A stretch of DNA of 64,000 nucleotides from Cyanobacteria bacterium FACHB-502. GTDB lineage: Bacteria > Cyanobacteriota > Cyanobacteriia > Elainellales > Elainellaceae. Of the stretch, positions 1 through 64,000 are shown piece after piece. Each line of letters opens with the position of its first letter. The first letter of the stretch is position 1. The DNA lies in assembly GCA_014695325.1 (NCBI GenBank), contig JACJNZ010000014.1, positions 62,001-126,000 of the forward strand, given 5' to 3'. The notes beneath the pieces are model-generated. The model had not been told where the DNA came from. It saw only the letters and a program-made list of their open reading frames with translations, and made no database searches. The position numbers and the translations under genes were made by a program.

Positions 1-240
1 GTGCCCAACCAGCTGATTGAATACTCGGTGCAGTCCGTCACTGCTGGGATTGATGCGATCGGGGAAGTGACGATTCGCCTGAAATATGACGATCGGCTCT
101 ACTCCGGTCACGCGGCAAACACCGATATTATTGTGGCTTCGGCTCATGCCTATGTGAATGCGCTGAATCGGCTCTACGGCAGTCTGCAAGGAGTAAAGTC
201 ACTGCATCCTCAGCATGGGGAAGTACAGGCAGTGAGCTAA
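1..240 (+). CDS. leuA: 2-isopropylmalate synthase, C-terminal fragment
   Basis: The window opens inside this gene; only the last 79 codons are present. LeuA condenses acetyl-CoA with 2-oxoisovalerate, the first committed step of leucine biosynthesis. The visible part matches the C-terminal LeuA dimerisation/allosteric domain, which senses leucine: a segment resembling '[17 protein letters not shown]', followed by '[23 protein letters not shown]', the usual last helix of the family. The catalytic TIM barrel lies upstream of the window, so the true start is not visible and the first codon here should not be read as an initiation codon. The stop is TAA. Confidence 0.9.
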
Positions 241-315
241 TCCGACGATTCGATTTGTGATATAACAGCTTGACGGGTGGGTTACGGCTCACCCTTTTTC
301 ATCTATTTTTTAACG

Positions 316-1215
316 ATGGGCAAGCAAATTTCCTTTTCCAGTAAACCTGCGGCTCCTGTCTCTCCCTGGCAAAGGCTGAGGCGATTGCTGCAAAGCTCGC
401 CTGTCCGCACGATCGCCACTTATCTGCTGCTCGGGCTGATTGCCCTGGTCATGCTGCTGCCCCTGATCTGGCTGGTCAGCACTGCCTTTAAGTCGTCCAC
501 TGAAGATATCTTTCAGTTTCCGCCCCAGTTTTTGCCCGCTCAGCCGACGATCGCCAATTTCATCGAAGTCTGGCAAACCAATCCATTTGGACGCTATCTG
601 TTTAACAGCACGCTGGTTGCCCTGCTAACGGTGGGGCTGAATCTGCTGTTTTGCTCGCTGGCAGCGTATCCTTTGGCACGGCTCGACTTTCGCGGACGCA
701 ATGCACTGTTTACGCTGATTGTTTCCACGATTCTGATTCCATTTCAGATTGTGATGATTCCGCTTTATATTCTCACCGTTCAGCTCGGCTTGCGGAATAG
801 CTATCTGGGATTAATCTTTCCGGCGATCGCCTCTGCGTTTGGCATCTTCCTGCTGCGGCAGGCGTTTCAGGGCGTTCCCAAAGAACTCGAAGAAGCAGCC
901 CGGATGGACGGCTGTTCTGAACTGGGCATCTGGTGGTTTGTGATGCTGCCCTCGATTCGTCCGGCATTGGTGACGCTGGCAATCTTTGTGTTTATTGGTG
1001 CCTGGAGTGACTTTCTGTGGCCCCTGATTATTTTGGATCAGCCGGAATACTACACGCTGCCTCTGGGAGTTGCGAAGCTGGCAGGCGCGTTTTCGCTGGA
1101 CTGGCGACTGATTGCGGCAGGATCGGTGATTTCGATCGCCCCAATTCTGCTGTTCTTCCTGATTATGCAGCAATACATCGTTCCCACTGAGACGGGAAGC
1201 GGTGTAAAAGGTTAG
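316..1215 (+). CDS. Carbohydrate ABC transporter permease, MalG family
   Basis: Inner-membrane permease of a sugar importer, about 299 residues with six predicted membrane segments. The EAA loop that docks on the ATPase is seen as 'ELEEAARMDGCSELGIWWFVMLP' near residues 195-217, the classic form for binding-protein-dependent sugar permeases of the MalG/CUT1 type. I place the start at the ATG at 316; a GTG at 277 in the same frame would add 13 residues of unlikely composition. No partner permease, binding protein or ATPase gene is next to it, so it belongs to a transporter whose parts are scattered or lie outside the window. The substrate cannot be named. It converges on ftsX with a 2-base gap. 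Confidence 0.88.
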   Translation: MGKQISFSSKPAAPVSPWQRLRRLLQSSPVRTIATYLLLGLIALVMLLPLIWLVSTAFKSSTEDIFQFPPQFLPAQPTIANFIEVWQTNPFGRYLFNSTLVALLTVGLNLLFCSLAAYPLARLDFRGRNALFTLIVSTILIPFQIVMIPLYILTVQLGLRNSYLGLIFPAIASAFGIFLLRQAFQGVPKELEEAARMDGCSELGIWWFVMLPSIRPALVTLAIFVFIGAWSDFLWPLIILDQPEYYTLPLGVAKLAGAFSLDWRLIAAGSVISIAPILLFFLIMQQYIVPTETGSGVKG

Positions 1216-1217
1216 CC

Positions 1218-2171
1218 TCACTTCATTACCAAACGGCGCACGGCAAACAAACTTCCAATCAGCCCAACCGCGCCCCCCAGTCCCAGCAGCGACAGCGGCA
1301 GCAAAAGGGTTTCGATCGCACTCAACTGCATTCCCGCAGTCAAAAACTGAATCAGGGCAGGCTGCTGCGATAGCAATTTCTGCATAAACTGCTGCACGCC
1401 CAAAATTAACGCCCAAGCAACTCCTGCGCCGATCGCCCCTAGCGTAAGACCCTGCAAAATAAAGGGCATATAGATCCAGGCTGTGGTTGCGCCCACAAGC
1501 TGCATTACTTCAATTTCGCGCCGTCTTGCCATGACGATCAGGCGAATTGTGGTGGTGGTAACTGCGATCGCCGTAAGTGTGAGAACAATCGTCATCACCA
1601 AACTAATCCAGTGCAAGCCCTGATTCAGTTGCCCAATTCGCTGCACTGCCTCATCCACATACTGCACTTCATCCACGCCCTGAATCTGCTTTAGCTTCTC
1701 CGCCAGAGCCGGAACCTGCGTCGAGTTTTGCGCTTTGACCTTCAGTTCATCCACGAGGGGATTGCCGTTGAGCTGAGCCGTTGCCCCTTCAATGTCCGCC
1801 AGTCCCATTTCCTCTAAAAGCGAAGCCCAAGCAGATTCTTTGGTAACGGCTTCGGTGGATAGCACTTCAGGAATGGCTTTTACGATCGGCTGCAAATCGG
1901 CTGCCTGTACTCCAGTATCCAGAAAAACCGATACCTCAAGCTGACTGCCAAACTGATTCAGCAGCCCGTCCACCTGCCAGGAAAGCTGCAAACTTAAGCC
2001 AAACAAGAACAGCAGCACCGTTACCGTACTCGCCGCCGCCCAGTTCATCCAACCGCCGCGCCGCAGTCCCAGCACTGTCTCCCGTAGCAGATAGTCCGAT
2101 CGCGTTAACCACTGCAACACTGGCTCACCCTCCCGACAAAACAGCTTTATTTTGGCATAGGGTTTGGCCAA
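1218..2171 (-). CDS. ftsX: Cell division protein FtsX, ABC transporter permease-like
   Basis: FtsX is the membrane partner of FtsE; in other bacteria the FtsEX complex activates peptidoglycan hydrolases at the septum. The 317-residue protein has the FtsX plan: a short cytoplasmic N-terminus, one membrane segment near residues 44-66, a periplasmic domain of about 100 residues ('LEVSVFLDTGVQAADLQ...'), then three membrane segments ending 'GGAVGLIGSLFAVRRLVMK'. The motif 'RREIEVMQLVGATTAWIYMPF' in the cytoplasmic loop is typical of FtsX. No ftsE is adjacent, which is usual in cyanobacteria. The next gene on the same strand, a CPBP protease, ends 31 bases before its start. Confidence 0.88.
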   Translation of the reverse strand: MAKPYAKIKLFCREGEPVLQWLTRSDYLLRETVLGLRRGGWMNWAAASTVTVLLFLFGLSLQLSWQVDGLLNQFGSQLEVSVFLDTGVQAADLQPIVKAIPEVLSTEAVTKESAWASLLEEMGLADIEGATAQLNGNPLVDELKVKAQNSTQVPALAEKLKQIQGVDEVQYVDEAVQRIGQLNQGLHWISLVMTIVLTLTAIAVTTTTIRLIVMARRREIEVMQLVGATTAWIYMPFILQGLTLGAIGAGVAWALILGVQQFMQKLLSQQPALIQFLTAGMQLSAIETLLLPLSLLGLGGAVGLIGSLFAVRRLVMK

Positions 2172-2202
2172 TCGATGCTAAAAATTAAATCTGCTAGCTC
2201 AG

Positions 2203-2934
2203 TCAAATTGGCAATTCATGCACTAAAGCACCTGCAAATAAGGCACCTTCGAATAGAAGATCCCAGCCAATCAGGGCGATCGCCAGATCTGCCAATAAAT
2301 GACTGATGTAACACGCCCACAACGAGCGGTAGCGCAGATAGCACCATGACCAAACTGCTCCCGCCGCAAACACACCAATCGAACCGAATGCAACAATCAG
2401 CCAACTTCTAGAATAGGCTGTCAGGGCGATCGTGTGATGTAGTGTAAAGCAAAGGGCGGCGAGATAGACAGCTTTGTTTCCTGATACTAAAACTTCACAT
2501 TTTTGATAGACAAACCAACGCCAAATATACTCCTCAACTAACGAATTAATGAAAGTAAAGTAGATGGCTCCAAGAAGATAAGAAATTGGATTTGCTAGCC
2601 CAATTTGTTGTGCTTTTGCTCGAACAATTTCAGGATCAATCCAATACTGTCCCGCGAGACAATAAGTACCCAAAATGACGCTGAACATGAAAATTCCTAA
2701 TATTGTCCCAGCCAGCACGTCTCGCAGCGAGGGAGGTGACAGGGTGGCTCTGCGGCGATCGACCCGAAGAAACCAGATCAGAGGGAATACAAGTATCCAC
2801 ACCCTTGTTGCCGCAAAAAGAAATTGTCCTGCGATTCCTGGCCTATATAGCCTGGCAGCAATCCCGCAACTGGCAGCAGAGATCATCAGGAACAAAGCGA
2901 GTGCTGCATTTTGGCGAGAATTATTTTTGAACAT
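2203..2934 (-). CDS. CPBP-family intramembrane glutamic protease
   Basis: A polytopic membrane protein of about 243 residues with the three CPBP (CAAX protease / Abi) motifs. Motif 1 is EEYIWR (EExxxR), motif 2 is FTLHH (FxxxH) and motif 3 is HLLAD (HxxxD). These residues form the active site in Rce1-like proteases, so the protein is probably catalytically competent. Substrates in cyanobacteria are generally unknown. A GTG at 2958 would add 8 residues; I prefer the ATG at 2934, though no strong ribosome binding site decides it. It lies between ftsX and the GH57 gene on the same strand with short gaps and may be co-transcribed with them. Confidence 0.8.
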   Translation of the reverse strand: MFKNNSRQNAALALFLMISAASCGIAARLYRPGIAGQFLFAATRVWILVFPLIWFLRVDRRRATLSPPSLRDVLAGTILGIFMFSVILGTYCLAGQYWIDPEIVRAKAQQIGLANPISYLLGAIYFTFINSLVEEYIWRWFVYQKCEVLVSGNKAVYLAALCFTLHHTIALTAYSRSWLIVAFGSIGVFAAGAVWSWCYLRYRSLWACYISHLLADLAIALIGWDLLFEGALFAGALVHELPI

Positions 2935-2969
2935 GAACCGCTGAACGTGAACCACCAACCCCGATCGTC

Positions 2970-5204
2970 CTACGGCACGTTCACCGGAATCAAATCATCC
3001 TCCGGCAGGTAACTTACATATCGCCCTTCTTCCGCTAGCAGCACCACGAGACGCAGCGACCAATCTGGCTCGATTTCCTGTAAATCTGCCCAGGGAATTG
3101 CGACTTCCAGGCAGCTATCAAAGGCAACTTGAGCGCGGCTGCGGTGAGCGTGCCACTGAAAATGGTCCCCGGCTTCCTGAAACCAGCTTGCTTTTGTGGT
3201 CAGGTTAATGCCCAGATGGTGATGAAATTGGTAGTTCAGCGGCGGCTCGTCGGGCAGTTCTGCTAGGGGCGCAGGGCTGTTGTGCATGGGGCGATCGGGG
3301 TAGAACCAGAGCAGATGCACTTCCGGCGGAAAGTCAATTCCCGGTTTTGCGCCTGCCTTAAAGTCCACCCGCAGATAAAGATTCAGGTGATTGACACCGT
3401 ACCAAACGCGTTGAACAACGCTGCTCTGGTGCATTGTGCCTCTGGCTCCGCCAACTTCGATTCGTCCCGCTTTGTCCCAGTCTTGCTCGTCGCCCAGTCC
3501 GTCGATCGTCGGATGAATGTAGCTCGAAGGACGATGATCTCCTTTTGCCGTGTGGTCTTCGACGGCTTGCCGCAGGTAGGAAGGAACCGGGTGATTCAGG
3601 GCACGGTAGAGGGCCAACAGATGTTCGCGAAAAAGCTGGTCAAAAATGGCATCCTGGTTCGAGCTATGCCCTTCGCCAAACCACCAGAACCAGTCGGAGC
3701 CTTCGGCAGCGTCCAGAGCTTCCCAGGCTTCGGGATTGTTTTCCTCAGTCGCTTCGGGATGGCTCTCCAGGACGTGACGGGCTTCGGTGAGGTAATCCCA
3801 GGCGCGATTTTTTGCCGGATCGCCGATCCAGGTGGTGAAACTGCCGTCTACCCAGGAGCCGCTATGTAGGGCGTAGCTGGGCAAGCTTTCGGTGGGTGGG
3901 AATTTGGACAGATAATCGGAAACCGTTACCAGTTCGATGCCGGTATGATCGCTCAGCGTTTGATACAGGCTTTCCAAGAAAGGCTTGCCGTCCTGCTGAT
4001 AAAACTCCCAGCAGTTTTCGCCGTCGAGGGCGATCGTCACGAGCCAGGGCTGCTCCAGCACAGTACTGCCGGAAGCCTGATGCGATTTAAGCTGCCGTGA
4101 AATGGCATCTAACTGTCCTACCAGATCTGCTGCCGCCCGACGAGGCTCCATTGCGCTGTAGGTAAAGCCGATTAAGTCCGACAACCGATGATCGCGAAAG
4201 ACGATCGCCAAATCTCCCTCGGTGGTGTTTAAGCGATAGGGACGATACAACGCTTCCGGTTCTGAGACGGTGCCCAACGCATCCCGGTGAAAGAAGTGAT
4301 CGATCGTCCAGCCCAGCACTGCCTCATCCGAACAAAGCCACTGAAAGCCCTGCTGCGCCACTTTTGGAAGAATTGCCGGACTCACCGATTGTTCAGAGGG
4401 CCACAGTCCCCTCGGGTCGCAGCCAAACCGCTCCTGGTACATTTGCTTTGCTTTGCGGAGATGGCGATCGATGTCCTGCGGAAATTGAAAGCGGAGCTGG
4501 GGCAGCTTCATTTGCGGCACTGCCACTCGTCCGGCGTTAGTGTCTGCCAGCAGGGGCAAGATCGGGTGAGTGTAGGGCGTCGTCGTGACTTCGAGCTGAC
4601 CCGTCTCCTGCATCTGGCGATGCTGCGGAATAATCTGGCTGAGAATCTGACGCTGCTTCGAGTAAATTCGCTGGCGATCGCTCAGGGTAAAGCCACGTCC
4701 CTGCTCTAGCCATTCAGCAATTTCGGCATCGTTCCAAAACAGCGGATCAAACCATGCAAGGTTATGCCATGCCAGTAAGTCGCTGTAGTCTTCTGGGTTC
4801 CAATGCTCGACACACCAATCCCAGCCGCGATCGTGCCTTTGTCCATAAAGCTCGGCATAGCGGGGAAAGGGGTCGATCATCGTATGGTGGTTCGCATCAA
4901 AAAAATGCTCGACGATAAATCGTTTTTGCCCCTCGTTGAGATTATCCGTGGGCTTGAGTGCCAGCGTCAGGTAAGGATCAAAGGCAGTTCCCGCTGCATA
5001 GTCTTCGATCTGCATCATCAGCGACGGCACGAGGTTCACCGTTTGACGCAGCCGAGGATACTGCTCTAGCAGCAGCACCAGATCGAGATAGTCTTTTGTG
5101 CCGTGCAGCCTGACCCAGGGCAGCCGATATTCCCCGTCCAGGCGACTTTTGTAAAGCGGCTGATGCTGATGCCAGATGAATGCAACGTAGAGCGGATAAG
5201 CCAT
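2970..5204 (-). CDS. Glycoside hydrolase family 57 protein with C-terminal beta-sandwich-like domain
   Basis: A 744-residue cytoplasmic enzyme of the GH57 family of alpha-glucan hydrolases and transferases. The family N-terminal motif HQHQP is at residues 12-16. The likely nucleophile is Glu271 in WPSEQSVS and the likely acid/base is Asp394 in ALDGENCWEFY. The last 200 residues or so resemble the glucodextranase/DOMON-like C-terminal domain often fused to this subfamily. By family knowledge it should act on glycogen or maltodextrins, but substrate specificity cannot be read from the sequence. Length is normal for this subgroup. Upstream, between it and the NFU gene, sits a convincing terminator, so it probably has its own promoter. 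Confidence 0.87.
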   Translation of the reverse strand: MAYPLYVAFIWHQHQPLYKSRLDGEYRLPWVRLHGTKDYLDLVLLLEQYPRLRQTVNLVPSLMMQIEDYAAGTAFDPYLTLALKPTDNLNEGQKRFIVEHFFDANHHTMIDPFPRYAELYGQRHDRGWDWCVEHWNPEDYSDLLAWHNLAWFDPLFWNDAEIAEWLEQGRGFTLSDRQRIYSKQRQILSQIIPQHRQMQETGQLEVTTTPYTHPILPLLADTNAGRVAVPQMKLPQLRFQFPQDIDRHLRKAKQMYQERFGCDPRGLWPSEQSVSPAILPKVAQQGFQWLCSDEAVLGWTIDHFFHRDALGTVSEPEALYRPYRLNTTEGDLAIVFRDHRLSDLIGFTYSAMEPRRAAADLVGQLDAISRQLKSHQASGSTVLEQPWLVTIALDGENCWEFYQQDGKPFLESLYQTLSDHTGIELVTVSDYLSKFPPTESLPSYALHSGSWVDGSFTTWIGDPAKNRAWDYLTEARHVLESHPEATEENNPEAWEALDAAEGSDWFWWFGEGHSSNQDAIFDQLFREHLLALYRALNHPVPSYLRQAVEDHTAKGDHRPSSYIHPTIDGLGDEQDWDKAGRIEVGGARGTMHQSSVVQRVWYGVNHLNLYLRVDFKAGAKPGIDFPPEVHLLWFYPDRPMHNSPAPLAELPDEPPLNYQFHHHLGINLTTKASWFQEAGDHFQWHAHRSRAQVAFDSCLEVAIPWADLQEIEPDWSLRLVVLLAEEGRYVSYLPEDDLIPVNVP

Positions 5205-5274
5205 AGGACGAGGATGAGATGGGGGGCGGTGAGGCGAATAAGGTTACAGGAGATAGCTTTTCGAGCTTTCAGCA

Positions 5275-5318
5275 GGACAAACAAAAAACAAACAGGGAAA
5301 ACGCGATCGCCTTCCCTG
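5275..5318 (-). terminator. Rho-independent terminator after the NFU gene
   Basis: On the minus strand a 7-bp stem CAGGGAA / TTCCCTG (plus-strand positions 5293-5299 and 5312-5318) encloses a 12-base loop containing a HIP1 octamer, and is followed by a T-rich run (plus-strand A-rich, 5275-5292). It lies about 50 bases beyond the NFU stop codon and separates that gene from the GH57 gene. Confidence 0.65.
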
Positions 5319-5367
5319 CTTTAAATTACCTGGTTTGAAGTGGATAAAATAACAAACTCGTCACCGC

Positions 5368-5607
5368 TTAGATGACTTGTTCCACTTCTGCGATTTCGGG
5401 GATGTATTCCCGCAGTCTGCGCTCGATGCCCATTCTCAGCGTCATGGTAGAGCTAGGGCAGGAACCGCAGGCTCCCTGGAGGCGCAGCTTCACTACAGGA
5501 CCATCGATATCAACTAGCTCGACGTTGCCACCGTCTGATATGAGGTAGGGGCGCAGTTCGTCCAGCACCTTCTCGACGTTATCGGTCGTGAGTTCCATTG
5601 TTTGCAT
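5368..5607 (-). CDS. NifU-like (NFU domain) iron-sulfur scaffold protein
   Basis: A 79-residue single-domain NFU protein. It carries the CxxC motif (Cys47, Cys50, '[16 protein letters not shown]') that holds a transient [4Fe-4S] or [2Fe-2S] cluster between two subunits. In cyanobacteria and chloroplasts this small NFU protein supplies clusters to photosystem I and ferredoxins. Length and the surrounding '[13 protein letters not shown]' motif fit the family closely. A terminator follows it. The DUF3386 gene ends 76 bases upstream on the same strand. Confidence 0.93.
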
Positions 5608-5683
5608 CGTTCACCTGCCGAATTTCGTTGACTTCATTGTAATGCAAAGGGTTGAGCGCAGTCGGGGGGGCGATCGATACGGA

Positions 5684-6340
5684 TTACACGACCGCAGGCT
5701 GAAGCAGTTTGACGTTGGAGAAGCTGTATTCGTCAGTGTGAGTCTTGCCGTTTGCCTCGGTGGTGATGACGCGACCCACGAGGATAGAGTAGCCGTTTAC
5801 GTTCTCGAAGGTGTCTTCAAACTGAGACACGCCGCCCTTTTGCTCACCTGTTTTCGGATCGTGGTAAACCGAGTCATAGCGATGAGCCAGATAGCCCTCG
5901 CTGGTCTGATTCACGCTAAAGGTGTTGATTGTCACAACAACCCCATGGATATGGCGATGGACTAGCGTGACAACGTTATCGCGCACCTTGTAGCGATCGC
6001 CCTCGCACTTGCCGCCGACTAGAATTTCTACTGCTCCGGTCTCGTCGGTTGCCCCGTAGGAAAAGGTATTTTCTTTATGGGTGTTTTCAAAGCTGTAGCG
6101 AACCCGGTGGATTGCGGTTTCCCACATTTGCGCCGCAATGGCTTTTTTAGCTTGCTCGTCTTCTACGTCCAGTACGTCCGCCTTGCTGTCGGGGTTGACG
6201 CGCACTCTGCCCGTGTAAACGGTGTCACCTTGCTTGTAGGTTACATCTGCCGTGTAGCCGGGAAAGTTGCTGTCCCAGGTGTTGCGGTTTTCGTAAGCAG
6301 CCCGAAACAGATCGCGTGCGGTTTTCTCAGTCATTAGCAA
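5684..6340 (-). CDS. DUF3386 family protein
   Basis: A soluble protein of 218 residues that I recognise as the cyanobacterial DUF3386 family. It begins 'TEKTARDLFRAAYENR' and contains 'WDSNFPGYTADVTY', typical of the family. There is no signal peptide or membrane segment. The function is unknown; the fold is probably a beta-rich lipocalin- or lipoprotein-carrier-like barrel, but that is inference. The second codon is also ATG-adjacent (M-L-M), so the start may be 6340 or 6334. It stands between the kinase gene and the NFU gene, all on the minus strand. Confidence 0.8.
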   Translation of the reverse strand: MLMTEKTARDLFRAAYENRNTWDSNFPGYTADVTYKQGDTVYTGRVRVNPDSKADVLDVEDEQAKKAIAAQMWETAIHRVRYSFENTHKENTFSYGATDETGAVEILVGGKCEGDRYKVRDNVVTLVHRHIHGVVVTINTFSVNQTSEGYLAHRYDSVYHDPKTGEQKGGVSQFEDTFENVNGYSILVGRVITTEANGKTHTDEYSFSNVKLLQPAVV

Positions 6341-6447
6341 TCTCTCCTGATAACCTTTTCTAGTTTAGAGTTTGGCTTGGGCAATTGGGTGAAAAAAGTC
6401 GTTTCCTGCCTGATCCGCATCCCAATCTCGAGCTAAAACCAAACCGT

Positions 6448-8397
6448 TTACTGCCCCATTCGATCGTATGCCTGCTGACGCAATTTCTTTGCCTCGTGGC
6501 TGTTGGGTTGAAGTTGGAGGGCTTTGTCTAGGGCAGCGATCGCGTCGTTGTATCGCTGGAGGTTCAGCAGGGCAGCCCCTTTGGTAATCCAGGCTTCTGC
6601 CGCGTTGCGCTCCAGGGCAATGCCCCGATCGAGGACGTTGAGGGCTTCTGCCGATCGTCCCAGGGTTTGCAGCGCAACCCCCCGTCGCATCCATCCCTGC
6701 GCATAATCCGGTTTCAGAGCCGTCACTTCTTCGTAGATCTTGAGGGCTTCGTAGGTGCGGTTTTGCAGCATGAGCGCGTTGCCCTTGCTCCAAAGGGCGA
6801 TTGGGTCATTGGGATTGTACGCCAGCGCGTCATTGCAAGAAACGATCGCCGCTTCAGGACGCTTCAGCAGGTTTAGCACTTCGCAGCGTTTGGTGTAGGC
6901 ATTGGCAAAGTCCGGTTGGGCAGCAATTGCTCGATCGTAGAGCTGAAGGGCTTCTTCGTATTTTTTGCTGCTTTGAAGCTGGGTTGCCTGATCTACCAGT
7001 ACGGTCGCAAGCTGCTTTGGATCACTCGGCAGCGGAGAAGGGCTGGTCGAAGGATTCGCCGTGATCGAAGTCGGAAAAGCAAGCGGGTTGCGCTCGAACC
7101 AGTTTCTGAGCGCCAGCGGCGATCGTGCCTGAAGCGCAGCCACAGACAGCCCGACCGCTGTTACCGTACCCAGCAAAAACCAGGGCTGCCATTGCCAGCG
7201 TTGTCCGCTCCAGGCTACTGACCCGATTGTCATCATGGGATCTTGGGCGTTGAGTTTGCCCAGAAGCTGGGTTGCGCCTGTTTGAGCAGGAATGCTATTG
7301 CCAAAAGACTCAGAGGGTATCCAGAGGGCGGTTGCCAGCTCGTCTTCTTCCGGTGTCAGAAAGTCGATTTTGTCAGCCTTGGGAGCGATCGTTTGAATGT
7401 TCCCCTGAAGGGTTGCTTGGGCGACGGCTTCTCCCGCAGAATTTTTCAGCCCTGCTTTATTTCCAGAAGCCCCTGCCACAGTGAAACGCTGGCGCATTGT
7501 GGCTGGAACAGGAACCAAGGGCGGTTCTGTCATGTCTTCAGCGACGGCAGCAGGCAGGTTGCTCAGGGCAGCCAAGGCTTCGGATGCAGTGGGATAGCGT
7601 TCGCGAAAATCGTACCGCACCATGCGATCGATCGCTTCGACCAGGGCAGGATGAACGTGCGCCGCAAAGGAATGCCAGTCGATTTCGCCGACCGCATCTT
7701 CGCCCAGATATTTGGGGTGCAGTCCGGTCAGTGCCTGGATTCCTAGCACGCCAACCGCATACACATCGCTGCTAAAGCGGGGTTTTCCGGCAAGCTGTTC
7801 GCTGGGCATATAGCCCTGAGTGCCGATCGAAATCGTGAGATTGGTCTGTCCGGTGTCGGGGTCAAGATTCTGGTTGCTGACTTGCTTCACTGCGCCAAAG
7901 TCAATCAGCACGAGTTTTTGATCGCGCCTACGCCGAATCAGGTTAGAAGGCTTGAGGTCACGATGAATCACCTGCTCGCTATGCACAAATTCCAGCACCT
8001 GCAGAATTTCTTGCAGAAAGGTGAGGGTTTTTGCTTGCGACCAGGGCTTGCCTTCGACCAATTCTTGGGAAAGCGGTTCGCCTTCAATAAATTCCTGAGC
8101 CAGGTAAAATTCCTGGTGTTCCTCGAAGTGTGCCAGCAGGCGGGGAATGCGATCGTGAACGCCTAGCCGATAAAGCACCTGCGCTTCGGTGTTAAAGCAG
8201 CGTCGCGCCATGAGCAGCGTATCTTCGCTTTTGACCTGGGGCTTGAGGTGCTTGATAACGCACTGCGGATACCCCGGCAAATGCAAATCAGTCGCCAGAA
8301 AAGTGCGTCCAAAACCGCCAACTCCTAGCTGCTGAATAATTCGATAACGTCCGCCCAGCGGCTTATTGGGACTGAGCGGGGAATGGGAGCGACTCAT
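6448..8397 (-). CDS. Serine/threonine protein kinase with C-terminal TPR repeats
   Basis: A 649-residue Hanks-type kinase. The glycine loop GVGGFGRTF (residues 25-33), Lys49 in VIKHL, HRDLKPSN (Asp147) and DFG (Asp166) are all present, so it should be active. A low-complexity linker and one membrane-like segment near residues 405-420 ('WFLLGTVTAVGLSVAALQA') follow, then three to four TPR repeats from about residue 475 to the end ('SSKKYEEALQLYDRAIAAQPDFANAY' and repeats). Kinase-TPR fusions are common in filamentous cyanobacteria. Targets are unknown. Its start faces the copper amine oxidase across a 486-base spacer. Confidence 0.92.
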   Translation of the reverse strand: MSRSHSPLSPNKPLGGRYRIIQQLGVGGFGRTFLATDLHLPGYPQCVIKHLKPQVKSEDTLLMARRCFNTEAQVLYRLGVHDRIPRLLAHFEEHQEFYLAQEFIEGEPLSQELVEGKPWSQAKTLTFLQEILQVLEFVHSEQVIHRDLKPSNLIRRRRDQKLVLIDFGAVKQVSNQNLDPDTGQTNLTISIGTQGYMPSEQLAGKPRFSSDVYAVGVLGIQALTGLHPKYLGEDAVGEIDWHSFAAHVHPALVEAIDRMVRYDFRERYPTASEALAALSNLPAAVAEDMTEPPLVPVPATMRQRFTVAGASGNKAGLKNSAGEAVAQATLQGNIQTIAPKADKIDFLTPEEDELATALWIPSESFGNSIPAQTGATQLLGKLNAQDPMMTIGSVAWSGQRWQWQPWFLLGTVTAVGLSVAALQARSPLALRNWFERNPLAFPTSITANPSTSPSPLPSDPKQLATVLVDQATQLQSSKKYEEALQLYDRAIAAQPDFANAYTKRCEVLNLLKRPEAAIVSCNDALAYNPNDPIALWSKGNALMLQNRTYEALKIYEEVTALKPDYAQGWMRRGVALQTLGRSAEALNVLDRGIALERNAAEAWITKGAALLNLQRYNDAIAALDKALQLQPNSHEAKKLRQQAYDRMGQ

Positions 8398-8883
8398 GTT
8401 AAGAATAGCTGCGCTGATGTTCCGTCACAACCGAGCTTCGAACGATAACAGAAGGAAAGTGAAATAGGGCAAAGCAAACTCAGTCAATTCGTTAGCTAAA
8501 GTTAACGAACCAAATCAACTGAATGAACTTAGTCTAATCACGAACCTGATGTAGATGCAGACCGACGGAATACAAACCAGGAAGTACGCAGCGAAAAGGA
8601 GCGCAATGTCAGCTTCCATTTCACGCGATTCCCCACAAGCATCTGTGAATGCTGAAGGGATACTAGAAAAGGGCAAGAAGCACGAGGTTTAGATTTTTAT
8701 CAATCCTAATGCTATCTCTGCCTTTCAGGCTACCTCCTTCGGAATATCTCTGTGGCAATGCTCGCTCGGCTCCAAAAAAACTTTAGCAGGACAAATGGCA
8801 TTCCGCTGGGGCTGAAGTAGGTCAAATCAAGACCCTGCTAAACTCGAAGGCAGCAACCCTATTTCTTCTTTCGGGCAAAAAAA
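8398..8883. promoter_or_regulatory. Divergent intergenic region with an operator-like dyad
   Basis: This 486-base spacer separates the kinase gene (minus) from the copper amine oxidase (plus), so it must hold both promoters. It contains the dyad TTCGTTA-N8-TAACGAA at 8488-8509, which has the form of a transcription factor operator. I see no convincing coding region, tRNA or known riboswitch in it. Confidence 0.4.
8488..8509. promoter_or_regulatory. 22-bp inverted repeat, candidate operator
   Basis: Two perfect 7-base arms, TTCGTTA (8488-8494) and TAACGAA (8503-8509), are separated by 8 bases. This size and symmetry fits a dimeric repressor or activator site. It lies 91 bases upstream of the kinase start, and about 375 bases upstream of the amine oxidase. 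No known cyanobacterial regulator consensus is recognised. Confidence 0.3.
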
Positions 8884-10899
8884 ATGTCGTCCGCAAGGAG
8901 TAAGCAACCGGATCGAAAAATTTTAGCTCAGCAATTTGTTATGACCAGTACGCATGAAGTGTTAAGACTTGCCCTAACTCAACCTGTGAATCACCCGCTG
9001 GAGCCGCTCACCGTTGAAGAAGTGGCTGCGGCAGTGGCTCTGGTGCGACAGGAGTCCAATCTAGGGGTTGATGTCGGGGCATCGTTTCGGTTTCCCTGTG
9101 TCACCTTGAAGGAGCCGCCGAAGTCTACGGTGCTGAACTTTCAGGTGGGTGATCCGATCGAGCGGCAAGCCCTCTTAATCCTGCTAGATAATGAGACTGG
9201 AACCACCTATGAGGCGATCGTTTCCCTGACCCAGAAGCGGGTTGTATTCTGGCAGGCGATTCCCGATGTACAGCCCAATATTATGCCGGATGAGCTGTCA
9301 GAATGTGAGGCAGCCGTGAAAGCGCACCCGGACTTTCGGGCAGCCCTGGCAAAACGTGGCATTACGGATTTGGGTCTGGTGGTCGTTGACCCGTGGGCGA
9401 TCGGTAATTTTGGCTTTGAGGACGAGAAGGGAATCCGGCTGTCGCGGGCACTGTGCTATTTACGCGAAAAACCCGACGGCAACTTCTATGCTCGCCCGAT
9501 CGATGGTTTGGTTCCAGTTGTGAACCTGAACAAAATGGAAGTGCTGCGGATCGAGGATATGGACGTTGTCCCTGTGCCACCGGAAGCGAGTGAATATGCC
9601 GACCGCTTTCAGCCACCGCTCAGAACTGACATCAAACCCCTGCACATCACCCAGCCTGAAGGACCGAGCTTTGAAGTGGACGGACACCATATCCGCTGGC
9701 AAAAGTGGGATTTGCGAATCGGATTTACTCCCCGTGAAGGGCTAGTGCTGCACCAGGTGAGCTACGAAGACCAGGGGCGGCTGCGCCCGATTCTCTATCG
9801 CGCTTCTCTGTCGGAGATGGTCGTGCCTTATGGTGATCCCCGCCCGCAGCACTACCGCAAAAATGCCTTTGATGTGGGCGAGCATGGCGTGGGTGTCCTG
9901 GCAAATTCGCTGACGCTGGGCTGCGACTGTTTGGGCGAAATCCGCTATTTTGATGCCGTGTTGACCAATAGCTGGGGCGAAGTTGCAATTACGGAAAATG
10001 CAGTCTGCCTGCACGAAGAAGACTACGGCATTCTTTGGAAGCATACCGACTGGCGACTGAACGAAGCGCAGGTGAGACGATCGCGCCGCTTAGTGCTTTC
10101 CTTTATTGCCACCGTTGATAACTACGAATACGGTTTCTTCTGGTACTTCTATCAAGACGGCACGATTCAGTACGAAGTCAAGCTGACGGGAATTTTGCTT
10201 TGCGGTACGCTGGTCGATTTTCCTCAGTATGGCACCGTTGTTGCTCCCGAGCTGAATGCCCTCAACCACCAGCATTTCTTTAACCTGCGGCTTGACTTTG
10301 ACCTGGATGGCACAGGCAACTCGGTTTGTGAGGTGAATTCTTACGCTGAGGCGATCGGCCCCGAAAACCCCCAGGGCAACGCCTTTTATGCTCAATCAAC
10401 GCTGCTCACGACCGAACAGGAAGCCCAGCGCATTATCGACCCCTTTACCGCCCGCTACTGGAAGGTTGTCAATCCGAACGTCACTAATCGACTCGGTCAA
10501 CCCGTTGGCTTCAAAATTGTCCCTGGTGAAAATGTGTTGCCCTTTGCCCACCCCGACTCGCCAATTCTGAAGCGCGCCGGATTCATGACTAAACACCTGT
10601 GGGTCACGCCCTACGAACCCGATGAGATGTTCGCCGCAGGCAGTTATCCCAACCAGCATCCGGGCGACGAAGGCTTACCCCAATGGACGCGAGCCAATCG
10701 ATCGATCGAAAACACCGATCTCGTTGTCTGGTACACCTTCGGACACCACCACATTCCCCGCCCCGAAGACTTCCCCGTCATGCCCACTGCCTATTCGGGA
10801 TTTATGCTCAAGCCCGTTGGCTTCTTTGATGCCAATCCTGCGCTAGATGTACCGCCGTCGGTAAAGGGGAAGGAGCAGGGGTGTTGTCATGAGGGGTAG
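8884..10899 (+). CDS. Copper amine oxidase (primary-amine oxidase)
   Basis: A 671-residue topaquinone enzyme that oxidises primary amines to aldehydes with release of ammonia and hydrogen peroxide. All catalytic features are present. The self-processing tyrosine is Tyr414 in T-V-D-N-Y-E-Y, the catalytic base is Asp357 in YFDAV, and copper ligands are His462 and His464 (HQH) and His623 (HIPRPEDFPVMP). Domains D2 and D3 precede the large catalytic beta sandwich. No signal peptide is seen, so it is probably cytoplasmic. An alternative ATG at 8941 would shorten it by 19 residues. It stands alone with no aldehyde dehydrogenase or amine transporter beside it. Copper amine oxidases are patchy in cyanobacteria, so transfer is possible but not shown. 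Confidence 0.95.
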   Translation: MSSARSKQPDRKILAQQFVMTSTHEVLRLALTQPVNHPLEPLTVEEVAAAVALVRQESNLGVDVGASFRFPCVTLKEPPKSTVLNFQVGDPIERQALLILLDNETGTTYEAIVSLTQKRVVFWQAIPDVQPNIMPDELSECEAAVKAHPDFRAALAKRGITDLGLVVVDPWAIGNFGFEDEKGIRLSRALCYLREKPDGNFYARPIDGLVPVVNLNKMEVLRIEDMDVVPVPPEASEYADRFQPPLRTDIKPLHITQPEGPSFEVDGHHIRWQKWDLRIGFTPREGLVLHQVSYEDQGRLRPILYRASLSEMVVPYGDPRPQHYRKNAFDVGEHGVGVLANSLTLGCDCLGEIRYFDAVLTNSWGEVAITENAVCLHEEDYGILWKHTDWRLNEAQVRRSRRLVLSFIATVDNYEYGFFWYFYQDGTIQYEVKLTGILLCGTLVDFPQYGTVVAPELNALNHQHFFNLRLDFDLDGTGNSVCEVNSYAEAIGPENPQGNAFYAQSTLLTTEQEAQRIIDPFTARYWKVVNPNVTNRLGQPVGFKIVPGENVLPFAHPDSPILKRAGFMTKHLWVTPYEPDEMFAAGSYPNQHPGDEGLPQWTRANRSIENTDLVVWYTFGHHHIPRPEDFPVMPTAYSGFMLKPVGFFDANPALDVPPSVKGKEQGCCHEG

Positions 10900-10930
10900 A
10901 TGGGTGGATGGGTGGATGGGTGGATGGGAA
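10899..10930. repeat. 8-bp tandem repeat GATGGGTG, four copies
   Basis: Immediately overlapping the stop codon of the amine oxidase are three perfect copies of GATGGGTG (10899-10922) and a fourth, degenerate copy (10923-10930). No coding meaning is apparent. Confidence 0.85.
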
Positions 10931-10962
10931 AGTGGGGATGAGGAGACTCCGCCCCCTGCCCG

Positions 10963-11781
10963 CTACGATCGCCTCACCACTGCTAACGCCCGCTCCGAAC
11001 TAGTCGGCTGATACCCATCCACGGGATAGCGATCGAGATGACGATACATTACGGCTTCTTGTGCGCTCACCCGGCAGGAGAAAAATTCAACGGCTGCCTG
11101 TCCGTTAGGCAGGACGCTTGCTTTAGGGAACCAGTCTTTGGGCATTTCGGTGTGCCACTGCCAGGGAAGTTTGCTAGGCAAAGCCTGGATCAGGCGGTGG
11201 TGGCGCCATATCGATCGCTTGCCGATCGCCTCGGGGGGAGAACTGCTTTGCCTCGTCCCAAACTCTTGCAGTTCGCGCTTGAGTAGAGAAGCGACCATAA
11301 ATGAAGCGGCTGATCGATCGCCGTCGATCGCAGCCATAAAGTGTGGCATTGCGCCTTCGGGCTTAGGGGGAGTGGCGATCGTGCTGTGGGTCAGGGCTTG
11401 TTGCAGGTGAGCTGTGGTGCTGAGTGCTTCGGGCAGGGCAAAGATTAGTCCGGCTTCTTTGGAAGCAGTGCGATACAGGTAGCCCACCAAGCAATATCCC
11501 GGTTTGAGCCATAGTCCGGGTAGCTTGAGCAGCACCGATGCCGGATTAAACGGACTAATTAACCACGGGCTTCGCTGCACAAAATCGGTTCTTTCTTCTT
11601 TCGATCGTCCGCCAAAGGTAAAAATGTCGCTCAAGTCGTCGAGGAATTCGGGTTCGGGCACTTCTGTACTGGGTTCAGGCCAGCTAGAGAGCTGAGTTTG
11701 GGTATTTGCTATCGCAAGCTCCGCTTGAATCGTGTTTCTGAGTTTTTGAATTGCTTCTAGGGGAAACTTCCGAATTGTCAT
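10963..11781 (-). CDS. Conserved-looking hypothetical protein, 272 residues
   Basis: I do not recognise the family. The protein is soluble, without signal peptide or membrane segments. The N-terminal 25 residues form a likely amphipathic helix ('FPLEAIQKLRNTIQAELAIAN'). The middle part carries 'KPGYCLVGYLYRTASKEAGLIFALPEAL', and the C-terminal part is rich in Trp and basic residues ('RSIWRHHRLIQALPSKLPWQWHTEMPKDWFP'). Codon use and HIP1 sites are like the neighbours, which argues that it is a real gene. It converges on the amine oxidase. No known catalytic motif is visible. Confidence 0.65.
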   Translation of the reverse strand: MTIRKFPLEAIQKLRNTIQAELAIANTQTQLSSWPEPSTEVPEPEFLDDLSDIFTFGGRSKEERTDFVQRSPWLISPFNPASVLLKLPGLWLKPGYCLVGYLYRTASKEAGLIFALPEALSTTAHLQQALTHSTIATPPKPEGAMPHFMAAIDGDRSAASFMVASLLKRELQEFGTRQSSSPPEAIGKRSIWRHHRLIQALPSKLPWQWHTEMPKDWFPKASVLPNGQAAVEFFSCRVSAQEAVMYRHLDRYPVDGYQPTSSERALAVVRRS

Positions 11782-11956
11782 AACATCTAATGTCCCAATC
11801 TTTGAAAAAGTAAATAAACTTTCTCATTAAGAAAAAAGTAAATGAGTGAGCAGCAGATATATCAGAAACAGAGAGATCTGAGCGAAAAATGCCAACGGTA
11901 ATCGAAGAGCGATAAGTACTCATTCTCTCAGTTAGCCCAAATTTAATCGCAGAATC

Positions 11957-13897
11957 TTAACTTTTGTAGATCAGCAATTGAAAGCAATTTTCATCTTCAA
12001 ATGATTGAGGACCCAAGGCACTCTGCGTCACCTGAACAATCAATTTAACGGGTCGAGTGTCAGGCGGAAAATTTCCCATGCGCTCCAGTCCCAGGGTGAA
12101 AACCATCTGGTAGGTTCCGGGCTGCTGGGGAAACACGATCGCTCCCATTGCTTTGGTGGCTTCTCCCGGACGGGGTGTCCCTTGGACAAAGAGCAAGTTT
12201 GGTGTTGAGTTAGGAATTCGCTGTTGATCGCGGTCGAAAAACTGCACCTTCACGATCGCTCTACCGCGCCTTAGTCCTGTATCGTAGCCAAACCACTGTG
12301 CCTTGCCCGTATTTTTGAGCTGCGCTTGCAGAATTATTTCCTGGGAAGGGCGAACGGTGATCCCTTCTGGAATCAGTTGACCGTTTTGGGTTTGAATTTT
12401 TTCAATTACGCCGTCGAGCTGGCGACGATAAACTCTAGGACGAGGAATCGGATCGTTAAACTTGAGCAGCAGGTTTTTAGTGTGTCTTGAAATTTGATTA
12501 TCCTGCCAGTTCCACAAGCGATCGACGCTGAAATAAGGGGAAGTGTCCCAAATATGCCGATCGCTAAATGCGCCCACAACCTGCACAAAGGTTGAGTAAA
12601 CTGTTAGTAATAAAAATACTGAAACCAGAAGAACAGAAACTCGTTTTCGGCTCTGCTCAAGCTGATTTAATAAATGCGCTAGAACGTAGGCGATCGGATA
12701 ACACAGGACGGGCAAAAAATCGACGAGAAACCTTGATCCGTAGGTAATCGCTCCCCACCAGGGCACATAGAAACAGTACTGAATAAACAGCACCAAACAG
12801 GCAATCCCAAGCAGAATCAGCAGCCGTTCATCAGTTTGCGATCGTCTTTTGTAAACCTGATACCATCCCGGAATTGAAAATAGCAGCACCGGGGAAAAGA
12901 TCAGCAAGCCACGACTCGGACTGATGAGATATCCCCAAAACGCCGTATTAAAATAGTTCAGCGTCCAATCATAGGTGCTTGAATGCTGAAATAGGCTGCT
13001 GTAGCCACCGACAATCAAAACCCGCAGACTGAATCCGAAATAATAAATATTCCAGGCACTATTGAACAAAAAAGACAGTCCGCCAATCAGAAAAAACAGC
13101 GTTTCCCTGCGATAGGTAACGACAACGTAGACCAATATTGCAGCAAGAAACAGTAAACCTGTTGGACGAATTGCAGGCAATAAACCGCTAAAAAAGCCGG
13201 CAGTGACCAACATGGTTTTGCGCCGATGCGAGAGACTTTCGCCCTCTAGTCGATTAGCTTTCCAGAGGCACAGCAGAATGCAAACCAGAGCCAAGTTTGA
13301 AAGTGTATGGGCCCAAAGTCCCTGAGAACTCACCGCCCAATTTAGTGTGGCAAAGCCGTAGATAAAGGTGATTAATAAACTGATCGATCGATCGAATTTC
13401 AGCCTTGCCAGTAGATAAAAAATAACGTTGGTCAGAGCAGCTAAGATGGCTCCGGCAAGCTTTTCATAAAACTGTCGCTGCGGCTCAAATGCCGGATTCG
13501 TAATGTCTAAACCCAGCGGTTGATGCTGAAGAATTGCGCTCAGCTTGAGGTAGAGAAAAAACAGCGCATAGAGCGGAAAACTGAGTAATGCAGTACCGAT
13601 CGGATAAGCAGAAGTGAGATGTCCGGTCGGCGATTCGGTAAAGAAATAGGGAATACCGTTCTGCCCAAAAATATCATTGGGCATATAGTAATGTCCGCCG
13701 CGAAAAGCATCGAAATGCAGCGTATGATTCTCCAGCCAGTTAAAGGCAAGCAGGCTACTCGGCACACTGTCATTCGAGCTGATGATTGCTCCGTTCGCCA
13801 GATAGATAAACAGCGTACTGCCAAATAGCATTAGCCATTCAGCCCATTGTCCATAGCGAATCTGCCTCACCTTGGCCTGAGCGGGAAATGGTTTCAT
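11957..13897 (-). CDS. Polytopic membrane protein resembling GT-C glycosyltransferases
   Basis: A 646-residue protein with about ten to twelve membrane segments. The N-terminus, with an acidic residue after the first membrane helix ('ANGAIISSNDSVPSSLLAFNWLEN') and 'YPIGTALLSFPLYALFFLY', has the plan of PMT/GT39-like GT-C enzymes, which transfer sugars from polyprenyl phosphate donors outside the membrane. The last 160 residues are soluble and beta-rich ('SQEIILQAQLKNTGKAQWFGYDTG', 'PGTYQMVFTLGLERMGNFP'), like a carbohydrate-binding or accessory domain. Donor and acceptor are unknown. It is flanked by unrelated genes. The GT-C reading is by topology and motif resemblance only. Confidence 0.65.
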   Translation of the reverse strand: MKPFPAQAKVRQIRYGQWAEWLMLFGSTLFIYLANGAIISSNDSVPSSLLAFNWLENHTLHFDAFRGGHYYMPNDIFGQNGIPYFFTESPTGHLTSAYPIGTALLSFPLYALFFLYLKLSAILQHQPLGLDITNPAFEPQRQFYEKLAGAILAALTNVIFYLLARLKFDRSISLLITFIYGFATLNWAVSSQGLWAHTLSNLALVCILLCLWKANRLEGESLSHRRKTMLVTAGFFSGLLPAIRPTGLLFLAAILVYVVVTYRRETLFFLIGGLSFLFNSAWNIYYFGFSLRVLIVGGYSSLFQHSSTYDWTLNYFNTAFWGYLISPSRGLLIFSPVLLFSIPGWYQVYKRRSQTDERLLILLGIACLVLFIQYCFYVPWWGAITYGSRFLVDFLPVLCYPIAYVLAHLLNQLEQSRKRVSVLLVSVFLLLTVYSTFVQVVGAFSDRHIWDTSPYFSVDRLWNWQDNQISRHTKNLLLKFNDPIPRPRVYRRQLDGVIEKIQTQNGQLIPEGITVRPSQEIILQAQLKNTGKAQWFGYDTGLRRGRAIVKVQFFDRDQQRIPNSTPNLLFVQGTPRPGEATKAMGAIVFPQQPGTYQMVFTLGLERMGNFPPDTRPVKLIVQVTQSALGPQSFEDENCFQLLIYKS

Positions 13898-14014
13898 CTC
13901 TCCTGACCGATCGCGATCGTCCCAAGCAGACTATCACATTAGCAGAATGATTCTCCATCGCTATCGGTAACTGCCTCAGCAAGGATTTGAATTTGAAAAG
14001 TCAAAATCATTTCC

Positions 14015-15085
14015 CTAAAACTCCTGCCCCACGTAGATCGATCGCACTTCTCCGTTGCGCCGCACGATCGCTTCTTGATTTGAAACCGAAACCAGTATCC
14101 AGCCGCTATCGCCGATCGGTTCACCCACCTGTGCCCGGCGTGGACTGCCGTTAACTTCAAACAAGGCTGCCGATCGATCGCCCAGCTCCAGAACACCAAT
14201 CAGTTTGTAGCTGGAAGCTGCCGCAATATTGGGCACGTTTGCCGCAGGTGCAGGAGTGGTCGGGGCAGTATTTGGGGCAGTATTTGGGGCAGTTGCGGAG
14301 GCACTGGGCTGCTGAATGACGACGTTAGGCTGTGCGGTGATCACCTGAGGCGGCGGATAAACCGGAACGTAGACCCGCTCTAGAACGGTTTGGGAAGGAG
14401 TCGGCGAGGCAGCGGGCTTTTCGGGCTGGTTTTGCTGAGCCAGTCGGTTTGCTTTGGCTGCTTGCCCAATGCGATCGAGCGAGCGATTTACATAGTCTAA
14501 AAACTGCTGCTGCTGTGCTGCCTGAATTTGTTCTGCGGTTGGCGGGGGAGCTTTTGCCACAGGTGCGGAAGTTTGCGCGGGCCCATTTCCCCAGCGCGGA
14601 AGCTGCTCTGTATTGCGAAGCCATAGCCAGAGAATTCCTGTGGTTAGCAAAGAAGCGCAGAGCGTCGAAAGCAGCAGCATATCAAACGATCGTCTTTTTG
14701 CCGCAGGATGGGCTGACTGACTGACTGCCAGCACCACATCCGGGTCAGGCTCCACCTCACCTGGAACAAGCTGACGCGGCGTGAGGCGAGGCATCAGGGC
14801 AGCGATTCCTCCAGGAGCGGCGATCGACCCCACAGGAAGTTCCGCAGGCGGAGCGGGCTTTTCGGCAGGCTCAGGCTCAACGGATAACAACGTTTCCCGT
14901 GCCAGAGCTTGCTCCAGTCCACCAAACAGGTCATCCATCAGGCGATCGGCACTCTGGTTAAACGGACTGCTTGCCGCAGATTCTAACGGCTCTAGCAGGG
15001 CTGTCTGCGCCATGCTTGCTTCGGCTTGTGCCTGAGCAGGCTGATCGTCGGTGGGTGAGGAAGGCTGAAAAGGAGGCTGGGACAT
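14015..15085 (-). CDS. Single-pass anchored protein with PilP/GspC-like C-terminal domain
   Basis: About 356 residues from the ATG at 15085; a start at 15157 would add an unlikely leader. A cytoplasmic Pro/Ala/Gln-rich N-terminus is followed by one membrane segment near residues 133-152 ('MLLLSTLCASLLTTGILWLWL'). A periplasmic Pro/Thr/Ala linker follows, including a direct repeat of the tetrapeptide NTAP. The C-terminal 65 residues ('YKLIGVLELGDRSAALFEVNG', 'VGEPIGDSGWILVSVSNQEAIVRR', 'IYVGQEF') resemble the small beta domain of PilP and GspC, which link inner-membrane and secretin parts of pilus or type II secretion machines. No pilus or secretion genes are adjacent. The role is inferred from domain resemblance only. 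Confidence 0.65.
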   Translation of the reverse strand: MSQPPFQPSSPTDDQPAQAQAEASMAQTALLEPLESAASSPFNQSADRLMDDLFGGLEQALARETLLSVEPEPAEKPAPPAELPVGSIAAPGGIAALMPRLTPRQLVPGEVEPDPDVVLAVSQSAHPAAKRRSFDMLLLSTLCASLLTTGILWLWLRNTEQLPRWGNGPAQTSAPVAKAPPPTAEQIQAAQQQQFLDYVNRSLDRIGQAAKANRLAQQNQPEKPAASPTPSQTVLERVYVPVYPPPQVITAQPNVVIQQPSASATAPNTAPNTAPTTPAPAANVPNIAAASSYKLIGVLELGDRSAALFEVNGSPRRAQVGEPIGDSGWILVSVSNQEAIVRRNGEVRSIYVGQEF

Positions 15086-15482
15086 AGGACGACAGGATGA
15101 GTGACAGTGATCAAGAGCGATGCGGAGAAGAACTTCTGGGATAATTCGCCCAAACATAAAATCCTTCTCGATCGAGACTGCCCTCTTTTATAACCTGTAA
15201 ATGCAGCGTTGTAACCTATTGAAACTAGGAAACGATCGCTATTTGTAGTCAGTTCAAAGGTGCGGGCAGTTGAAAACTAGTATTTTTCTCCCAACTGTAT
15301 CAGGATTGCCCCGATTTCTGAAAATGGTTTATAAAAATCAGCAAATCGGCCGGCTTCGGAGTTTGCTTCAGAGCTTGAGTGTCGTGGAGACGATCGGCGT
15401 GAACCTGACAATGAGGGACAAGTGGGGCAGTTCGGGTCACAAGGCTCTACCGAATGACTTCGTCTATCGATCTGGTGCGCGA

Positions 15483-17393
15483 TCACCCCTTCAGGGAACT
15501 GCGAAGCATACGCACTTCCAGATACACCAGCAGCGCATTCACGTCTGCCGGATTCACGCCACCAATGCGGGCCGCCTGTCCAACAGTGAGGGGTTTTACC
15601 TTTGCCAGCTTTTCACGGGATTCTTTTGAAAGCGTCGAGATGGCGTGGTAGTCCAGATCGGGGGGGAGCGGGCGATGCTCCTGGCGGGCGATTTGCTCGA
15701 TCTGGGTTTGCTGCCGCTGAATGTAGCCGGAGTATTTGATGTCGATTTCTGCGCCTTCTTGCTCTGCCAGGGCCAGGCTAGGGTTGCTGAGCTGATAGCG
15801 ATCGAAATCCGCATAGTGAATTCCAGGACGACGCAGCAAATCTGCCAGCGTAATCGATCCTTTGATTGCCTGCTGAGTTTCTGCCGCAATTTGCTTGCCG
15901 ATCGGCTCGTGTTCTTTGACGCGGGTTTCGTGCAGCCGTTCTTTTTCAGCGGCAATGTTTGCTTGTTTACGGGTGAAAAGTTCCCAGCGGCGATCGTCGA
16001 TTAATCCAATCTCGCGTCCGAGGGGGGTCAGGCGTTGGTCGGCGTTGTCCGATCGCAGAATCAGGCGATATTCCGATCGCGAAGTCAGCATCCGGTAGGG
16101 TTCGCGTAGGTCTTTAGTACAAAGGTCATCAATTAATGTGCCAATGTAGCTCTGCTCACGCGGAAACACGATCATGTCCTGATGGCGGGCAAAGCGAGCG
16201 GCGTTGATTCCTGCCACCAAGCCCTGGGCGGCGGCTTCTTCGTATCCGGTTGTGCCGTTAATTTGCCCTGCACAAAAGAGCCCCTCAACGTTTTTAGTCA
16301 TCAGCGTTGGGTAGCACTGAGTTGTGGGGATGTAGTCGTATTCCACCGCATACGCCGGACGCAGCATGACGCAGTTTTCCAGGCCGGGGAGCGATCGCAG
16401 CATTTGAAGCTGCAAGTTTTCCGGCAGTCCGGTTGAAAAGCCCTGAATATAAAGTTCAGGAATGTCGCGTCCTTCAGGTTCAATGAAAATCTGGTGTGAT
16501 TCTTTGTCGGCAAAGCGGACGATTTTATCTTCAATGCTGGGACAATAGCGCGGACCTTTCGCATCCACCCAGCCACCGTACACCGGAGACAGATGCAAAT
16601 TTTCTCGAATGATGCGATGGGTTTCCGGGGTGGTGCGGGTCAGGTAGCAGGGCAATTGCTCGCGTTCGACCCAGACTTCAGGATCAAAGCTAAACCAGCG
16701 CACGTTGGAGTCTCCGGGCTGGGGTTCGAGTGCGTCGTAGTGAACCGATCGCCGGTCTACTCGTGCTGGAGTCCCGGTTTTTAGCCGGCCGGTTTCAAAG
16801 CCCATGCGGTTCAGGGTTTCGGTTAAGCCCACTGCCGCAAACTCCCCGGCGCGTCCTGCCGCCATCGACTTGTTGCCGACCCAGATCGTGCCGCCTAGAA
16901 ATGTGCCCGTGGTTAGGATGACGGCTTTGCAGCCAAAGGCAACGCCAAAGTAGGTTTGAACGCCAATAATTTCGTCATTTTTGCCCAACACCAGATCCGT
17001 AACCATGCTTTCGCGCACCATCAGGTTTTCCTGATTTTCAATGATGCGCTTCATTACGGCTGCGTATTCCCGCTTGTCAGTTTGCGCCCGCAACGCCCAG
17101 ACCGCCGGACCCCGCGAGATATTCAGCACCCGCTTTTGCAGATAAGTGCGATCCGCGATTTTGCCGATCTCGCCGCCCAAGGCATCAACTTCATGGGTCA
17201 ACTGCGATTTTGCCGGACCTCCGACCGCTGGATTGCAGGGCTGCCAGGCGATTTTATCCAGATTCAGCGTCAGCAGCAGCGTCCGACAGCCCATTCGAGC
17301 CGTTGCCAGAGCTGCCTCACAGCCTGCGTGCCCGGCTCCGACAACGACGACATCAAAATAGTCTTGAAAATCAGTGGGCGTTTGCACGGTCAT
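15483..17393 (-). CDS. mnmG: tRNA uridine-5-carboxymethylaminomethyl(34) synthesis enzyme MnmG (GidA)
   Basis: MnmG works with MnmE to add the carboxymethylaminomethyl group to wobble uridine 34 of several tRNAs, using FAD and methylene-tetrahydrofolate. The 636-residue length is normal. The FAD-binding motif is '[21 protein letters not shown]' near residue 15, and the family signatures '[20 protein letters not shown]' and '[20 protein letters not shown]' are present, as is the C-terminal helical domain ('[25 protein letters not shown]'). The partner mnmE is not in the window. The gene is monocistronic as far as can be seen. Confidence 0.97.
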
Positions 17394-17599
17394 AGCCTGA
17401 AAAGCTGCTCATCCGGGAGATCTTTCCCATTTTAGCGGGTTCGATCGGGCTAAAGAATGACGTTGCGATCGGGTTGTTGCCCGTGGACAGGGAGCATTCG
17501 GTTTCGTCTGATATCAATGCTTACAGTGTTATCACGCGGGTGGCGATCAGGCAGGCGGGTTTAAGCTGATGCTGAGTGAGCAGATTCAGGATAAGGTCT

Positions 17600-18541
17600 A
17601 TGATGAATGCAGCCAGAAATTATCGCAAAAGCAGAAAGCGTCTCTTGCAGGTCTTACTGGTTGTTTTCTTCGCGCTCAATGTTTTGTCCTATGCAGGGGC
17701 TTATGCTCTGACTCACTATAATCCTCCTGGACAGTGGGGTTTGGGACGTCCTAGACCGACCAGTTCTAAACTCCCGCTCGATGTTGGACTTGAATTTGTC
17801 AAGCAGCGTATTTCCATCAATCCAACCGAGTGGCTGGAGACCTGGTTTATTCCTGCTCAAGGATCTATGTCTCGCGGGACGGTTCTACTTTTTCCTGGAA
17901 ATGGAGGGAGCAAGGCTAAACAGCTTTTAGCTCCAGCCGAGGTATTTCACGAGCTAGGATATGATGCCTTGCTGGTTGATTTTAGAGGGGTTGGCAGTTC
18001 CAGTGGCAACACAACAACGATCGGTGTACGAGAAGCCAAAGATGTTGCCCTAACCCTGAGTTACGCTCAACGCTCAAACTTCAAGCGTCCATTTGTGCTG
18101 TACGGGGTGTCAATGGGAAGTGCCGCAATTCTGAGAGCAGTTGCCCGCGAGCAAGTGAACCCTGATGCAGTCATTCTTGAGCTTCCTTTTGCACGACTTT
18201 TAGATGCGGTTAGAAGTCGATTAAGAGCAGTCAGGCTGCCAACCTTTCCGATCGCCGAAATGCTTGTTTTCTGGGGGAGCATTCAACATCGATTTAATGG
18301 TTTTACGCATGATCCAGTTACTTATGCCACTCAGGTCAAATGCCCTGCTGTGCTACTGCACGGCAAACTCGATAAATGGACGACCTTAGAAGAGGTTGAT
18401 CAGATTTTTCAGAATCTGAATGGCTCAAAGCAGCTCGTTATTTTTCCAAACACAGGTCATACTTTGCTCGTTACGGTCGATAAGCAACTTTGGAAGCAAG
18501 GGGTTGACCAACTCCTCACAGAAGTTCAAGGGAGATTTTAG
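17600..18541 (+). CDS. Alpha/beta hydrolase of the BEM46/YjfP-like type
   Basis: A 313-residue protein anchored by one N-terminal membrane segment ('LLQVLLVVFFALNVLSYAGAYAL'). The hydrolase core has a substrate pocket motif 'LLFPGNGGSKAKQL', the nucleophile elbow GVSMGSA with its serine, an acidic residue in 'LLHGKLDKWTTLEE' and the catalytic His in 'FPNTGHTLLV'. The triad is therefore complete. I place the start at the ATG at 17600, preceded by AAGG; an in-frame GTG at 17576 is less likely. The natural ester or amide substrate is unknown. The gene converges on the HtrA protease gene, with a shared terminator between them. Confidence 0.85.
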   Translation: MMNAARNYRKSRKRLLQVLLVVFFALNVLSYAGAYALTHYNPPGQWGLGRPRPTSSKLPLDVGLEFVKQRISINPTEWLETWFIPAQGSMSRGTVLLFPGNGGSKAKQLLAPAEVFHELGYDALLVDFRGVGSSSGNTTTIGVREAKDVALTLSYAQRSNFKRPFVLYGVSMGSAAILRAVAREQVNPDAVILELPFARLLDAVRSRLRAVRLPTFPIAEMLVFWGSIQHRFNGFTHDPVTYATQVKCPAVLLHGKLDKWTTLEEVDQIFQNLNGSKQLVIFPNTGHTLLVTVDKQLWKQGVDQLLTEVQGRF

Positions 18542-18570
18542 ATACAGGTTGCTTGCAACAAGGCAAAAGT

Positions 18571-18599
18571 AAAAAAAGAGGTAGATTGCTCTACCCCTC
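18571..18599 (-). terminator. Terminator between the hydrolase and protease genes
   Basis: On the minus strand GAGGGGTAGA pairs with TCTACCTC (small bulge) around a GCAA loop and is followed by seven T residues. It ends transcripts of the HtrA gene and, since the stem is symmetric and followed by GTTTTT on the plus strand, may also serve the hydrolase gene. Confidence 0.65.
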
Positions 18600-18627
18600 G
18601 CTCGGTGTTTTTCGTCTTTCAAGCAGT

Positions 18628-19815
18628 CTATCGTTGCCGTCTTTCTCGCAGCGGAGCCGTGCGAATTGTGAGCGACTGCGATCGTTCCCCGCGCTGCACA
18701 TTTACCTGCAAGGGCTGACCGACCTGGCTGTGATCGACTAATCCCTGAAGCTGATCGGCAGAGGTGATCGCCTGCCCTTCAATCTGAGTAATTACATCGC
18801 CGCGTCGGATGCCTGCCTGGGCTGCGGGAGAATCAGGGACGACGCCTAAGACGATCGCTCCATTCACTTCGGGCAGCATTACTGTGGCATTGGGATCGCG
18901 GTTGTTTTGCCGTGCCAGATCAGGAGTGAGATCAGCAATTTGTACGCCCAGATAAGGATGGGGCACATCTTCGCCGCGTGCCAGAATCGGCATAATTTGC
19001 TTCGCCGTGTTGATCGGGATCGCAAAGCCAATGCCCGTCGCGTTTGCCCGAATCGCCGTGTTGATGCCGATCACTTCGCCGTCGGCGTTGAGCAAAGGTC
19101 CGCCAGAGTTGCCCGGATTGATAGCAGCGTCAGTCTGAATAAAGTCCAATCGCTTATCGGGAATGCCCACCAGCGCACTCGATCGATTCAGGGTACTCAC
19201 GATTCCCAAGGTCACCGTATTATCCAGGCCCAGCGGGTTGCCCATCGCGATCGCCCAGTCTCCCACCTGCACATCGTCAGAGTCGCCCAATGCAGCCGTT
19301 GGCAGGCTGCTCTGCACCGGAATTTTGACGACTGCCAGATCGGTGACTTCATCCACGCCCAGCACTTCCCCATCCAGGCGGCGACCGTCTTTGAGAATCA
19401 CCGTTACACGATCGGCATCGCTTACAACATGGGCATTGGTCAAAATCGTGCCGTTGCTATCCACAATAAAGCCCGAACCCTGTCCCTGAAGCCGCTCCTC
19501 ACCCCCAGGCGGAAAGATGCCGTCACCAAAGAATCGCCGGAAAAAGGGGTCGTTCATGTATGGATCAGGACCACGACTAATCGTTCGCTCGGTATCGATT
19601 CGCACCACTGCCAGACCCACGCGCTCGACCGCTGTTGCGACAAAGCTGCGGGTGCGCTGCATCGCGGGAGCCTGGGCAATTGTCTGCGGCATCTGGTAAG
19701 ACGATAAGGGGCTTGCCCAACTGGGAGAGGCAAATGCAAAAACAATACCCAGCGTGATTGCCAGAATGCGGGTCAGTTTCCCAACTATGAATTGTGCGAG
19801 TCTGCGGGTGATCAT
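18628..19815 (-). CDS. HtrA/Deg family periplasmic serine protease with PDZ domain
   Basis: A 395-residue trypsin-like protease. It has a Sec signal peptide (residues 1-34, cut after ASPSWA), the catalytic triad His129 (LTNAHVV), Asp159 (VTDLAVV) and Ser237 (NPGNSGGP), and a single PDZ domain at about 290-385 ('AGIRRGDVITQIEGQAI'). This is the cyanobacterial HhoA/HhoB/HtrA type, which degrades damaged periplasmic or lumenal proteins under heat and light stress. Which of the three paralogues it is cannot be decided by eye. It is followed by a terminator and is preceded by a long spacer of more than 500 bases. Confidence 0.95.
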   Translation of the reverse strand: MITRRLAQFIVGKLTRILAITLGIVFAFASPSWASPLSSYQMPQTIAQAPAMQRTRSFVATAVERVGLAVVRIDTERTISRGPDPYMNDPFFRRFFGDGIFPPGGEERLQGQGSGFIVDSNGTILTNAHVVSDADRVTVILKDGRRLDGEVLGVDEVTDLAVVKIPVQSSLPTAALGDSDDVQVGDWAIAMGNPLGLDNTVTLGIVSTLNRSSALVGIPDKRLDFIQTDAAINPGNSGGPLLNADGEVIGINTAIRANATGIGFAIPINTAKQIMPILARGEDVPHPYLGVQIADLTPDLARQNNRDPNATVMLPEVNGAIVLGVVPDSPAAQAGIRRGDVITQIEGQAITSADQLQGLVDHSQVGQPLQVNVQRGERSQSLTIRTAPLRERRQR

Positions 19816-20382
19816 GTGCTATCCATCCCAAAATTTCATCGCGATCGAGCCATCAATGAGTACGTGATTCACCGGGAGAGTGACGCACCGATCGACAGCT
19901 ATCTCAGAAGGCTGAAACGCTTTTCAATCCAGCAATTCAGCATCACGTTTAATTTTATGGCACTGTCTTGAAAAGCCGAGTGCGGTTTTCCCACCTCAAA
20001 AGAATCTCTGTCTCTAGAAGGAGAAGGGGCTGAAGGGAGTTTGAGCAAGAGTTGAGACCTTGCATTGCTTCCTAAAGTCTCCATAAATCGGGGACTTTGA
20101 AACAAGAACTACGATCGTCGGTTCCCCCCTGGTAGGGTCTGCTGGATACCCACAAGCGATCGCAGCAAGCCAAAGTGTTTGATGAACTGCCCCCTCACCC
20201 CGAATGCTGGAAAAACTGCTCAAAGCTCCCTACAGGTGGGAAATTTAGTTTGATGCATTTGACACTGTTCAGCCAGCTCGATCGTGTAGGCATCCTGGAT
20301 TACCGCGTTGGGCACGTCCCCCAGTACCTGATGCACCCGATCTTTATAGCGTAATCAATCGCAACACGCTTTAAACCACGTC
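19816..20382. other. 567-base spacer with a possible decayed coding fragment
   Basis: This spacer lies between the HtrA gene and a TPR gene, both on the minus strand, and should hold the HtrA promoter. On the minus strand, positions 20223-20354 form an open 44-codon stretch between stops, with protein-like composition ('VHQVLGDVPNAVIQDAYTIEL') but no good start codon. This looks like the remains of a gene. The rest holds no recognisable feature. Confidence 0.35.
20223..20354 (-). pseudogene. Possible remnant of an unidentified coding sequence
   Basis: A short open stretch bounded by stop codons on the minus strand. Its translation has ordinary amino-acid composition and includes 'RVHQVLGDVPNAVIQDAYT'. 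It has no ATG at its head and no clear Shine-Dalgarno sequence. I cannot name the family. It could also be a chance open frame. Confidence 0.25.
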
Positions 20383-20853
20383 CTAAGACAACCGTGCCGT
20401 GCATTCTAAAATTAATCGCTGATTCATCAGCGCGTAGGGCTGAATCTCAAGGGCGCGACGAAATGCCTGAATCGCCGCAGCATATTCGCCTAGCGCAGCA
20501 TGGCATAGACCCATTCCGTGCAGTGCGCCAAAATGCACCGGATTTAGTTCGACTACTCGCTGACAGTCAGTAAGCGATCGACGATATTGCTTTTGCAGGT
20601 AATACAGCACCGCACGCCGATTCCAGGCTTCGGCAAAGTCGGGCTGATCCTGCACAAGATCAGTCAGCAGTGCCTCGGCTGCCTCTCGCTGATCTGCTTC
20701 GATCAATGCCTGACTTTGACTCAGGATTTCCAGTCCATAAGCCCCTTTTTGATGAAACCAAATCCGCCAAAGCTCCTCGGATGCCTCCTGCCGGGTTAGC
20801 TCATCGGGATTTTTCAGGTTATTCAAGAGGCGATCGATCGCGAGGTTATCCAT
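20383..20853 (-). CDS. Small TPR-repeat protein
   Basis: A 156-residue soluble protein, counting from the ATG at 20853 (an ATG at 20907 would add 18 residues of unlikely sequence). It contains about three TPR units: 'AEAAEALLTDLVQDQPDFAEAWNRRAVL' (approximate), 'QYRRSLTDCQRVVELNPVHFGALHGMG' and 'EYAAAIQAFRRALEIQPYALMNQRL'. TPR arrays bind other proteins; nothing points to a specific partner. The N-terminal part ('RLLNNLKNPDELTRQEASEELWRIWF') resembles TPR proteins seen widely in cyanobacteria and chloroplasts. It has no operon partner. Confidence 0.8.
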   Translation of the reverse strand: MDNLAIDRLLNNLKNPDELTRQEASEELWRIWFHQKGAYGLEILSQSQALIEADQREAAEALLTDLVQDQPDFAEAWNRRAVLYYLQKQYRRSLTDCQRVVELNPVHFGALHGMGLCHAALGEYAAAIQAFRRALEIQPYALMNQRLILECTARLS

Positions 20854-20907
20854 GAATTTGCTTTCCTGCAAAACGGCTGCCCCATTGAATCTGAGTTTAA
20901 TCTTCAC

Positions 20908-21311
20908 AGCCCTTACACTTTTATCTTAAGTGTCATGCAGAAGCTTGTATCTTGAATTACGACATCGATTGGGCGTTGATTGAGCTTGGATTAAACTCTG
21001 ATTAGACTCTGATGAGGCTCTGGTCTGTTCTGGCGATCGGCTTTGATCCCCGCAAAATGGATACCCGCTCCGCCCGATTGATTGTTCTTCCTGTACTGCT
21101 CTCGTCGCAAAATCAACAGAACCTCCTCTGCAATTCGACTTAAAACAGTCTGAACTTCGGGCACAGGATCACGAAAAATCGCTTAGGCTATAGTCCAAAG
21201 TTAAATCTTCTGCGGCGATCGAGCCTTACTTCCTTAATTCCCCAAATTCCCTTGTAAAAACTCCTGCGTATCGCACACCTTTGCTTTAAAAGTGCTTTAA
21301 GAGGTCAACCC
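20908..21311. other. 404-base spacer between divergent genes
   Basis: The spacer separates the TPR gene (minus) from a small zinc-ribbon-like gene (plus). It contains an 11-base tandem repeat at 20978-21021. No gene, tRNA or terminator is apparent. Confidence 0.5.
20978..21021. repeat. 11-bp tandem repeat, four degenerate copies
   Basis: Successive units are GATTGAGCTTG, GATTAAACTCT, GATTAGACTCT and GATGAGGCTCT. Units 2-4 differ by only a few substitutions; unit 1 is more diverged. It is intergenic. Confidence 0.75.
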
Positions 21312-21632
21312 GTGAAAATTGTCTGGGAACAGAGCGTTTACATCGGCAATGCCCCTGTCTTCTGTGCGATTTGCGGTCACAGAGCCTATCCAGTTCGTAC
21401 CCGCCGCAATCGGCTTATGCTGGCAGTGCTATACGACGATCGCGACGTGATGCAGGGGGAAGCCTGCCGCGACTGCGTAACCTCCGGCTCTGCCGAGATC
21501 AAGACACGCTTACAGGAACGAATTGAAAAGCTGCAACAGCAGATGAACGAACTTCAGGCAATGGCACAAAGCGAAATCGAAACGCCCAGCTTGGAAGAAG
21601 AGTTCCAGTTTCACTGTCAGGACGCTTCCTGA
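21312..21632 (+). CDS. Small protein with a four-cysteine zinc-ribbon-like motif
   Basis: A 106-residue soluble protein. Two CxxC pairs, Cys18/Cys21 (VFCAICG) and Cys52/Cys55 (ACRDCV), are spaced as in a zinc ribbon. A basic segment ('PVRTRRNRL') lies between them. The C-terminal 50 residues form a likely coiled coil ('IKTRLQERIEKLQQQMNELQAMAQ'). I do not recognise a named family; the composition and arrangement suggest a nucleic-acid- or protein-binding adaptor, which is inference. It is preceded by AAGAGG, a plausible ribosome binding site. Confidence 0.7.
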   Translation: MKIVWEQSVYIGNAPVFCAICGHRAYPVRTRRNRLMLAVLYDDRDVMQGEACRDCVTSGSAEIKTRLQERIEKLQQQMNELQAMAQSEIETPSLEEEFQFHCQDAS

Positions 21633-21688
21633 GAATTTTGTATTCCCGAAGCTGATGCATTATGCTGCGTTAACCCATCCTACGCAAG

Positions 21689-22066
21689 CTAAATCATCCC
21701 CACTCGACGCAAAAACCACGCCACTGCAAACGACTCTCGCCGATCAATCCAGGGAATTTCTGGGCGGAAGTGCGTTGCGCTAATCATCAGGCAGACCAGG
21801 TTAATTGCCAGGCAAACCCCCGCCAGTGCAGGCAGGATGTAAGTGGGCAGCATCACCACCCCGATTGCCCACCAGCTAATAACGTGGATCATCATCAGCG
21901 TGGCATAGCCCAAGGCCGCACCAGACATGATCCCCACTTGAGCGATCGGGCGACCGATCCCTGTAAAGATCATGGCTTGCAGCGTCGAGAATAGATTCGC
22001 CGGAATGAGAAAGGCGCAAATCGCAATACAGTGCGATCGTGAGAATTCAAAGAGAAGCTCCATCAT
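21689..22066 (-). CDS. Small integral membrane protein of unknown function
   Basis: About 125 residues with three to four hydrophobic segments ('HCIAICAFLIPANLFSTLQAMIF', 'VGIMSGAALGYATLMMIHVISWWAIGVVML', 'ILPALAGVCLAINLVCLMI'). It ends in a short cytoplasmic tail with 'RPEIPWIDRRESFAVAWFLRRVG'. I place the start at the ATG-ATG pair at 22066, since the upstream in-frame TTG at 22081 is less likely. No family is recognised. It is convergent with the zinc-ribbon-like gene. Confidence 0.65.
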   Translation of the reverse strand: MMELLFEFSRSHCIAICAFLIPANLFSTLQAMIFTGIGRPIAQVGIMSGAALGYATLMMIHVISWWAIGVVMLPTYILPALAGVCLAINLVCLMISATHFRPEIPWIDRRESFAVAWFLRRVGMI

Positions 22067-22239
22067 CGAACGTCGGTTCAACTGGAATGTAAGGAAAAGA
22101 GGCAGCCATTTCGCTCAGAAGGTTAACCTCAAACGATCGACCTGACCGTGAAGAACCTGATACAAAGAATCCAATGTCCCTCACGGTTTGTATCTGACGC
22201 TTAATGACTTCCCCTCAGCATACTGGGAGCCGGTAAAGC

Positions 22240-22557
22240 TCACTTGCTTCCGTAGTAAAACGCAATCTCTTTGTCTTTGAGCGGGGCAAACCCGGCGGCT
22301 TCTAGCTTTTGATTTAGCTCGTCCTGGGGAATGTGCTTCGCGCCAATTCGCACAATTCGCGATCGCATGGTATTTGACACGCCGCTGCGCTGCCGTCCGG
22401 CTTCGAGCCCCATCACCTGGTTGTAAAGATCAAGCTTTGCCGGCGGGATCGGTGAGCCGTCAAAATCGATTCCGGCTGCAATTGCCCGATCGATCGCGTC
22501 TGCTCCAGTGGTGGACTCAGAGGAGGATTGCGGTTCGGGCGTTACGTTCGTTGTCAT
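22240..22557 (-). CDS. DUF4090 family protein
   Basis: A 105-residue soluble protein that I recognise as the cyanobacterial DUF4090 family. After a variable Ser/Thr-rich N-terminus it has 'GADAIDRAIAAGIDFDGSPIPPAKL', 'GRQRSGVSNTMRSRIVRIG' and the end 'GFAPLKDKEIAFYYG', all strongly conserved in the family as I recall it. The function is unknown. The gene stands alone, divergent from gnd. Confidence 0.78.
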   Translation of the reverse strand: MTTNVTPEPQSSSESTTGADAIDRAIAAGIDFDGSPIPPAKLDLYNQVMGLEAGRQRSGVSNTMRSRIVRIGAKHIPQDELNQKLEAAGFAPLKDKEIAFYYGSK

Positions 22558-22960
22558 GGAAAGCCTACCTAGTTACGTCTCCTCACTATTATCAGGCACG
22601 GTCTGCAACCAGAGATAGAGGCAAGCATTGATGGGGACGATCGCTAATAAAAGTGGAAAAACGATTTTTAACCGCTCGTATAAAGAAAACCTTTCGGCAA
22701 CCCAGCTTGGCTTGAACCATTGTCTACCCTGAAGGGGATAAAGCAATTTGCCTGATCCGTTTCACTAATTTTCAGTTCGGTTCTCAGTTTTTCCAGTGGT
22801 TCCTTGAAGCGATCGGCTCACTGAGATCTTTCTGGTTGGTTGCGATCGAATCTTCGCTAGCAATCTCTTTTGTCTTAACTGCCCTGACCTCATTGTGAGG
22901 TCTTACAAGCCAGTTCCAGAGTCAGCAAACCCAGAGTAAGCAAAGAATAACGCAAGTCCT
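22558..22960. other. 403-base spacer upstream of gnd
   Basis: This spacer lies between the DUF4090 gene (minus) and gnd (plus) and must hold both promoters. It has long T-rich and A-rich tracts (22640-22700 and 22740-22800). I see no RNA gene or riboswitch that I can name. Confidence 0.4.
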
Positions 22961-24367
22961 ATGGCACAAAGTTTTGGTTTGATTGGTCTCGCCGTGATGG
23001 GAGAAAACCTCGCGCTCAACGTTGAGCGAAACGGCTTCCCCGTCTCTGTTTACAACCGCACGACCTCCGTGACGGACAAGTTTATGCAAACGCGGGCACA
23101 GGGCAAGAATTTTTATGCTGCCCATACGCTCGAAGATTTTGTTCAATCGCTGGAGCGTCCACGCCGTATTTTGATTATGGTGAAAGCTGGAAGCCCGGTG
23201 GATGCGGTGATGAATCAGCTCAAGCCGCTGCTGGAAGAAGGCGACATGATTATCGACGGCGGTAATTCGCTCTACACCGACACCGAGCGGCGCGTCCAGG
23301 AAATGGAATCAACCGGGCTAAGCTTTATTGGTATGGGCGTGAGTGGTGGCGAAGAAGGTGCGCTGAATGGTCCGAGTCTGATGCCTGGCGGTACAGAATC
23401 TGCCTATCGCGAAATTGAACCGATCGTCACCAAAATTGCTGCACAGGTGGATGATGGTCCCTGCGTCACCTACATCGGTTCAGGTGGATCGGGTCACTAC
23501 GTCAAAATGGTACACAACGGCATCGAGTACGGCGATATGCAGCTGATTGCCGAAGCCTACGACCTGCTGAGAAATACCCTTGGACTCGATCATCTTCAGC
23601 TTCACGAAGTCTTTGCCGAGTGGAACACCACCGACGAACTCAATTCCTTCCTGATCGAGATCACGGCAGACATCTTTAAGAAGCTTGATCCCGATACCGG
23701 GCTGCCCCTGGTCGAAGTAATTATGGACGCTGCCGGACAAAAGGGCACAGGTCGCTGGACGGTTTCCAGCGCGCTAGAACTGGGCGTGAGCATTCCCACG
23801 ATTACGGCAGCAGTGAATGCCCGGATTATGTCCTCGATCAAGCAAGAGCGGATCGCTGCCTCGAAGGTGCTGGATGGTCCCACGGGCAAATACGACGGCA
23901 ATGTAAAAGAATTCGTCAACAAAATCCGCGATGCCCTTTACTGCTCCAAGATCTGCTCCTACGCGCAGGGGATGGCACTGCTGGGCAAGGCTTCCCAGGA
24001 CTTTAACTACAACCTGAACCTGGGCGAAACGGCGCGCATCTGGAAAGGCGGCTGCATTATTCGGGCAGGCTTTTTGAACAAAATCAAACACGCCTACGAC
24101 GAAAATCCGCAGTTGGCAAACCTGCTGCTCGCACCAGAGTTCAAGCAAACGATTCTCGATCGCCAGGATGCATGGCGAGAAGTTCTCTCAACGGCTGCCA
24201 AGCTGGGCGTTCCCGTTCCGGCATTTAGCGCATCGCTCGACTACTTCGACAGCTACCGCCGCGATCGTCTGCCGCAAAACCTGACCCAGGCACAGCGCGA
24301 CTACTTCGGCGCACACACCTTCGAGCGCACCGACAAGCCCGGAACCTTCCACGCCGACTGGTTCTAA
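22961..24367 (+). CDS. gnd: 6-phosphogluconate dehydrogenase, decarboxylating
   Basis: Gnd converts 6-phosphogluconate to ribulose 5-phosphate with reduction of NADP+. In cyanobacteria this oxidative pentose phosphate step runs mainly in the dark. The 468-residue length is normal. The Rossmann motif GLAVMGENLALN is at residues 8-19, 'YNRTT' follows at the NADP-binding position, and the catalytic region 'IGSGGSGHYVKMVHNGIEYGDMQ' (with the active-site Lys) and 'DAAGQKGTGRWT' are intact. It ends in the usual 'YFGAHTFERTDKPGTFHADWF'. No operon partner is adjacent; a G/C-rich hairpin follows the stop. Confidence 0.97.
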   Translation: MAQSFGLIGLAVMGENLALNVERNGFPVSVYNRTTSVTDKFMQTRAQGKNFYAAHTLEDFVQSLERPRRILIMVKAGSPVDAVMNQLKPLLEEGDMIIDGGNSLYTDTERRVQEMESTGLSFIGMGVSGGEEGALNGPSLMPGGTESAYREIEPIVTKIAAQVDDGPCVTYIGSGGSGHYVKMVHNGIEYGDMQLIAEAYDLLRNTLGLDHLQLHEVFAEWNTTDELNSFLIEITADIFKKLDPDTGLPLVEVIMDAAGQKGTGRWTVSSALELGVSIPTITAAVNARIMSSIKQERIAASKVLDGPTGKYDGNVKEFVNKIRDALYCSKICSYAQGMALLGKASQDFNYNLNLGETARIWKGGCIIRAGFLNKIKHAYDENPQLANLLLAPEFKQTILDRQDAWREVLSTAAKLGVPVPAFSASLDYFDSYRRDRLPQNLTQAQRDYFGAHTFERTDKPGTFHADWF

Positions 24368-24387
24368 ACAGGTCAAAACCCCTCTGA

Positions 24388-24418
24388 TCCCCCCTAGCCT
24401 CTTTTCAGGGAGGGGGGA
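24388..24418 (+). terminator. Hairpin after gnd, probable terminator
   Basis: An 8-bp stem TCCCCCCT (24388-24395) / AGGGGGGA (24411-24418) encloses a 15-base loop, 20 bases beyond the gnd stop. The following T tract is weak, so it may be an RNA-stabilising or dispersed repeat hairpin rather than a strict terminator. Confidence 0.5.
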
Positions 24419-24520
24419 ATCGCTTGTTTCAGACACAATTCCCTTCAGAGGCAATCCCTGCAACCCATAAAGCCAACTGTGCTCACCCCAGGCGATCGGC
24501 TTGATTTCAATATCACCGCT

Positions 24521-24622
24521 CAACCGGAAAGGCAGTTCAACCAGAAAGGTAATTCAACCGAAAAGACAGTTCAACCGGAAAGGTAATTCAAACAGAAAAA
24601 CAGTTCAACCCGAAGGAGAAGC
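24521..24622. repeat. 17-bp tandem repeat, about six copies in an alternating pattern
   Basis: Units start CAACCGGAAA or close variants. Copies at 24521, 24538, 24555, 24572 and 24589 are each 17 bases; a degenerate sixth copy starts at 24606. Odd copies end in CAGTT and even copies in TAATT, so the array reads as a 34-bp two-part unit repeated about 2.5 times. This indicates growth by duplication of a dimer. Confidence 0.85.
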
Positions 24623-24785
24623 AAACCGTCTGAGAATGGTTAGGTGCAATGGTGGTGAGCACGCAGGCAAAACAGCTGTGTTTGTGAATGCCTTAGGCGA
24701 GGTTTTTGTAGATTAAAATCGCCGTGAATTGACGAACTGAAACCGGGAACGCTGAATTTGATATCCCGGAATCAGGCTGCGTCCC

Positions 24786-26288
24786 ATGACTCATTCCACC
24801 TCGTTCGACTGGCAGCAGGCGCGATCGACCCTTCAGCAAATTTGGGGCTACTCCGATTTTCGATCGTCTCAGGCAGAAATCATTCAGAGTTTGCTAACCG
24901 GACAAGATGCCCTGATCGTCCTACCGACCGGAGGTGGGAAATCAATTTGCTTTCAGTTGCCTGCCCTGATGCGTCCCGGACTGACCCTGGTTGTTTCGCC
25001 GCTGGTGGCTTTGATGGAGAACCAGGTGCAGGAATTGCGTCAGCGTCGGTTGCCTGCTGCCCTGCTGCATAGCGAGCTTTCCAGCAATGAACGCCGCCAG
25101 ATTTTTTCGGCGATCGATCAGCAAAAACTTCGCCTGCTCTACCTTTCACCAGAAACTTTGCTCAGCCCCCCTGTGTGGGAGCGTTTGTCCCAACCTCATC
25201 TCGTCATTCACAGTCTCATCCTCGACGAAGCGCACTGCCTTTCTCAATGGGGAGACGGCTTTCGTCCTGCCTATCGCCGTTTAGGAACTGTGCGTCCTGC
25301 CCTGCTGCACCAAAAACCGCCCGGAACTCGCCTTTCGATCGCCGCTTTTACTGCCACTGCCGACCCACAAGTGCAAGAGACGATCGCCCAGGTACTTCAG
25401 CTGACTCAGCCACAGAAATTTCTGCAAAGTCCCTATCGATCGAATTTGTCCCTAGCGGTCAAAATCGCCTGGTCTCCTCGCGACAGACGACAGCAGATCC
25501 TGCGGTTTATTCGTCAACGAGTTCCCCTGCAAGGGAATGGTAAGCAAGCAGGCACCGGACTGATTTATGCACGAAGCCGACACGATGCAGAAGACTTGGC
25601 TCGGTGGCTCACCACACAGGGTTACCTTACCGCGGCATACCATGCGGGGCTGAGTGCTCCAGAACGTCGCTCGATCGAACAGGATTGGATTAGCGATCGA
25701 ATGCCCTTTGTGGTCTGCACCTCTGCTTTTGGAATGGGGGTTAACAAGCCAAACGTCCGCTGGGTTATCCACTTTCAGTCGCCGATGTTGCTGTCTGAGT
25801 ACATTCAGGAAGTCGGCAGGGCAGGACGCGACGGCAAACCCTCAGAGGCACTCACCTTTATCAGCGAACCGACCGGATGGCTCGACCCTACCGATCGCCA
25901 ACGACAGCAATTTTTCCAGGCGCAGTTCCGCAAACAGCAGCAATTAGCTCAAACCCTGATCCGCCAGATCCCAGCTCAGGGCAATTTAATCGAGGTCAGC
26001 CGTCAGTTTAAGCAGAGCGAGATTGCCCTTGCCCTGCTACACCGCACTGGCCAGCTAGAATGGCAAGACCCTTTTCATTACGTGATTCGATCGCCTCACA
26101 AATCAATCCCCTTTTCGTTGCAGCAAGCTAGGCAAGCCACTGAACACTCAGCCGAACCCATGCGCCAGTACCTCACGACCAAAGCCTGCCGCTGGCAATT
26201 TCTGCTTCGAGCGTTTGGCTTTCCAACAGAGGCAGATCGGCTAAAAGAAAACAGGAAAGGATGCGGACACTGCGATCGGTGTACCTGA
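24786..26288 (+). CDS. recQ: RecQ-family ATP-dependent DNA helicase, short form
   Basis: A 500-residue 3'-5' DNA helicase of the RecQ family. It has Walker A (PTGGGKS, residues 47-53), the DEAH box at 147-150 followed by the RecQ-specific 'CLSQWGDGFRP' aromatic loop, helicase motifs V and VI ('QEVGRAGRDGK'), and a C-terminal zinc-binding set of cysteines ending 'GCGHCDRCT'. Compared with the roughly 610-residue E. coli protein it stops right after the zinc module, so it lacks the winged-helix RQC and the HRDC domains. Such short RecQ proteins are known in cyanobacteria. It acts in recombination and replication fork repair. Confidence 0.92.
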   Translation: MTHSTSFDWQQARSTLQQIWGYSDFRSSQAEIIQSLLTGQDALIVLPTGGGKSICFQLPALMRPGLTLVVSPLVALMENQVQELRQRRLPAALLHSELSSNERRQIFSAIDQQKLRLLYLSPETLLSPPVWERLSQPHLVIHSLILDEAHCLSQWGDGFRPAYRRLGTVRPALLHQKPPGTRLSIAAFTATADPQVQETIAQVLQLTQPQKFLQSPYRSNLSLAVKIAWSPRDRRQQILRFIRQRVPLQGNGKQAGTGLIYARSRHDAEDLARWLTTQGYLTAAYHAGLSAPERRSIEQDWISDRMPFVVCTSAFGMGVNKPNVRWVIHFQSPMLLSEYIQEVGRAGRDGKPSEALTFISEPTGWLDPTDRQRQQFFQAQFRKQQQLAQTLIRQIPAQGNLIEVSRQFKQSEIALALLHRTGQLEWQDPFHYVIRSPHKSIPFSLQQARQATEHSAEPMRQYLTTKACRWQFLLRAFGFPTEADRLKENRKGCGHCDRCT

Positions 26289-26442
26289 ATAGAAATCTTC
26301 ACAGGGAATGTTTGAACACCAATGCTTACGACCACCCTAACCCTGCTCTAGGTTTCAAAGTCCTCCAGCACTGGGGGATTTAGCGGGCAACGCAGGACAT
26401 TGGCGACTACTCAAACACGCTCCTGGAATGACCCGATCTCCC

Positions 26443-27678
26443 CTACTGCACCTCGATTCGTGACAGCCTGACCCCAGTGTAGTAATGGCTTACAATCTGC
26501 TGATAGTTCCAGCCCTGCTGAGCCAGCTTGTAGGCACCGTACTGACTCATCCCGACCCCGTGCCCAAAGCCACTGCCGCTAATCTGAAACGTGAGCGGAG
26601 CCGCAGGCACACTCCCCGCACTGGCAACTTGTCCGCGCATTGGGTCGATCGAGAAAAGGGTGCTTTTTAGCTTTAGCTTGTTTCGCATCTCATCCCCATC
26701 GATCGTCACAGATCCGGCACTGCCGTCAATTTGCAGCGAGAGGACGCGCCCGTGAGGATGACGATTCACCATGACTGAATAAATCGTGCCGCTGTAGCCG
26801 ATCGCCTCACTGAGTTCTTGCGCTGATACAGTGCGCGATTCCCACTGGCATCCCTGCATATCCTGGTCTGGGCTGACGACGCCTCTCAAATAAGGCAGCG
26901 GATTCGTCCAGATATCTTCCACGTTTTCGGTGTGTCCGCCCGCGCAGGAGTGGAAGACGGCGTTAATAATCTGCCCGTTATGAGTCAAAACCTGTCCTTT
27001 CGTAGCATCCACGGCGGCTCTGGTGCTGGCAGCTTCTTCCTCCAGTCCCCCGTAAACCTGCCACTGAGTTGTATCGCCCACGTCAAAGACTGCATTGGCA
27101 CTGTTCTGACGCTGATACAGCACGTAAGAGCGAGCAGCAACCGCTTGAGCCTTCAGAGCCTCTAAATCCCAGTTTGTCGGCATTTCTGCACCCACAACAC
27201 TGTAGAGATAGTGCTCTAGATCAACGTAGTTCACAGCCGTTAATCCGCCTGCAGTTGGCATCACCAGCGTTCTGCCGCGATACCACTTGTCCCCAATAAA
27301 GACATAGCCGTCGGAACGCTTTGGCTCTACCCAAAGCTGGCTCGTTTCGACCTCGTTAACTGCAATTTGTCCGTCTTCTGACTGCGCCATCACCGCGTTC
27401 ATGCCCGGAATCTGCGCCAAGACCTGTCCTGAACCGTCTCGCAACACTGCATCGGTAGAGCTGCCAACCTTCACCTGGCTCACGTTTTGTTCGATCGCCA
27501 CTCGCAGTTCCAGTCCTGCCCATGCAGGCGCGATCGCCACCAGCCAAAACAAAAGGGTCATCCAGCCCGACTTTTTACCGTAATGCCAGAGCCACTTCAG
27601 CCCTTGAACCTGAGGAACTTGGATTCGATTGACTTGAATTTCATGGTTGGCTGCTGTTACGTGGTGCGTCTTTGTCAT
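26443..27678 (-). CDS. SpoIID/LytB domain protein
   Basis: A 411-residue exported or membrane-anchored protein. An N-terminal basic stretch is followed by a membrane segment near residues 38-54 ('MTLLFWLVAIAPAWAG'). The SpoIID domain follows with 'GLTAVNYVDLEHYLYSVVGAEMP', 'ALKAQAVAARSYVLYQRQ', 'AVFHSCAGGHTENVEDIW' and 'SGSGFGHGVGMSQYGAYKLAQQG'. In Bacillus, SpoIID is a lytic transglycosylase acting on peptidoglycan without stem peptides; cyanobacteria do not sporulate, so here it is probably a cell-wall remodelling enzyme. An amidase with AMIN domain elsewhere in the window would supply the denuded glycan that SpoIID prefers; that link is inference. Confidence 0.9.
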   Translation of the reverse strand: MTKTHHVTAANHEIQVNRIQVPQVQGLKWLWHYGKKSGWMTLLFWLVAIAPAWAGLELRVAIEQNVSQVKVGSSTDAVLRDGSGQVLAQIPGMNAVMAQSEDGQIAVNEVETSQLWVEPKRSDGYVFIGDKWYRGRTLVMPTAGGLTAVNYVDLEHYLYSVVGAEMPTNWDLEALKAQAVAARSYVLYQRQNSANAVFDVGDTTQWQVYGGLEEEAASTRAAVDATKGQVLTHNGQIINAVFHSCAGGHTENVEDIWTNPLPYLRGVVSPDQDMQGCQWESRTVSAQELSEAIGYSGTIYSVMVNRHPHGRVLSLQIDGSAGSVTIDGDEMRNKLKLKSTLFSIDPMRGQVASAGSVPAAPLTFQISGSGFGHGVGMSQYGAYKLAQQGWNYQQIVSHYYTGVRLSRIEVQ

Positions 27679-28093
27679 TCGTCAGGCTCCTCTCCCCTCA
27701 ACATTCATCATTGGCTTAGTATTGGCTTAATTTCGTTGAGTTTTTATACCGATCGAGCGATGCGGACTCCGCTGGAAACGAAATCACAATAATCCTGGTT
27801 CATCTTATTTCAACTTTTTAAGGTTTAGCTACAAAAATTCCGTAATTGCCGCGATCGCTCCTGTAGCTACTCAAAATTTCATCTCAACTTCATCATTCAA
27901 CTCTTGCTTTCAGACTATTCCCCGCCACCTCAAGTTCCACAGCAGCTTCAACAAAAAATTCTTAAAATTAATCCACTGAATCTTTAAAGGTGACTCAGGA
28001 CAAGCGAACTCTCATCTCCTCACCCTCCCACTCTCCTCGTCTTATGTCACGATAGATCTAGTCCAACACTGCGGCATTGGGTAGGTTTAAGCT
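27679..28093. other. 415-base spacer between divergent genes
   Basis: The spacer separates the SpoIID-like gene (minus) and rnz (plus) and must carry both promoters. It includes a direct repeat ATTGGCTTA (two copies, 27710-27735 region) and an A/T-rich stretch. I see no gene or structured RNA that I can name. Confidence 0.4.
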
Positions 28094-29170
28094 TTGCAGA
28101 TCACATTTCTAGGAACCAGTTCGGGTGTGCCCACTCGATCGCGTAACGTTTCCAGTGTTGCCCTGAGGCTGCCTCAGCGATCGGAGGTCTGGCTATTTGA
28201 CTGCGGCGAGGGCACTCAACATCAGATTCTTCGCAGCGATCTGCGCGTAAGTCAGATCACCAAAATCTTTATTACCCACATGCACGGCGATCACATCTAC
28301 GGGCTAATGGGTCTGCTAGCCAGCTGTGGACTGGCAGGGAATCCTAGCCGGATTGATATCTACGGTCCACCCAAGCTGGATGAGTATCTCAAAGCTGCAG
28401 GACGCTACTCCCAAACCCATTTTTCTTATCCGGTGAAGGTGCATACGATCGAGCCAGGTTTGGTGCTGGAAGAGGAAGAATTTACCGTCACCTCTGCGCC
28501 GCTGACTCACCGCCTACCTGCCTTTGGCTATCGCGTTGCCGAAAAAGACCGCTCGGGACGGTTTGATGTCGATCGCGCTCAGGCAATGGGAATTCCCGCT
28601 GGTCCGCTCTACGGCAGGCTGAAGCGAGGCGAAGTGATTACGCTGCCCGACGGACGCCTGATCAACGGAGCAGACCTCTGCGGCGAAACGGAAATTGGGC
28701 GCAAGTTCGTTTACTGTACCGATACGATTTATTGCGAAAACGCGGTAGAACTGTCGCAAGATGCCGATGTGCTGGTGCATGAAGCCACCTTTGCTCATCA
28801 AGATGCCGAGCTGGCTTATCAGCGGCTTCACTCTACTTCAACGATGGCGGCTCAAACGGCATTAGGCGCACAGGTGAAGCAGCTTATTATGACCCACTTT
28901 AGCCCCCGCTATGCTCCCGGAAATTCGATCGTCCTCGAGGACCTTCTGATCGAAGCCAGAGCCATTTTCCCGCAGACGATCATGGCGCACGACTTTATGA
29001 CCTACGAAATTCCGCGTCGCCAGTCTGAGGCAGAGAAATCCGAAGCGCAAAAAACAGAAACTCAGGAAGCCACAAAACCAGAAAAGCCCAGGAAATCCGC
29101 CTCGAAGACCGCAGGCAAAGCGTCTGCCTCTGCTGCCAAGCCAACTCCGGCGAAGTCAAAAGCTTTATGA
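28094..29170 (+). CDS. rnz: Ribonuclease Z
   Basis: RNase Z cleaves the 3' trailer of tRNA precursors; it matters here because at least the tRNA-Ser gene in the window does not encode CCA. The 358-residue protein is a metallo-beta-lactamase with the zinc motif HMHGDH (His62-x-His64-x-Asp66-His67 counted from THMHGDH), the substrate-pocket segment '[13 protein letters not shown]', and later ligands in '[24 protein letters not shown]' and 'MTHFSPRY'. The start is TTG: the translation [14 protein letters not shown] is the canonical N-terminus and no ATG is available. The final 50 residues are a Lys/Ala/Ser-rich tail not needed for catalysis. Confidence 0.95.
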
Positions 29171-29271
29171 TTGGCTGCATGGCTGCGTTTTAAGGGCAAT
29201 TCTGGCGGCAGTGATGCGATCGAACAGGGGAAGAGTATAATCTCACTGACATTCCCTCACCCCGGTGTCCT

Positions 29272-29859
29272 GTGAAATTAACTGCACCCACCCAATTGCT
29301 CTGGGCTTTGATTGGGCTGATCCTGACGATCGGCGGAACCCTGGTTGAGGCGTTTATTACCATTCCTCCGTGGGCTTGGGGGCAGGGTGTGCAGCCTTTG
29401 TCACTGGGCGTAACCTGTCAGGTAGGGGCAGTGCTGCTGATTGGCTGTCTGGCGGGAAGTCGTCCGGCTGCCATTTCCCAAATTGCCTACCTGCTGCTGG
29501 GCCTCACCTGGTTTAATGTGTTCACGCAGGGCGGCGGCTTTGACTATGTGTTTCGCCCCACGTTTGGCTATTTGTTGGGGTTTGTGCCAGGAGCCTGGAT
29601 CTGTGGTTGGTTAGCATTTCGATTGCCGGCTCGACTGGAATTTCTCGCGTTTAGCAGTTTGATGGGTTTGCTGACGATTCATCTCACAGGAACGCTTTAT
29701 TTGCTACTGGCGCAATCGCTGAACTGGGCAAAATTGGGCAGTCTGACCATCGCCAACGCCCTATTCACCTATTCACTTCAGCCGCTTCCCGGCCAAATGG
29801 CAATCGTGTGTGCCGTGGCGGTGCTGGCTTTTCTCCTGCGTCACCTGCTGCTTTACTGA
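29272..29859 (+). CDS. bioY: Biotin transporter BioY
   Basis: BioY is the membrane substrate-binding (S) component of ECF-type biotin importers and can act alone in some bacteria. The protein is 195 residues with about six membrane segments. The motif 'GGGFDYVFRPTFGYLLGFVPGAWICGWLAFR' region matches the BioY ligand-binding loop. The start is GTG at 29272; a perfect TATAAT lies at 29236-29241, which supports a promoter just upstream. It forms a two-gene unit with lspA (4-base gap). The window contains no ECF ATPase or T component. Confidence 0.88.
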   Translation: MKLTAPTQLLWALIGLILTIGGTLVEAFITIPPWAWGQGVQPLSLGVTCQVGAVLLIGCLAGSRPAAISQIAYLLLGLTWFNVFTQGGGFDYVFRPTFGYLLGFVPGAWICGWLAFRLPARLEFLAFSSLMGLLTIHLTGTLYLLLAQSLNWAKLGSLTIANALFTYSLQPLPGQMAIVCAVAVLAFLLRHLLLY

Positions 29860-29863
29860 TGGT

Positions 29864-30352
29864 ATGAGACTAAAGAATCCGTCATTTTGGGCTGCCGCAC
29901 TCGTCGGGCTGATCGTAGATCAGGTCACCAAACTTCTGGTGTTTAGCACGTTTGAGCTAGGGCAAACGATTCCACTCATCCAGGATGTGTTTCACCTTAC
30001 GTTTGTAACAAATAAGGGCGCGGCATTTAGTTTGTTTAGCGAAAGCGGAGAATGGCTGCGCTGGCTGTCGCTGCTCGTCAGTTTAGGGCTGATTGCGCTG
30101 GGCTGGTTTTCGCGACTCAATCGCTGGGAGCAGTTTGGCTATGGGTTCATTTTGGCGGGAGCAGCAGGCAACGGGATCGATCGCTTCCTGCGCGGTGAGG
30201 TCGTGGATTTTTTTGATTTTCGCCTGATTCAGTTTCCGGTGTTTAACGTGGCAGATATCTGTATCAATCTTGGGATTGCCTGTCTGTTAATCGTGGCATT
30301 TCGTCCGCAGAACGGAAACGGTCAAGCCAAACGTCCGCCTACAAGAGATTAG
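29864..30352 (+). CDS. lspA: Lipoprotein signal peptidase LspA
   Basis: LspA removes the signal peptide of prolipoproteins in the cytoplasmic membrane. The protein is 162 residues from the ATG at 29864, with four membrane segments. The catalytic aspartates are Asp105 in AGNGIDR and Asp130 in FNVADI, and the conserved 'VTNKGAAFSLF' segment is present. The start is fixed by the family N-terminus; frames open upstream overlap bioY and are unlikely. It may process the lipoproteins encoded nearby (the NMT1-type binding protein and possibly Ycf48). Confidence 0.96.
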   Translation: MRLKNPSFWAAALVGLIVDQVTKLLVFSTFELGQTIPLIQDVFHLTFVTNKGAAFSLFSESGEWLRWLSLLVSLGLIALGWFSRLNRWEQFGYGFILAGAAGNGIDRFLRGEVVDFFDFRLIQFPVFNVADICINLGIACLLIVAFRPQNGNGQAKRPPTRD

Positions 30353-30473
30353 CAGTAGTTTTTTTTGCCTTGGGATCAATCCTCGGTGCTGGCAACAGTC
30401 TATGTCATAATCTTTAACAGAGTTTCTCAGATTTCTGTTCGATCGTTCTGTAATCTTTACGGTGAGTGCCGCT

Positions 30474-30809
30474 ATGAGTACGGAAGCACTTGATCCCAAA
30501 ACCCTCGATCGCTATGAGTGCGGAGCTTGCGGCTATGTCTATGAGCCAGTCCGAGGAGACAATACCAGCAAAATTGCTGCCGGAACTGCGTTTACGGAAC
30601 TGCCGGAGAACTGGCGTTGCCCGGTCTGCACTGTACGAAAGAGCCGCTTTAGCAATATTGGTCCAGTCGGTAATCCCTCTGGCTTCAAAGAGAATTTGGG
30701 CTACGGGCTGGGAGTCAACACACTGACCCCCGGTCAGAAAAACATTCTCATTTTTGGTGGTTTGGCACTGGGCGTCATTTTCTTTCTCAGTTTGTACGGG
30801 TTAAACTAG
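30474..30809 (+). CDS. rubA: Rubredoxin A, membrane-anchored
   Basis: A 111-residue protein with an N-terminal rubredoxin domain that binds one iron by Cys16/Cys19 (ECGACG) and Cys49/Cys52 (RCPVC), and a C-terminal membrane segment ('ILIFGGLALGVIFFLSLYGL'). In cyanobacteria and plants RubA is needed for photosystem assembly and binds to the thylakoid membrane. The location directly before ycf48 and psbEFLJ is the conserved cyanobacterial arrangement. The start is placed at the ATG at 30474, where the rubredoxin numbering fits; a GTG at 30462 in frame is less likely. Confidence 0.95.
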   Translation: MSTEALDPKTLDRYECGACGYVYEPVRGDNTSKIAAGTAFTELPENWRCPVCTVRKSRFSNIGPVGNPSGFKENLGYGLGVNTLTPGQKNILIFGGLALGVIFFLSLYGLN

Positions 30810-31022
30810 CGCGGTTCATTCTGAGTCCAAGCTTGCTTAAACCTTGTTTGCTCGTCGTGGGCACGTCACTTGGTTTGTTTTAAGTCTGTTTGCCTGGTAG
30901 TTCCCGAAAGAGGTAATCGCTTCAACAGTTGCCCGCAGAGCGGTTCCTTCGGGGTTGCGCTTCGCGCTGATCGCTGCCAAACTCATCTCTCCTGACCTGA
31001 ATTATTCCTTCTAAAAAGTCCG

Positions 31023-32027
31023 ATGTACTCATTCGTTAAGTCTTTTAAGCAAGTTGTGATTGTGCTGGTGGCAGTGCTGCTGTGTAGTAGCTGTGCCAGA
31101 GGCTTCCTGGCATCTGCGACCGAAAACCCGTGGCAGGTGCTCACCTTACCGACTGAAGCAACGATCGCCGATGTCGCCTTTACCGACGATGCAAGTCACG
31201 GCTGGATGGTCGGCACGAATGAAACCCTGCTTGAAACGACAGACGGCGGCAGAACTTGGGAGCCACGCGAACTCGATTTGGGAGACAGCACTAGCTATAG
31301 CCTTTCGTCGGTCAGTTTCTCTGGGCAGGAGGGCTGGGTTGTTGGGCAGCCAAGCTTGATGCTGCATACCAAAGACGGCGGCAAATCCTGGTCGCGGGTT
31401 CCGCTGAGCGAAAAGCTGCCCGGTGCGCCGGATACGATCGTTGCTCTTGGTTCAAAGCAAGCCGAAATGACCACCAATGTGGGTGCAATTTACCGCACTA
31501 AAGACGGAGGACGCACTTGGCAGGCAATGGTTCAAGAAGCCGTTGGGGTGCTGCGAAACATTGAGCGATCGCCGGACGGTAAGTATGTAGCAGTTTCGGC
31601 TCGCGGCAGTTTCTTTTCTACTTGGGAACCCGGTCAGGATGCCTGGACACCCCACAATCGCACCAGTTCTCGCCGCCTTCAGAACATGGGCTATGGTCAG
31701 GATGGGCAACTCTGGCTGCTAGCAAGAGGCGGTCAAGTGCAGTTTAGTGATCCCAACGATCCCGAAAGCTGGTCGAACACGGTGAATCCAGAATTTGCCA
31801 CAAGCTGGGGGCTACTCGATCTGGCGTACCGCACTAAAGATGAACTCTGGGTCGCGGGGGGCAGCGGCAACCTAATGGTGAGCTATGACGGTGGGCAAAC
31901 CTGGCAGAAGGATCGAGACGTTGAGAATGTACCGTCTAACTTTTACAAAATTGTGTTTCTCTCGCCGGAGCAAGGATACATTTTGGGTCAGCGCGGTACG
32001 GTTTTGAGATATGAACAGCCCGCTTAA
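31023..32027 (+). CDS. ycf48: Photosystem II assembly factor Ycf48 (HCF136 homologue)
   Basis: Ycf48 binds early D1 assembly intermediates in the thylakoid lumen and promotes insertion of chlorophyll-protein complexes. The 334-residue protein has an N-terminal membrane-targeting sequence with a cysteine at residue 24 ('LLCSSCARG'), consistent with the lipoprotein character reported for cyanobacterial Ycf48. The rest is a seven-bladed beta propeller of Asp-box-like repeats ('TDDASHGWMVGTNETLLETTDGGRTW', 'SGQEGWVVGQPSLMLHTKDGGKSW', and so on to 'SPEQGYILGQRGTVLRYE'). It sits between rubA and psbE, the usual order. Confidence 0.96.
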   Translation: MYSFVKSFKQVVIVLVAVLLCSSCARGFLASATENPWQVLTLPTEATIADVAFTDDASHGWMVGTNETLLETTDGGRTWEPRELDLGDSTSYSLSSVSFSGQEGWVVGQPSLMLHTKDGGKSWSRVPLSEKLPGAPDTIVALGSKQAEMTTNVGAIYRTKDGGRTWQAMVQEAVGVLRNIERSPDGKYVAVSARGSFFSTWEPGQDAWTPHNRTSSRRLQNMGYGQDGQLWLLARGGQVQFSDPNDPESWSNTVNPEFATSWGLLDLAYRTKDELWVAGGSGNLMVSYDGGQTWQKDRDVENVPSNFYKIVFLSPEQGYILGQRGTVLRYEQPA

Positions 32028-32219
32028 GGATTTGCCCTGGTTTGACTGTTGTAGGCTGTGCTTCAGGTCAGCGATCGATCGAATCCTATTTTTCGGTAGA
32101 CTGCTTACGATCGCGCCTAAATTCTGATAGAAATCAGTTCAGAGATGGGCTGGTTTAACTGTCTTGAATTATCCTGAAGAATAGTCTTGAAAAAAGGAAA
32201 TGGAGAGGTAGTAATTGAC

Positions 32220-32248
32220 TTGTGACCAACTACGCTCTCCCGTATGAT
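32220..32248 (+). promoter_or_regulatory. Putative promoter of psbEFLJ
   Basis: A -35-like TTGTGA (32220-32225) and a -10 TATGAT (32243-32248) are 17 bases apart, 40 bases before the psbE start. An alternative -35, TTGACT at 32215-32220, would give a 22-base spacing. A strong ribosome binding site GGGAGGA (32276-32282) lies six bases before the psbE ATG. Confidence 0.5.
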
Positions 32249-32288
32249 AGAGAGTAAGATTTCAATTGTTTGACTGGGAGGAAACTGG

Positions 32289-32540
32289 ATGGCAGGTACT
32301 ACTGGAGAGCGTCCCTTTGGCGATATTGTGACCAGCATTCGCTACTGGGTAATTCACAGCATCACAATTCCGGCACTGTTTATTGCAGGCTGGCTATTTG
32401 TCAGCACGGGTCTGGCATATGATGCGTTTGGAACGCCCCGCCCCAACGAATACTATACGCAAACCCGTCAAGAAGTGCCGATCGTTTCCGATCGCTTTGA
32501 AGGGAAGCAGCAAATTCAACAGTTTTTACAGCAAAAGTAG
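32289..32540 (+). CDS. psbE: Cytochrome b559 alpha subunit, photosystem II
   Basis: PsbE, 83 residues, is the alpha subunit of cytochrome b559 in the photosystem II core. One membrane segment ('[34 protein letters not shown]') carries the heme ligand His23, which pairs with His23 of PsbF. The N-terminus '[15 protein letters not shown]' and the lumenal '[15 protein letters not shown]' are fully conserved. It is the first gene of psbE-psbF-psbL-psbJ, preceded by a good ribosome binding site. Confidence 0.98.
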
Positions 32541-32573
32541 CTTCTAGCATTAGGTAACTATCATCAGACTACT

Positions 32574-32708
32574 ATGACGAGCAATACTCCAAATCAACCC
32601 GTTACTTATCCGATTTTTACCGTTCGCTGGCTAGCCGTTCACACGCTGGCAGTGCCCTCTGTTTTCTTCTTGGGCGCAATTGCAGCGATGCAGTTCATTC
32701 AACGATAG
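32574..32708 (+). CDS. psbF: Cytochrome b559 beta subunit, photosystem II
   Basis: A 44-residue protein, 33 bases after psbE. The translation includes '[20 protein letters not shown]', with the heme ligand His23 in [10 protein letters not shown], and ends '[11 protein letters not shown]'. With PsbE it forms the heme-binding site of cytochrome b559. The length is as expected. The gene is a standard member of the operon. Confidence 0.97.
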
Positions 32709-32718
32709 GAGTCAAAAG

Positions 32719-32847
32719 ATGGCACCTTTAGACCGTTCATCCAATCCCAATAAGCAGCCAGTTGAGCTAAACCGGACCTCTCTCTATCTTGGCTTGCTGC
32801 TGGTGTTTGTGCTGGGTATTCTGTTCTCCAGCTATTTCTTCAACTAG
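32719..32847 (+). CDS. psbL: Photosystem II protein L
   Basis: A 42-residue single-pass protein that begins 10 bases after psbF. The conserved core '[18 protein letters not shown]' and '[10 protein letters not shown]' identifies PsbL, which sits at the PSII dimer interface and supports the quinone sites. The N-terminus is three residues longer than the usual 39. A GGAG box precedes it. Confidence 0.97.
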
Positions 32848-32969
32848 CCCTTTTGGGTCGCGATATCTCATTTTTGCTGCGCTTTGTGCAGGAGTCGCAA
32901 TCTCTTTTTGAGCTGCACGTTGTTTCTGGAACAAAAAAGTTCTTGATCTTGGGAGGATAAAGTAGGCTC

Positions 32970-33089
32970 ATGCTGCAATCAGGTAGAATTCCGCTTTGGG
33001 TTGTTGCAACGATCGCTGGCACGGGTGTGCTGGTGGTAGTTGGTCTTTTCTTCTACGGAGCTTACGCAGGACTCGGTTCCTCTATCTAA
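32970..33089 (+). CDS. psbJ: Photosystem II protein J
   Basis: A 39-residue single-pass protein ('[20 protein letters not shown]', '[14 protein letters not shown]') that matches PsbJ, located near cytochrome b559 and the plastoquinone exchange channel. It is preceded by GGGAGGA. Unlike the 10- and 33-base gaps elsewhere in the operon, 122 bases separate it from psbL. A terminator follows. Confidence 0.97.
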
Positions 33090-33123
33090 GCTTTTCGTTT
33101 TCCTCGGAATAGATATCATAATT

Positions 33124-33157
33124 TGCCCTTTCCATTTGGCGAGGGCATCTTTTTTGC
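33124..33157 (+). terminator. Terminator of the psbEFLJ operon
   Basis: A 6-bp stem TGCCCT (33124-33129) / AGGGCA (33142-33147) is followed by TCTTTTTT. It lies 35 bases after the psbJ stop. Confidence 0.65.
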
Positions 33158-33313
33158 AGTTTTTAGGTTCTGTAATTTTTGCGGTCGAATTCAGTTTTGC
33201 AAATTTGCAGTGTTAATAAATGATAAGAAGACAAAGAAATAAGAAGACAAAAATAAGTGCTAGAGGTGGCTGTTATCGCTCACTGTTACCGGTCATTGAT
33301 CTGCGGTTCTCTG

Positions 33314-33348
33314 CAAAGGACAAAGGACAAAGAACCAATGACAAATGA
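33314..33348. repeat. Heptanucleotide tandem repeat
   Basis: Five 7-base units: CAAAGGA, CAAAGGA, CAAAGAA, CCAATGA and CAAATGA. Heptanucleotide short tandem repeats (STRRs) are a known feature of filamentous cyanobacterial genomes. Confidence 0.8.
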
Positions 33349-33597
33349 CAACCCCTGAATCTCCCTGGTTTCCCTATTTCTTCCCAATAATTTTGATTGA
33401 GTATTAAAAACGACCTGGTCAGAATTCCTTAGTAGGGTCATGAAAATGGGAAGACTGTAGTCCTTAACACAGAAAGCAGGCTCTATTCCAAAATTCAATG
33501 CCCTAGTAGCTGTGTAGTTGGTTTATTGCTCCTGAATGTTTTTTAATTGACTAATCGATCGCGCAAATTATCAGCATTAATGGGAATTTTGGAGTCT

Positions 33598-34731
33598 ATG
33601 GTGAAGCGTTCTTCTCTCAAGCAATGGTCAGGAGTTTCCCTGCTGACTGCATCCCTGGTTATGTTTGCAGGCTGTACTGCTCCGACGGCAAACAATCCAA
33701 CCGAAAATTCTGCGGTTCCTGCTGCCCAAACTGCGGCTCCGGCAAATGAAGAGCTAAAAACGGTTAAGGTGCAGTTGTCTTTCCTGAAGCAAAGTCTGGA
33801 TGCGCCGCTCATTATCGCAATGAACAAGGGCTACTTTGCCGAAGAAGGGCTGAATGTGGTTTATGAGCGCGGCTTTGGCAATGCCGACACGATCAGCAAA
33901 TTGGGAGCAGGTTCCTTTGACCTTGCGTTTAGCGATATCTATAACGCGATGGAGTTCAACAGCAAGAACCCCAACGATCGCGTGATTGCAGTCGCTTCAG
34001 TTCATAGTAGAGCACCCTTCTCAATCATCACTCTAAAGGAAAGCGGCATTAATTCACCCAAGGATTTAGCGGGCAAGAAGCTGGGCGCACCCGCAGGCGA
34101 CGGACCCCGAAAACTCTTCCCGGTCTTTGCTAGCCAGGTGGGTATTGACCCAAACTCCGTGCAGTGGACAACGATGGAGCCAAAACTGCGCGAAAGCTTC
34201 CTGTTGCAAAAGCAGGTTGATGCCATTAGCGGCTTTGCGACCTCTGCCCTGCCCGGTTTGCTCAAGGGCGGCAAGCAAATGAGCGACCTCAACGTGTTTT
34301 ACTACAACGACAATGGCATGGATTTCTACGGCAACTCGATCCTGACCAGGGCAAGCTTTGCCGAACAGAATCCTGAAGCCGTGAAGGGCTTTGTTCGGGC
34401 ATATCTGCGCGGAATGCAGGATGTGCTGCGCGACCCATCTGCCGGGCTGGATGCTGTGATGGCATCAGACGACAGCAAGCTGATGGATCGCAACGCTGAA
34501 AAAGTGCGGATGGAAATTGCGCTGGAGCGGATGTTTATTACGCCAGAAGTCGAAAAGCTTGGTCTGGGCGCAGTTGACCCGAAGCGGCTCGAAACGACGA
34601 TCGAGCAAACGGTGGAAGGCTTTGGTCTACCCAGCAAGCCAGCTGTTTCTGATGTCTTTACCAATCAGTTTTTGCCTGCTGAAGCCGATCGCCAGTTGCC
34701 CCCCGCCAGCGAACGTAAGCCCCTGAGCTAG
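33598..34731 (+). CDS. ABC transporter substrate-binding lipoprotein, NMT1/SsuA type
   Basis: A 377-residue binding protein of an importer of the nitrate/sulfonate/taurine/thiamine-precursor class. The signal peptide ends in the lipobox FAGC, with the lipid-modified Cys about residue 24. The NMT1/THI5-like fold is shown by 'KTVKVQLSFLKQSLDAPLIIAMNKGYFAEEGLNVVYERG', 'LGAGSFDLAFSD' and 'SPKDLAGKKLGAP'. The ATG at 33598, preceded by GGAG, is the best start; in-frame upstream codons at 33547 (TTG) and 33580 (ATG) would add residues before the signal peptide. The substrate is not decided by sequence; aromatic or small organic anions, sulfonates and pyrimidines are all possible. Confidence 0.9.
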   Translation: MVKRSSLKQWSGVSLLTASLVMFAGCTAPTANNPTENSAVPAAQTAAPANEELKTVKVQLSFLKQSLDAPLIIAMNKGYFAEEGLNVVYERGFGNADTISKLGAGSFDLAFSDIYNAMEFNSKNPNDRVIAVASVHSRAPFSIITLKESGINSPKDLAGKKLGAPAGDGPRKLFPVFASQVGIDPNSVQWTTMEPKLRESFLLQKQVDAISGFATSALPGLLKGGKQMSDLNVFYYNDNGMDFYGNSILTRASFAEQNPEAVKGFVRAYLRGMQDVLRDPSAGLDAVMASDDSKLMDRNAEKVRMEIALERMFITPEVEKLGLGAVDPKRLETTIEQTVEGFGLPSKPAVSDVFTNQFLPAEADRQLPPASERKPLS

Positions 34732-34843
34732 AGCGTGTAGTTCTCAGGCGATGGATAGGGCGAGGCAGCTTTTCCGTATTTTGTCTTTCTACCCATCGTC
34801 TGCAGTTTGTTTTTCGGTTGTCCTTCACCCCTGTCGATTCCTT

Positions 34844-35671
34844 ATGTTTCAACAGACCACCGATTCCGCCAAGGTTCAGCCCGTTTCTGCCCCTGGAGAT
34901 CCTTTGCTGGAGTTTGATCAGGTTGGGCTGGAATATCCATTTGAAGGTTCAATGCGCTGCATTATCCAGGAGGTCAGTCTTTCGATTCAGCCGGGAGAAT
35001 TTGTGGCGATCGTTGGTCCATCGGGCTGCGGCAAAACCTCGATTTTGCGGATGGTATCTGGTTTAAATCCTGCGCCGATCGGAGCGGTGCGCTACCGGGG
35101 CGAAACAATTCGCCGTCCGATGAAGAATGTTGGCATGGCGTTTCAAAATCCGGTGCTGCTGCCTTGGCGATCGACGCTGGATAATGTGCTGCTGCCGCTG
35201 GAAATTGTGCAGCCTTACAAGCGGGAGTTTAAGCAGCGCAAAGCAGAATTTGTGCAGATGGCGCAGGATTTGCTCAAAACGGTGAAGCTTCAGGACTTCC
35301 AAAAGCAGTTTCCCTGGCAGTTGTCGGGCGGAATGCGGCAGCGGGCTTCCCTTTGTCGAGCATTGATTCATCAGCCGGAGATTTTGCTGCTGGATGAGCC
35401 GTTTGGCGCACTCGATGCTTTCACCCGGGAAGAAATGTGGGTGATGCTGCAAGCCCTCTGGATGCGGGTTAAGTGCGTCAGCATTCTGATTACCCACGAT
35501 TTGCGTGAAGCAGTTTTTCTTGCCGATCGGGTTTATGTGATGGGTGCGCGTCCCAGCTCAATTATTTACGACGTGAAAATCGATCTACCTCGTCCCCGCA
35601 CCCTCGAAATGGAACTCTCCGACGAATTCAACCACTATTTCTCCACTCTCCGGCGGCATATCCAGCACTAA
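34844..35671 (+). CDS. ABC transporter ATP-binding protein (SsuB/TauB type)
   Basis: A 275-residue ATPase. Walker A is 'VGPSGCGKTSILRMVSG', the Q loop is 'GMAFQNPVLLPWRSTLDNVLLPLEIV', the signature motif is LSGGMRQRAS, and Walker B is 'ILLLDEPFGALDAFTREEMW'. This pattern is the one found in nitrate, sulfonate and taurine importers. The start is placed at the ATG at 34844 (MFQQTT), because an upstream ATG at 34751 adds residues without family resemblance. It is the middle gene of the three-gene transporter. Confidence 0.93.
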   Translation: MFQQTTDSAKVQPVSAPGDPLLEFDQVGLEYPFEGSMRCIIQEVSLSIQPGEFVAIVGPSGCGKTSILRMVSGLNPAPIGAVRYRGETIRRPMKNVGMAFQNPVLLPWRSTLDNVLLPLEIVQPYKREFKQRKAEFVQMAQDLLKTVKLQDFQKQFPWQLSGGMRQRASLCRALIHQPEILLLDEPFGALDAFTREEMWVMLQALWMRVKCVSILITHDLREAVFLADRVYVMGARPSSIIYDVKIDLPRPRTLEMELSDEFNHYFSTLRRHIQH

Positions 35672-35719
35672 CTGCTAAACCCGCCCCTACAGCAGACCAA
35701 AACCTTCACCCCCCTAGAT

Positions 35720-36481
35720 ATGAATCGATTCCTCAAATCTAAAACTGCTAGTTTTGTGCTGCCCTTTGTCGCGACGGTGCTGCTGTTTGCCCTGTGGGAA
35801 CTGGCAGTCATCCTGTTCAAAATTCAGCCGTTTACCCTGCCTGCGCCCTCAAGCATACTTCAGGCAATGATTCAATTTGCGCCGCAGCTGATGGCAAATA
35901 CGATGAGAACGCTGTGGACAACGCTCGTCGGCTTTTCGCTTGCGGTACTGGTCGGTGTAGTGCTGGGGTTTCTCATCGGCTACTCCCGCCTTGCCTACCA
36001 GACGCTTTACCCCCTGCTGGTGGCGTTTAATACGATTCCGAAGGCGGCAATTGTCCCCCTGCTGGCAATCCGGTTTGGCGCAAATGCAATTCCAGCAACG
36101 ATTACGGCTTTTCTGCTGGCGTTTTTTCCGATCGCAGTGAATGTGGCTCTAGGGCTGGATACGGTGGAGCCAGAAATGAAAGACGTGCTGCGATCGCTAG
36201 GTGCAACTCAGGTCGAAACCTTCCAGAAGGTCGGCTTTCCCCATACCCTGCCTTACCTTTTTGCGTCGCTTAAGATTGCTGCCTCGTTTGCCTTTATTGG
36301 AGCCGTAATTTCAGAATCGATCGCTTCAAACGCCGGACTGGGATATTTGATTGTGCAGGCAACATCCGACTTCAACGTGCCCCTCGCCTTTGCTGGACTG
36401 GTGGTGCTGGCACTGATGGGGGTAATTCTCTACGGCTTCTTTGTGCTGGCTGAGAAAAAGATTATTTATTGGGCACGCTAG
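35720..36481 (+). CDS. ABC transporter permease (SsuC/TauC type)
   Basis: A 253-residue permease with six membrane segments. The EAA-type loop 'VEPEMKDVLRSLGATQVETFQKVGFPHTLPYLFASL' near residues 150-185 matches the BPD_transp_1 domain of SsuC/TauC/ThiX-like importers. It ends the three-gene set (binding protein, ATPase, permease), all on the plus strand. A gap of 48 bases separates it from the ATPase gene. The following gene is on the opposite strand. Confidence 0.93.
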   Translation: MNRFLKSKTASFVLPFVATVLLFALWELAVILFKIQPFTLPAPSSILQAMIQFAPQLMANTMRTLWTTLVGFSLAVLVGVVLGFLIGYSRLAYQTLYPLLVAFNTIPKAAIVPLLAIRFGANAIPATITAFLLAFFPIAVNVALGLDTVEPEMKDVLRSLGATQVETFQKVGFPHTLPYLFASLKIAASFAFIGAVISESIASNAGLGYLIVQATSDFNVPLAFAGLVVLALMGVILYGFFVLAEKKIIYWAR

Positions 36482-36506
36482 AACCAGGAAAGCTCAGGAG
36501 AACCGG

Positions 36507-36947
36507 CTAATCTACAAATAAATCGATCGGCAAATGTCCATACATCTCGTTGATGCCGTCTTCGTCTGCTGACTGACAGGAGACTAGCACGCCTCGATGT
36601 TGGCCCTCGTAAGGGCTGGCGTAGCAGGACATGGTTCTGGAATTGAACTTGATATAAACAGGTCCTTCGATCGGCTGAAGCTCCAGGCTCGGCTGATAGC
36701 CTAGTGCTTTAGTATAGGCAGCTAAGGCAGTGCGTCCCGCTTCAATCGAGTCTGCACAAATCCCCAGCATTTGATAATCAGACTCCGCTGTCAGTAGCAT
36801 CAGGGCTTGTTGGAGCTGAGGACGATCGCCCAAGCGTGCTTCGTCTGCTTGTCTATCAGGTGGCTGCAAACCAGACGACTGCAAACAGCTAAATTGCTTA
36901 AGCAGTTGATGGGCTTCATCCAGCGTTAGAGCAGCAGAACTAGACAT
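36507..36947 (-). CDS. DUF1824 family protein
   Basis: A soluble protein of 146 residues (ATG at 36947; an ATG at 36965 would add six) that I recognise as the cyanobacterial DUF1824 family. The core 'YQMLGICADSIEAGRTALAAYTKALGY' and 'EGPVYIKFNSRTMSCYASPYEGQHRGVLVSCQS' are typical. The end 'GTYGHLPLDLF'-like part is seen as 'INEMYGHLPIDLFVD'. The function is unknown. It converges on the ABC permease gene. Confidence 0.8.
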   Translation of the reverse strand: MSSSAALTLDEAHQLLKQFSCLQSSGLQPPDRQADEARLGDRPQLQQALMLLTAESDYQMLGICADSIEAGRTALAAYTKALGYQPSLELQPIEGPVYIKFNSRTMSCYASPYEGQHRGVLVSCQSADEDGINEMYGHLPIDLFVD

Positions 36948-37378
36948 AAAGGATACTAATTGCAATCGTAAAAATTAGGAAAACTGGAGAAAGCTGATCT
37001 CAATCACTGTAATGGGCAGATCGTCAAGCGTAAATAGAAGTAGCTGCTTTATCCCCGCTCATTCCGGTTTCAAAATGACCGTAGATTGACCGGATGTTTT
37101 GAGATAGGCTTACTCGCCTGGCAGTAGGTTTAGCTTGATCCCCGCTGTGTTCTCGGCAAGAAATAGAAATTAACAATGGGGAAAGCACTGAGTTTTATAA
37201 CTTAAGAGTCAGGATTAATTCCACGATTCTAAAGAGAATCTGAATACCGATCTACGGTCTGAGATAGGCCAAAGTCTCACCGGATAAAGACTTCCCGATT
37301 TTTTATTCGGGAAAATGAATCGCTAGCCTAGACGAAGATTGAGATTAGCTTTTTTAACCAATTAGACATTCACATCTT
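36948..37378. promoter_or_regulatory. Long leader region before a four-cysteine protein gene
   Basis: This divergent spacer of 431 bases contains two overlapping hairpins (37272-37293 and 37292-37313) and a 9-base direct repeat GAGATAGGC at 37101 and 37261. The arrangement looks like a structured 5' leader of the gene at 37379. No match to a named riboswitch class is visible to me. Confidence 0.35.
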
Positions 37379-37687
37379 ATGGATACGACGGTTAGGGGGG
37401 TTTCATCCTGTCGGCACTGCCAATTTTACAAGATGGAGGGGCGGCGTGGCGGTTTTTGCTATCAGCTTGGGGTGCTGGTTCAGGGACGCTGGCGGGCTTG
37501 CACGTTTGCCACTCCTCTGTTTGCTACCTCGGTTACTCCACGGTTCTCTGAAGGAGAGATTACTGCAGATGTCCCCCAATTAGTGTCTTTGCAGGAAGCC
37601 CTAGAGGAGGCGATCGCTGCTGAACCCTTCATGCCTTTGGAAGAATACCCTAATCCGATTTCTGGACTTATTGCGTCCAATTCGTAG
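37379..37687 (+). CDS. Small four-cysteine protein of unknown function
   Basis: A 102-residue soluble protein. Four cysteines in the first half (Cys11, Cys14, Cys27, Cys41) give a CxxC-x12-C-x13-C pattern with 'GGFCYQLGVLVQGRWRACTFA', which could bind zinc or an iron-sulfur cluster. The C-terminal half is acidic and lacks motifs ('QLVSLQEALEEAIAAEPFMPLEEY'). I have the impression of a conserved cyanobacterial small protein, but cannot name a family. There is no clear Shine-Dalgarno sequence before the ATG. Confidence 0.7.
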   Translation: MDTTVRGVSSCRHCQFYKMEGRRGGFCYQLGVLVQGRWRACTFATPLFATSVTPRFSEGEITADVPQLVSLQEALEEAIAAEPFMPLEEYPNPISGLIASNS

Positions 37688-38002
37688 CCTGTGTAGATTG
37701 TCCAGCAAAATCGTTCTTCAGTAAGGGCAAAGATTTTGTATCTTCACAAGCATCAACCTGGCAGCCAGACCAGACCTAGTGGAAAGCGACGAAGTGGAAA
37801 GGTACGAATCGCTTATGACGGTGCCTTAGGAGCTATCACGGGACAGCGATGATGAAGCAGCTTTCTACACCCCACCGTCAGCTCTTGACTAGGCTGCTCT
37901 TTATTGGACTGCTCTTTTAACTGAACTTAGGATCTCAAAGAGGAGCACCGCTTGATCAGGGTGCAGGATTAGGAGAAAACCTTAAATCTCTGGAATTCAG
38001 AA
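37688..38002. other. 315-base spacer
   Basis: It lies between the four-cysteine gene and tRNA-Ser. A 23-codon open frame at 37849-37920 has a hydrophobic end but no ribosome binding site. I see nothing else. Confidence 0.4.
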
Positions 38003-38089
38003 CGGAGAGAGAGGGATTCGAACCCTCGTTAGAGTTACCCCTAAACAGCATTTCCAGTGCTGCGCCTTCAACCACTCGGCCATCTCTCC
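38003..38089 (-). tRNA. tRNA-Ser (GGA anticodon)
   Basis: Read on the minus strand, the gene is 87 bases with an acceptor stem GGAGAGA / TCTCTCC and a G discriminator. The D arm is GGCCGAGTGGTTGAAGGC, the anticodon loop CTGGAAA gives the anticodon GGA, a class II variable arm follows, and the T arm is GAGGGTTCGAATCCCTC. CCA is not encoded, so it must be added after processing. The anticodon reads UCC and UCU serine codons. Confidence 0.96.
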
Positions 38090-38375
38090 AGGGGATATGA
38101 TTTGTGAGCCATTGCTGTTCACAAGAAAACTATGGTAGCAGAAATCAGCCGCAGAAATCCGATCGCCCCAAAAATATCCCCTCGACAATCCAGTCCCGAT
38201 TGCCAGTCCCGATTGTAGGTAACGAGGCATCCTAACAAATGTCTCGCTAGCGACTCAGACAGAAGGACATGGCAGCCACTATGATGAGCTATTGGGCATT
38301 AAGGATCTGAGCATCGGCTGTTAGGGCAGATGTTCCGTTGTTTAAGCTTTGCCCGAAGCAATTTGAGGCTGATTC

Positions 38376-38744
38376 ATGACGCGCGTTTACACCGTTCGGA
38401 TTCAAAATCCGCAGAAGGGGACTTGCTATACGGTTCAGGTTCCCGAAGATCGATACATTCTAATGAAGGCAGAATCGCAGGGTGCAGATTTGCCATATTC
38501 TTGCCGTAATGGAGCCTGTACTGCCTGTGCCGTTCGAATTCACTCTGGCGAGGTGTATCAGCCGGAAGCGATGGGGCTGTCTCCGAAACTGCGGGAACAG
38601 GGTTATGCGCTGTTGTGCGTCAGCTATCCGCGCTCGGATTTGGAAGTCGAAACCCAGGATGAAGATGAAGTGTATGAGCTTCAGTTTGGGCAACATTTTG
38701 GCAGAGGAACTGTGCGGCGCGGACTGCCACTAGACGAGGAATAG
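38376..38744 (+). CDS. Plant-type [2Fe-2S] ferredoxin with C-terminal extension
   Basis: A 122-residue ferredoxin. The cluster ligands Cys43, Cys48, Cys51 and Cys81 have the C-x4-C-x2-C-x29-C spacing of plant-type ferredoxins ('YSCRNGACTACAVRIHSGEV', 'LLCVSYP'). Compared with photosynthetic PetF (about 97 residues), it has a 20- to 25-residue C-terminal tail ('LQFGQHFGRGTVRRGLPLDEE'), a feature of the less abundant cyanobacterial ferredoxins. Its electron partner is unknown. The inositol-phosphatase-like gene starts five bases later, so the two are probably co-transcribed. Confidence 0.93.
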   Translation: MTRVYTVRIQNPQKGTCYTVQVPEDRYILMKAESQGADLPYSCRNGACTACAVRIHSGEVYQPEAMGLSPKLREQGYALLCVSYPRSDLEVETQDEDEVYELQFGQHFGRGTVRRGLPLDEE

Positions 38745-38749
38745 CATCC

Positions 38750-39634
38750 ATGACTGAACCGATCGGCGATCGCCCCACGGTTAATCCACAAATGGTTAAT
38801 GCACAAACTGCCGAACTGCAAATTTTTCTCGATGTTGCGACCGAGGCTGCATTAACAGGCGGAGCAATTCTGCAAGCATTTACAGGCAAGCTGGAGCAGA
38901 TTCAGGAAAAGGGACGACCAGGTGATCTGGTAACAGAAGCAGATAAAGCAGCAGAAGCGGCAATTCTAGAAATTATTCGGCGGCATTTTCCCAGTCATGC
39001 CATTCTGGCAGAAGAATCGGGACGCTCCGGCGATGAAGGCGATTGGTTATGGGCGATCGATCCCCTCGATGGTACGACGAACTATGCCCATCAGTATCCT
39101 GCCTATTGCTGTTCGATCGGGCTATTGGTTAAGGGCATTCCTCAAGTGGGCGTGATTTTCGATCCGTTTCGGCAAGAGCTATTTCGCGCTGCAACTGGAT
39201 TGGGCGCAACCTGCAATCGGCGATCGATTCGGGTTTCTCAGACCGAGCATCTGAGACAGAGCTTACTGGTGACGGGCTTTGCGTACGATCGTCATCAAAC
39301 CCCCGACAATAACTATGCCGAGTTTTGTCATTTCACCCATCTAACGCAGGGTGTGAGACGGAGTGGGTCAGCCGCCCTTGATCTGGCGTATGTTGCCTGT
39401 GGGCGACTTGATGGCTTTTGGGAGCGGGGTTTGTCGCCCTGGGATATGGTGGCAGGCGTAGTGCTGGTGCGCGAATCGGGGGGAGAAGTGACGGCATACG
39501 ATCGCAGTTCGTTTGTACTGGAATCAGGGCGAATTCTGGCAACGAACGGACGCATTCATCAGGAAATAAGTCAAGAATTGCTGCAAGTGAAGCCGCTTGT
39601 CGATAGCAGCCATCTTCCATCACTCAAGACCTGA
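38750..39634 (+). CDS. Inositol monophosphatase family protein
   Basis: A 294-residue magnesium-dependent phosphatase of the IMPase/SuhB superfamily. The metal-binding motifs are 'LAEESGRSG', 'WAIDPLDGTTNYAHQYP' and 'GLSPWDMVAGVVLVRESGG', all intact. Family members act on inositol monophosphate, fructose 1,6-bisphosphate, histidinol phosphate or PAP; the long N-terminus and 'RRSGSAALDLAYVACGRLDGFWE' fit the IMPase/SuhB branch. The exact substrate is open. It follows the ferredoxin gene closely. Confidence 0.9.
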   Translation: MTEPIGDRPTVNPQMVNAQTAELQIFLDVATEAALTGGAILQAFTGKLEQIQEKGRPGDLVTEADKAAEAAILEIIRRHFPSHAILAEESGRSGDEGDWLWAIDPLDGTTNYAHQYPAYCCSIGLLVKGIPQVGVIFDPFRQELFRAATGLGATCNRRSIRVSQTEHLRQSLLVTGFAYDRHQTPDNNYAEFCHFTHLTQGVRRSGSAALDLAYVACGRLDGFWERGLSPWDMVAGVVLVRESGGEVTAYDRSSFVLESGRILATNGRIHQEISQELLQVKPLVDSSHLPSLKT

Positions 39635-39752
39635 GAATCTACCGCGAGGTCGCCCAAGCGGATACGGATTCAGCAGTTCTCATTGGTTAGATAATCGCAG
39701 TACACTGAAGGGAACCCTAGACTAGACCTGTTGAGGGTGTGAAATCAGCAGC

Positions 39753-40697
39753 ATGGCTTTCAAAATTGAGCAAGGGCTATTTAGTCTTAACTTCACCGAT
39801 TACCACGCAATTTTAGGCGTTGCGATCGATGCAGATCTAAAAGAAATTCGGAAACGATATCTGCAAGTGGCGCGTCGCCTTCACCCAGACAGTAACTCTG
39901 CGGCGGATGAAACCGATCGACACCGAGCAGCCAATTTCCTGTCAAAGCTGGTCAATCCAGCTTATGAGAAGCTGTCTCAGGAAAAGAACTACAGCGAATA
40001 CTGTATTCTAGTGCGGCTTAAGGGACAGCAGGCACTCCAGCAGCAGGAAACCGTGGCACTGATGACAGATGCCGCGCTAAAGCTGGCAGCGACTAGCGAT
40101 GTAGACAACACTTACCGGGCAGCTATGCGCGAACTTGCATCCCGGCAATATGAGCAGCTTGACCAGGCGATCGACATGATTGGGCAGATTAGTGAACTGA
40201 ATCTGGTCTACCTGATGCGAAAGGAAAAAAGAAAGGAGTCCCCGCTACCTTCGCCTCAGAGCAACTCCTCGAATCCAGCTGTCAAAGCCGCAAATGCTCA
40301 ATCCCCAACTCCTGCTCAGCCTGCGCCTGCCGCCCCACCGACCCGCGACGCGCTAATTGAATCCTACCTGTGGCGAGCACAAGAGCTTGAAAATCGCAAA
40401 GACTATTCCAAAGCAATTTTGGAACTTCGCGAAGCATTAAAACTGGAGCCAACCAATAGCACCTGCCATAGCCGCTTGGGAGTTGTCTTTCTCAAGACCA
40501 ACCAGCTTACAATGGCAAAAATTCACTTCAACAAGGCATTAGAATTGAATCCCCAAGATGCGGTAGCCTTGGAAGGTAAACGCAAACTAGAGGGTCCAGG
40601 CAGCAAGGCAGCCACCGCGAAACCAGATGCAAAAGGCAAAAAGCCGAATGCAGGAGGCGGAGGTTTGTTTGGGTTGTTTGGCGGCAAGAAGAAGTAA
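39753..40697 (+). CDS. DnaJ-domain protein with TPR repeats
   Basis: A 314-residue protein. An N-terminal J domain (about residues 14-80) holds the HPD motif in RRLHPDSN, so it can stimulate a DnaK/Hsp70 ATPase. A Pro/Ala/Ser linker follows, then about two to three TPR units ('NRKDYSKAILELREALKLEPTNSTCHSRLG', 'NQLTMAKIHFNKALELNPQDAVALEGK'). A Gly/Lys-rich tail ends 'GGGLFGLFGGKKK'. This J-TPR family is common in cyanobacteria; the client is unknown. hisZ follows after five bases. Confidence 0.88.
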   Translation: MAFKIEQGLFSLNFTDYHAILGVAIDADLKEIRKRYLQVARRLHPDSNSAADETDRHRAANFLSKLVNPAYEKLSQEKNYSEYCILVRLKGQQALQQQETVALMTDAALKLAATSDVDNTYRAAMRELASRQYEQLDQAIDMIGQISELNLVYLMRKEKRKESPLPSPQSNSSNPAVKAANAQSPTPAQPAPAAPPTRDALIESYLWRAQELENRKDYSKAILELREALKLEPTNSTCHSRLGVVFLKTNQLTMAKIHFNKALELNPQDAVALEGKRKLEGPGSKAATAKPDAKGKKPNAGGGGLFGLFGGKKK

Positions 40698-40702
40698 TTG
40701 TA

Positions 40703-41926
40703 ATGGTTTATCAACCGCCTGTCGGAGCGCGAGATCTGTTTCCCCTGGATGTCGCTCAAAAACGCTGGATCGAAGATCATATTCAAACCGTCTTTCATCG
40801 CTGGGGCTATCACCGGATTATTACCTCTACCCTGGAGCGGCTGGAGACCCTTATGGCAGGCGGGGCGATCGACCCAGCAACCGTAATCCAGCTTCAAGAC
40901 TTAGAAGGGCAACCCTTGGGGTTACGTCCTGAATTGACTGCCTCGATCGCCAGAGCTGCTGTTACTCGCATGGCAGGTGTTCCCTATCCACAGCGGCTTT
41001 ATTACAACGCCAATGTGTTTCGGCGGGCAGAGCAGGGCAACCACAATCGGCAGCAGGAGTTTTACCAGGCAGGCGTTGAGCTACTGGGCGCGGGCAGCGT
41101 TGCGGCGGATGCAGAAATTGTGCTGCTGCTGGCAAACTGTTTGCAGGCGTTGGGATTGCCCCACTGTCATCTGATTCTGGGCGATGCCGGGCTGACGCGA
41201 TCGCTGCTGTCAATCTTTCCGGGAAATGTGCGCGATCAGGTGCGAGAAGCGATTGCCACTCTGGATCGAATGCGGCTAGAAACCATGAACCTGTCGCCAG
41301 AACTGCGAGAACGGGCACTGCTGCTGCTCGATTTGCGTGGAAATCCGGCGGATGTACTGCAAAAAATCTCCGGCTTTGACTTGGAGCCTGCTCAGCGAGA
41401 AACGGTCAACAACCTGAAACTGCTGCTGGAACTGCTCCAAGCCAGTCAGCTTCAGGAATCGCTTGCGATCGTGCTGGACTTAAGCCTGATTCAAACCTTT
41501 GACTACTACACGGGCATTGTGTTTGAGGTCGTCAGCGGTACGGCTTCCGGTCAGCGAGTTTTGGGTCAGGGGGGACGCTATGACCAGCTTCTAGAGCTAT
41601 ATCATCCTCAAGGAATTCCCTGTCCTGGAATCGGCTTTGTGCTGAATATTGAGGAACTGCATCAAGTTCTGCTTAGTCGAGAAAAACTGCCGCTCCACAC
41701 CCCTGCCTGCGATTGGCTGGTCGTAGCCAAAACGCCTATATCAATGGCAAATGCCTTCGCTTATGCTGCAACGCTGCGAGAGTCTGTCCCGCTGGTGCGA
41801 GTTGAAGTGGAGCTGGGCGATCGATCGAACCCGGATGACATTCGCAGCTATGCTCGTCAAAGACGAATTCGCCAGATTGCCTGGGTTAGTGCAGAAGGGC
41901 GATCGGAGCTAGAAACGCTGAACTAA
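40703..41926 (+). CDS. hisZ: ATP phosphoribosyltransferase regulatory subunit HisZ
   Basis: HisZ is a histidyl-tRNA-synthetase-like protein that forms the regulatory partner of short-form HisG in the first step of histidine synthesis. The 407-residue length is normal for cyanobacteria. The N-terminus 'PPVGARDLFPLDVAQKRWIE' and 'PELTASIARAAVTRM' match the family, as does the degenerate synthetase-like 'VFRRAEQGNHNRQQEFYQAGVELLG'. The class II synthetase tRNA-binding C-terminus is absent, so it does not charge tRNA. It follows the DnaJ-TPR gene by five bases. Confidence 0.93.
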   Translation: MVYQPPVGARDLFPLDVAQKRWIEDHIQTVFHRWGYHRIITSTLERLETLMAGGAIDPATVIQLQDLEGQPLGLRPELTASIARAAVTRMAGVPYPQRLYYNANVFRRAEQGNHNRQQEFYQAGVELLGAGSVAADAEIVLLLANCLQALGLPHCHLILGDAGLTRSLLSIFPGNVRDQVREAIATLDRMRLETMNLSPELRERALLLLDLRGNPADVLQKISGFDLEPAQRETVNNLKLLLELLQASQLQESLAIVLDLSLIQTFDYYTGIVFEVVSGTASGQRVLGQGGRYDQLLELYHPQGIPCPGIGFVLNIEELHQVLLSREKLPLHTPACDWLVVAKTPISMANAFAYAATLRESVPLVRVEVELGDRSNPDDIRSYARQRRIRQIAWVSAEGRSELETLN

Positions 41927-42245
41927 TCCTTGCCTAAATCGTCTAGACTAATAGCCGAACCTGGGTTCAATCAAAGACTTGGAACCAAAATGAGATTTGC
42001 CTCGTCCAAGATGGGCAGTCTAAGATTCAGATAATTTGAATTAAACTTTGCCTTTCGCTGTCTTTTCGATCGCGCTAAGCGTTGATTCAAACCTTCTGAC
42101 TAAACCAAACTGTGCTAATCAGTTGATTAAAGTGATTAAAGCTGCATTGGGGCTGATTGTTGTGGACACCTCGAAACCCTCTTATCCCGCTTTGGATTTT
42201 GAAACATCTGCCGATCGCCCCAATGAAGAACCTACTAGAGAGCCA

Positions 42246-42578
42246 ATGACGATTTCTACTCGCAATCAGTTACCGCTTGCTTCGTGTGCTGTTCCAGTAG
42301 CGCACGCTTCGAGGCATTCTCCAAAGGCAATCACCGCTGCTTTGCCGTGGTTGCACTCAACCCGCAATCTTGATTTTTGTCTGCTTGCCCTTTGCTCGTG
42401 CTTGCTGGCAGTGCTCTGTCATCAAGTGGTCGTGATGCCAGGGAGCGGGACTGCCGCTAGCTCGATCGTTTCTTCTACCGCGACAACGCGATCTGCCCAG
42501 CTTGATTTTCTATTTAAAGCAGGGCTGTTTACAGGGAAAGAGCAGCCAGAAATCGGGGACGAGGAAGATCCGGTTTAA
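42246..42578 (+). CDS. Hypothetical membrane-anchored protein, start uncertain
   Basis: A 110-residue frame with one hydrophobic segment ('FCLLALCSCLLAVLCHQVVVM') and an acidic C-terminus ('EQPEIGDEEDPV'). No family is recognised. Upstream in-frame codons at 42162 (GTG) and 42048 (TTG) could extend it, with little support. The hydrophobic anchor and the acidic tail suggest a real protein, but the composition (many Ser, Thr and Ala) is weak evidence. Confidence 0.4.
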   Translation: MTISTRNQLPLASCAVPVAHASRHSPKAITAALPWLHSTRNLDFCLLALCSCLLAVLCHQVVVMPGSGTAASSIVSSTATTRSAQLDFLFKAGLFTGKEQPEIGDEEDPV

Positions 42579-42651
42579 TCACTTTTAATGACCAATGCGA
42601 AGGCACAAGCGATAGACTGCATGAAGTCAAAACGATTGCCTTCTTAGTCCC

Positions 42652-43185
42652 ATGATTTTGCATAGCCTGATTTATATTCTGGCGGTTTTGGGTGCAAACT
42701 ACACCACCACGCCAGAATGGTTTATTCCCTTGCCCCTGTTTGGGCAGGTTGCCTTTGGAACCTTTTTGTTTGGCGCAACATTTACACAGCGCGATCGACT
42801 CCATTACGCAGGGCGTCGCTGGGTTTATAGCACGATCGCCGTCGCTGCGTTCGCCAATGTGTTAATGAGTTCAGTGCTCGGTGTGCCGATGCGAATTATC
42901 ATCGCGTCATTTGCTGCAATTCTGCTTTCCGAGACTGCTGATACAGAAATTTATCAAAAGCTGCTTCAGCGATCGTGGTTTGTACGCGTTGCCGGAAGCA
43001 ATGCCGTCTCGATTCCGTTAGACACCTTCCTGTTTACCCTGATCGCGTTCTGGGGTGTGCTGCCGCTCGATCAGATTCTTGCCCTGCTGGTGGGTGAAAC
43101 CCTGGTCAAGTACCTGATTGGGGCATTGACTGCCCTTTATCGCGGTCGTCAGCCCGACCCCATCCAGAACGGACACCAGGGCTAG
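42652..43185 (+). CDS. VUT (DUF165) family, queuosine-precursor-type transporter
   Basis: A 177-residue membrane protein with five to six membrane segments. It has the VUT family features 'ILAVLGANYTTT' and 'TQRDRLHYAGRRWVYS' at the N-terminus and 'SNAVSIPLDTFLFTLIAFWG' in the middle. Members such as E. coli YhhQ import 7-cyano-7-deazaguanine or 7-aminomethyl-7-deazaguanine for queuosine in tRNA. No queuosine synthesis gene is adjacent, so the role is by family only. Its stop codon overlaps that of the CPP1-like gene on the other strand. Confidence 0.83.
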   Translation: MILHSLIYILAVLGANYTTTPEWFIPLPLFGQVAFGTFLFGATFTQRDRLHYAGRRWVYSTIAVAAFANVLMSSVLGVPMRIIIASFAAILLSETADTEIYQKLLQRSWFVRVAGSNAVSIPLDTFLFTLIAFWGVLPLDQILALLVGETLVKYLIGALTALYRGRQPDPIQNGHQG

Positions 43186-43790
43186 CGCAAAAAGCTGGAT
43201 ACCAGCCAGAGAATCACAAAGGTGACGATCGCTGCAAAACTGTCTGCCGTGAGCGAGAGTGCGCTGAGCTGTGGCTGGAGCAGAGCTGCAAGCTGCGTCC
43301 CTACTACAACCCCTACAATCAACCCCAGCAGAGTCAGCAGGGTTGCCCGCAGGAATTTATTTTCTTTGCGATTCAAGTAGTAAATGCTGAGACAGATTCC
43401 TAGCGCAAGCGGCAGGGCGGGCTGCATCACTAAACTGAGTAAACTAGCCGCAAGAAACAGACCCCCAGGCAGCACAATTTCACTACGCCTCGGCGTATCA
43501 AGGAACTGCTGAAGCCAGTTAGAAGTCTGCTGCGCGACAACAGGGGTGGATTGAGGCACTGGCTCTGCTAGCTTTTCCGGGAAGCGAATTCGATCGGGCA
43601 CTTTGATCTTGCCTTCCTGACGCAGGCGGAGTCGATCCATCAATATGGCATCATAGGCGGCTTCGAGCGCCTCAACCTGCTTGCGCTCACTGCCGCAAGC
43701 CTCAACGAGCTGATTTTTAGCGGTTTGGATTTCGTCGAACGAGGCATCTTCATCTACCCCTAGCTGTTCGTAGGGATTTATATCGCTCAT
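43182..43790 (-). CDS. CPP1-like family protein with J-like domain
   Basis: A 202-residue membrane protein. The N-terminal J-like domain ('NPYEQLGVDEDASFDEIQTAKNQLVE') lacks the HPD motif. The C-terminal half has four hydrophobic segments. In plants the homologue CPP1 stabilises protochlorophyllide oxidoreductase and chloroplast import components; cyanobacterial members are chaperone-like membrane proteins. Its stop is the palindrome CTAG at 43182-43185, shared with the convergent transporter gene. Confidence 0.87.
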   Translation of the reverse strand: MSDINPYEQLGVDEDASFDEIQTAKNQLVEACGSERKQVEALEAAYDAILMDRLRLRQEGKIKVPDRIRFPEKLAEPVPQSTPVVAQQTSNWLQQFLDTPRRSEIVLPGGLFLAASLLSLVMQPALPLALGICLSIYYLNRKENKFLRATLLTLLGLIVGVVVGTQLAALLQPQLSALSLTADSFAAIVTFVILWLVSSFLR

Positions 43791-44202
43791 TGCTGACCTC
43801 CGGAGGACTCCCTTGACATAATTCGATTATGATTGGCATTAAGAAGTTTGAGGATGAGAGCAATCGCGACGCTCGCCGCCTCATTCCAAGTTTCCATTAA
43901 TACTGCTAGCCTATAGTTTAGCGATCTACCCTGAGTTTGCGAATAGAGTTGATCAAAATCATTACAGCATCCGCTGCCTGACCGAGTGCTCTACTGCAAA
44001 ACGGAAGCTTGTTATCTGTAAGATGTCTAATTCTTTAGGCAATAAGTTAATAATAGTTCTGATGGCAGCCTATCATGCAGAGTATAGATCTATTGTGAAC
44101 CTCATCGAAGTGGAATCGCTCGGTCGCTTGAAAAATTTACCTCAGCTTTAGACTCACTGCTGAGGTGTTGCCCATCTACGCTCATTCACGATTGCTAAGG
44201 TT
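43791..44202. promoter_or_regulatory. 412-base spacer before the response regulator
   Basis: The spacer separates the divergent CPP1-like (minus) and response regulator (plus) genes. It includes an 8-bp inverted repeat at 44139-44166 close to the regulator start. No gene or RNA of a known kind is visible. Confidence 0.4.
44139..44166 (+). promoter_or_regulatory. 8-bp inverted repeat before the response regulator
   Basis: Perfect arms ACCTCAGC (44139-44146) and GCTGAGGT (44159-44166) enclose a 12-base loop, 36 bases before the first ATG of the regulator gene. It may be a leader hairpin or a binding site, possibly for autoregulation. Confidence 0.35.
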
Positions 44203-44925
44203 ATGGCTATGGCACCAGCCAAGATTCTCGTAGTTGATGACGACCCCGCAATTCGGACGCTCATCCACCGATTTCTCTCTAAGCAGAATTATCAGCTCGA
44301 ATCCGCAGAAGACGGCAAAACGGCTCTGGCAGTGTTTGAGCAATTTAATCCTGATCTTGTGATCCTTGACGTTAATCTGCCCGATGCGATCGGTTACAAC
44401 CTCTGTCAAGAAATGCAAAGCCGAACAGGGGTGTTCGTGCTGATGCTGACCAGCCGCAGCGACGAGGCAGATAAAATTCGCGGATTCTCCCAGGGAGCGG
44501 ATGACTATCTCACCAAGCCCTTTAGTCTGGGTGAACTGGAAGTGCGAGTTGGTGCAATTCTGAAGCGGCAGCGACCCGTGACCGCTGCTGAGCAGCAGTG
44601 CCTCACCTTCAGCAGTCTGGCGATCGATCCAGTACGGCGAGAAGTGACGCTAAACGGCGACATGGTTCCCCTGACTGCCCTGGAATTTGATCTGCTGCAC
44701 TTCCTGGCTAGCCATCCAGGCCGAGTCTGGCGGCGAGCAGAGCTAATCCAGAAGGTTTGGGACTATGAATATGTGGGCGACCAGCGCGTGGTGGACGTTC
44801 ACATCGGGCAGATTCGTAAAAAGATCGAGATTGATACCTCTCAGCCTGCGCTGATTCAAACCGTTCGCGGTGTGGGCTACAAATTTGAGGCTCCTCAATT
44901 TGAAAAAGGTGAGTCTGCAACCTGA
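44203..44925 (+). CDS. OmpR/PhoB-type two-component response regulator
   Basis: A 240-residue regulator. The receiver domain (residues 5-125) has the acidic pocket Asp12-14, the phospho-acceptor Asp56 (LVILDVNLP) and Lys in LTKPFS. A winged-helix output domain (about 140-230) carries 'LTALEFDLLHFLASHPGRVWRRAELIQKVWDYEY' and 'RVVDVHIGQIRKKIE', so it binds DNA. It is not RpaA or RpaB by sequence as I recall them. No sensor kinase is adjacent, so it is an orphan in this window. ATG at 44203 or 44209 is equally plausible. Confidence 0.92.
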   Translation: MAMAPAKILVVDDDPAIRTLIHRFLSKQNYQLESAEDGKTALAVFEQFNPDLVILDVNLPDAIGYNLCQEMQSRTGVFVLMLTSRSDEADKIRGFSQGADDYLTKPFSLGELEVRVGAILKRQRPVTAAEQQCLTFSSLAIDPVRREVTLNGDMVPLTALEFDLLHFLASHPGRVWRRAELIQKVWDYEYVGDQRVVDVHIGQIRKKIEIDTSQPALIQTVRGVGYKFEAPQFEKGESAT

Positions 44926-45041
44926 GTCTGCAACTTAACTTAATCAATAATTGATTTGCACAATTGATTTGCCCTTCACGGAAGTTGATATCCAGCAAGG
45001 TTGATTGTTTTCGGATGCTCGTATCCCTGAGCTACAGCAAA

Positions 45042-45096
45042 GGCTGGTAGCTTGGGATCTTGAGTCCGTCACTACCAGCCATTTAGTTATTTTGGG
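45042..45096. terminator. Bidirectional terminator-like inverted repeat
   Basis: A 9-bp perfect inverted repeat GGCTGGTAG (45042-45050) / CTACCAGCC (45072-45080), with a 21-base loop, lies between the convergent response regulator and gap2 genes. On the plus strand it is followed by ATTTAGTTATTTT. It may end both transcripts. Confidence 0.5.
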
Positions 45097-45131
45097 TTAA
45101 TACAATTGGGTCAATCGCTTCCCGATCGTGA

Positions 45132-46145
45132 TTAGGCAGCCCAACGCTGAGCCACAACTTCTGCCAGGTCAACCACACGCTGGCTATAGCCCCACTCGTT
45201 GTCATACCAAGCAACAACTTTGACCATATCGCCACCCATCACCATCGTCAAGCTCGCATCCACGATCGACGACGCATCGGTTCCCCGGTAGTCGCAGGAG
45301 ACCAGCTCCAGATCGCTGTATGCTAAGACGCCTTTAAGCGAACCTTCAGCAGCGTTCTTCAGCACTTCGTTGACCTGTTCTACGATCGTCGGCTTCTCGA
45401 CCTGCACGACCAGATCCACGATCGAAACGTTGGGAGTGGGAACGCGGAGCGCAATCCCGTTCAGCTTGCCCTTCAGGTCAGGAAGAACTAGTGCTACTGC
45501 TTTTGCCGCCCCGGTCGTTGTAGGAACGATATTGAGCGCAGCAGCTCTTGCCCGACGCAGATCGCGGTGGCTAGCATCCAGGAGTCGCTGATCGCCTGTG
45601 TAGCTGTGGGTAGTGGTCATGGTGCCTTTAATGATGCCGAAGCTCTCGTGCAAGACTTTGGCGATCGGCGCAAGGCAGTTAGTGGTGCAGCTTGCGTTGC
45701 TGATAACGTTGTGCTTGCTGTGGTCATAGTCATGATGGTTGACGCCCACCACAAAAGTTCCATCATCGCCCTTGCCCGGAGCCGTAATCAAAACCTTTTT
45801 AGCCCCTGCTTCTAAGTGCTTTGATGCGCCTTCCTTTGAGACGAACACGCCCGTAGACTCGATGATTAAATCAACATCCCAGGCTCCCCAGGGCAAGTTT
45901 AGGGGATTGCGATCGGATGTGCATTTGATCACCTTGCCGTTGACCGTGATGGTGTTATCGTCCGCACTTACATCAGCATTGAACTTCCCTAGCATGGAGT
46001 CGTAGGTAAGCAGGTGAGCGTTCGTTTTGGGGTCGGAGGTATCATTAATGGCGACCACCTCAAGATTACTGCTCTCGCGCAAGGCCCAGCATCGTAAGAA
46101 GTTTCGTCCAATTCGCCCGAACCCGTTGATTGCTACTCTAATCAC
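45132..46145 (-). CDS. gap2: Glyceraldehyde-3-phosphate dehydrogenase, Gap2 type
   Basis: A 337-residue GAPDH, the Calvin-cycle type related to chloroplast GapA/B. It starts with GTG at 46145, giving the canonical [20 protein letters not shown]. The catalytic Cys153 ([12 protein letters not shown]) and His180 are present. The NAD(P)-binding part has '[18 protein letters not shown]', typical of the dual-cofactor Gap2, and not the Asp of strict NAD enzymes. This enzyme reduces 1,3-bisphosphoglycerate. A longer frame to 46250 adds residues without resemblance. A promoter lies just upstream. Confidence 0.97.
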
Positions 46146-46193
46146 TGCGTCTTGCCCTCTGTGAACGAATAAAGATCGATAGTAGTGAACCAG

Positions 46194-46223
46194 ATCATAC
46201 ACTCTTAGGAGTTTGCCTCTCAA
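46194..46223 (-). promoter_or_regulatory. Putative gap2 promoter
   Basis: On the minus strand TTGAGA (46218-46223 on the plus strand as TCTCAA) and TATGAT (46194-46199 as ATCATA) are 18 bases apart, and the -10 lies about 50 bases before the GTG start of gap2. A 6-base dyad ACTCTT-N14-AAGAGT (46201-46226) overlaps the promoter and may be an operator. Confidence 0.5.
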
Positions 46224-46489
46224 GAGTTGGGGATCAGAGATTGGGGGCAAAAAACGGGCGTTTCTCAGCCTGGAGACAGCCTAAAACCTTTGAAGGACAA
46301 GGATCCTAGCGTATCAAGAAGCAATAGGTCTTTATGCCTACTATCTTTTGATAAGACTAGTTAGTCCAATGTTGGAAGTGTTTTCTAGTAATTCATTTTC
46401 GGTTTGGGGCGATCGATCCGGTTTGGTGGCGGCAGGAGTAGGGGCAGGGTTTGCCAAAGGACATGGACGTGAATGGGTCTGAAGGAGTC

Positions 46490-46537
46490 AATTTCTAGCA
46501 AGCCTGTTCGATAAAATTTTTGTGGCTGCTAGAAATT
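46490..46537 (-). repeat. 11-bp inverted repeat after nadD
   Basis: Perfect arms AATTTCTAGCA (46490-46500) and TGCTAGAAATT (46527-46537) flank 26 bases. The stem extends by GCC/GGC after a one-base bulge. It lies 33 bases beyond the nadD stop on the minus strand, and could be a transcription end hairpin or a small repeated element. Confidence 0.6.
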
Positions 46538-46569
46538 TGGAATAACGCGGCTGATTAATCTCCTGGAAT

Positions 46570-47244
46570 TTACACTTCATAGAGATGATGCGTTGCGATA
46601 TAGTCCCGCACGGCTTCCGGCACCAGATAGCGAATCGATCGCTGCTGCTGGCAATGCTGGCGCACCAGGCTTGAGGAAACCTGCGCCATCGGCATTTGCA
46701 GAAGCTGCCATCTGACTTCGATTGCCTCAGTCCGCAGCTGGTCCGCCACCCTATCACAGCAGGATTCTAGCTGCTCAAGCGCATTTGCTGACACTGTACC
46801 CGTGGGGGCACAACTGTGCTGAACTGAGCGGGTATTCGCTCGAGGGGCAACCAGCCAGAGGCATTGTGGAATTAGCTCACGGCGACCGACCCAGCGCGGC
46901 AGGGAATGAAAAGCATCTAATCCTAAAATCCAGTGCCACTCGCAGGCTTCATAATGGTGCTGCAATGCCTTGAGCATATCGATTGCGTAGGCGGAGGCGG
47001 CAGGAGCGGCAATTTGCTCGAACGGGGGCAGGCAAAATCGGGGATGGGAATCGATCGCCCGTTGCACCATTTGATAACGGTGGTGAAAAGAAACGGGTTG
47101 AACGGTGGTTTTATAGGGGGCATGAGAGGTGGGAACCCACAAAATGCGATCGAGCCGTACCTGCTCCAGGGCAGTTTCAGCAGCGAGCAGATGTCCCCAG
47201 TGAATCGGGTTGAATGTGCCGCCAAAAATGCCTACCTTGCTCAT
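46570..47244 (-). CDS. nadD: Nicotinate-nucleotide adenylyltransferase
   Basis: NadD joins nicotinate mononucleotide and ATP to form deamido-NAD in NAD synthesis. The 224-residue protein has the nucleotidyltransferase motif GGTFNPIHWGH (residues 8-18), 'WVPTSHAPYK' and 'WILGLDAFHSLPRWVGRREL', and the C-terminal 'SSSLVRQHCQQQRSIRYLVPEAVRDYI', which is the SxxxR motif of this family. The length is normal. The start at ATG 47244 is standard. It is divergent from murC and sits upstream of gap2 on the same strand, but a spacer separates them. Confidence 0.94.
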   Translation of the reverse strand: MSKVGIFGGTFNPIHWGHLLAAETALEQVRLDRILWVPTSHAPYKTTVQPVSFHHRYQMVQRAIDSHPRFCLPPFEQIAAPAASAYAIDMLKALQHHYEACEWHWILGLDAFHSLPRWVGRRELIPQCLWLVAPRANTRSVQHSCAPTGTVSANALEQLESCCDRVADQLRTEAIEVRWQLLQMPMAQVSSSLVRQHCQQQRSIRYLVPEAVRDYIATHHLYEV

Positions 47245-47616
47245 AACCCAATTTCTTCTTTTTTTCTGGAATCACTCAAACGAATGGTGAAGTGATCCTA
47301 GATTTATTTGTTAGACTTACCCGTTACCAGCGATACCAGAGTGTAACAATTGTTGCTTTTTTCAAAACGACTGTTTCCTCTTTTCAATGGGAACGCTACG
47401 ATAAATCCTCAAAATTGCTTCTGCCGTCAGAAAATTAGGAGTTCTGCTGAATCGATCGAACCGATCGCTTCGTTGAATCTTCGTGCTTCTGAGTGATTAA
47501 TTGCGATATTTCGACGCAAATCAGGTTGAAAAAACTGGTGTTGGAGAGATGTCGCACAAAAAGCAATTCTTGCTATGATATCGCGTGTTATTTGGTGTGG
47601 TGTGGTGTAAGGAGCT
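47245..47616. other. 372-base divergent spacer
   Basis: Between nadD (minus) and murC (plus). A TATGAT at 47574-47579 is a possible -10 for murC, and AAGGAG is the ribosome binding site. A short run of the repeat GGTGT precedes it. No other feature is seen. Confidence 0.4.
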
Positions 47617-49113
47617 ATGATGCTGAACTCTGTGGACTTCAGCGGGAGACCATTTCATTTCATCGGCATTGGTGGAATTGGAATGTCTGCTCTCGCGTAT
47701 GTACTCACCAAGCGCAAACTGCCTGTTTCTGGGTCAGACCTTTCTCTCAACCATATTACGCAACGGCTTCAGGAGCAGGGCGCGCACATTTTCTGGAGTC
47801 AGGTTGCCGATAATCTCAAAGCATTCTGTTCGGCAAGCGTTTCTTCGGGAACAGAGATGCCATCCGGTTCAATTCAGCCAGTGCCGACCGATTGTTTCCT
47901 GCCCCAGGTCATTTGCTCGACGGCAATTCACCCTGCTAATCCAGAATATCGCGCTGCGCTGGAGATGGGGTGTCCGATTTTTCATCGATCGGAGTTGCTT
48001 GCCGCATTGATGCAGCAGCAGCGTGGCATTGCCGTTGCTGGAACCCATGGGAAAACGACTACTAGCAGCATGATTGGCTATTTGCTGCTTAAAGCAGGGC
48101 TAGACCCCACGATTATTGTCGGCGGCGAAGTGAATGCCTGGGAAGGCAATGCAGTTGTCGGTCAGGGAGAATATCTGGTTGCAGAAGCGGATGAGTCGGA
48201 TGGGTCGCTGGTGCGGCTTGCGGCTGAAATTGGTGTTGTTACAAATATCGAGCTGGATCATCCCGATCACTATGCCACCCTCGATGAGGTGATTGATACC
48301 TTTCAAACCTTTGCGCGGCAGTGCAAGACGCTGATTGGCTGTGTAGATTGCCCAACGGTGCAGGAAGCCCTTCAGCCTACGATTACCTACAGTCTAGAGC
48401 CCTCGGCTGATGCAGATTACACGGTCGATCGCGTGGTTTACAACGCAATGGGAATTTCGGCTCGCGTCTGGGAAAGGGGAGTGCTGCTGGGACAGCTCGA
48501 ACTACGTCTGTTAGGACGGCATAATCTCAGCAACTCGCTGGCGGCGATCGCGGTAGGACGAAAGCTGGGCTTGGGGTTTGAGCAGATTGCTGAAATTCTG
48601 GCAACGTTTGAAGGCGCACGTCGGCGATTTGAGCATCGCGGAGAGCATAACCAGATTCTTTTTATTGATGACTATGCTCATCACCCCAGCGAAATTCAGG
48701 TGACGCTGGCAGCCGCTCGTTTACGTGCCCAGATGACGACACCGCCCAGACGAGTGGTAGCCGTGTTCCAGCCCCATCGCTACAGCCGAACTCAGACTTT
48801 TCTTGCAGAGTTTGGCCAGGCATTTAGCGACGCTGATTTAGTGGTAATTACCGATATCTACAGTGCAGGCGAGCCCAATGTGGATAATATGACGGGACAG
48901 CAGGTGGCAGACACGATCGCCACTCATCATGCCCAAGTCATTTATCAGCCCACGCTTCAGAGCACGGCTGCCTTTTTGATAGAAACCTTGCTGGCAGGAG
49001 ACTTGGCGATCTTTTTAGGTGCAGGAAACCTCAATCGAATTATTCCTGAGCTGACTGCTTATTACCAAAAAGTTGATGAAAGCCGAGTAGAGGCTTGCGT
49101 TAGCCCTGCTTAG
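47617..49113 (+). CDS. murC: UDP-N-acetylmuramate-L-alanine ligase
   Basis: MurC adds L-alanine to UDP-N-acetylmuramic acid, the first amino-acid step of the peptidoglycan stem. The 498-residue protein is normal in length. The N-terminal nucleotide-binding domain starts 'HFIGIGGIGMSALAYVLTKR', the ATP motif is 'GTHGKTTTSSMIGYLL', and the C-terminal Mur ligase domain contains 'FEGARRRFEHRG', 'IDDYAHHPSEIQVTL' and 'FQPHRYSRTQTF'. All catalytic motifs are intact. murB follows on the same strand, the conserved order in cyanobacteria. A -10-like TATGAT and AAGGAG precede it. Confidence 0.97.
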   Translation: MMLNSVDFSGRPFHFIGIGGIGMSALAYVLTKRKLPVSGSDLSLNHITQRLQEQGAHIFWSQVADNLKAFCSASVSSGTEMPSGSIQPVPTDCFLPQVICSTAIHPANPEYRAALEMGCPIFHRSELLAALMQQQRGIAVAGTHGKTTTSSMIGYLLLKAGLDPTIIVGGEVNAWEGNAVVGQGEYLVAEADESDGSLVRLAAEIGVVTNIELDHPDHYATLDEVIDTFQTFARQCKTLIGCVDCPTVQEALQPTITYSLEPSADADYTVDRVVYNAMGISARVWERGVLLGQLELRLLGRHNLSNSLAAIAVGRKLGLGFEQIAEILATFEGARRRFEHRGEHNQILFIDDYAHHPSEIQVTLAAARLRAQMTTPPRRVVAVFQPHRYSRTQTFLAEFGQAFSDADLVVITDIYSAGEPNVDNMTGQQVADTIATHHAQVIYQPTLQSTAAFLIETLLAGDLAIFLGAGNLNRIIPELTAYYQKVDESRVEACVSPA

Positions 49114-49192
49114 GGGTATATATCCCGCTCCGGGTGCGCTCTACCGCTTTGATCCTTTATTGTTTCTGCAAGCATTCTCATCCTGCATCTTT

Positions 49193-50224
49193 ATGACCCT
49201 TTCCCATGATCCCACGACTGCTGCTCCCGTTCAACCCAAACTGGGCTATCGAGCAATGCCTGAATCATCCTTCCTCCCGCTGGGGCAGCCACCGCAGCCG
49301 ATTCGTCTGCCAGGAACAGACTGTCTCATCAAGCCCAAAGTCCCCCTATCGACGCTGACCTCGTATCGGGTCGGGGGTCCAGCGGAGCTTTATGCCGCCC
49401 CTCGCACACTCGAAGATTTGCAGCTCAGCCTTGCCTGGGCAAACGATCGCGGTTTACCAGTTACGTTTCTGGGGGCAGGCAGCAATCTGCTCGTCAGCGA
49501 TCGAGGTTTGCCAGGGCTAGTGATTTGCACCCGACGGCTTCGCTACACCCACTTCGATGAAGAAACGGGGCAGGTGACGGCAGGGGCAGGCGTTTCGCTA
49601 GTTCGGCTTGCATGGCAAGCGGCAGAGCGAGGATGGCAGGGGTTGGAATGGGCAGTGGGAATTCCCGGAACGGTAGGCGGCGCGGTGGTGATGAATGCGG
49701 GGGCACACCACTCCTGTACTGCAGAGATTTTGGTCAATACAAACGTGTTAAATCGATCGGGTGAGCCGTCGCTGCTGCTGCCTGCGGATTTGCGCTATAG
49801 CTATCGATCGTCCAGTTTGCAAACCGCTGCGGCAAATAAAGATCAGCCCCTCCGGCTCGTGACCGAAGCAACCCTGCAACTGCAACCCGGCGCACGCCCA
49901 GACACGGTACTGGCGGCTACAACCGAACATCTCGATCAGCGGCGAAATACCCAGCCTTATCACCTGCCAAGCTGCGGCAGTGTGTTTCGCAATCCTGCAT
50001 CGCACAAAGCGGGGTGGCTGATTGAGCAGACGGGCTTAAAAGGGTATCAAATTGGCGGAGCACAAATTGCCCAGCGTCATGCAAACTTTATTTTGAATTG
50101 TGGTGGAGCGACTGCAAGTGACATTCTGAATTTGATTCGCCATGCTCAGGAGCAGGTCGATCGGCGCTGGTCACTGTGGTTAGAACCGGAAGTGAAGATG
50201 CTGGGCGAGTTTCAGGCAGCTTAA
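49193..50224 (+). CDS. murB: UDP-N-acetylenolpyruvoylglucosamine reductase
   Basis: MurB reduces the enolpyruvyl group to form UDP-N-acetylmuramic acid, with FAD and NADPH. The protein is 343 residues from ATG at 49193 (a TTG at 49160 would add 11 residues). The FAD domain has 'YRVGGPAELYAAPRTLEDL', 'FLGAGSNLLVSDRG' and 'GIPGTVGGAVVMNAGAH'. The catalytic serine is in SCGSVFRNP and the catalytic glutamate is in 'WLEPEVKMLG'. The N-terminal 40 residues are a variable leader. The gene follows murC with a short gap, so the two steps of UDP-MurNAc production and use are linked. Confidence 0.96.
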   Translation: MTLSHDPTTAAPVQPKLGYRAMPESSFLPLGQPPQPIRLPGTDCLIKPKVPLSTLTSYRVGGPAELYAAPRTLEDLQLSLAWANDRGLPVTFLGAGSNLLVSDRGLPGLVICTRRLRYTHFDEETGQVTAGAGVSLVRLAWQAAERGWQGLEWAVGIPGTVGGAVVMNAGAHHSCTAEILVNTNVLNRSGEPSLLLPADLRYSYRSSSLQTAAANKDQPLRLVTEATLQLQPGARPDTVLAATTEHLDQRRNTQPYHLPSCGSVFRNPASHKAGWLIEQTGLKGYQIGGAQIAQRHANFILNCGGATASDILNLIRHAQEQVDRRWSLWLEPEVKMLGEFQAA

Positions 50225-50397
50225 TTTCTTTCGGTTGCTTTCGATCGATAGCTTTCGGCGATGCAAAGGCATTGTCACCTATACTGGAGAGGTTAAAAAC
50301 ATTGCGCCCACTCTTGGGAGCCATTGCATCCTCGCAATCCAGTTGTGCCAGGTGGGAATAATGGTTAAGTAAACGTTCAACCCTGTAGCGAGAGAGT

Positions 50398-50742
50398 ATG
50401 TCAAAAGGACAAGGTTTCGGCTTCGGTCTGGGCAAGATGAAAGAGCTGACTGAGGCATTTAAAAAAGCTCAGCAGGTTCAAGAAGGCGCGAAAAAGCTGC
50501 AAGAAGAACTGGAGCAGATGGAAATTTCGGGCGAAGCTGGCGGCGGACTGGTCAAGGTCGTGATGAGTGGCAACCAGGAGCCTCGTCGAGTCGAAATCGC
50601 GCCCGATGTGCTGGGCGAAGGCGCAGAAGTGCTGTCTGACCTGGTGACTGCGGCAATGAAGGATGCCTACAACAAGTCCACGGCAACAATGCGGGAACGG
50701 ATGGAAGAATTAACTTCTGGTTTAAATATTCCTGGAATGTAG
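50398..50742 (+). CDS. YbaB/EbfC family nucleoid-associated protein
   Basis: A 114-residue small protein of the YbaB/EbfC family. The core '[50 protein letters not shown]' is typical, with a helical dimer arm before a beta sheet. Family members bind DNA as dimers and shape the nucleoid. The start is ATG at 50398. A terminator follows about 185 bases on. It is often linked to recR in other bacteria, but not here. Confidence 0.92.
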
Positions 50743-50924
50743 TCTGGAATCTGATCTGGAATGTAGTTCTGATACTGCTCAACAAAAATACCTTTGGCAG
50801 TTCCCCGGCTTTGCAAGCAAGTTAAGCTGGGAATTGTTTTGTTAATTTGATCAGACTGTACAAATAAACCGTACAAAGCGGCAGAAATGTGATTCTGCGA
50901 TAGCAACTTTAATTGAGAAGCACG

Positions 50925-50950
50925 AGGGGCAGCAGCCCCTTTATTTTTTA
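50925..50950 (+). terminator. Rho-independent terminator
   Basis: A 6-bp stem AGGGGC (50925-50930) / GCCCCT (50935-50940) with an AGCA loop is followed by TTATTTTTTA. It lies about 180 bases after the YbaB-like gene and is the likely end of that transcript. Confidence 0.7.
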
Positions 50951-51033
50951 TTTTAATTTTTACCTTTTAATGCTTTTATTTTTCTAGTGCTTTTATTCTG
51001 ATTGCCTGTGAATGCGTCCAGTAATGATGCAGA

Positions 51034-51447
51034 ATGATTCAGATCGATCGTCTTGACCACCTGGTTTTAACGGTACGGGATATTGAGAGAACTTGCGCTT
51101 TTTATACTGCCGTTTTGGGTATGGAACTAATCACCTTTGGTGAGGGACGAAAAGCTTTGCGGTTTGGTCAACAAAAAATTAATTTGCACGAGGCAGGCAA
51201 AGAATTTGGACCGAGAGCAAGTCATCCAGTTTGTGGCTCTGCGGACTTATGTTTGATTACCTCAACGCCTTTGGCCAATGTTTTGCAGCATTTTCAGCAG
51301 CATCAAATCGAAATTGAAGCGGGCATCGTCGATCGGACAGGGGCGATCGGTTTAATTCGATCGATTTACATTCGTGATCCAGATGGCAATCTATTGGAGA
51401 TTTCGAGCGACATCGATGCTGAGACGCTGACGAGCCAACCTGATTAA
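51034..51447 (+). CDS. VOC (glyoxalase/dioxygenase fold) family protein
   Basis: A 137-residue single-domain VOC protein of two beta-alpha-beta-beta-beta modules. The metal-type ligands are likely His10 (RLDHLVLTV), His52-region ('QKINLHEAGKEFG') and a Glu in 'IYIRDPDGNLLEIS'. Related single-domain members are glyoxalase-like, dioxygenase-like or fosfomycin-resistance-like; the family does not decide the function. The start ATG at 51034 is preceded by no strong ribosome binding site. The next gene follows after a short gap. Confidence 0.82.
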   Translation: MIQIDRLDHLVLTVRDIERTCAFYTAVLGMELITFGEGRKALRFGQQKINLHEAGKEFGPRASHPVCGSADLCLITSTPLANVLQHFQQHQIEIEAGIVDRTGAIGLIRSIYIRDPDGNLLEISSDIDAETLTSQPD

Positions 51448-51475
51448 ACGTCCTCTCCAAGGAGCATCCTTTCCA

Positions 51476-53068
51476 ATGTACATTCTGCTGATAACGCTCA
51501 TCTTTATTTTGTCGGTTCGATCGTTTGCTGCCTTTTTGAACCCCGCTCTGAACTCTGACAATGCCATTCACATCCTCATGGCGTATGATTTGCGTCTACC
51601 ACAGGACTTTTATTATTGGGGACAAGATCGTCTAGGAAGTTTAGTGCCTATCATCGGGCATTTCTTGCTGAAAATTACTTCCGTATCGCCTGTTATTGCA
51701 GTTTCACTCGCTCAATATCTACTACTTCTGATTGGATTTCTTGCGTTTGCTAGCTTGCTTAAAAGCAACCTTCTCAAAGTTATTCTTGCGCTCGCCTGGT
51801 TTTTGCCGCTGGTTCCCTTTACTGAGTTAGTGATGAACTCTCAGCCCTATGGTCCTCAGATGGCTTTTATTGGCATTGCGATTGTGCTCGCAAGCCGCTT
51901 TGAGAATTCTCCGTCGATACAAGGTTTCAAACGACAGCTTTTTATTGCACTGATAACGATCAGCCTTTTTATTAGTATCTGGCTATCAGACTTTTCTCTT
52001 GTAACGGCTTTGTTATTTGGTGGCATTGTCGTTGGTTCTATCTATCAGCGGGGTAAGAAAAATGTAGCGTTGCAGGGATTAAAGCGATTTGGTCTAACTG
52101 CTGGGGATGCCATTAATGTTGCTCTGACCTCGGCAATTGGCATCGCCTTTATTGCTTATGCTAAGGAAAATGCAGCTAATACGCCGTCCAGGTACAGTAC
52201 CTTTAACAGCTTCAGCGAAGTTCAAGAAATTGTGGCTAAGTTGCTGTCCTCTGTGCTACGAACAATCACCTTCAAAAATACTTTTTTTCTAACTGCCCCA
52301 AGACGGGTTCTTTTTTTGGGCATTCACGCCATCCTTGTCGTTGTTTTGATAGCCACGATTGCTTATTTAATTCACCGTCTGCGAAAGCACAAATCGCTTA
52401 CCGTTTCTAAATGGTGCTATCTGTTTCTGCTGAATGCGATCGCGAGTTTAATTTTGCTGCCGCTTTCCAAGTGGGTTTACATTAATGGAGCAAATCTGAG
52501 GTATTTTACAGTCAGCTACATTTCCCTTTGGCTAGCCGTTCTTTTCTTTGCAGATGGACTCAAAGGAGCTAACTCTAAACTGATGAGTTTGCTGCTCGTC
52601 CTGGTTGCTCTTGCCTCTAGTCTGAGTCTCCCACCTCGAACGTATGCACTCAATGCACCTCAACCTAAAATTCAAGAATTACAGGAATTTCAGGCTCTAG
52701 GCAAAGCTGGATTTATCGGTGGATATTGGAGTTCTTATATCCTTTGTACTGTGAATCCGGCTCAGCTCAACTGTACTCCTTTTGATGAAGCAACAAATCA
52801 AAGTCCCTGCTTGCCTAACCCTGAGCAGCAGAAAAAAGTGGGTAGAGTACGCTGTCGTCGCTGTACAAAGCGGGTATTCGAGTCTGAAACGATTTACCTG
52901 GTTAAAGAGAAATGGCTAGATGAGTTTCCTGAAGAAATTCAGCAGTTTAGGCACTGTTTAGTTAAGGCTGGAGACGCTAAAAAAGTGGGCGATTATACGA
53001 TCGCTCCTTACCGAGATCGAACCAAAGGCTTAGCAACAGAGCCAGCAATATCCGGCACGCGTAATTAA
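51476..53068 (+). CDS. Polytopic membrane protein resembling GT-C glycosyltransferases
   Basis: A 530-residue protein with about ten membrane segments. After the first helix the loop 'NPALNSDNAIHILMAYDLRLPQDFYYWGQDRLGSL' has the Asp-containing first loop of GT-C enzymes ('SDNAIH'). The C-terminal loop has many cysteines ('CTVNPAQLNCTPFDEATNQSPCLPNPEQQ', 'GRVRCRRCTKRVF'), an unusual feature. The gene looks richer in A/T than its neighbours. By analogy it could transfer a sugar from a polyprenyl carrier to an envelope glycan, but the donor is not visible. A GT2 gene converges on it. Confidence 0.65.
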   Translation: MYILLITLIFILSVRSFAAFLNPALNSDNAIHILMAYDLRLPQDFYYWGQDRLGSLVPIIGHFLLKITSVSPVIAVSLAQYLLLLIGFLAFASLLKSNLLKVILALAWFLPLVPFTELVMNSQPYGPQMAFIGIAIVLASRFENSPSIQGFKRQLFIALITISLFISIWLSDFSLVTALLFGGIVVGSIYQRGKKNVALQGLKRFGLTAGDAINVALTSAIGIAFIAYAKENAANTPSRYSTFNSFSEVQEIVAKLLSSVLRTITFKNTFFLTAPRRVLFLGIHAILVVVLIATIAYLIHRLRKHKSLTVSKWCYLFLLNAIASLILLPLSKWVYINGANLRYFTVSYISLWLAVLFFADGLKGANSKLMSLLLVLVALASSLSLPPRTYALNAPQPKIQELQEFQALGKAGFIGGYWSSYILCTVNPAQLNCTPFDEATNQSPCLPNPEQQKKVGRVRCRRCTKRVFESETIYLVKEKWLDEFPEEIQQFRHCLVKAGDAKKVGDYTIAPYRDRTKGLATEPAISGTRN

Positions 53069-53102
53069 TGTGATGAAGTTTGACGCGCACTGGGGTTTGG
53101 TA

Positions 53103-53150
53103 GATTTCCACAGAGATTTCCACAGGGATTTCCACAGGAATCTTTGCAGG
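53103..53150. repeat. 12-bp tandem repeat, four copies
   Basis: Units GATTTCCACAGA, GATTTCCACAGG, GATTTCCACAGG and a degenerate AATCTTTGCAGG lie in the gap between the GT-C-like and GT2 genes, with a 12-base period. Confidence 0.8.
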
Positions 53151-53155
53151 CGCAA

Positions 53156-53848
53156 TTAACGCAGCAAATTATATTTCAAAATGCAATAAATTGCGCGGAA
53201 GCCATCTTTCCAGCCAATTTTTTTGCCTTCTTTGTAGGTGCGACCGTAATAGGAAATCCCTACTTCATAGATGCGGCAACCCATTTTGGCGACCTTGGCA
53301 GTTACTTCTGGTTCAAAGCCAAAGCGGTTTTCCTCAAGCCGAACTGACTGAATCACCTCGCGCCGAAACGCTTTATAGCAGGTTTCCATATCCGTCAGGT
53401 TGATATTGGTCAACATATTGGACAGCAGCGTTAGAAACTTGTTGCCAACCATGTGCCAGAAATAAACCACCCGATGGGGACGACTACCTGCAAAGCGCGA
53501 ACCAAAAACCACATCGGCTTTATCTGCCAGAATCGGTGCCATCAAATCGGGAAATTCCTGCGGGTCGTATTCTAGATCGGCATCTTGAACCACGACAATA
53601 TCGCCTGTTGCTGCGGCAAACCCGGTGCGTAGCGCTGCTCCTTTGCCGCGATTGCGCGGGTGATAAATCACCTGAGCGACCTGAGGCTCGATCGTAGATT
53701 GCAGCAGTTCTCTGGTTCCGTCGGTTGAGTAATCATCAACAATAATAATTTCTAGCGATTCGATCGGGGCTGCTTTGACGGCTTGCACCACTTTACCGAT
53801 CGTTCCCAACTCGTTGTAGCACGGAATTACAACTGAAAGCTTCATCAC
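53156..53848 (-). CDS. Glycosyltransferase family 2 (polyprenyl-phosphate sugar synthase-like)
   Basis: A 230-residue soluble GT2 enzyme. It starts with '[19 protein letters not shown]', has the nucleotide-sugar site '[16 protein letters not shown]' and the DxD-like '[18 protein letters not shown]', then '[22 protein letters not shown]'. This is the pattern of dolichyl-phosphate mannose synthase and bacterial polyprenyl-phosphate glycosyltransferases without a membrane tail. Such an enzyme could make the lipid-linked sugar for the nearby GT-C-like protein. It converges on that gene. Confidence 0.88.
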
Positions 53849-54124
53849 ACCCGGCTTTATTGCAATAGGTTTTCAACAGGAATCTCGTGAACTTGAACCA
53901 AGTCCTAATCGCTACCCTGCTCTACCAGCAGAATACTCCTGAATGGGCAACTTGACGACTTGATTCTTAAATTATTCCTTTAATTGAACGCGATGAGAGG
54001 CTGTTTGAGAAGTTGTGAATCCCCTAAATTGCCCCTGAAATTCTGAATGCTGAGAAACTTTGAAAGTCAGAATGATTGGCTTATTTCCCTCTAGAATGCG
54101 TTGGCTTGGAGGGCGGTTCGGCAG

Positions 54125-54874
54125 TCATCGCTGATCAAGCCCCCTTTGATAACCTTCAGGGTCGATGTAAATTAACAGATTTGAGACAAATCCGAGCAGC
54201 TTAAACGGGATGAGCCGAACATGAGCTTCGGTAGGCACAAGCGTCAGCAAATCACGCTGGGTCAGCAAATTCAGATTTTCCTCCTTTGCCCAGAATGTCA
54301 TGCCGATCGATCGCAAAATCTGGCGAAACACCTGCGGTGGCAGCCAGTGAACCAGCGGCAAAATTGTGTGAAATTCGATCGGATGCCAGCGATTTGGCGT
54401 GGTAATACAGCAGACCCGACCCACTCGCAGCAGTTCCTGAATAAAGGCAGCCTGACGCGATCGATCGCCGATATGCTCGATCACCGCAAAGCTCACCACC
54501 AGATCAAAACTCTGATCCAGGAAGGGCAGGTCTAGCCCATCTGCCTGAACAAATTTCAACCCCGGATAGTCTTCCTCCAAAAAAGCAGCGTCTTCCACTC
54601 CCACGGCAGTAATTTGACCCGAAAACGGATACCACTGCTCAAAAAAATTGCAGTCCTCTCGCCGATCGCAGGTTACTCCCACATCTAGAACCTTCAGACC
54701 GGGCGACGGAGGATAAAGCTGGATTAATGCCTCAAACATTTTGCGCCGCATTCGTTGCGAAGTCCGACTCACCAATCCACCCGGATTTGGCTGCACGTAG
54801 GGACTGCCCGGAACAGACCTACCTCTAAACCAGCGCGATCGCCACTTGACGTACCTTGCTGTATCTTTTGTCAT
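54125..54874 (-). CDS. Class I SAM-dependent methyltransferase
   Basis: A 249-residue methyltransferase (ATG at 54874; an ATG at 54913 would add 13 residues). The SAM motif I is 'GLKVLDVGVTCDRRED', the acidic motif II region is 'ITAVGVEDAAFLE', and motif IV/post-I is 'LDLPFLDQSFDLVVSFAVIEHIGD'. The N-terminal 45 residues are basic and may bind the acceptor. The acceptor is unknown, but the location beside GT2 and GT-C-like genes suggests a glycan or lipid methylation; this is inference only. Confidence 0.85.
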   Translation of the reverse strand: MTKDTARYVKWRSRWFRGRSVPGSPYVQPNPGGLVSRTSQRMRRKMFEALIQLYPPSPGLKVLDVGVTCDRREDCNFFEQWYPFSGQITAVGVEDAAFLEEDYPGLKFVQADGLDLPFLDQSFDLVVSFAVIEHIGDRSRQAAFIQELLRVGRVCCITTPNRWHPIEFHTILPLVHWLPPQVFRQILRSIGMTFWAKEENLNLLTQRDLLTLVPTEAHVRLIPFKLLGFVSNLLIYIDPEGYQRGLDQR

Positions 54875-55223
54875 CGGGCGAATGTTATCGGGCGAAACTG
54901 GCGAGATGGGCAAAATTCAGACAGCATCATAACACGAGCGATTCTGGCGATCGTTTGATTGCCCCGCCGGGTCTATTTTGCATTCAACACCTTGCGGAGC
55001 ACGACCTTATCATTCCCCGTTGGTCAAAGTCTCGAACGCGTACCTCTTCCTGATAGCCGCACTTTACTTAGAATGCCCAAGTACGCTAAAAGTTCGGCAA
55101 CCCTGACGATCGGTACTATCAGTACTAAGGTATAACCCAAAACCCCGCTCCAAACACCCACTACGACTAATCCCCCAATCACTCAGATTCCGCTAACCGC
55201 AGCGATCGCATCCTCAGCCCTCC
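54875..55223. other. 349-base spacer
   Basis: Between the methyltransferase and the small coiled-coil gene, both on the minus strand. It includes GTAC-N5-GTAC, a minor dyad around 55112-55124. No gene or RNA is recognised. Confidence 0.4.
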
Positions 55224-55487
55224 TCAGGAATCGAATGTGTTGTGCTGGTGCATTTGCTGATTTAGCTCGTCCAACTTGATTTGGAAATCGATAGAGTATT
55301 GTTCAATGCGAATCTCATCACCTTGCGTTAAACTTTCCTGCAACTGCCTCATCAAGGTTTCAATTTCCTGACGAAGGCTCGAGGCAAACTGCATCCCAAA
55401 GTCTAGAGCTGCCTGCTTAAGCTGTTGTTTCCCTTGTAATACTACAGCTTCGGCACGATCGCGCTTCTCGGTAGAGTCGTGAGTCAT
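55224..55487 (-). CDS. Small alpha-helical protein of unknown function
   Basis: An 87-residue protein, almost entirely helical and probably a coiled coil ('AEAVVLQGKQQLKQAALDFGMQFASSLRQEIETLMRQLQ', 'SIDFQIKLDELNQQMHQHN'). No cysteines, signal peptide or known motif. It is divergent from the epimerase gene. The family is not recognised. Confidence 0.55.
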   Translation of the reverse strand: MTHDSTEKRDRAEAVVLQGKQQLKQAALDFGMQFASSLRQEIETLMRQLQESLTQGDEIRIEQYSIDFQIKLDELNQQMHQHNTFDS

Positions 55488-55739
55488 GATTTTACTCCAG
55501 AGATTTGAAGAATCATCAGGTTATTTTTTCACAGTAATACTCAGATCAGTGGCCGCGTAATGGGTGCCTTAACTTGCTTCTACACTAACTCGAAGAATTC
55601 TATAAAAAGAGCTAGAACTTCTACCATGCAAACATTTTGAACATTCGTGATGCGAATGCTTAATTTGTTGATTCGGCTAACCAGCGTGGTAATCGACAAT
55701 TAAACTAAATTAAAGTTTGTCGCTTTTCCTCCAGCATTC

Positions 55740-56783
55740 ATGCAGATCCACATTGAAACCTTCACCGTTCACAAGCGCGTCCCACTTACCATCAGCCGGG
55801 GCACAACCAGCGAAAGTACCAATCTTTGGGTGCGTGTGGAACAGGACGGCATCGAAGGATGGGGTGAAGCATCGCCTTTCTTGGTGGGAGACGTGCCGCA
55901 AACAACTGAATTGCTGCTGCAAAATCTGCAAGCCCTTAAGCCGCGCCTGGAAAAATTCACCCCCTTCGATCGCCAGCCCATTGAACGCTTACTCCGCACC
56001 GTCACCTTATTCTCAGCTGTCAGAACAGCCGTGGATCTGGCACTACACGACTGGATAGGCAAAAAAGTGGGACTTCCCCTCTGGCAGCTTTGGGGACTCG
56101 ATCGCCGCAAAATTGTCCCGACTTCAGTGACGATCGGCATTAGCTCACCGGAAGCGGCAAAACAGCGGATGCTGCAATGGATGGACATCACCACGGTAAA
56201 AGCGGTGAAGGTTAAACTCGGAAGTCCAGCAGGGGTGGAAGCCGATCGGGCGATGCTGCAAGCCGTGAAAAAAGTTGCCCCCTCGGATGCAAAATGGAGC
56301 GTTGATGCCAATGGCGGCTGGACCGTTGATGAGGCGATCGAGATGAGTCACTGGCTCAACGACCAGGGCATTACCTATATTGAGCAGCCCCTCGCTGCCG
56401 GGCAGGAAGCCGACTTGCCCCAGGTTTATCGCCGATCGCCCCTGCCGATTTTTGTAGACGAAAGCTGCTTTACCAGCCGCGATATTCCTGCCCTTGCCGA
56501 TCGGGTCAACGGCATCAACATTAAACTCATGAAGTCGGGCGGACTGACAGAGGCATTGCGGATGATTCACACAGCGCAAGCCTGCGGCTTACAGGTGATG
56601 TTTGGCTGCTATTCCGACAGCGCTCTCTCGAACACGGCGGCGGCTCAGCTTGCACCTCTAGCAGATCATTTGGATCTGGATAGCCATTTGAACTTGAAGG
56701 ATGACCCGTTTGTGGGGGCAACGATGCAGGAGGGCTGTTTGATTCCTTCTGATGCGCCCGGCTTGGGTGTGATTCGCGCCTGA
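55740..56783 (+). CDS. Enolase-superfamily dipeptide epimerase / N-acyl amino acid racemase-like
   Basis: A 347-residue enzyme of the mandelate racemase/muconate lactonising branch. The catalytic Lys pair is Lys157/Lys159 (VKVKLGS), metal ligands are Asp189 (DANGGW), Glu215 (EQP) and Asp240 (DES), and the second acid/base is Lys262 in NIKLMKSGG. This set is that of L-Ala-D/L-Glu epimerases and of the recently described N-acetyl-D-Glu racemase DgcA; sequence by eye cannot separate the two. The DUF1611 gene follows 41 bases later, which favours the DgcA-like reading. Alternatively it recycles murein peptides. Confidence 0.9.
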   Translation: MQIHIETFTVHKRVPLTISRGTTSESTNLWVRVEQDGIEGWGEASPFLVGDVPQTTELLLQNLQALKPRLEKFTPFDRQPIERLLRTVTLFSAVRTAVDLALHDWIGKKVGLPLWQLWGLDRRKIVPTSVTIGISSPEAAKQRMLQWMDITTVKAVKVKLGSPAGVEADRAMLQAVKKVAPSDAKWSVDANGGWTVDEAIEMSHWLNDQGITYIEQPLAAGQEADLPQVYRRSPLPIFVDESCFTSRDIPALADRVNGINIKLMKSGGLTEALRMIHTAQACGLQVMFGCYSDSALSNTAAAQLAPLADHLDLDSHLNLKDDPFVGATMQEGCLIPSDAPGLGVIRA

Positions 56784-56824
56784 TCTGAATTTTTCACTCG
56801 ATCGCCTTTTCTCCTCATTCTTCT

Positions 56825-57865
56825 ATGCTGAAACCGACCGATCGCATTGCCATTTTGCTCCACGAAGGAACCCAAAGCTCGAAGGGAAAAACCGGAATTT
56901 CTCTGCTGCGCTACAGCGAAAACCCGATCGTCGCCGTAATTGATCACGCCTGTGCCGGGCAGTCTTTGCTGCAGTTGACCGGAATCGATCGCGATGCACC
57001 GATCGTGGCTTCGACCCAGGAGGCGATCGAATATCAGCCAAATGTGCTGGCGATCGGAATTGCGCCATCGGGCGGAGCATTGCCGGAACCGTGGCGGCAG
57101 GAGGTGAAGCAGGCGGTTGCTGCGGGAATGTCGGTAATGAACGGGCTGCATACCTCAATGGCGGATGATCCAGAGTTTCAGGCGTTGCTAAAGTCCGATC
57201 AGTGGATCTGGGATGTGCGACGAGAACCTGCGAATCTAGCGATCGGAAGTGGTAAGGCGCGATCGTTGTCCTGTCGGCGGGTGCTGGCCGTGGGAACCGA
57301 TATGAGCGTCGGCAAAATGTCCACAGGTTTAGAACTGAATCGGCTCTCTCGACAGCGCGGCATTCGTTCCTGTTTTCTGGCAACGGGGCAAACGGGGTTA
57401 ATGCTGGGCTATGACGGCATTCCGCTGGATGCGATTCGGATTGATTTTGCAGCAGGAGCCGTGGAACAAATTGTGATGCGCCATGGCAATGATCACGAGA
57501 TTGTCTACGTCGAAGGACAGGGATCACTCCTAAATCCTGGTTCGACCGCAACCTTACCGCTTGTGAGAGGGACACAGCCTACTCACCTGATCCTGGTACA
57601 CCGGGCAGGACAGCAGCATATCCATAATGTGCCGGATGTGCCAATTCCGCCGCTTGAAAACGTGGTGCGACTTTACGAAACCGTTGCCCATGCCGGAGGT
57701 TCCTTTGCTCCAGTTAAGGTAGTCGGCATTGCGCTGAATACGTTTCAACTCAGCGAAAGTGAGGCGAAGCAGGCGATCGATCGAGCCACTTCTACTACCG
57801 GGCTTCCCTGCACCGATCCAATTCGCTTTGGCGCAGATCTACTGCTGGATGCGATTTTGGCATGA
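56825..57865 (+). CDS. DUF1611 family protein, DgcN-like (putative D-Glu N-acetyltransferase)
   Basis: A 346-residue protein of the DUF1611 family. It has an N-terminal Rossmann-like domain ('DRIAILLHEGTQSSKGKTGISLL') and a C-terminal P-loop-like domain ('VGTDMSVGKMSTGLELNRLS', then 'YVEGQGSLLNPG'). A D-amino-acid N-acetyltransferase (DgcN), working with an epimerase (DgcA), was reported in marine bacteria and archaea; I infer the name from the family and the neighbour, since the active site has not been verified here. It follows the epimerase gene on the same strand and converges on ccaA with five bases between the stops. Confidence 0.8.
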   Translation: MLKPTDRIAILLHEGTQSSKGKTGISLLRYSENPIVAVIDHACAGQSLLQLTGIDRDAPIVASTQEAIEYQPNVLAIGIAPSGGALPEPWRQEVKQAVAAGMSVMNGLHTSMADDPEFQALLKSDQWIWDVRREPANLAIGSGKARSLSCRRVLAVGTDMSVGKMSTGLELNRLSRQRGIRSCFLATGQTGLMLGYDGIPLDAIRIDFAAGAVEQIVMRHGNDHEIVYVEGQGSLLNPGSTATLPLVRGTQPTHLILVHRAGQQHIHNVPDVPIPPLENVVRLYETVAHAGGSFAPVKVVGIALNTFQLSESEAKQAIDRATSTTGLPCTDPIRFGADLLLDAILA

Positions 57866-57870
57866 GAGCT

Positions 57871-58758
57871 CTACCGTTTTGCACTTCCCCGGTAGATGCG
57901 ATCGGCTTGCTCTGGAGTAAGCCAGGGGGTGTGACTGCTGCCGTTCGTGGCAGATTGAGCATTCGCGGCGGCTGTCGCTGGGGTAACAGAGGGAGTGCCA
58001 GAAACCGCGACGGGTCTCGGGACGGGCTGCGACACAGCAATATTGCTGCCATTCGGCAACTCACAAGCAACAGGTGGAGCACTGGTGGATCTGAAGGTGG
58101 CAGGTTGGGGCACATCGTCCGGTAGGTACTGGGCCAGTTGGCTTTGGGGAGCGACGTAGGAATGCGTTTCCGGGTCGTAAGCCAGCACTTCGCCCGTTTC
58201 GATCAGGTAGACCCAGCCAAAAATCATCAGCTTGCCCTGGAATAGCCGCGATCGCACGACGGGATAGGTTTTCAGGTTTTCGATCTGGGTGATCACGTTT
58301 TCGGCGATCGCAATTTCCAGCATCTCGTCTTTGGTGCGGTTGCTATAGTTTTCCTTCACCAAGCGACGGGTGGCTTCGGCGTGGCGCAGCCAGTCATAGA
58401 CCAGCGGCATTTCTTCTTCCAGGCTGCCTAATTGCAGTAAGCCTTTCATTGCGCCGCAGTGCGAGTGTCCGCAGATGACGATTTGGTCAATGTCCAATGC
58501 GTGAATCGCGTATTCGACCGCTGCCCCTTCGCCGCCGTTGGCTGCACCATAGGGAGGAATAATGTTTCCCGCGTTGCGAATCACAAACAAATCGCCCAGA
58601 TCGGTCTGAGTCAGCATCACCGGATCGATGCGCGAGTCTGAGCAGGTGATAAACAGCACTCTGGGATCTTGCCCCTGAGAAAGCTGTTCAAACAACTCCC
58701 GGTGAGTCGAAACGTAGCTGTCTTTGAATTCGCGCAGCCCTTGAATCAGCTTTTTCAT
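57871..58758 (-). CDS. ccaA: Beta-carbonic anhydrase, carboxysomal CcaA type
   Basis: CcaA dehydrates bicarbonate inside the beta-carboxysome to supply CO2 to RuBisCO. The 295-residue protein has zinc ligands Cys39 (CSDSRID), His98 and Cys101 (CGHSHCGAMK) and Asp41/Arg43 of the catalytic dyad. The beta-CA core (to about residue 210) is followed by a variable Pro/Ser/Ala-rich linker and the terminal peptide 'LTPEQADRIYRG', which is conserved in CcaA proteins and, from published work on this family, recruits the enzyme to CcmM. That tail distinguishes it from EcaB and other carbonic anhydrases. Confidence 0.95.
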   Translation of the reverse strand: MKKLIQGLREFKDSYVSTHRELFEQLSQGQDPRVLFITCSDSRIDPVMLTQTDLGDLFVIRNAGNIIPPYGAANGGEGAAVEYAIHALDIDQIVICGHSHCGAMKGLLQLGSLEEEMPLVYDWLRHAEATRRLVKENYSNRTKDEMLEIAIAENVITQIENLKTYPVVRSRLFQGKLMIFGWVYLIETGEVLAYDPETHSYVAPQSQLAQYLPDDVPQPATFRSTSAPPVACELPNGSNIAVSQPVPRPVAVSGTPSVTPATAAANAQSATNGSSHTPWLTPEQADRIYRGSAKR

Positions 58759-58905
58759 CGCAATCCTTCCCTTCCCGTCCGATTGATCAGGCGATCTGTA
58801 GTGACCTTTATTGATTGTCTCCCAAAAGCTTGTCGATACTTCATGAAGAAGCGATCGATCGCCCTCAAGACTGTTGACGTTCTCTAATCACAGCAATAAC
58901 CGGAC

Positions 58906-59766
58906 TTAATCCACCAGTCCTACCTGAGCGATCGCCTTTTGAAGCGGTTCTAGCAGCGGCTCGACATAGCTTTGCCAGCCCACCACGATCGTCTGACGGT
59001 GTGCCAGGGTGTCTAGCTTCACGGCATCGGGGGTAAACCGGAGCGGGTTGCCTGCCAGATCGCAGCACACCAGTCCTGCCGCCTTTGCCATTGCCAGCGG
59101 TCCTGTAGTATCCCAGAGCTTGACGCGGCGATTGAGATAGAGATAGATTCCTGCCTCGCCGCCAATTACCCGCAGCACCTTCAAACCAAAACTGCCGATA
59201 TTGTCGAACTTTGCCGCCGGAATCTGCTGCTGAATCGCTTCCCCAAAGCGGCGCTGATCTTTGTAGCCCAGCAAAATCAGACAGTCATCAATCGTCGGGG
59301 GAGCGGGTTCCTTCGGCACAAGCGGCACTGCTGCCCGATCGCCTACCACTTCAAATAAGCCCCAATCTTTGCCGCCGTAGTAAAGCCGATCGAAGGCGGG
59401 CGCACCGACCCATCCGGCGATTGGCTGATGCTGCTCTAGCAGGCCCACCATCACGGCATAGTGCTGCTTGCGCTGAATAAAATCGTCGGTTCCATCCAGC
59501 GGATCGATCAGCCAGAACGGACCCGACTGCTGCGAAAACACCTGCCAGGACTGAGCATTTTCCTCGGTAATAATCCGATCGCCCGGAAACAGCGACATTA
59601 ATCCGGATGCAAGCTTGGCATCGAGGGCGCGATCGACTGTGGTAACGTAATCTGCCACCCCTTTTTCATAAACTTGAAACGGTTCGGCTGCCATTTTCAG
59701 AGCCATCTGTCCACAGTCGCGAATTAAACTGTGAATGCACTGGATTTGGTGCGGGGTAAGCTGCAT
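58906..59766 (-). CDS. CysQ-like 3'(2'),5'-bisphosphate nucleotidase / inositol phosphatase family
   Basis: A 286-residue IMPase-superfamily enzyme. Metal motifs are 'IITEENAQSWQ', 'FWLIDPLDGTDDFIQRKQHYAVMVGLL' and 'KLWDTTGPLAMAKAAG'. The family usually removes the 3'-phosphate of PAP or PAPS in sulfate assimilation, and the DPLDGTDDF motif with the later 'WDTTGPLAMAKAAG' fits the CysQ/BPNT branch better than SuhB. It differs from the second IMPase-like gene in this window at 38750. The amidase gene ends three bases upstream on the same strand, so the two are co-transcribed. Confidence 0.87.
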   Translation of the reverse strand: MQLTPHQIQCIHSLIRDCGQMALKMAAEPFQVYEKGVADYVTTVDRALDAKLASGLMSLFPGDRIITEENAQSWQVFSQQSGPFWLIDPLDGTDDFIQRKQHYAVMVGLLEQHQPIAGWVGAPAFDRLYYGGKDWGLFEVVGDRAAVPLVPKEPAPPTIDDCLILLGYKDQRRFGEAIQQQIPAAKFDNIGSFGLKVLRVIGGEAGIYLYLNRRVKLWDTTGPLAMAKAAGLVCCDLAGNPLRFTPDAVKLDTLAHRQTIVVGWQSYVEPLLEPLQKAIAQVGLVD

Positions 59767-59769
59767 GGG

Positions 59770-61527
59770 TTAGAAGCTCTGTTGTACATATTGCAGAATA
59801 CCGCGAACGATCGCCTGTGCCATGGTGCTGCGGAAATTGCGATCGGCGAGAAGGCGGGCATCTTCTGCACCTGTGACAAACCCTACCTCGACCAAGGCAG
59901 CGGGCATTTGCGTGTTTCGCAGCACATAGAAGCGGGCAGATTTGACCCCCCGACTCCGCATTCCCGTTGCCTCAATGATGCTGTTCTGAATCGCCTGCGC
60001 CAGCACCCGCCCGCTGTCGGAATAGTAGTAGGTTTCTGCACCGTTGACATCGGGACGGCTCAAGCTGATAGAGTTAGCGTGAATGCTGACAAACAAATCG
60101 GCTCTGGCACGGTTTGCTAGACTAACGCGTGGCTGCAAATCGATTTCGCGCTCATCTGTGCGGGTCATTAGCACCTCAACGCCCTGCCGTTGCAGCAGCT
60201 CTGCCACCTGTAGCGAAATATCCAGCACGATATCGGTTTCACGAATACCTCCGATGCCGACTGCCCCCGGATCGCGTCCGCCGTGCCCTGGATCGATCGT
60301 GATCGTAATTCGACTATCGCTAACGTTGGGCAAAGGGGCAGGGGTTCTAGGGCTAGATGGGGTGGAACCTGCTGGAATTCGTCTGCCCTGCAAACTGAGG
60401 GCGACCGTTTGCTGCACCGATCGCAATTCGCCAATCACAATCCCCGCTGCTGGAAGAAACTGGATCACCACGGTCGTTGGGTCACGCTGCTCGGCGCGAA
60501 ACCGTAGAACCGGGCTATTTTGCTCCAGCCGGGGTTGGGCGGTGTTATCGGCTAATCTGGCGTTGGGAATGACGATTTGATACTCTGCCGTGGTACGATT
60601 CCAGCCGCTCTCCAGATTGGTCAGCGATCGATCGGCGCGAATTACAAGCTGTCTGCCGCTATCTGCGAAGTCAATCCCCTGAATGGTGGCGGGTTGATCG
60701 GGGGCAGAACGGGTAAGCGATCGAGAGCTGTCGGGACGCTGGGCAGCCGTGATCGAATGGATGGGAATCAGCGCAACGCCGCCCGAACCGGGAGAAAGGC
60801 GCCAGTCGGTATCGTTCTGACTGAGAATGAGCGTCACCGTGACATTGGGCGAATCTCCTGCCGCCTGATCCACCTGGATCTGCTCGACCCCGTAGCGATC
60901 GATTTCGATCTGACGCTGACTGAAGCTTGGAGAAAGGGCAGTATTCGGCAGTTGCAGGATGAGCCTGCGGCGATCGTCTTCCCATCGCTGCCGGATCTGC
61001 GGCGTTTCGCCCCCAGTTCGCAAAAAGAACCCATCTGGCGTGACCCGCAATTCTTCAAGCTGGGACGCAGCGCGAAAATTTCCTTGATTTTCTTGCTCCC
61101 CTTGCTCCCCGGATGCGTTTGCGATCTGGACAGGCTGCGGCATCTGAACAGTCCACTGGGTCGGCGAGGCTCCCCGGACGCGCACCTGCTGCGGATCGAT
61201 CGTGTAGCCGGGGGCAAACTGAATGACGATGCGAGTCGTCTGTCCATCAAATTGGGCAATCCGAAGCGACTGAATCGCGCCTATTTCAGATTGAGTGACG
61301 GCAGGGCGATCGAGCCGGGTTTCGGGCAAATCGATCACCAGGCGACTGGGGTTTGCCAAAAGCTGCACTCTGGGCTGCACATCATCATCGGTAGTAAAGC
61401 GCAGTGTGGGACTGTCTGTACTGCGGTTCAACTGCCAGGATTGCAGCCTGCCTGCTTCGGCGGGAGAAGACAACAGCAGGACACCGACCATGCCTGCCAA
61501 ACCAGAAAGAAGCCAGGAAGATTTCAC
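59770..61527 (-). CDS. N-acetylmuramoyl-L-alanine amidase with AMIN domains
   Basis: A 585-residue exported protein that cuts between N-acetylmuramic acid and the stem peptide during septum splitting or cell-cell channel formation. A signal peptide (residues 1-25, ending SPAEAG) is followed by two AMIN domains ('LANPSRLVIDLPETRLDRPAV', 'TNLESGWNRTTAEYQIVIPNARL'), which bind envelope polymers, and a C-terminal Amidase_3 domain. Zinc ligands are in 'ITIDPGHGGRDPGAVG', 'ETDIVLDI' and 'DLFVSIHANS', and the catalytic Glu in 'ALVEVGFVTG'. This is the AmiC type that acts at the septum in filamentous cyanobacteria. Confidence 0.95.
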   Translation of the reverse strand: MKSSWLLSGLAGMVGVLLLSSPAEAGRLQSWQLNRSTDSPTLRFTTDDDVQPRVQLLANPSRLVIDLPETRLDRPAVTQSEIGAIQSLRIAQFDGQTTRIVIQFAPGYTIDPQQVRVRGASPTQWTVQMPQPVQIANASGEQGEQENQGNFRAASQLEELRVTPDGFFLRTGGETPQIRQRWEDDRRRLILQLPNTALSPSFSQRQIEIDRYGVEQIQVDQAAGDSPNVTVTLILSQNDTDWRLSPGSGGVALIPIHSITAAQRPDSSRSLTRSAPDQPATIQGIDFADSGRQLVIRADRSLTNLESGWNRTTAEYQIVIPNARLADNTAQPRLEQNSPVLRFRAEQRDPTTVVIQFLPAAGIVIGELRSVQQTVALSLQGRRIPAGSTPSSPRTPAPLPNVSDSRITITIDPGHGGRDPGAVGIGGIRETDIVLDISLQVAELLQRQGVEVLMTRTDEREIDLQPRVSLANRARADLFVSIHANSISLSRPDVNGAETYYYSDSGRVLAQAIQNSIIEATGMRSRGVKSARFYVLRNTQMPAALVEVGFVTGAEDARLLADRNFRSTMAQAIVRGILQYVQQSF

Positions 61528-61831
61528 GAATTCAGATCCTCGATCGTCTCAAACGGAAAAAGCTTACTAAAGCGACAGTACCCTATTGCCCGTACAAATC
61601 GCGTAACTAAACGGGGAGCATCAGCCGGACTGGCTGCACTTGAGACGGTCACTTGGGCGAGTTCGTTCCGCTAGTTTGTTTACGTATGGTTGCGAAAGCT
61701 GCCCTGCCCAGAGATCCTACCAAAAAAATAAAACCCCCCAGTACGAAACCGGGAGGCGATAATCAGGGTGCATCTACCAAATAACTCTTCGGTCGAAAAT
61801 TGCCCTGATCAGGATGATTTCCAAACTTGAT
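61528..61831. other. 304-base spacer
   Basis: Between the amidase and the WG-repeat gene, both minus. It contains the terminator of the WG gene (61722-61756). Otherwise no feature is seen. Confidence 0.5.
61722..61756 (-). terminator. Terminator of the WG-repeat gene
   Basis: On the minus strand a 9-bp stem CCTCCCGGT / ACTGGGGGG (plus-strand 61748-61756 and 61734-61742) with loop TTCGT is followed by TTTTATTTTTTT. It lies 76 bases beyond the stop of the WG-repeat gene. Confidence 0.8.
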
Positions 61832-63016
61832 TTAAAGATTGCCAGGCTGCTGCCGCTTCAGAAACGCTCCGTTGCGATCGACATATCGCCACTTGTTGCC
61901 CATTTGCACCCAGGCAAGCCCTTCCCGAAAAGAACCGACATTCTCAAACTGCGCCGCGATTATGATTTGGCCTGTGCGATCGATAAAGCCCATTTTGCCG
62001 TTTTGCCGCACGGCTGCCAGCCCTTCGGAAAAATCTGAGGCAAGCTCAAACTGGGGCGCGATCGCCATTTGTCCGGCATGGTCTACATAGCCCCACTGGC
62101 TGCCCACCAGCACGGCTGCCAGCCCTTCGGAAAAATCTGAGGCAAAGTCATACTGAATGGGGACGATCGGCTTGCCCTGCTGATCGATAAACCCCCACTG
62201 ACTGCCCTGCCGCACCCGTCCGCGCCCTTCTGAGAAGCTAAATGCTCCGTCAAACTGGGGTGCGATCGCGATGTTGCCCTGTGGATTGATGTAGCCCCAT
62301 TTCTCGCCCGCCTTCACCACCGCGAGAGCTTCAGAAAAGCTCCAGGCATCGGCAAACTGCGGGGGAATAATCCAGGCTCCGTCTGGCGCGAGGTAGCCAT
62401 ACAAATTGGTCAGCTTTGCCGCCGCTCTCCCTTCGGAAAAGTCTGTCGCCAGCGTATATTGTGGATCGATCGCCAGCGTCCCGTCTGGATTCAAATAGCC
62501 GTAAGCTCTGCCCGTTCGCACCACTGCCCGCCCTTCTGAAAAGGGATTTGCGCTGGCATACTGCGGATCGATCACGATGTTGCCCTCCCGATCGATAAAG
62601 CCATACAAATCTGCCGTCCGCACCACCGCTCGTGATTCGACAAACGGCGCGACGCCATCCAGGGTTTCATCGGTCTGAATGACGACCTGCCCGGTGCGAT
62701 CGATAAAAGCATAGCGATCTTTGATCCGCACCACTGCCAGCCCTTCTGAAAAATTAGAGGCAGCATCAAACTCTAGAATGTCTGAATTCATCGCGATCGT
62801 CTCAGCGTTTCCTTCGCTATTGTCTCCTTCGCTGGTGCGAATTCGAGGCAAATAATCAGACGATAAATGATCACGCCGCGCAGCATCACGCTCAACAATA
62901 TAGAGCAACGGGTCTGAAAGGTCTGAGTGGCTGAGCGTTTCGATCTTTTGATAGCCGATCGCCAGCAAACCTGCACCAGCGACAAGCCAAACCCAGGCAG
63001 GAAAAGACAGACGCAT
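61832..63016 (-). CDS. WG-repeat protein with N-terminal anchor, nine repeats
   Basis: A 394-residue protein. A single N-terminal hydrophobic segment ('PAWVWLVAGAGLLAIGYQKI') is followed by about nine WG/YG repeats of roughly 32-35 residues each, e.g. 'DRYAFIDRTGQVVIQTD', 'LYGFIDREGNIVIDPQY', 'KWGYINPQGNIAIAPQFD', 'QWGYVDHAGQMAIAPQFE' and the last 'KWRYVDRNGAFL'. Each repeat also carries 'FSEGLAVVR' or 'FSEGRAVVR'. WG repeats form a beta propeller-like or solenoid surface; biochemical roles are mostly unknown. The protein probably lies in the periplasm. It has no operon partner. Confidence 0.9.
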   Translation of the reverse strand: MRLSFPAWVWLVAGAGLLAIGYQKIETLSHSDLSDPLLYIVERDAARRDHLSSDYLPRIRTSEGDNSEGNAETIAMNSDILEFDAASNFSEGLAVVRIKDRYAFIDRTGQVVIQTDETLDGVAPFVESRAVVRTADLYGFIDREGNIVIDPQYASANPFSEGRAVVRTGRAYGYLNPDGTLAIDPQYTLATDFSEGRAAAKLTNLYGYLAPDGAWIIPPQFADAWSFSEALAVVKAGEKWGYINPQGNIAIAPQFDGAFSFSEGRGRVRQGSQWGFIDQQGKPIVPIQYDFASDFSEGLAAVLVGSQWGYVDHAGQMAIAPQFELASDFSEGLAAVRQNGKMGFIDRTGQIIIAAQFENVGSFREGLAWVQMGNKWRYVDRNGAFLKRQQPGNL

Positions 63017-63100
63017 TTTAGTGGGGGAGGAGCAGGGAATGTATTCCCATGCTAAAGCTATTCTGAAGAATGAAACTGTCTGTATTCACACGAGTTAATC

Positions 63101-63805
63101 TTGCCAGCTACCTTCACGACCCATTCAAACCCGACCTATGCCCTTGCCCTGCATACTGCCAGCTCCGATTTTGGTTTAGCGATCGATAATTTTCAGGGCG
63201 ATTACCCCAAAGAGGGAACAGCTTCGCATCGGCGCAGCCAAACCTGGGACTTAGGGCGCGATCTCTCCACGCATTTGCACGTTTACTTGCAGGAATTCCT
63301 CTTGCCGCAAACCTGGCGCGATTTGATGTTTCTTGCGGTGGCAAAAGGTCCGGGAGGCTTCACAGGCACTCGCATCGGGGTCGTCACCGCCCGAACCCTG
63401 GCACAACAGCTCAACCTACCGCTTTTCCCCATTTCAACCCTTGCTGCCGCAGCCTGGGCAAATCGACCTTCTTTGACCGATGAATCCTCACAACCGATCG
63501 ATCTGGCGATCGAGATGCCCGCTCAACGGGGGGAAGTGCATACAGCAATCTATACCGTTTCTTCAGCAGCTTCAGGACTTCAACCAACCTTGCAGGATTG
63601 TGTGCAGGCGATCGACTCCTGGCAGAATTTTCTCGATCGCTGGGAACGTCCCTACAAGCTAATCAAACTCGAAGACGGACTTGGCGCAACAGCTCCGGCT
63701 CTGTTAGAACTCGCTTATCAGGAATGGCAGAAAGAAGAACGTCCTCATTGGGTAGAGGCAGTTCCGTTTTATGGTCAAAGTCCGGTGAGAGAATCAGAGC
63801 GATAA
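63101..63805 (+). CDS. tsaB: tRNA threonylcarbamoyladenosine biosynthesis protein TsaB
   Basis: TsaB is the dimerisation partner of TsaD in the complex that makes t6A37 in tRNAs reading ANN codons. The 234-residue protein has an ASKHA-type fold, but lacks its own active site. The motif 'FLAVAKGPGGFTGTRIGVVTARTLAQQL' near residues 75-102 is the family signature. The start is TTG at 63101: a TAA lies in frame five bases upstream, and no ATG is present before the conserved 'YALALHTASSDFGLAI'. TsaD is not in the window. The Uma2-like gene follows. Confidence 0.92.
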   Translation: MPATFTTHSNPTYALALHTASSDFGLAIDNFQGDYPKEGTASHRRSQTWDLGRDLSTHLHVYLQEFLLPQTWRDLMFLAVAKGPGGFTGTRIGVVTARTLAQQLNLPLFPISTLAAAAWANRPSLTDESSQPIDLAIEMPAQRGEVHTAIYTVSSAASGLQPTLQDCVQAIDSWQNFLDRWERPYKLIKLEDGLGATAPALLELAYQEWQKEERPHWVEAVPFYGQSPVRESER

Positions 63806-63839
63806 AATACAAACGATCGCCCTATCGCTCCTGATAACG

Positions 63840-64000
63840 ATGGTTGATACCCCTTCTCAGCAGAAAGTCACCCCTCCGATGCAGATTCCACCCCTGGAAA
63901 GCGGCGATCGTCTGACTCGTCATGAGTTTGAGCGTCGCTATGAGGCAATGCCCCACCTGAAGAAAGCTGAACTGATCGAAGGAGTTGTGTACGTGCCCGC
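63840..64000 (+). CDS. Uma2-family (putative restriction endonuclease-like) protein, N-terminal part
   Basis: The window ends inside this gene; only 53 codons are present. The visible N-terminus ('PPLESGDRLTRHEFERRYEAM') and 'KKAELIEGVVYVP' match the start of the Uma2 (DUF820) family, which is greatly expanded in cyanobacteria. Family members have a PD-(D/E)xK-like fold; the conserved early segment 'LIEGVVYV' precedes the usual acidic core. The function is not established for the family. The ATG at 63840 is a clear start. Confidence 0.7.
   Translation, partial: MVDTPSQQKVTPPMQIPPLESGDRLTRHEFERRYEAMPHLKKAELIEGVVYVP

Follow-up and report, generated by a model that had tools for sequence, protein, structure and literature searches.

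Does a cyanobacterium possess the two-protein route that other bacteria use on D-glutamate? The question is raised by two neighbouring genes of Cyanobacteria bacterium FACHB-502. In other bacteria, the pair formed by DgcA and DgcN has been reported to convert D-Glu by N-acetylation and racemisation. A 2023 paper by Yu et al. in ISME J is said to deal with DgcN and DgcA. A sequence-only reading of the window (the whole 64,000-nucleotide stretch of DNA analysed here) had suggested that an enolase-superfamily epimerase gene and the DUF1611 gene following it encode such a pair. The gene arrangement that it described was confirmed, as both open reading frames match in coordinates and strand (Table 1). 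Window coordinates are used throughout, and both genes lie on the forward strand.

Table 1. Features of the epimerase–DUF1611 locus.
Feature	Position	Strand	Description
Epimerase gene, first of the pair	55740..56783	+	ORF, 347 aa; Pfam PF13378/PF02746; enolase-superfamily (muconate-lactonizing type) epimerase/racemase, DgcA-like
KxK motif (K157 and K159 of the epimerase)	56208..56216	+	Invariant in the A4 alignment and in 81/81 grouped rows
Y291-S292-D293 within 'GCYSDS' of the epimerase	56610..56618	+	Signature of cyanobacterial epimerases, from residue tallies and group consensus
DxD motif (D312 and D314 of the epimerase)	56673..56681	+	Followed by S315-H316 in cyanobacteria
Spacer between the two genes, 41 bases	56784..56824	+	
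DUF1611 gene	56825..57865	+	ORF, 346 aa; Pfam; DgcN-like; orthologue of Ava_3511
P-loop-like motif G157-T-D-M-S-V-G-K164-M165 of the DUF1611 protein	57293..57319	+	Group tally
E230-G231-Q232 motif of the DUF1611 protein	57512..57520	+	Conserved in 9/9 DUF1611 groups

The Pfam domains of the epimerase are MR_MLE_N and MR_MLE_C, the latter at 124.7 bits. Its top NCBIfam match was DgcA (NF042940), at 214.4 bits against an equivalog cut-off of 400, and the models for L-Ala-D/L-Glu epimerases (AEEs) scored 146.9 and 140.6 bits. On NF042940, three annotated DgcA proteins reached 402–436 bits and a Tritonibacter protein from an unannotated record (L051) 507. The DUF1611 protein carries DUF1611_N and, at 247 bits, DUF1611_C; it matched DgcN (NF041892) best, at 242.9 bits against a cut-off of 480. 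Among ten other DUF1611 proteins, four scored 493–550 bits on this model, L047 scored 429 and the picocyanobacterial L064 224.

The DUF1611 model (pLDDT 95.8) shares the two-domain fold of the DgcN structure 7xrj, titled N-acetyltransferase DgcN-25328 (Z 36.5, rmsd 3.7, 329 residues aligned); it also matched 2obn (Z 50.5) and 2g0t (Z 38.1), and no acetyltransferase (GNAT) fold appeared among the best 50 structure matches listed. For the epimerase (AlphaFold model, pLDDT 96.4), the nearest solved structure by both sequence and fold was 3iji, a dipeptide epimerase of B. thetaiotaomicron (Z 46.1, rmsd 1.7, 333 residues aligned, 35% identity). This enzyme, which with 3ijq we take to be locus BT1313, has L-Ala-D-Glu bound in both entries. 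Its proximity favours an alternative based on murein-peptide recycling, in which the epimerase would act as an epimerase of L-Ala-D/L-Glu dipeptides, rendering the L-Ala-D-Glu of cell-wall peptides digestible, and the DUF1611 protein would have an associated but different job. We consider this alternative unlikely in the light of how the two genes are distributed.

Conservation of the pair in cyanobacterial genomes had been proposed as a check, and the two genes proved to be nearly always kept or lost together. Across 292 Cyanobacteriota genomes, 81 have orthologues of both, none has the DUF1611 gene alone, one has the epimerase alone (G053/L056) and 210 have neither, a pairing far beyond chance (Fisher p = 2e-72, uncorrected and ignoring relatedness). 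The pair is present in 76 of the 139 Cyanobacteriia genomes, and carriers named among the retrieved loci include Microcystis, Calothrix, Fischerella and Prochloron. Of the 81 carriers, 70 have the genes adjacent and co-oriented, within 400 bp of each other; in five the genes are 0.4 to about 2 kb apart, and in six they are unlinked or on different contigs. In five genera with mixed states, each genome has both orthologues or none, two of them with remnants: a single ORF fusing the epimerase start to the DUF1611 end (G266) and a short DUF1611 match only (G203). The pair was also found outside cyanobacteria, in haloarchaea (adjacent in 20 of 21 loci retrieved) and other phyla; 20 of 80 retrieved loci, nine of them cyanobacterial, have no epimerase within the retrieved DNA. 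Epimerase and DUF1611 protein distances were correlated over 69 loci (r = 0.939) and over the 37 non-cyanobacterial loci (r = 0.953), none of 1000 permutations being as high in either case, although shared species history alone would also yield a correlation. The two genes behave as a unit, in near-obligate pairing. This speaks against murein recycling, for which a stand-alone dipeptide epimerase should need no DUF1611 protein, as does the presence of the pair in haloarchaea, which have no murein.

In the epimerase tree, the window protein belongs to starred sets (40, 41 and 43 rows) from which a 10-row DgcA clade is excluded (support 100/100). It is also left outside an 8-row dipeptide-epimerase clade (1jpm, 3jva, 3q45, 3rit; support 100/99) that holds the B. 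subtilis, E. faecalis, Cytophaga and Methylococcus enzymes, a further point against murein recycling. The comparison of clades proposed for the epimerase came out divided: separation from the B. subtilis/E. faecalis dipeptide epimerases was found, but so was separation from proteobacterial DgcA. The E. coli L-Ala-D/L-Glu epimerase (YcjG, 1jpd) sits within the DgcA clade, which favours the murein alternative and warns that automatic DgcA/AEE naming is unreliable. Ancestry alone is therefore insufficient to decide the substrate, and, since DgcA also retains the DxD motif, the comparison of DgcA with AEE clades is a weak test. The cyanobacterial pair is a subfamily of its own with Armatimonadota as nearest kin, and may therefore prefer a substrate or acyl group other than those of DgcN–DgcA.

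Epimerase residues were tallied in alignment A4 (37 proteins) and in a wider alignment of 93 rows, 81 of them in multi-row groups. The catalytic set named at the outset (K157, K159, D189, E215, D240, K262) was correctly numbered and is invariant in A4 and in all 81 grouped rows; it has no power to tell AEE from DgcA, which has the same residues. The DxD motif of AEEs grips the free ammonium of dipeptide substrates, and its retention in 81/81 grouped rows would agree with murein recycling. However, the motif is common to dipeptide epimerases and DgcA, and was dropped as a discriminator between them because annotated DgcA proteins carry it too. An invariant DxD is odd for an N-acetyl substrate, yet DgcA retains it. 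Arg20, in the ISRG motif, occurs in 38/40 cyanobacterial and 6/6 DgcA-group rows, and would presumably read the Glu side chain by analogy with Arg24 of the B. subtilis AEE.

Other positions set the cyanobacterial proteins apart. Y291 is found in 40/40 cyanobacterial rows of the 93-row alignment and in 0/53 others, D293 in 38/40 cyanobacterial rows, and S315 in 40/40 against 3/53, its carriers including Armatimonadota (L148 and L151) and a Myxococcota bin (L131). R248 of the DUF1611 protein is shared by cyanobacteria and the lineages of these three loci, whereas the DgcN group and the haloarchaeal group have His; in all, 26 DUF1611 positions distinguish the cyanobacterial from the DgcN group at the 80% level. 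Residues specific to the clade in each partner (Y291 and S315; R248) would suit a pair that acts not on N-acetyl-D-Glu but on D-Asp or a D-amino acid that is methylated or amidated, or that works through an N-succinyl intermediate or one with a different acyl group. We regard this reading as highly improbable. Against it, conservation extends to Arg20 and to the core residues of DgcN, and the pocket assignments, made from sequence only, are putative.

The chemistry of the DUF1611 protein was approached through its P-loop-like motif, tallied in nine groups (95 sequences out of 105 rows). In each of the nine, G157, D159, G163 and K164 are kept by at least 80% of the sequences. The residue after GK, at position 165, is M, L, K or R in 95/95 sequences and never S or T (M165 in the window). 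Standard Walker A motifs have Ser or Thr directly after GK, so that the protein departs from the GK[ST] definition of P-loop NTPases. The motif had been called intact; GTDMSVGKM is strongly conserved, but the Walker A Ser/Thr is missing from it. The C-terminal domain nevertheless has a P-loop NTPase fold, matching MinD (3q9l, Z 14.3), CbiA (5if9, Z 14.2) and BioD (3mle, Z 13.4), which we take to be SIMIBI-class proteins.

Such a fold, even with the Ser/Thr missing, therefore leaves room for an ATP-dependent, BioD/CbiA-type C–N ligase that would join an amino acid or other carboxylate to D-Glu (or L-Glu), the epimerase acting on the product, maybe a dipeptide. We regard this as very unlikely, given that the relative 7xrj was deposited as an N-acetyltransferase, that the absence of the Walker A Ser/Thr in 95/95 sequences argues against ordinary Mg-ATP chemistry, and that the fold match spans about 165–185 residues, only about half of the protein. 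In its favour, the modelled domain matches dethiobiotin synthetase and cobyrinic acid a,c-diamide synthase as well as MinD (Z 13 to 14), and the BioD model gave a weak hit (23.7 against a cut-off of 83.3 bits) to L053, a DUF1611 protein from a different class of the phylum. The DxD in 81/81 grouped rows would suit a substrate with a free amino group. An ATP-grasp gene stands next to or near the epimerase in two of four annotated regions (seven retrieved), those of Vibrio (L154) and Agrobacterium (L157), which gives ligase plus epimerase a precedent. Quite unlikely, too, is a distinct module in which the DUF1611 protein would be a modified P-loop, BioD-like C–N bond former that couples an amino-bearing or otherwise unusual acyl group with an acidic D-amino acid, the epimerase pocket (Y291-S-D, S315-H316) being matched to the conjugate. 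A second gene pair, with a PLP racemase, would have recruited the same DUF1611 scaffold separately, which would make DUF1611 a 'conjugation partner' for racemisation of amino acids in general.

The genomic surroundings were searched for further components. Between 55400 and 58000, one promoter-like site (1.5 expected) and three terminator-like sites (2.7 expected) showed no excess over chance. The recurrent neighbours recognised were, for picocyanobacteria and G036, miaB, ddl and others, and, for Leptolyngbya-like genomes, adk, secY and ribosomal-protein genes. Pfam checks, made in L070, covered ddl and an ftsQ-type POTRA domain; the rest were identified by eye. The pattern looks like lineage synteny, and a recurrent third gene was rejected as a pathway partner. 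The sole recurrent D-amino-acid gene seen near the pair was ddl, in one lineage group only, and no deacylase was recognised among the recurrent neighbours, most clusters being judged by eye and not by Pfam. A literature search, in which most subscription papers were out of reach, found no paper on this pair in cyanobacteria. Laboratory mutations of S. elongatus have been reported in an 'L-Ala-D/L-Glu epimerase' gene that may or may not correspond to this one: when the two affected residues were compared with the proteins of two genomes of the G036 genus, only one offset fitted both, and it would need a CTG start.

The suggested connection to turnover of peptidoglycan D-Glu is circumstantial. 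An amidase gene at 59770–61527 was discarded as a link: it is the third gene downstream, is read from the opposite strand, and is separated from the pair by two unrelated genes. Among 139 Cyanobacteriia, an NlpC/P60 homologue and the pair occur together in 70 genomes, the pair only in 6, the peptidase only in 62 and neither in 1, so that the pair does not track the peptidase as murein recycling would have it. This lack of a positive association is weak evidence, because a match at 1e-20 merely serves as a proxy for the enzyme of PMC2954226. The source genome also has a glutamate racemase (295 bits), which could render the route redundant.

Taken together, these results make it reasonably probable that the pair is a two-step racemisation module working like DgcN–DgcA, by N-acylation of an acidic D-amino acid followed by racemisation. 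The two proteins share ancestry and fold with DgcN and DgcA, their catalytic residues are complete, Arg20 is conserved and the pairing is near-obligate. We infer the substrate, acyl donor, direction and role in D-Glu salvage as follows. The DUF1611 protein would acylate the amino group of the acidic D-amino acid, which is most likely D-Glu; the group that DgcN adds is acetyl. With Mg2+ as cofactor, the epimerase would then take and return the alpha-proton with its two active-site lysines, setting up an equilibrium between N-acyl-D-Glu and N-acyl-L-Glu; deacylation or arginine metabolism could use the latter. The module may thereby salvage D-Glu from cell-wall turnover or from outside. Scores at about half the equivalog cut-offs, the 26 DUF1611 differences and the differences in the putative epimerase pocket motifs count against this assignment, and so do the 20 loci with no epimerase in the retrieved DNA and the lack of a recognised deacylase among the recurrent neighbours.

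The claim of a DgcA/DgcN-like pair in a cyanobacterium therefore stands as to best NCBIfam families, the 7xrj match and co-inheritance, and is qualified by scores of 214/400 and 243/480 bits and by an epimerase outside the DgcA clade. Placement in the dipeptide-epimerase clade or lack of conservation would have spoken against it; as far as sequence can test, neither came true. That the usual annotation is wrong for both genes was not borne out. If the DgcN–DgcA-like module is real, over half of the sampled Cyanobacteriia (76/139) hold an unrecognised D-amino-acid salvage route, the DUF1611 structure 2obn gains a function, and these epimerases no longer belong under their default label of murein dipeptide epimerase.

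Among known systems, DgcN–DgcA (NF041892/NF042940, 7xrj) resembles the window pair in families, gene adjacency, catalytic residues, DxD and overall DUF1611 structure. It differs in forming separate clades in both trees and in the residues of the putative epimerase pocket motifs; dgcN genes annotated on plasmids encode proteins about 33–40% identical to the window DUF1611 protein. One Pseudoalteromonas locus has dgcR, whereas no regulator-type domain was detected among the window neighbours scanned with Pfam. The L-Ala-D/L-Glu epimerases YkfB (1jpm) and YcjG (1jpd) share fold, KxK, DxD and metal ligands with the window epimerase, which belongs to neither the starred clade of YkfB nor the DgcA clade of YcjG and which, unlike them, has a near-obligate DUF1611 partner and, in the Pfam scan of neighbours, no adjoining murein peptidase. 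The B. thetaiotaomicron epimerase groups with the single unpartnered orthologue and not with the cyanobacterial clade. Ava_3511 of Anabaena variabilis, an orthologue of the window DUF1611 protein at 64% identity within the cyanobacterial clade, has had a solved structure since 2007 (2obn), under an entry title that names no function. Finally, the fold of the epimerase is shared, at 23–25% identity, by the N-acylamino-acid racemases of the enolase superfamily (2p88, Z 44.3; 1xpy, Z 38.8), which act on N-acyl amino acids by a two-base mechanism.

The sequence-only reading placed an epimerase gene 41 bases from a DUF1611 protein gene on the same strand, and both ORFs were recovered as described. 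A convergent carbonic-anhydrase-like gene (Pfam) ends five bases 3' of the pair, and a promoter search across 55400-58000 returned one sigma-70-like promoter against 1.5 expected, nothing above chance. Besides one DUF1611 protein and one epimerase of the window type, the genome encodes a glutamate racemase (295 bits); a further epimerase match is distant and weak, at 29 bits. Elsewhere in the window, an NsiR1 (nitrogen stress-induced RNA 1) match, agreeing in its 5' part and terminator stem, has an amidase gene on one side and a WG-repeat gene on the other.

Positions of the pair and of related features in the window and in compared loci (L-numbers)
Feature	Location	Strand	Source
Enolase-superfamily epimerase	window, 55740-56783	+	ORF
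DUF1611 protein	window, 56825-57865	+	ORF
NsiR1	window, 61726-61779	-	Rfam, 47.5 bits (gathering 39)
DUF1611 and PLP racemase-type	L057, 3944-5086 and 2868-3971		Pfam
DUF1611 and PLP racemase-type	L058, 3944-5065 and 5086-6153		Pfam
DUF1611 and PLP racemase-type	L059-L061		by eye
DUF1611 and PLP racemase-type	L045, L048		annotation
Gammaproteobacterial DgcA passing both cut-offs	L041, 4824-5789		
Gammaproteobacterial DgcA passing both cut-offs	L042, 4869-5834		

Searches for the two proteins in one set of 292 Cyanobacteriota genomes (G-numbers) were combined, with orthologues defined by identities of at least 36% (DUF1611) and 34% (epimerase), each over more than 700 bases. Both orthologues occurred in 81 genomes, the epimerase alone in one (G053), DUF1611 alone in none and neither in 210. 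These counts leave out a sub-threshold DUF1611 paralogue (33-36% identity) in seven genomes, where it is the sole DUF1611 (G211) or accompanies the orthologue (G070, G105, G175, G235, G239, G274), as well as weak matches to the epimerase (G047, G231) and fragments in two genomes: one remaining ORF joining the epimerase start to the DUF1611 end (G266) and a short DUF1611 match (G203). Seventy of the 81 pairs are adjacent on one strand, five are separated by 0.4 to ~2 kb and six are unlinked or split over different contigs. The epimerase comes first in 65 adjacent pairs; the five with DUF1611 first all belong to one family (f38) outside class Cyanobacteriia, a class in which 76 of 139 genomes carry the pair. 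Five genera mix pair-positive and pair-negative genomes, and every genome in them has both orthologues or neither, which controls in part for relatedness. The cyanobacterial pair acts as a unit, and its conservation among these genomes is borne out. In picocyanobacteria and G036 (L064, L065, L069, L070) it adjoins miaB, a D-Ala-D-Ala ligase gene and an ftsQ-type gene.

Where the epimerase is lost its partner goes too, and such a partner would be expected either to provide the epimerase's substrate or to consume its product. This favours a route in which acylation would come first and racemisation second, which we judge, on balance, the most likely. PMC12363236 presents dgcN as a key gene of a pathway that irreversibly racemises acidic D-amino acids and their amides, and PMC10845958 names DgcN-DgcA as a Shewanella route that turns D-Glu into L-Glu. 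The epimerase might instead be an L-Ala-D/L-Glu dipeptide epimerase of cell-wall recycling, consistent with a cyanobacterial peptidase suited to making L-Ala-D-Glu (PMC2954226), but the distribution of an NlpC/P60 homologue does not track the pair, and we consider this unlikely. In S. elongatus PCC 7942, synpcc7942_2373, named L-Ala-D/L-Glu epimerase, bears different mutations in two laboratory wild types, one a stop and one Gly-to-Arg (PMC13273366 Table 2). The mutations hint at repeated loss in culture of this gene, a candidate counterpart of the window-type epimerase; S. elongatus has a DUF1611 gene, the control of our DUF1611 search.

A scan of a genome collection for DUF1611, of which the best 80 of at least 588 confirmed stretches were kept, found the pairing also in haloarchaea, Eremiobacterota, Chloroflexota, Armatimonadota, Actinomycetota and others. 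An epimerase is visible in the available DNA at 60 of these 80 loci, including 20 of 21 haloarchaeal ones. The 20 loci whose available DNA holds none (L074, L081, L093, L098, L103, L104, L108, L111, L112, L113, L122, L128, L132, L133, L135, L136, L138, L141, L142, L149) include some truncated by contig ends and nine from cyanobacteria, where the epimerase may sit elsewhere in the genome. Protein distances of the partners are correlated (r = 0.939 over 69 loci, 0.953 over the 37 non-cyanobacterial ones; 0 of 1000 permutations as high), a correlation to which common species history adds. DUF1611 genes of cyanobacterial look stand on contigs assigned to Deltaproteobacteria/Myxococcota (L131) and to Fimbriimonadales (L081, L112). 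In the DUF1611 tree L131 and L081 nest among the cyanobacterial rows, while L112 resembles them by score only; these cases probably reflect transfer or binning error.

The proposed DgcA/DgcN-like D-glutamate route finds partial support. DgcA and DgcN are the best NCBIfam matches of epimerase and DUF1611 protein, but their 214 and 243 bits lie under the cut-offs of 400 and 480; two AEE (L-Ala-D/L-Glu epimerase) models gave 147 and 141 bits. In an IQ-TREE phylogeny of 93 rows, the cyanobacterial epimerases form a supported (starred) clade, to which two Armatimonadota and a single Myxococcota bin attach; the nearest named relative of the window protein is a Leptolyngbyaceae bin. The window epimerase lies outside the separate supported (starred) clade of dipeptide epimerases (1jpm, 3jva, 3q45, 3rit), but also outside the DgcA clade (10 rows, support 100/100). 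The main groups recur among the DUF1611 proteins, in a tree of 105 rows built by a quick method with SH-aLRT support only. Gammaproteobacterial DgcA shares its clade with E. coli AEE (1jpd), and two DgcA proteins linked to DgcN on plasmids of Pantoea and Vibrio score above the equivalog cut-offs of DgcA and of E. coli-type AEE alike. Automatic DgcA/AEE names are therefore ambiguous, and membership of a sequence family does not by itself tell an N-acetyl-Glu racemase from a dipeptide epimerase.

Predicted models were of high confidence (pLDDT 96.4 for the epimerase, 95.8 for DUF1611). The epimerase model is nearest to B. thetaiotaomicron dipeptide epimerase with L-Ala-D-Glu (3iji, Z 46.1; 3ijq, Z 45.6); N-acyl amino-acid racemases also score highly (Z 39 to 44), so the fold leaves the substrate undecided. 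The DUF1611 model matches 2obn (Z 50.5), 2g0t (Z 38.1) and DgcN (7xrj, Z 36.5) over almost its full length, and its residues 146-346 match MinD, CbiA and BioD (Z 13 to 14). This predicted fold, together with the DxD motif of the epimerase, could suit an ATP-dependent C-N ligase whose product the epimerase acts on. The Walker-A Ser/Thr is absent, however, and 7xrj is titled an N-acetyltransferase, and we regard a ligase as improbable. The P-loop-like motif had been called intact, which is too strong: GK is conserved, but Ser/Thr directly follows it in none of 95 sequences. K22, D130, R132, G157, D159, G163, K164, G188, Q189, D202, E214 and E230-G231-Q232 are each kept at 80% or more in all nine DUF1611 groups, DgcN among them. 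The catalytic set ascribed to the epimerase (K157, K159, D189, E215, D240, K262) proved correct, being invariant, with D312 and D314, in an alignment of 37 proteins and in 81/81 grouped rows of the 93-row set. Arg20 is retained in 76 of those 81 and replaced by Tyr in 2/40 cyanobacterial rows, both Scytonemataceae.

A second DUF1611 subfamily, about one-third identical to the window protein, occurs in some cyanobacteria, Vibrio and Phaeobacter, where a PLP-dependent alanine-racemase-type gene follows it. One scaffold, DUF1611, thus stands beside racemases of two unrelated kinds. Since PLP racemases require a free amine, the chemistry or its order must differ in such pairs. On plasmids of Vibrio (L154, 1757-3993) and Agrobacterium (L157, 1209-3978), enolase-superfamily epimerase genes adjoin or lie close to ATP-grasp genes, which suggests ligase-plus-epimerase modules.

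Specificity signatures set the cyanobacterial proteins apart. Epimerase Y291, S292, S315 and H316 are present in 40/40 cyanobacterial rows and D293 in 38/40; among 53 rows from elsewhere, Y291 occurs in none and S315 in three (L148 and L151, Armatimonadota; L131, Myxococcota bin), with M, M and F at position 291. DUF1611 R248 is common to cyanobacteria and these same three loci. Judging from the families, the signature residues probably line the pockets, and changes in both partners suggest a common, altered intermediate. At the epimerase sites the DgcA group has GCM.G.S and DLDGP, and B. subtilis AEE has GSMIET and DFDAPLM; DUF1611 position 248 is H in DgcN and haloarchaea. The pair most likely resembles DgcN-DgcA in its working, yet the criteria tested speak against classing the window proteins as DgcN or DgcA: they represent a distinct, widespread cyanobacterial variant beside DgcN-DgcA.
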